Positions 1-13,076 of a stretch of DNA of 13,076 nt are shown piece after piece. Each line of letters opens with the position of its first letter. Positions within the stretch are counted from its first letter, which is position 1. The position numbers and the translations under genes are program-made. The stretch is from an uncultured Porphyromonadaceae bacterium (GTDB taxonomy: Bacteria; Bacteroidota; Bacteroidia; Bacteroidales; Muribaculaceae): NCBI GenBank assembly GCA_947176355.1, contig CAMWQY010000040.1, positions 1-13,076 of the forward strand, in the 5' to 3' direction. The notes beneath the pieces were generated by a model. It did not search any database, was not told where the DNA came from, and saw only the letters and a program-made list of their open reading frames with translations.

Positions 1-53
1 AGATTTTAAGGTTAACAGAAGATTGGTTGTCGTGATGACAATCAATTTTTTTT
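1..53 (+). ncRNA. Repeat small-RNA element, copy 1 (3' part; 5' end outside window)
   Basis: The 3' part of a repeated element whose fuller copies lie at 12802-12904 (minus) and 11911-12019 (plus). Seen: AGATTTTAAGGTTAA at 1-15, then an 11-bp stem pairing 21-31 with 37-47 around loop GTGAT (32-36), then a T-run at 46-53. Two of the 11 pairs are G-U wobbles that work only if the plus strand is the RNA. The 16-bp core TTGTCGTGATGACAAT (27-42) is identical to copy 2. The promoter and 5' segment must lie to the left of the window. The T-run meets the stop codon of the convergent aminotransferase gene, so it may also serve as a terminator there. It could instead be only the terminator of an unseen upstream gene. 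The small-RNA reading rests on homology to the other copies. Confidence 0.6.
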
Positions 54-1257
54 ATGCCTTTATTTCACGAGAATTGTAGGCATCAAGAGCCTTTTCAAGC
101 ACGACGAGAGCTTTCCCGAGTTCTTCGCGATTAAGCACATAAGCGAGTCGCACTTCATTTCTTCCAGCTCCCGGAGTAGTGTAGAAACCCGATGCAGGAG
201 CCATAAATATAGTAGCCCCATCATACGAGAACTCCCGCAGGCACCATTCACAGAAATCGTCGGCATCTTCCACCGGCAGGCTGGCGACAGTATAGAACGC
301 GCCCATTGGAATTGGAGAATAGCATCCAGGTATCTTATTTATACCGTCAACAAGGAAATTACGTCGGGCTACATACTCATTATAAACGTCGAGCATATAT
401 TCCCTGTCAGCATCCACTGAAGCCTCTGCAATGATCTGCCCAATGAGTGGAGGGCTTAGACGCGCCTGACAGAACTTCATGACATTGGCACGCAATGCTT
501 TGTTTTTAGTGATAAGAGCGCCAATACGGATACCGCATTCGTTGTAGCGCTTTGAAACAGAATCAATGAGCACTACATTCTCCTCGATGCCCGGGAGATG
601 GAAAGCAGATACGTATGGAGCGCCGGTATAGCAGAACTCACGATATACTTCATCAGAGAATAAGAAAAGATCATATTTTTTCACCAGATCTCGTATCTGC
701 ATCATCTCCTTTATGGTATAAAGATATCCTGTAGGGTTGTTAGGATTGCATATCAATATGCCTTTAGTGCGCGGAGTGATAAGCTTTTCAAATTCTTCGA
801 TAGGAGGAAGAGCGAAACCTTTGTCGATGGAAGAAGGTATTGATACAATCTTGGCACCGGCAGATATGGCAAATGCCATATAATTTGCGTAGGCCGGTTC
901 GGGCACGATGATCTCATCGCCCGGATTCAGGCAAGCCATAAAGGCGAAAAGCACAGCTTCCGAACCGCCACATGTGACTATGATATCATCGACATCTACC
1001 TCTATATTAAATCGATGATAGTATTCTTTCAGTTTAGCCCGCAAGGAGGGGAGTCCATCGGAGGGGCTATATTCCAATACGTTCCGGTCTATTTTTTTCA
1101 GGGCTTCGAAAGCCTGGGGAGGGGTCGGGAGGTCTGGCTGGCCTATATTAAGACGATATATCTTGATGCCACGTTTGACTGCCTCATTGGCAAGCGGGGC
1201 AAGGCGCCGGATTGGAGATGCAGGCATTTCATTGCCACGTTCAGATAGATGAGCCAT
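52..1257 (-). CDS. Class I/II pyridoxal-phosphate aminotransferase (aspartate aminotransferase-like)
   Basis: Cytoplasmic PLP enzyme of fold type I that moves an amino group between an amino acid and a 2-oxo acid. Seen in the 401-residue product: substrate-side motif NIGQPD (37-42), NPNNPTG (171-177), the pyridine-N-binding Asp in SDEVY (D202), the Schiff-base lysine in SVSKRYNECG (K236), and a late Arg in EVRLAY expected to hold the substrate carboxylate. Length is normal for subgroup I. The first Met fits the usual family N-terminus (SERGxxMPASPIRxL), so I keep it rather than the Met at residue 11. It lies 79 bp downstream of luxS on the same strand, with no clear promoter between, so co-transcription is possible. 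Substrate (Asp, Ala, aromatic or Met-derived) cannot be read from the sequence. The stop codon touches the T-run of the convergent repeat element at 1-53. Confidence 0.9.
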   Translation of the reverse strand: MAHLSERGNEMPASPIRRLAPLANEAVKRGIKIYRLNIGQPDLPTPPQAFEALKKIDRNVLEYSPSDGLPSLRAKLKEYYHRFNIEVDVDDIIVTCGGSEAVLFAFMACLNPGDEIIVPEPAYANYMAFAISAGAKIVSIPSSIDKGFALPPIEEFEKLITPRTKGILICNPNNPTGYLYTIKEMMQIRDLVKKYDLFLFSDEVYREFCYTGAPYVSAFHLPGIEENVVLIDSVSKRYNECGIRIGALITKNKALRANVMKFCQARLSPPLIGQIIAEASVDADREYMLDVYNEYVARRNFLVDGINKIPGCYSPIPMGAFYTVASLPVEDADDFCEWCLREFSYDGATIFMAPASGFYTTPGAGRNEVRLAYVLNREELGKALVVLEKALDAYNSREIKA

Positions 1258-1336
1258 GTATGTGTTTTAATTTTTGTATTTTAAAATTGGGATTACCTTA
1301 CACTCGCAGCTATTTTTAAATATAAACTGACTTAGA

Positions 1337-1807
1337 TTAATATTTAACCTTTAAATTGGGATCGTCAAGGATTCTTAGATAGTCACGAGCTGCCATTTTA
1401 GCTTCAGGGAGATTCATAAGCAGATAGTTGCCGCAGTCTTTCGGTGTGGCACCCGGCACTTCTCCTTCGAAATCAGCAATAAACCGGAACGTCTCCTTAA
1501 TAAGAGGAACTATATCGCCACTATCATAGTCGCCATTCAGCAGAAGATAATTGCCGGTGCAGCAGCCCATCGGTCCCCAGTATACAATACGGTCACCCCA
1601 TTCAGGATGATTGCGGAGAAATGTCGCGGCAAGATGCTCCATAGCATGAAGTGCAGAAATGGATATTGCCGGCTGCCTGTTAGGCGCCGTCATTCTGATA
1701 TCAAATGTAGTTATGACATCGCCCGAAGGCGTCGTATCTTTACGGCTAACATACACACCGGGAAGGAGTGTCAGATGGTCGATTGTGAAGCTTGCTATCT
1801 TTTTCAT
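1337..1807 (-). CDS. luxS: S-ribosylhomocysteine lyase
   Basis: LuxS splits S-ribosylhomocysteine into homocysteine and DPD, the precursor of autoinducer AI-2, within the activated methyl cycle. The 156-residue product has the family's usual length. The metal site is complete: H54 and H58 in HAMEH (HxxEH, with the catalytic Glu57) and C125 in DCGNY. The second catalytic residue, C82 in PMGCCTGNY, is present and followed by an extra Cys where many family members have Arg or Gln. No pfs/mtnN gene is adjacent. The ATG at 1807 is preceded on its strand by TAAATTTG (1819-1812), a Bacteroidetes -7 match ending only 4 nt before the start, so the mRNA may be leaderless or nearly so. No -33 element sits at normal spacing, so this promoter is weakly supported. 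xseB is divergent, 110 bp away. Confidence 0.96.
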   Translation of the reverse strand: MKKIASFTIDHLTLLPGVYVSRKDTTPSGDVITTFDIRMTAPNRQPAISISALHAMEHLAATFLRNHPEWGDRIVYWGPMGCCTGNYLLLNGDYDSGDIVPLIKETFRFIADFEGEVPGATPKDCGNYLLMNLPEAKMAARDYLRILDDPNLKVKY

Positions 1808-1811
1808 AGTG

Positions 1812-1819
1812 CAAATTTA
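1812..1819 (-). promoter_or_regulatory. Possible luxS -7 box
   Basis: On the minus strand this reads TAAATTTG, an exact TAnnTTTG match, with CACT then the luxS ATG. The nearest TTG (1838-1836) is only 16 bp upstream, against the usual 19-21 bp, so the assignment is tentative. If used, transcription would begin at or within about 1 nt of the start codon. Confidence 0.35.
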
Positions 1820-1859
1820 CGAAAAAAAGATGAATCAAGAAAGAAAGATAGCCGAAACG

Positions 1860-1891
1860 TTTGCATATAATGGGATTTATATGTAATTTTG
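1860..1891 (+). promoter_or_regulatory. Bacteroidetes promoter for xseB
   Basis: TTTG at 1860-1863, a 20-bp spacer and TAATTTTG at 1884-1891 match the Bacteroidetes sigma consensus (TTTG, N19-21, TAnnTTTG) exactly. The expected start is near 1897, giving a leader of about 20 nt before the xseB ATG at 1918. It faces away from luxS. Confidence 0.75.
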
Positions 1892-1917
1892 AACCATAAA
1901 CGAATAAAATCAAAAAA

Positions 1918-2127
1918 ATGGATACCCCGGAAATGAAATATTCAGAAGCTATTGCAGAGTTGGAGGCGATAACTGCAAAGATGCAGAGCCCGGACTGTGA
2001 CATTGATTCTTTGGCAGCACTGACGTCACGCGCCTTAGAATTGCTAAAGATATGCAAAGAAAAACTCTTCAAGACTGACGAAGAAGTACGCGCATGTCTG
2101 GAAACACTCTCAGACTCGCTGAAGTAA
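1918..2127 (+). CDS. xseB: Exodeoxyribonuclease VII small subunit
   Basis: XseB binds in several copies to XseA to form exonuclease VII, which degrades single-stranded DNA in the cytoplasm. The 69-residue product is a normal size and shows the family pattern: YSEAIAELEAITAKMQ near the N-terminus, then a helix ending ALELLKICKEKL, with regularly spaced hydrophobic residues typical of the short helical hairpin. The gene has its own good promoter at 1860-1891 and no Shine-Dalgarno sequence before its ATG; the context is A-rich (ATCAAAAAA). XseA, normally encoded next to it, is absent: the upstream neighbour is luxS on the other strand. The lipoprotein gene starts 53 bp downstream on the same strand and may be co-transcribed. 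Confidence 0.88.
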   Translation: MDTPEMKYSEAIAELEAITAKMQSPDCDIDSLAALTSRALELLKICKEKLFKTDEEVRACLETLSDSLK

Positions 2128-2180
2128 TGTATTTGAGTCCATCTTCATGCTATGTGTTGAGGCAATAAAGGGAGCTGAAG

Positions 2181-4199
2181 ATGCGTTGTATCTATATGTA
2201 TAAAATAGATAAAAATCGACATTTTGTTTTGATAGCGACATTGATACTGCTCCTGACGGCGGTCCTTCCGTCGTGCAAATCAGTGAAGCTATCAGATGCC
2301 GACGACACGCTCTCACGCGGTGAGTATTTCAATGCCTCAAACATGTACCGCAAGATTTACAACCGCCTCACCAAACCAGAGGAGCGGCCTTTGCGTGGAG
2401 AAGTTGCATATAAGCTTGCCACTTGCTATCAACGTCTAAATCGTCCGGCAAATGCAGTGGCTGCATATCAAAATGCCCTCAGATATGGACAGACAGACTC
2501 TACGATATATCTTCAACTTGCCCAAATGCTGCAAGCAAGTGGCAAATATCCCCAAGCCATCGCCGAATATGAGAAATATTTGGAATGGAAACCAGATGAT
2601 GAAATAGCCAAGGCCGGAATAAGAGGGTGCAATATAGGGATCTCTTCCAAGGATGCCCCTAAGAGTCGCTACATCGTAAAGCAATCGAAGATACTCAATT
2701 CCCGTCGCTCCGATTATGCCCCAATGTACTTGGACAAGAACTACGATATCTTATATTACACCACGACCAACGAAAAAGCTACCGGCGACAACAAGTCAGA
2801 AATAACCGGTATGAAAAAAGGGGACATTTGGATGATCAAGAAAAACGAAAAAGGGGAATGGCTCCGACCTGTACCGGCAGAAGGGGAACTGAACACCGAT
2901 GCTGATGAAGGCATCATTTCTTTCTCTCCTGACGGCCAGACGATGTATCTGACAGTGGCAAAACGCTCGGAGACTTCCAGCACCACAGTGGAAATCTACA
3001 CTTCAAAACGCAGCGAAGCCTCATGGAGTGCGCCTCAGAAATTTGAGATTCTCAACGACACTGTGACAGCCGTAGGACATCCCGCAGTCTCACCCGACGG
3101 ACGCTATCTATACTTTACTTCAGACATGCCCGGCGGATATGGAGGCCTTGACATCTGGCGTATCAACCTACAAGAGCGCGGGGGCTCGTTGGAAAATCTT
3201 GGTCCGCAGATCAACACACGTGGCAATGAGTCTTTCCCATACGTCCGAACTGATTCCACACTGTATTTCTCGAGTGACGGGCATTCCGGATTTGGAGGAC
3301 TCGACATCTTCAAGGCCCAGCTTAACTCCACCGGCGACCGTTGGAGCATATACAATATGGGGCAACCCATCAACTCCACGGGCGATGATTTTGGCATCAC
3401 TTTCGGTCCCGGAGAGTCAGGATTCCTGAGCAGCAACCGTGGAGATGCACGTGGCTACGACCATATTTATTCATTTTTACTACCCGACCTAAAGATCAGC
3501 ATAGCAGGATGGGTTGTAGATAAAGATGACGAGCCTGTGCCGAATGCCGTGATAAGGATTGTCGGCAACGACGGCTCAAACCAGAAGGAAGTGGCAAGAG
3601 ACGACGGAAGTTTCCGATTCAACCTCCAAAGAGGCGTTAAATACGTCATGATGGCAGGCGCAAAAGGGTATCTTAATCAAAAAGTTGAGTTTGAGAGCGA
3701 CTCTGCGGAGGAAGATGCAGAATATGGCATGGACTTTATCTTGGCATCAATATCCAAGCCAAGCGTAGTTGAGAATATTTTCTACGATTTTGACAAGGCT
3801 ACCCTACGTCCGGAATCGAAAGAAGCGCTCGACGAATTGGCAAACATGCTTGAAGATAATCCCAATGTCTCGATAGAAATGAGTGCACACACCGACCGCA
3901 AGGGAAGCGAGGAATACAACATCGACCTTTCTGACCGCAGGGCAAAAAGCGTAGTGGATTATCTGGTAGACAAAGGCATCAATCCATCACGTCTGACATG
4001 GACAGGCTACGGCAAGACGCGTCCAAAGAAAGTCACCAAACGCATAAACAAGGAATTTCCACAGTTTGAGGAAGGGACGGAGCTTACCCCGGAATTAATC
4101 GAGACCCTTTCAGAAGAAGATCAACAAGCAGCTGATCAAATCAACCGTCGCACCGAATTCCAGGTCACCGCTATTGACACGGATTTCGAATTGATGTAA
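2181..4199 (+). CDS. PorE-like outer-membrane lipoprotein (TPR, PD40 propeller, CarboxypepD_reg, OmpA)
   Basis: A 672-residue envelope protein. In order: a basic n-region and hydrophobic stretch ending in lipobox LPSC (lipid-modified Cys at residue 32); TPR-like helical repeats about 39-153; a WD40/PD40-type beta-propeller about 165-430 with blades such as FSPDGQTMYL, SPDGRYLYFTSD, YGGLDIW and GFGGLDIF; a carboxypeptidase-regulatory-like beta-sandwich about 439-520 (AGWVVDKDDEPVPNAVI); and a C-terminal OmpA domain about 529-672 with FYDFDKATL and the peptidoglycan-binding pattern SAHTDRKGS...LSDRRAKSV. This domain order is that of PorE (PG1058) of the Porphyromonas gingivalis type IX secretion system. 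Similar proteins occur in Bacteroidetes lacking that system, so I do not assign the symbol. It probably links the outer membrane to peptidoglycan. GGAG six bases before the ATG at 2181 supports this start; Met 6 (2196) would also give a good signal peptide. Confidence 0.88.
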   Translation: MRCIYMYKIDKNRHFVLIATLILLLTAVLPSCKSVKLSDADDTLSRGEYFNASNMYRKIYNRLTKPEERPLRGEVAYKLATCYQRLNRPANAVAAYQNALRYGQTDSTIYLQLAQMLQASGKYPQAIAEYEKYLEWKPDDEIAKAGIRGCNIGISSKDAPKSRYIVKQSKILNSRRSDYAPMYLDKNYDILYYTTTNEKATGDNKSEITGMKKGDIWMIKKNEKGEWLRPVPAEGELNTDADEGIISFSPDGQTMYLTVAKRSETSSTTVEIYTSKRSEASWSAPQKFEILNDTVTAVGHPAVSPDGRYLYFTSDMPGGYGGLDIWRINLQERGGSLENLGPQINTRGNESFPYVRTDSTLYFSSDGHSGFGGLDIFKAQLNSTGDRWSIYNMGQPINSTGDDFGITFGPGESGFLSSNRGDARGYDHIYSFLLPDLKISIAGWVVDKDDEPVPNAVIRIVGNDGSNQKEVARDDGSFRFNLQRGVKYVMMAGAKGYLNQKVEFESDSAEEDAEYGMDFILASISKPSVVENIFYDFDKATLRPESKEALDELANMLEDNPNVSIEMSAHTDRKGSEEYNIDLSDRRAKSVVDYLVDKGINPSRLTWTGYGKTRPKKVTKRINKEFPQFEEGTELTPELIETLSEEDQQAADQINRRTEFQVTAIDTDFELM

Positions 4200-4256
4200 G
4201 TGGTCGGGGGCGACTAATTGAAAGAAGCCATAAATTCGAAAAACCTGACAACTAAT

Positions 4257-4287
4257 TTTGCCATATCAATATTTTTTTGTATCTTTG
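4257..4287 (+). promoter_or_regulatory. Bacteroidetes promoter for hpt-adk-gyrB
   Basis: TTTG at 4257-4260, a 19-bp spacer and TATCTTTG at 4280-4287 match the Bacteroidetes consensus exactly. The start point should fall near 4293, leaving about 10 nt before the ATG at 4304. It rules out the in-frame TTG at 4277, which overlaps the -7 box, as the hpt start. Confidence 0.8.
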
Positions 4288-4303
4288 CACAAACTATTGT
4301 CAC

Positions 4304-4855
4304 ATGCAAAAAGAAGAGCAAATTATAGTCGACGGTCTCACATTCGTGCCATATCTGACACGTGAGGAGATTTCCGCTCAGGTAGAACGCGTAGGTAAAG
4401 AGATTGCAAAGGATTATGAAGGGAAAGCCCCGATATTCCTTTGTGTACTGACGGGTGCATTCGTATTCGCATCAGACCTGATACGAGCCACAGGACTTAA
4501 CGACTCCAAGATTACTTTCATCAGATACAAATCGTATGAAGGGACATCCTCCACAGGGACAGTCAAACAAATCATTGGACTGACCGACGATATAGAAGGG
4601 CGAGATGTCATAATCATTGAAGACATCGTCGACACAGGACTTACAGCATGCCGAATGATTGAAGACCTGAAAAAGAAAAATCCGGCATCAGTGAAGTTTG
4701 CCACACTACTCTTTAAGCCTGACAGCAGTCAGACCGGCTTCACGCCAGACTACATTGCATTCAAGATACCACCAAAATTCATTATTGGATATGGTCTTGA
4801 CCTTGATGGGAAGGCACGGAATATACCTGACATCTATGTCATCAAGGAAGACTGA
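4304..4855 (+). CDS. hpt: Hypoxanthine phosphoribosyltransferase
   Basis: Cytoplasmic purine-salvage enzyme that makes IMP (and usually GMP) from hypoxanthine (or guanine) and PRPP. The 183-residue product has the type I phosphoribosyltransferase PRPP loop IIIEDIVDTG (103-112), the Leu-Thr-Gly PPi-loop region CVLTGAFVF (47-55), a flexible-loop region around YKSYEGTSSTG, and the C-terminal base-binding segment FIIGYGLDLDGKARN (159-173), where an aromatic residue and Asp are expected to recognise the purine. I chose the ATG at 4304 because the open frame upstream of it contains the promoter. The gene heads a probable operon: adk starts 37 bp and gyrB 631 bp after its stop. The grouping joins purine-nucleotide supply with energy charge and ATP-driven supercoiling, but this linkage is only an inference from position. 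Confidence 0.94.
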   Translation: MQKEEQIIVDGLTFVPYLTREEISAQVERVGKEIAKDYEGKAPIFLCVLTGAFVFASDLIRATGLNDSKITFIRYKSYEGTSSTGTVKQIIGLTDDIEGRDVIIIEDIVDTGLTACRMIEDLKKKNPASVKFATLLFKPDSSQTGFTPDYIAFKIPPKFIIGYGLDLDGKARNIPDIYVIKED

Positions 4856-4892
4856 AACCATCCTAATCAGATAAATTAAATTTGAAAAAACC

Positions 4893-5468
4893 ATGTTGAA
4901 CCTTGTGTTATTCGGAGCCCCCGGCAGCGGCAAGGGCACTCAAAGCGAAAAAATAATAGACAAATACGGACTTCATCACATCTCGACGGGAGAAGTTCTC
5001 CGCAAGCAGATAAAAGAAGGCACCGAACTTGGCAAAATAGCAGATTCATACATCAGCAAAGGCCATCTGATACCGGATGATCTTATGATCGACATTCTGC
5101 GACAGGAACTCAAGGGTCTTCCCAAAGGCAGCAAGGGTGTGATATTCGACGGTTTTCCCCGCACCATCCCACAAGCCATCGAGCTTGAGCACCTCTTGTC
5201 TGAAAATGGAGAATCTCTGACGGGGGTTGTTGGTCTCGAAGTGCCGGAAGAGGAACTCGTGGCGCGTATGCTGAAGCGAGGTGCCGAGACCGGGCGTGCC
5301 GACGATAATATGGAGACTATTCTTAATCGCCTAAAGGTATATCACAACCAGACAGAACCGCTGAAAGAGCATTATCAGAACAAAGGCTCCTATATCCAGA
5401 TTGATGGGCTCGGGCATGTAGACAACATCTTTTCATCTATTGCCAAAGAGATCGATGACAGGAAATAA
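4893..5468 (+). CDS. adk: Adenylate kinase
   Basis: Cytoplasmic enzyme catalysing ATP + AMP = 2 ADP. The 191-residue product has the P-loop GAPGSGKGT (8-16), the AMP-binding STGE segment (31-34), the DGFPR motif (86-90) and the LID arginine region RGAETGRADDN (129-139). The LID is the short form without a zinc-type Cys cluster, which explains a length below the roughly 214 residues of the E. coli enzyme. It lies 37 bp after hpt and 18 bp before gyrB on the same strand. TAAATTTG at 4877-4884 resembles a -7 box, but no -33 element sits at the right distance, so I treat adk as part of the hpt operon. Confidence 0.96.
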   Translation: MLNLVLFGAPGSGKGTQSEKIIDKYGLHHISTGEVLRKQIKEGTELGKIADSYISKGHLIPDDLMIDILRQELKGLPKGSKGVIFDGFPRTIPQAIELEHLLSENGESLTGVVGLEVPEEELVARMLKRGAETGRADDNMETILNRLKVYHNQTEPLKEHYQNKGSYIQIDGLGHVDNIFSSIAKEIDDRK

Positions 5469-7472
<2,004 letters not shown>

Positions 7473-7534
7473 TGAATGTGGGTCACGATGAAGTCTGAAT
7501 AATATGTATTTTTAACAAATGGTAACTATGTAAA

Positions 7535-7566
7535 TTTGCATATATCACTTTTTTTTATTAACTTTG
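7535..7566 (+). promoter_or_regulatory. Bacteroidetes promoter for greA
   Basis: TTTG at 7535-7538, a 20-bp spacer and TAACTTTG at 7559-7566 match the consensus exactly. The expected start is about 7571-7573, so the greA leader is about 127 nt long and begins with the hairpin described at 7572-7632. The -33 TTTG is itself part of TAAATTTG (7531-7538), a second -7 match that could give a minor start upstream. Confidence 0.8.
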
Positions 7567-7571
7567 CAACG

Positions 7572-7632
7572 AAAATAGGAAGGGTCCTTTTTAGAAGCTG
7601 TCAAAAGCTGATAAAGCGGACTCCTCTTTTTT
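7572..7632 (+). promoter_or_regulatory. Terminator-like hairpin in the greA leader (possible attenuator)
   Basis: Read as RNA, the leader folds on itself almost end to end. AAAA 7572-7575 pairs with TTTT 7627-7630, AGGA 7577-7580 with TCCT 7622-7625, GTCC 7584-7587 with GGAC 7618-7621, TTTA 7590-7593 with TAAA 7612-7615, and AGCT 7596-7599 with AGCT 7606-7609, closing loop GTCAAA. A 3-nt bulge (7581-7583) and a symmetric GA/GA internal loop (7594-7595 with 7610-7611) interrupt it. The T-run 7627-7632 directly follows. This has the shape of an intrinsic terminator placed at the very 5' end, giving a possible RNA of about 60 nt and control of read-through into greA. No energy calculation was made. 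Confidence 0.5.
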
Positions 7633-7698
7633 AACACTTAAGAGAAAATTTCATTACAATCAACAAATCGGACTAAACACCGGAATACTTTAACAAAA

Positions 7699-8163
7699 AT
7701 GGCTACTTACCTCACAAAAGAAGGATATGACAAGAAGATGGCTGAGCTTGCAGAACTTGAGGCACAGCGACCTGCCATCAAAAACGCAATAGCAGAGGCA
7801 CGCGATAAAGGCGACCTCTCTGAAAATGCAGAATATGACGCTGCCAAGGAAGCTCAAGGCATGCTTGAAATGAAGATTGCCAAGATCAAAGAACTTATTG
7901 CATCTTCCAGAATCATTGACGACAGCAAGCTTACGACTGACGAAGTCGGACTGCTCAACAAGGTGACAATCAAGAATATCAAGAACGGCATGCAGATGAC
8001 ATATACTATCGTGACCGAAAATGAAGCGAATCTTGCAGAGAAGAAAATTGCTTCCTCCACTCCAATTGCAAAGGCTCTGATGGGGCATAAGGTCGGCGAT
8101 AAGGTGAAAGTGCAGGCTCCTGTAGGAGTACTTGATTTCGAAATCCTCAAAATAGAGCTTTAA
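7699..8163 (+). CDS. greA: Transcription elongation factor GreA
   Basis: GreA enters the secondary channel of RNA polymerase and stimulates cleavage of the backtracked transcript, rescuing stalled complexes. The 154-residue product is the normal length: an N-terminal antiparallel coiled coil (about 5-75) with the acidic tip GDLSENAEYDAA (38-49), where D39 and E42 match the E. coli tip residues that hold the catalytic metal, then the C-terminal FKBP-like domain with SSTPIAKALMGHKVGDKV. The ATG lacks a Shine-Dalgarno sequence and follows AACAAAA. Transcription starts at 7535-7566 and passes a terminator-like hairpin, suggesting control of elongation by leader folding. The HIT-family gene begins 2 bp after the stop, so the two are surely co-transcribed. 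Confidence 0.96.
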   Translation: MATYLTKEGYDKKMAELAELEAQRPAIKNAIAEARDKGDLSENAEYDAAKEAQGMLEMKIAKIKELIASSRIIDDSKLTTDEVGLLNKVTIKNIKNGMQMTYTIVTENEANLAEKKIASSTPIAKALMGHKVGDKVKVQAPVGVLDFEILKIEL

Positions 8164-8165
8164 TC

Positions 8166-8558
8166 ATGACTATCTTCTCAAAAATCGTTGCAGGAGAAAT
8201 CCCATCCTACAAAGTGGCTGAAGATGATCGCTTCTATGCTTTTCTTGACATCAACCCTATAAGAAAGGGACATACGTTGGTGATTCCCAAACAGGAAACT
8301 GACTATATCTTCGATCTTGACGATGAAACTCTTTCCGGGCTCCAGGTATTTGCAAAAAGAGTAGCAAAGGCCATCAAGAAGGCAATACCTTGCCGTAAGG
8401 TTGGCCAGGCTGTCCTTGGTCTTGAAGTGCCTCATGCTCACATTCACCTCGTGCCACTCACCACTGAAGGAGACATGGACTTCCACAACAAAATCGAAGT
8501 TCCCCAACCTTCAGAAATGGCACATATAGCTGCAGCCATAGCAGAAAACTTTGAATAA
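8166..8558 (+). CDS. HIT-family nucleotide hydrolase
   Basis: A 130-residue histidine-triad protein. Members split phosphoramidates such as adenosine-5'-monophosphoramidate or dinucleoside polyphosphates, using the middle or last His of the triad as nucleophile. Seen: N-terminal FSKIVAGEIPSYKVAEDD, the nucleotide-binding stretch AFLDINPIRKGHTLVIPK (25-42) and the triad HAHIHLVPL with H90, H92 and H94. Many relatives have Cys where this protein has Ser5 (FCKI against FSKI), so a zinc site at the N-terminus is unlikely. It follows greA by 2 bp and is closed by the terminator at 8582-8612. The real substrate is unknown. Confidence 0.92.
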   Translation: MTIFSKIVAGEIPSYKVAEDDRFYAFLDINPIRKGHTLVIPKQETDYIFDLDDETLSGLQVFAKRVAKAIKKAIPCRKVGQAVLGLEVPHAHIHLVPLTTEGDMDFHNKIEVPQPSEMAHIAAAIAENFE

Positions 8559-8581
8559 TACAATCTATTCCAACATAATTT

Positions 8582-8612
8582 AAGACCGGTCTAATCCATA
8601 GGCCGGTCTTTT
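8582..8612 (+). terminator. Intrinsic terminator of the greA-HIT operon
   Basis: AAGACCGG (8582-8589) pairs perfectly with CCGGTCTT (8603-8610). Three more pairs inside (TCT 8590-8592 with AGG 8600-8602, one of them G-U) leave loop AATCCAT. The stem ends in TTTT. It sits 24 bp after the HIT-family stop. Confidence 0.88.
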
Positions 8613-8708
8613 GCGTTATACCTTAAAAGACTGACCTGCCGGACATATATAATGTGTCTCAATTGTCGCACCTATCTGACTAATCTGAAAACCGAAAAAC
8701 TAAAAAAC

Positions 8709-10364
8709 ATGGAAATTCTCAACTTCATAAAGATTTATGAAAAAAGCTTCGCGGAAAACTGGGATCTACCAGCCTTGACAGACTATACAAAGGGAGAAAC
8801 AATGACCTACGGCCAGCTCGCCCACTCCATAGCACTTGCCCACACATTCTATAAAGCAATTGGAATCCAGCCGGGCGATAAGATAGCGCTTTGTGGCAAA
8901 GACTGCTCTGATTGGATTCAGATATATATGGGAGTAGTGACCTACGGAGCCGTCGTAGTGCCGATACTTTCGGAATTCAATCCCATTGATGTTGGCCACA
9001 TTGTGACTCATAGCGGGGCTTCTGTCCTTATTGTACAGGAATCAATATGGGAGCACATGGACCCAGATTCTCTAACGAAAGTAAAAGCCGTGTTCTCTTT
9101 GAAAGGGCATGAAGTGCTTTACGAGGCTGAAGGCGCTGAAATAAAGCGTCATTTCCGACTGACAAGACGCAGATTCAACCGTGCTCATCCGGATGGATTT
9201 GGTCCGGCAGACGTGAAATATATAGACCGGGACAATTCTGAGCTTGCAGAAATAAACTATACATCCGGCACTACGGGGTTCTCCAAAGGAGTTATGCTCA
9301 CCGGAGAAAACCTTGCCGGGAATGTTTGCTTTGGCATTCATAGCAAGCTTCACTATCGGTCGAGCCGCGCACTGAATTTCTTGCCTCTGGCGCATGCTTA
9401 CGCCTGTGCTTTTGATATGCTGACACCGCTCGCCGTAGGCAGTCATATCACAGTACTTGACAAAACCCCATCTCCAAGGATTCTGATAAAAGCACTCGGA
9501 GAAGTGAAGCCTAATCTCATCATTTGCGTACCATTGATTCTGGAAAAGATATATAAGACCCAAATACTCCCGATGATATCAAAAGGCCCGATCAGATGGA
9601 CATTGGCGGTGCCTCTTTTAGACAGCTTAGTATATTCAAAAATTCGTAAGAAACTTATCGAGGCATTCGGTGGAGAATTTGAGGAAGTTATCGTAGGAGG
9701 AGCTGCTCTCAATCATGAAGTTGAAGATTTCCTATATAAAATAAAATTCCCATTCACCGTAGGCTACGGAATGACAGAGTGTGGTCCGCTGATTTCCTAC
9801 ACCCCATGGCGTGAGTTCATTCCGGGAAGTGCCGGACGTACGCTCCCTATTATGGAGAGTATGATCATGAGTGAAGACCCGGAGAATATACCCGGTGAAG
9901 TATGCGTCAAAGGCACCAATGTAATGAAAGGCTACTATCGTAACAAGGAGGCTACAGAGGCCGTCCTTGACAGCAAAGGATGGCTCAAGACAGGCGATAT
10001 GGGGACCCGCACTCCCGACGGAACACTATTCCTTCGCGGCCGCAATAAGACGATGCTCCTCTCTGCGAGTGGACAAAACATCTATCCTGAGGAGATCGAA
10101 GCAAAGTTAAACAATATGCCTTTCGTAGCAGAATCTCTCGTTGTAGAGCGTGATGGGAAACTTGTAGCGTTAGTATATCCAGATTATCCAGCCCTTGACA
10201 AGTTAGACCTTGCAAGTCCGGACCTAACGGATAAGATGGAGGAAACAAGAAAGGAGCTCAACCGATTGGTGGCTCCCTACGAACAGATTTCTAAGATTCA
10301 GTTAATTCCAAACGAATTCGAGAAAACGCCTAAACGCTCCATCAAGCGCTTCCTATACTCTTAA
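8709..10364 (+). CDS. AMP-dependent acyl-CoA synthetase (long-chain fatty-acid CoA ligase-like)
   Basis: Member of the ANL (acyl-CoA synthetase/NRPS adenylation/luciferase) superfamily that activates a carboxylic acid as an acyl-adenylate and usually passes it to CoA. The 551-residue product has the phosphate-binding loop YTSGTTGFSKG (184-194), the A5 motif YGMTECGP (353-360), the ribose-binding Asp in KTGD (D430), the hinge region RGRNKTMLLSASGQNIYPEEIE (443-464) and the C-terminal TPKRSIKRF, whose K546 aligns with the catalytic lysine of adenylation. The frame is open upstream to an ATG at 8652, but family alignment begins at MEILNFIKIYEKS, and an A-rich leader (AACTAAAAAAC) precedes the ATG at 8709. 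No exact promoter was found between the upstream terminator and this start. Substrate is uncertain; medium- to long-chain fatty acids are most likely. Confidence 0.86.
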   Translation: MEILNFIKIYEKSFAENWDLPALTDYTKGETMTYGQLAHSIALAHTFYKAIGIQPGDKIALCGKDCSDWIQIYMGVVTYGAVVVPILSEFNPIDVGHIVTHSGASVLIVQESIWEHMDPDSLTKVKAVFSLKGHEVLYEAEGAEIKRHFRLTRRRFNRAHPDGFGPADVKYIDRDNSELAEINYTSGTTGFSKGVMLTGENLAGNVCFGIHSKLHYRSSRALNFLPLAHAYACAFDMLTPLAVGSHITVLDKTPSPRILIKALGEVKPNLIICVPLILEKIYKTQILPMISKGPIRWTLAVPLLDSLVYSKIRKKLIEAFGGEFEEVIVGGAALNHEVEDFLYKIKFPFTVGYGMTECGPLISYTPWREFIPGSAGRTLPIMESMIMSEDPENIPGEVCVKGTNVMKGYYRNKEATEAVLDSKGWLKTGDMGTRTPDGTLFLRGRNKTMLLSASGQNIYPEEIEAKLNNMPFVAESLVVERDGKLVALVYPDYPALDKLDLASPDLTDKMEETRKELNRLVAPYEQISKIQLIPNEFEKTPKRSIKRFLYS

Positions 10365-10369
10365 CTATA

Positions 10370-10406
10370 ATTGAGAATTGAGAATCAATAATTGAGAATT
10401 GGGAAT
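10370..10406 (+). repeat. Direct repeat of ATTGAGAATTGRGAAT
   Basis: ATTGAGAATTGAGAAT at 10370-10385 recurs at 10391-10406 with one change (ATTGAGAATTGGGAAT), a period of 21 bp. A reverse-complement copy forms the right arm of the adjacent terminator. The string looks like a small intergenic repeat module rather than chance. Confidence 0.6.
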
Positions 10407-10440
10407 TATCGACAGATATAATTTTCAATTCTCAATTTTT
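10391..10440 (+). terminator. Hairpin terminator between convergent genes
   Basis: ATTGAGAATTGGGAATTAT (10391-10409) pairs with ATAATTTTCAATTCTCAAT (10418-10436) around loop CGACAGAT. On plus-strand RNA all 19 positions pair, two as G-U wobbles; on the minus strand these become A-C mismatches. The T-run 10436-10440 follows on the plus strand only. It thus serves mainly the acyl-CoA synthetase gene, and weakly ugd from the other side. The stem is long but AT-rich. Confidence 0.7.
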
Positions 10441-10442
10441 AA

Positions 10443-11786
10443 TTAATCTCTACGGAATATATCTCTTGTGTAGACCTTGGCTGCCACATCGTCGAGGATG
10501 GCATCATAACGATTGGCAATTATGGCCTGCGACATTTCCTTGAACTTATTTATATCATTGACGACGGTGCTTCCAAAGAAGGAGGTGCCGTCTTCAAGTG
10601 TCGGCTCATAGATTATGACCTGAGCTCCCTTGGCTTTTATACGCTTCATCACGCCTTGGATGCTCGACTGACGGAAATTATCGGAATTTGACTTCATCGT
10701 CAGACGATATACCCCGATGATAGGAGCTGATTGCTGTACATGGTGGACAGCGTGCTTTCCGTAGGCGTGGGGGTAATGATTGTTTGAAGTATAATCATAC
10801 CAACCTGCCATTTTCAGCACTTGATCGGCAATGAAATCCTTACGCGTTCTATTGGAATCCACTATGGCAGACATCATATTCTGAGGCACTTCCGCGTAGT
10901 TGGCAAGAAGCTGTTTAGTGTCCTTTGGAAGGCAGTAACCGCCATAACCAAAAGAAGGATTATTATAGTGAGAGCCAATACGTGGGTCAAGACCAACTCC
11001 ATCAATAATCGCTTTTGAATCCAGACCTTTCACTTCTGCATACGTATCAAGCTCATTAAAATAACTGACACGCAGGGCAAGATATGTATTTGCAAAGAGT
11101 TTCACAGCCTCGGCTTCCTTCATACCCATATAAAGCACCGGAATATCCTTTTTCAAAGCGCCTTGTTCGAGAAGCGCTACAAAAGTATGAGCAGCTTCTT
11201 CCATCTTCTTAAGGTCGGTGACTTTGAGTATAGCATCATTCTCATGAGCATACTTCTTGTCTTCAATTATCTTAGGGACACCTGCGATTATCCTTGAAGG
11301 ATAGAGGTTGTCATAAAGAGCTTTTGACTCACGAAGGAATTCAGGGAAGAACATTAGATTGAACACAGGGACACCGGCATTGGCATATTTCATATAGAGA
11401 GAACGACAGTAGCCGACAGGAATTGTAGACTTGATGACCATTATTGCGTTAGGATTGACAGATAGAACAAGGTCAATTACGTCTTCTATGCAGTGGGTAT
11501 CAAAGAAGTTTGTCACCGGATCATAATTAGTAGGAGCAGCAATGACAACGAAATCAGCATTTTCGTATGCTTTTGCACCATCAAGAGTAGCTACGATGTC
11601 AAGATCCTTTTCTTTAAGGAATTTTTCTATATATTCATCTTGAATTGGGGAAATACCCTTATTGATCAAATCGACTTTCTCAGGGATCACATCGACAGCC
11701 GTCACATGATTGTGCTGAGCAAGGAGGGTGGCAAGAGAAAGACCAACATAGCCCGTTCCGGCTACGGCAATATTATATTTCTTCAT
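10443..11786 (-). CDS. ugd: UDP-glucose 6-dehydrogenase (nucleotide-sugar dehydrogenase)
   Basis: Oxidises UDP-glucose to UDP-glucuronate with two NAD+, supplying capsule or exopolysaccharide precursors. The 447-residue product has an N-terminal Rossmann fold with GTGYVG (10-15), FFPEFLRES (147-155), the helical dimer segment with K229 in [16 protein letters not shown], the catalytic cysteine C285 in [12 protein letters not shown], and the C-terminal UDP-binding domain with [18 protein letters not shown] start it at 11786 ([15 protein letters not shown]); the frame stays open 57 codons further, but that stretch is AT-rich intergenic sequence antisense to a promoter and small RNA. An unusual His-rich segment lies at about residues 329-353. 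No exact promoter was found upstream. UDP-sugars other than UDP-glucose are possible substrates. The gene ends 79 bp from the convergent acyl-CoA synthetase gene. Confidence 0.92.
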
Positions 11787-11910
11787 ACTATATTTTTGTA
11801 TAAAACCTAATTTGAGGAATTGAGACAACCAAATTTTAACAATTATATAACGCCTAAGGGTTAAAATTATTTGTTTTAGCAAATATTTTTTGAAATTTTT
11901 ATCAAAATAA

Positions 11911-11941
11911 TTTGTAGTTTCAAAAAAATTCATTAATTTTG
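11911..11941 (+). promoter_or_regulatory. Bacteroidetes promoter for small RNA copy 3 / recO leader
   Basis: TTTG at 11911-11914, a 19-bp spacer and TAATTTTG at 11934-11941 match the consensus exactly. The next bases, CAAGT then GTGTTTTTCAT (11947-11957), recur after the -7 box of copy 2, so the promoter and the start of the RNA are conserved together. Confidence 0.78.
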
Positions 11942-11946
11942 CAAGT

Positions 11947-12019
11947 GTGTTTTTCATAGTATTAAATTAAGATTAAGGTTTCGGTCTAATTCTTTGTGAA
12001 AAGGGTTAGATCTTTTTTT
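11947..12019 (+). ncRNA. Repeat small-RNA element, copy 3, upstream of recO (sRNA or attenuating leader)
   Basis: About 73 nt from the likely start to the end of a T-run. The 5' part, GTGTTTTTCATAGTATTA at 11947-11964, differs from copy 2 at one position in 18. AGATTAAGGTT follows at 11970-11980. The 3' part is a 13-bp hairpin: 11983-11995 pairs with 12000-12012 around loop GTGA, with three G-U pairs, and T7 follows at 12013-12019. It lies between its promoter and recO, whose ATG is 44 bp beyond the T-run. It may be a free small RNA, a leader that attenuates recO, or both. No open frame is shared with the other copies. Confidence 0.62.
11983..12019 (+). terminator. Intrinsic terminator at the end of small RNA copy 3
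   Basis: GGTCTAATTCTTT (11983-11995) pairs with AAAGGGTTAGATC (12000-12012) along its whole length, with G-U pairs at 11984, 11990 and 11991. The GTGA tetraloop belongs to the stable GNRA class. Seven T follow directly. It stands upstream of recO, not after a gene. Confidence 0.8.
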
Positions 12020-12062
12020 ATAAGCAAAAAGAGGGGACGACGTATATTTTAATTTTAAGAAT

Positions 12063-12803
12063 ATGAAGGAGAATATAACGGGTATTGTGTTAGGCACAGT
12101 AAAACATAGCGACAAGCATAATGTCACGAATATATACACTCGAGAGAGAGGTAGAATTGCCTTTCTGACTCCTGCCGGATCATCAAAGTCGAGCCGCCAG
12201 ACGATGGCTCGCTTGCAGCCATTTAGCATAATAGAAGCCCAAGCTAAAATCTCAACTACAAGAGACATACACAATCTCTATTCCATAGCCCCAATGAAAG
12301 TGTGGCGTTCGATCTATTATGAACCACTTAAATCAACCATAGTACTATTTTTGTCAGAATTCTTGACAAGGCTACTCCATGATGCACCTCAAGAACCACG
12401 TCTTTGGGATTTTATAGCCAACTCAATCAGCGTCTTGGATGCTACCATTGACCGTAGCTTAACCGCGAATTTCCACATCACATTTCTTATCAGCATGAGC
12501 TATATGATGGGCATACAGCCTGATCTAAGCGGTTATCAAGAAGGAATGGAATTTGACATGAAAGCCGGCATAATGGTATATCCATTTAACGTCGTATCGC
12601 CAAGCAGCCTAAGGATTGATGCCGGACATTCCGCATTCCTTCCCACACTTGCTCGCATCAACTATGCCAATGCCCGATATTTCCGATTCTCAGGTAAAGA
12701 TCGTTCCGAACTTATCGACTCCATCCTAAAATACTACGGACTCCACTTCCCCGGATGCGACAACCTAAAATCTCTCGACATCCTAAAAGAAATTTTTGCA
12801 TAA
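12063..12803 (+). CDS. recO: DNA repair protein RecO
   Basis: RecO works with RecR (and RecF) to load RecA onto SSB-coated single-stranded DNA in gap repair. The 246-residue product has the N-terminal OB-fold start (ENITGIVLGTVKHSDKHNVTNIYTRERG), a helical middle with YYEPLKSTIVLFLSEFLTRLL, and the C-terminal GMEFDMKAGIM region. The zinc-binding Cys pairs of many RecO proteins are absent, as is common in Bacteroidetes. The ATG has no clear Shine-Dalgarno sequence. The only good promoter upstream (11911-11941) is separated from the gene by an intrinsic terminator, so expression may depend on read-through. A weaker -7-like TATATTTT (12043-12050) close to the start is an alternative. The gene ends on the T-run of the convergent small-RNA element at 12802-12869. 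Confidence 0.88.
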   Translation: MKENITGIVLGTVKHSDKHNVTNIYTRERGRIAFLTPAGSSKSSRQTMARLQPFSIIEAQAKISTTRDIHNLYSIAPMKVWRSIYYEPLKSTIVLFLSEFLTRLLHDAPQEPRLWDFIANSISVLDATIDRSLTANFHITFLISMSYMMGIQPDLSGYQEGMEFDMKAGIMVYPFNVVSPSSLRIDAGHSAFLPTLARINYANARYFRFSGKDRSELIDSILKYYGLHFPGCDNLKSLDILKEIFA

Positions 12804-12837
12804 AAAAAAGGAATAATTGTCATCACGACAACTATCC
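12802..12837 (-). terminator. Terminator hairpin at recO/queA convergence
   Basis: The 3' hairpin of small RNA copy 2, followed by T8 on the minus strand. On the plus strand the same palindrome has two A-C mismatches and only TTT after it, so it could slow but would poorly terminate recO transcription. Confidence 0.75.
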
Positions 12838-12869
12838 TTTAACCTTAAATCTAATACCATGAAAAACAC
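12802..12869 (-). ncRNA. Repeat small-RNA element, copy 2 (free-standing sRNA candidate)
   Basis: About 68 nt on the minus strand with its own promoter. In RNA order: GTGTTTTTCATGGTATTA from 12869, AGATTTAAGGTTAA (12852-12839), then an 11-bp stem GGATAGTTGTC / GACAATTATTC around loop GTGAT (plus-strand 12837-12827 and 12821-12811), then eight T (12809-12802). Two G-U pairs fit the minus strand only. The T-run overlaps the recO stop codon. No gene lies downstream in its direction except antisense recO, so it is probably not a leader. A 25-codon frame through it (12860-12783) is not kept in the other copies. Confidence 0.65.
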
Positions 12870-12873
12870 GATG

Positions 12874-12904
12874 CAAAGATAATACATCTAAAAGCTTTTG
12901 TCAA
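12874..12904 (-). promoter_or_regulatory. Bacteroidetes promoter for small RNA copy 2
   Basis: On the minus strand: TTG at 12904-12902, a 20-bp spacer, and TATCTTTG at 12881-12874. The -7 box is an exact match; the -33 box is CTTG rather than TTTG. The conserved GTGTTTTTCAT of the RNA begins 4 nt after the box, nearly as in copy 3. Confidence 0.7.
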
Positions 12905-12924
12905 GTATTTCGATTAAAAATTTT

Positions 12925-12977
12925 TTATGATTAAACTTAATTAACTTTGTCTTAGTCCATTAGTTAACAAATCATAA
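12925..12977 (-). terminator. Possible 3' hairpin after queA
   Basis: Inverted repeat TTATGATT (12925-12932) and AATCATAA (12970-12977), with an inner pair TTAACT (12941-12946) and AGTTAA (12962-12967). On the minus strand it starts 6 bp after the queA stop and is followed by AAAA then TTTTT (12920-12916). It is AT-rich with unequal inner loops, so termination is uncertain. If real, it separates queA from small RNA copy 2. Confidence 0.35.
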
Positions 12978-12983
12978 ACAATA

Positions 12984-13076
12984 TCAGCGTAAAATCAGCA
13001 TTGCATCCCCATACGCCCCAAACATATAGCCATCCTTGACAGCAATGTCATACGCCTTCATTATCAAATCATAGCC
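12984..13076 (-). CDS. queA: tRNA preQ1(34) S-adenosylmethionine ribosyltransferase-isomerase, C-terminal end (partial)
   Basis: Only the last 30 codons and the TGA stop are inside the window. The residues end [17 protein letters not shown] then [13 protein letters not shown]. The pattern IMxAYxxAVxxGYxFxxYGDAMLI is the conserved C-terminus of QueA, which transfers and rearranges the ribosyl part of S-adenosylmethionine onto 7-aminomethyl-7-deazaguanine in tRNA to make epoxyqueuosine. It converges on recO, with 180 bp between the two stops that hold the queA 3' hairpin and small RNA copy 2. The identification rests on this short motif alone. Confidence 0.75.

Follow-up and report, generated by a model that had tools for sequence, protein, structure and literature searches.

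FopS small-RNA genes and a type B variant in a Muribaculaceae genome

Organization of the locus

The window (the whole analysed stretch of 13,076 nt, which is contig C40 in full, from an uncultured Muribaculaceae bacterium, GenBank assembly GCA_947176355.1) carries three copies of a short repeat, the two complete ones lying on either side of an open reading frame. The features are as follows.

1..53 (+): copy 1, the 3' part of a FopS gene, with the end of the seed, a hairpin (17-51) and T8 (46-53); recognized by RF04319 and fold z-score
11911..11941 (+): promoter of copy 2, with TTTG at 11911-11914, a 19-nt spacer and TAATTTTG at 11934-11941; read from the sequence
11947..12019 (+): copy 2, type B, 73 nt, with seed 11947-11982, hairpin 11983-12012 and T7 12013-12019
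12063..12803 (+): ORF between copies 2 and 3, presumably recO, judged from its sequence; used for genome placement and synteny
12802..12869 (-): copy 3, canonical FopS, 68 nt, with seed 12869-12839, hairpin about 12840-12807 and T8 12809-12802
12874..12904 (-): promoter of copy 3, with TTG at 12904-12902, a 20-nt spacer and TATCTTTG at 12881-12874; read from the sequence

All three copies lie where the initial annotation had placed them (1-53 +, 11911-12019 + and 12802-12904 -), and copies 2 and 3 display the order of elements that it described, namely a -33 TTG/TTTG, a 19-20 bp spacer, TAnnTTTG, the 5' end, the hairpin and T7-8. The proposed promoter-to-terminator unit of 68-73 nt corresponds to 73 nt in copy 2 and 68 nt in copy 3. 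Copy 1, which had been credited with the last three parts only, retains the end of the seed, the hairpin and T8, its 5' part being lost at the contig edge; its first base, also that of the contig, falls within the AGATTTTAAGGTT block. Copy 3 is convergent with recO, and its T8 reaches into the recO stop codon, sharing its final bases; the end of copy 1 coincides with the stop codon of another convergent gene. RecO relatives occur in all 59 Muribaculaceae genomes, and comparison with five loci that carry one at 71-96% identity placed the window in a Muribaculaceae metagenome-assembled genome.

Assignment to the FopS family

The three repeats are genes of a known small-RNA family, FopS (Rfam RF04319, BTncRNA_FopS), as had been guessed when a prior Rfam entry was suspected. 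A search of the 13-kb window with this model (Rfam 15) matches all three copies (E-values 3.9e-8, 8.8e-5, and 0.0037). Copy 3 (12869-12802, -) scores 66.1 bits and exceeds the gathering score of 56 bits; copy 1 (1-53, +; model positions 18-71, 5' truncated) and copy 2 (11947-12019, +) score 48.7 and 40.3 bits, below that cut-off. Copy 3 is a canonical FopS gene and copy 2 belongs to a FopS variant, named type B in this analysis, the two complete copies being of different subtypes. The further guess of a Bacteroides catalogue holds for the family, which was described from Bacteroides thetaiotaomicron, but not for the present organism, a member of the Muribaculaceae. The family is known; the new members, the Muribaculaceae host and the type B variant are what is new here.

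In B. thetaiotaomicron, the published report (PMC11697453) describes 14 FopS paralogues with northern bands of ~65 and 70 nt, repression of SusC mRNAs at the start codon, raised FopS levels in the presence of bile salts, and an RRM protein, RbpB, that binds and antagonises FopS; pairing at the susC mRNA start blocks translation in vitro, as demonstrated for FopS-10. FopS acts after transcription on glycan importers in Bacteroides, a setting that includes RbpB. Like those RNAs (PMC11697453), the copies of the window combine a 5' seed predicted to be complementary to SusC mRNA start regions, a terminator hairpin, a length of 65-73 nt, a canonical promoter and several dispersed copies; unlike them, they have a Muribaculaceae host in which no RRM_1 protein was found and include a type B copy below the cut-off.

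The whole explanation, to which we assign a probability of roughly 0.85, is that these are FopS genes with their own promoters, producing RNAs of 68-73 nt that target start codons, with RbpB antagonism probably absent and with a type B variant. A Bacteroidota-type promoter of its own would drive each complete copy, and the resulting RNA of 68-73 nt would consist of a 5' seed that is nearly invariant and for the most part unpaired, with an intrinsic terminator behind it. This seed, predicted to be complementary to the start-codon regions of mRNAs that begin ATGAAAAA, including those of SusC-type importers, would pair with these targets and block their translation, by extension from FopS-10 of B. 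thetaiotaomicron.

Predicted targets

Duplex energies were computed at 24 SusC starts from two genomes, hand-kept from the TIGR04056 matches (11 of 34 in the own genome, 13 of 38 in genome G049) as full-length genes or genes truncated by a contig edge that keep their N-terminus, with starts assigned by a simple rule (that of L171 looks doubtful); control genes were the longest ORFs with the first ATG in one genome. The A seed reached a mean of -12.86 kcal/mol at the SusC starts, against -9.41 (sd 1.00) for shuffled seeds keeping CAU, one of 200 of which was as low. Energies were higher (-10.61) for 223 genes that lack a signal-peptide-like start (p = 0.0033 against SusC), and at 80 ordinary genes the same seed reached -11.09, slightly better than shuffles (-10.18, sd 0.73). 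The type B seed gave -11.19 at the SusC starts, with 7 of 200 shuffles as low, separated SusC from genes lacking a signal-peptide-like start (p = 1.9e-5) and was no better than shuffles on ordinary genes.

These energies support targeting of the start region, and both SusC alone and secreted proteins generally would fit them. The seed might thus act on secreted-protein mRNAs at large, through their ATGAAAAA starts, and not on SusC specifically: for the A seed, 77 other signal-peptide-like genes (-11.51) did not differ significantly from SusC (p = 0.072) and were themselves lower than the 223 remaining genes (p = 0.016). We regard this broader targeting as a real possibility that leans to the doubtful side, since the type B seed does separate SusC from the signal-peptide-like genes (p = 0.025; 24 SusC starts, two genomes) and three SusC genes (L080, L162, and L173) have, among the strongest predicted duplexes, long matches to the leader ahead of the start.

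Near-exact complements of the seed (up to three mismatches in 20 nt) occurred at 20 places in four genomes, 17 of them FopS-type by inspection, the other three being L116, L121, and L122. As a candidate target L121 was discarded, as no ORF of at least 40 aa starts there.

Subtypes and the type B variant

The FopS genes fall into the following forms.

Subtype A: GTGTTTTTCATGGTATTAGATTTAAGGTTAA; copy 3
GAG variant: GAG at the 5' end and GATTTTAAGG; end of contig C113 and same-genus genomes
NAG variant: begins NAG, with GGTAA; genomes G046, G049, and G054
Subtype B: GTGTTTTTCATAGTATTARATTAAGATWAAGGTTT; copy 2

Copy 1 has GATTTTAAGG and, by this comparison, resembles the GAG/GATTTTAAGG subtype of same-genus genomes. 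In G049, one locus (L108:1501-1576; 57.7 bits) carries the canonical A seed on an unrelated, longer terminator stem, the seed having been kept on a replaced hairpin.

Type B, searched as a 35-nt sequence with up to three mismatches, so that diverged copies in the other 19 genomes would escape, is present in 40 of the 59 Muribaculaceae genomes and 20 of their 26 genera (once in 36 genomes, twice in 4); 36 of the 44 matches have no mismatch at all, and the reversed control pattern had no match in the 59 genomes. In the four nearest relatives whose contigs reach far enough (L041-L044), recO is flanked by type B immediately upstream and by FopS immediately downstream; at other loci type B has very varied neighbours. 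Across 22 type B genes, taken from 26 fetched B1-type loci with the B2-type loci (the kind of the window copy) set aside, the first 36 columns include 35 that never vary and one that reaches at least 90%. In the same 22 genes 97.9% of the cells of the terminator stem are paired and 9 of the 11 pairs show compensatory changes; 0 of 500 shuffles came as high. As the genes were found by their seed pattern, the independent evidence lies in the contrast with the variable stem, not in seed identity alone. A 5' part that hardly changes while the stem does points to a conserved target set. The type B seed differs from that of type A downstream of the first 18 nt, so its predicted target set is probably partly different.

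Copy 2 shares its first 18 nt, including CAUAG, with the consensus of another small RNA, GibS (RF04182), as well as UAAGAUUAA further on, and might on this basis be a shortened GibS counterpart instead of a FopS gene. GibS of B. thetaiotaomicron, as characterized in its report (PMC7366714), is about 145 nt long, with a second seed (R2), a PM2 promoter and induction by GlcNAc; the copies of the window are like it in the first part of the 5' seed (R1). Unlike GibS, both complete copies have canonical promoters, and membership was rejected on score (33.5 bits for copy 2 and 35.1 for copy 3, lower than their FopS scores and far from the RF04182 cut-off of 115 bits) and on length (73 and 68 nt vs. 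~145). CATAG was likewise dropped as a GibS mark, given that a phage gene with this motif reaches 78.9 bits under the FopS model. Of the type B loci, seven distinct ones were scanned; two of them (L109 and L160) pass the FopS cut-off and five do not. A GibS origin of copy 2 is therefore unlikely, and type B is treated below as a FopS variant.

Promoter, fold and limits of conservation

A canonical sigma-ABfr promoter (TTTG/TTG plus TAnnTTTG) precedes copies 2 and 3, copy 1 being without its 5' part. Among 78 family copies, 72 have the -7 box, TANNTTTG, at a distance of 3-6 nt upstream from the 5' end, compared with 0.7% in shuffled upstream sequence, and 55 of the 72 box-bearing copies have a TTG 15-23 nt further upstream. 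These 78 copies, 72 of them with a distinct RNA sequence, comprise the type B set and the seed-like matches, among which those with more than two substitutions, no T-run or less than 40 nt upstream were dropped.

Conservation ends where the RNA does. Two relatives match copy 2 at 98.6% identity (144/146), its flanks falling to 52.5 and 29.3%; copy 3 is 97.9% identical (323/330) in five relatives, with 88.9% over its promoter region (12870-12905) and 66.4% beyond the promoter. The folds of copies 2 and 3 consist of a single-stranded 5' seed (R1') and then an intrinsic terminator. In minimum-energy folds only 63% of the first 31 nt are unpaired in the type B set, which weighs against a free seed there, and 93% in type A; the minimum-energy fold of copy 2 has weak pairing in the seed, but its centroid has none. 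Fold z-scores against dinucleotide shuffles are -3.40 (copy 2), -2.45 (copy 3), and -4.34 (copy 1). The most conserved part of the FopS copies is the 5' half, not the hairpin.

That the copies are merely gene terminators, or a dispersed repeat devoid of small-RNA function, would agree with their dispersal and with their position at gene ends (copy 3 at the recO stop, copy 1 at that of the convergent gene), but conservation centres on the 5' half and the promoter lies at a fixed distance from the 5' end, for which reasons this highly improbable reading is rejected; in addition, compensatory substitutions alter the hairpin and leave the 5' part constant, and FopS members are expressed and active in B. 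thetaiotaomicron (PMC11697453). The preference of the initial annotation for a dispersed small-RNA family over ordinary gene terminators is supported by the RF04319 match, the conserved 5' half and the fixed-distance promoter. A lack of copies elsewhere had been named as evidence against such a family; with FopS in all 59 Muribaculaceae genomes and in 55 of the 198 from the Bacteroidales, the reading stands.

Distribution of FopS

All 59 Muribaculaceae genomes searched (26 genera) contain RF04319 matches over the cut-off, with between 1 and 14 matches per genome at E ≤ 0.01; the 30 best-scoring loci were fetched, so their seed identity is partly chosen. Of the 55 positive genomes in the Bacteroidales sample, 37 are over the cut-off, and in a phylum-wide sample 3 of 296 genomes are, all three of the order of the window organism; the filters used in these large searches lose weak matches. 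A lone sub-threshold match (G348:C1:2970447-2970515; 43.9 bits) was seen in the same class, in another order. Conservation of FopS has been reported within the Bacteroidaceae (PMC11697453), and the Muribaculaceae host of the window lies outside that family. Among the matches listed by a full-text literature search, no publication on FopS in Muribaculaceae was found.

Tandem runs of three or four FopS genes also occur, with a spacing of about 210 to 465 bp (G046:C8:775588-776083; G028:C25:18733-19708; G249:C21:15920-16857; G177:C1:3141137-3141708).

On mobile elements, exact seed patterns of types A and B gave 0 matches in viral contigs, and blastn against phages gave weak matches in four records, one of which holds a full FopS gene. 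This gene, in the induced Bacteroides phage BX-TP2 (L212:974-1043; 78.9 bits), is unannotated and adjoins a DNA methyltransferase; a phage copy of FopS has already been reported (PMC11697453). In a plasmid collection 20 records gave matches, their hosts being Bacteroides, Phocaeicola, Parabacteroides, and Prevotella.

Occurrence of RRM proteins

A search with the RRM_1 profile found no match over the cut-off in any of the 59 Muribaculaceae genomes, four of which have weak sub-threshold matches (one profile was used, and a very divergent RRM could escape it), and none in the own genome (74% complete); Bacteroides ihuae, the positive control, matches. No RRM_1 protein having been found in Muribaculaceae, RbpB antagonism is probably absent there or exerted by another protein. 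RRM_1 matches are present in 140 of the 198 Bacteroidales genomes. Among the 37 with strong FopS matches, RRM_1 was found in 22; the remaining 15 come from eight families, in seven of which no sampled FopS-positive genome (1 to 3 per family) has RRM_1. Co-occurrence of FopS and RRM in this order sample was not significant (p = 0.11).

We give about even odds to the wider proposal that in Muribaculaceae and six other sampled Bacteroidales families FopS acts without an RRM protein, and that the nearly invariant 36-nt seed of type B governs a second, distinct set of mRNAs. If so, FopS regulation would be wider than RbpB control. The presence of FopS in every sampled Muribaculaceae genome, with no RRM protein found there, represents a natural test between action of the RNA alone, action with another partner and a lost off-switch.

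FopS genes at contig ends

At E < 1e-3, four FopS matches were found in the own genome (402 contigs, 74% complete), namely copies 1 to 3 and a further one where contig C113 ends; two of the four are cut by contig ends, and the family is multicopy and dispersed. Five further RF04319 matches, with E between 2.4 and 9.9, look like chance. The C113 match shares 16 identical bases with the beginning of C40 and may represent the 5' part that copy 1 lacks; a synteny comparison of copy 1 and the C113 end with 12 FopS/recO loci of relatives gave no tblastn matches.

Contig ends fall at or inside FopS genes at the start of C40 and at the end of C113, and in three related MAGs (L040-L042) the contig begins within the type B copy that precedes recO or 2-4 nt ahead of it. 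Metagenome assemblies probably break at FopS genes because co-assembled species share nearly identical copies of these small RNAs.
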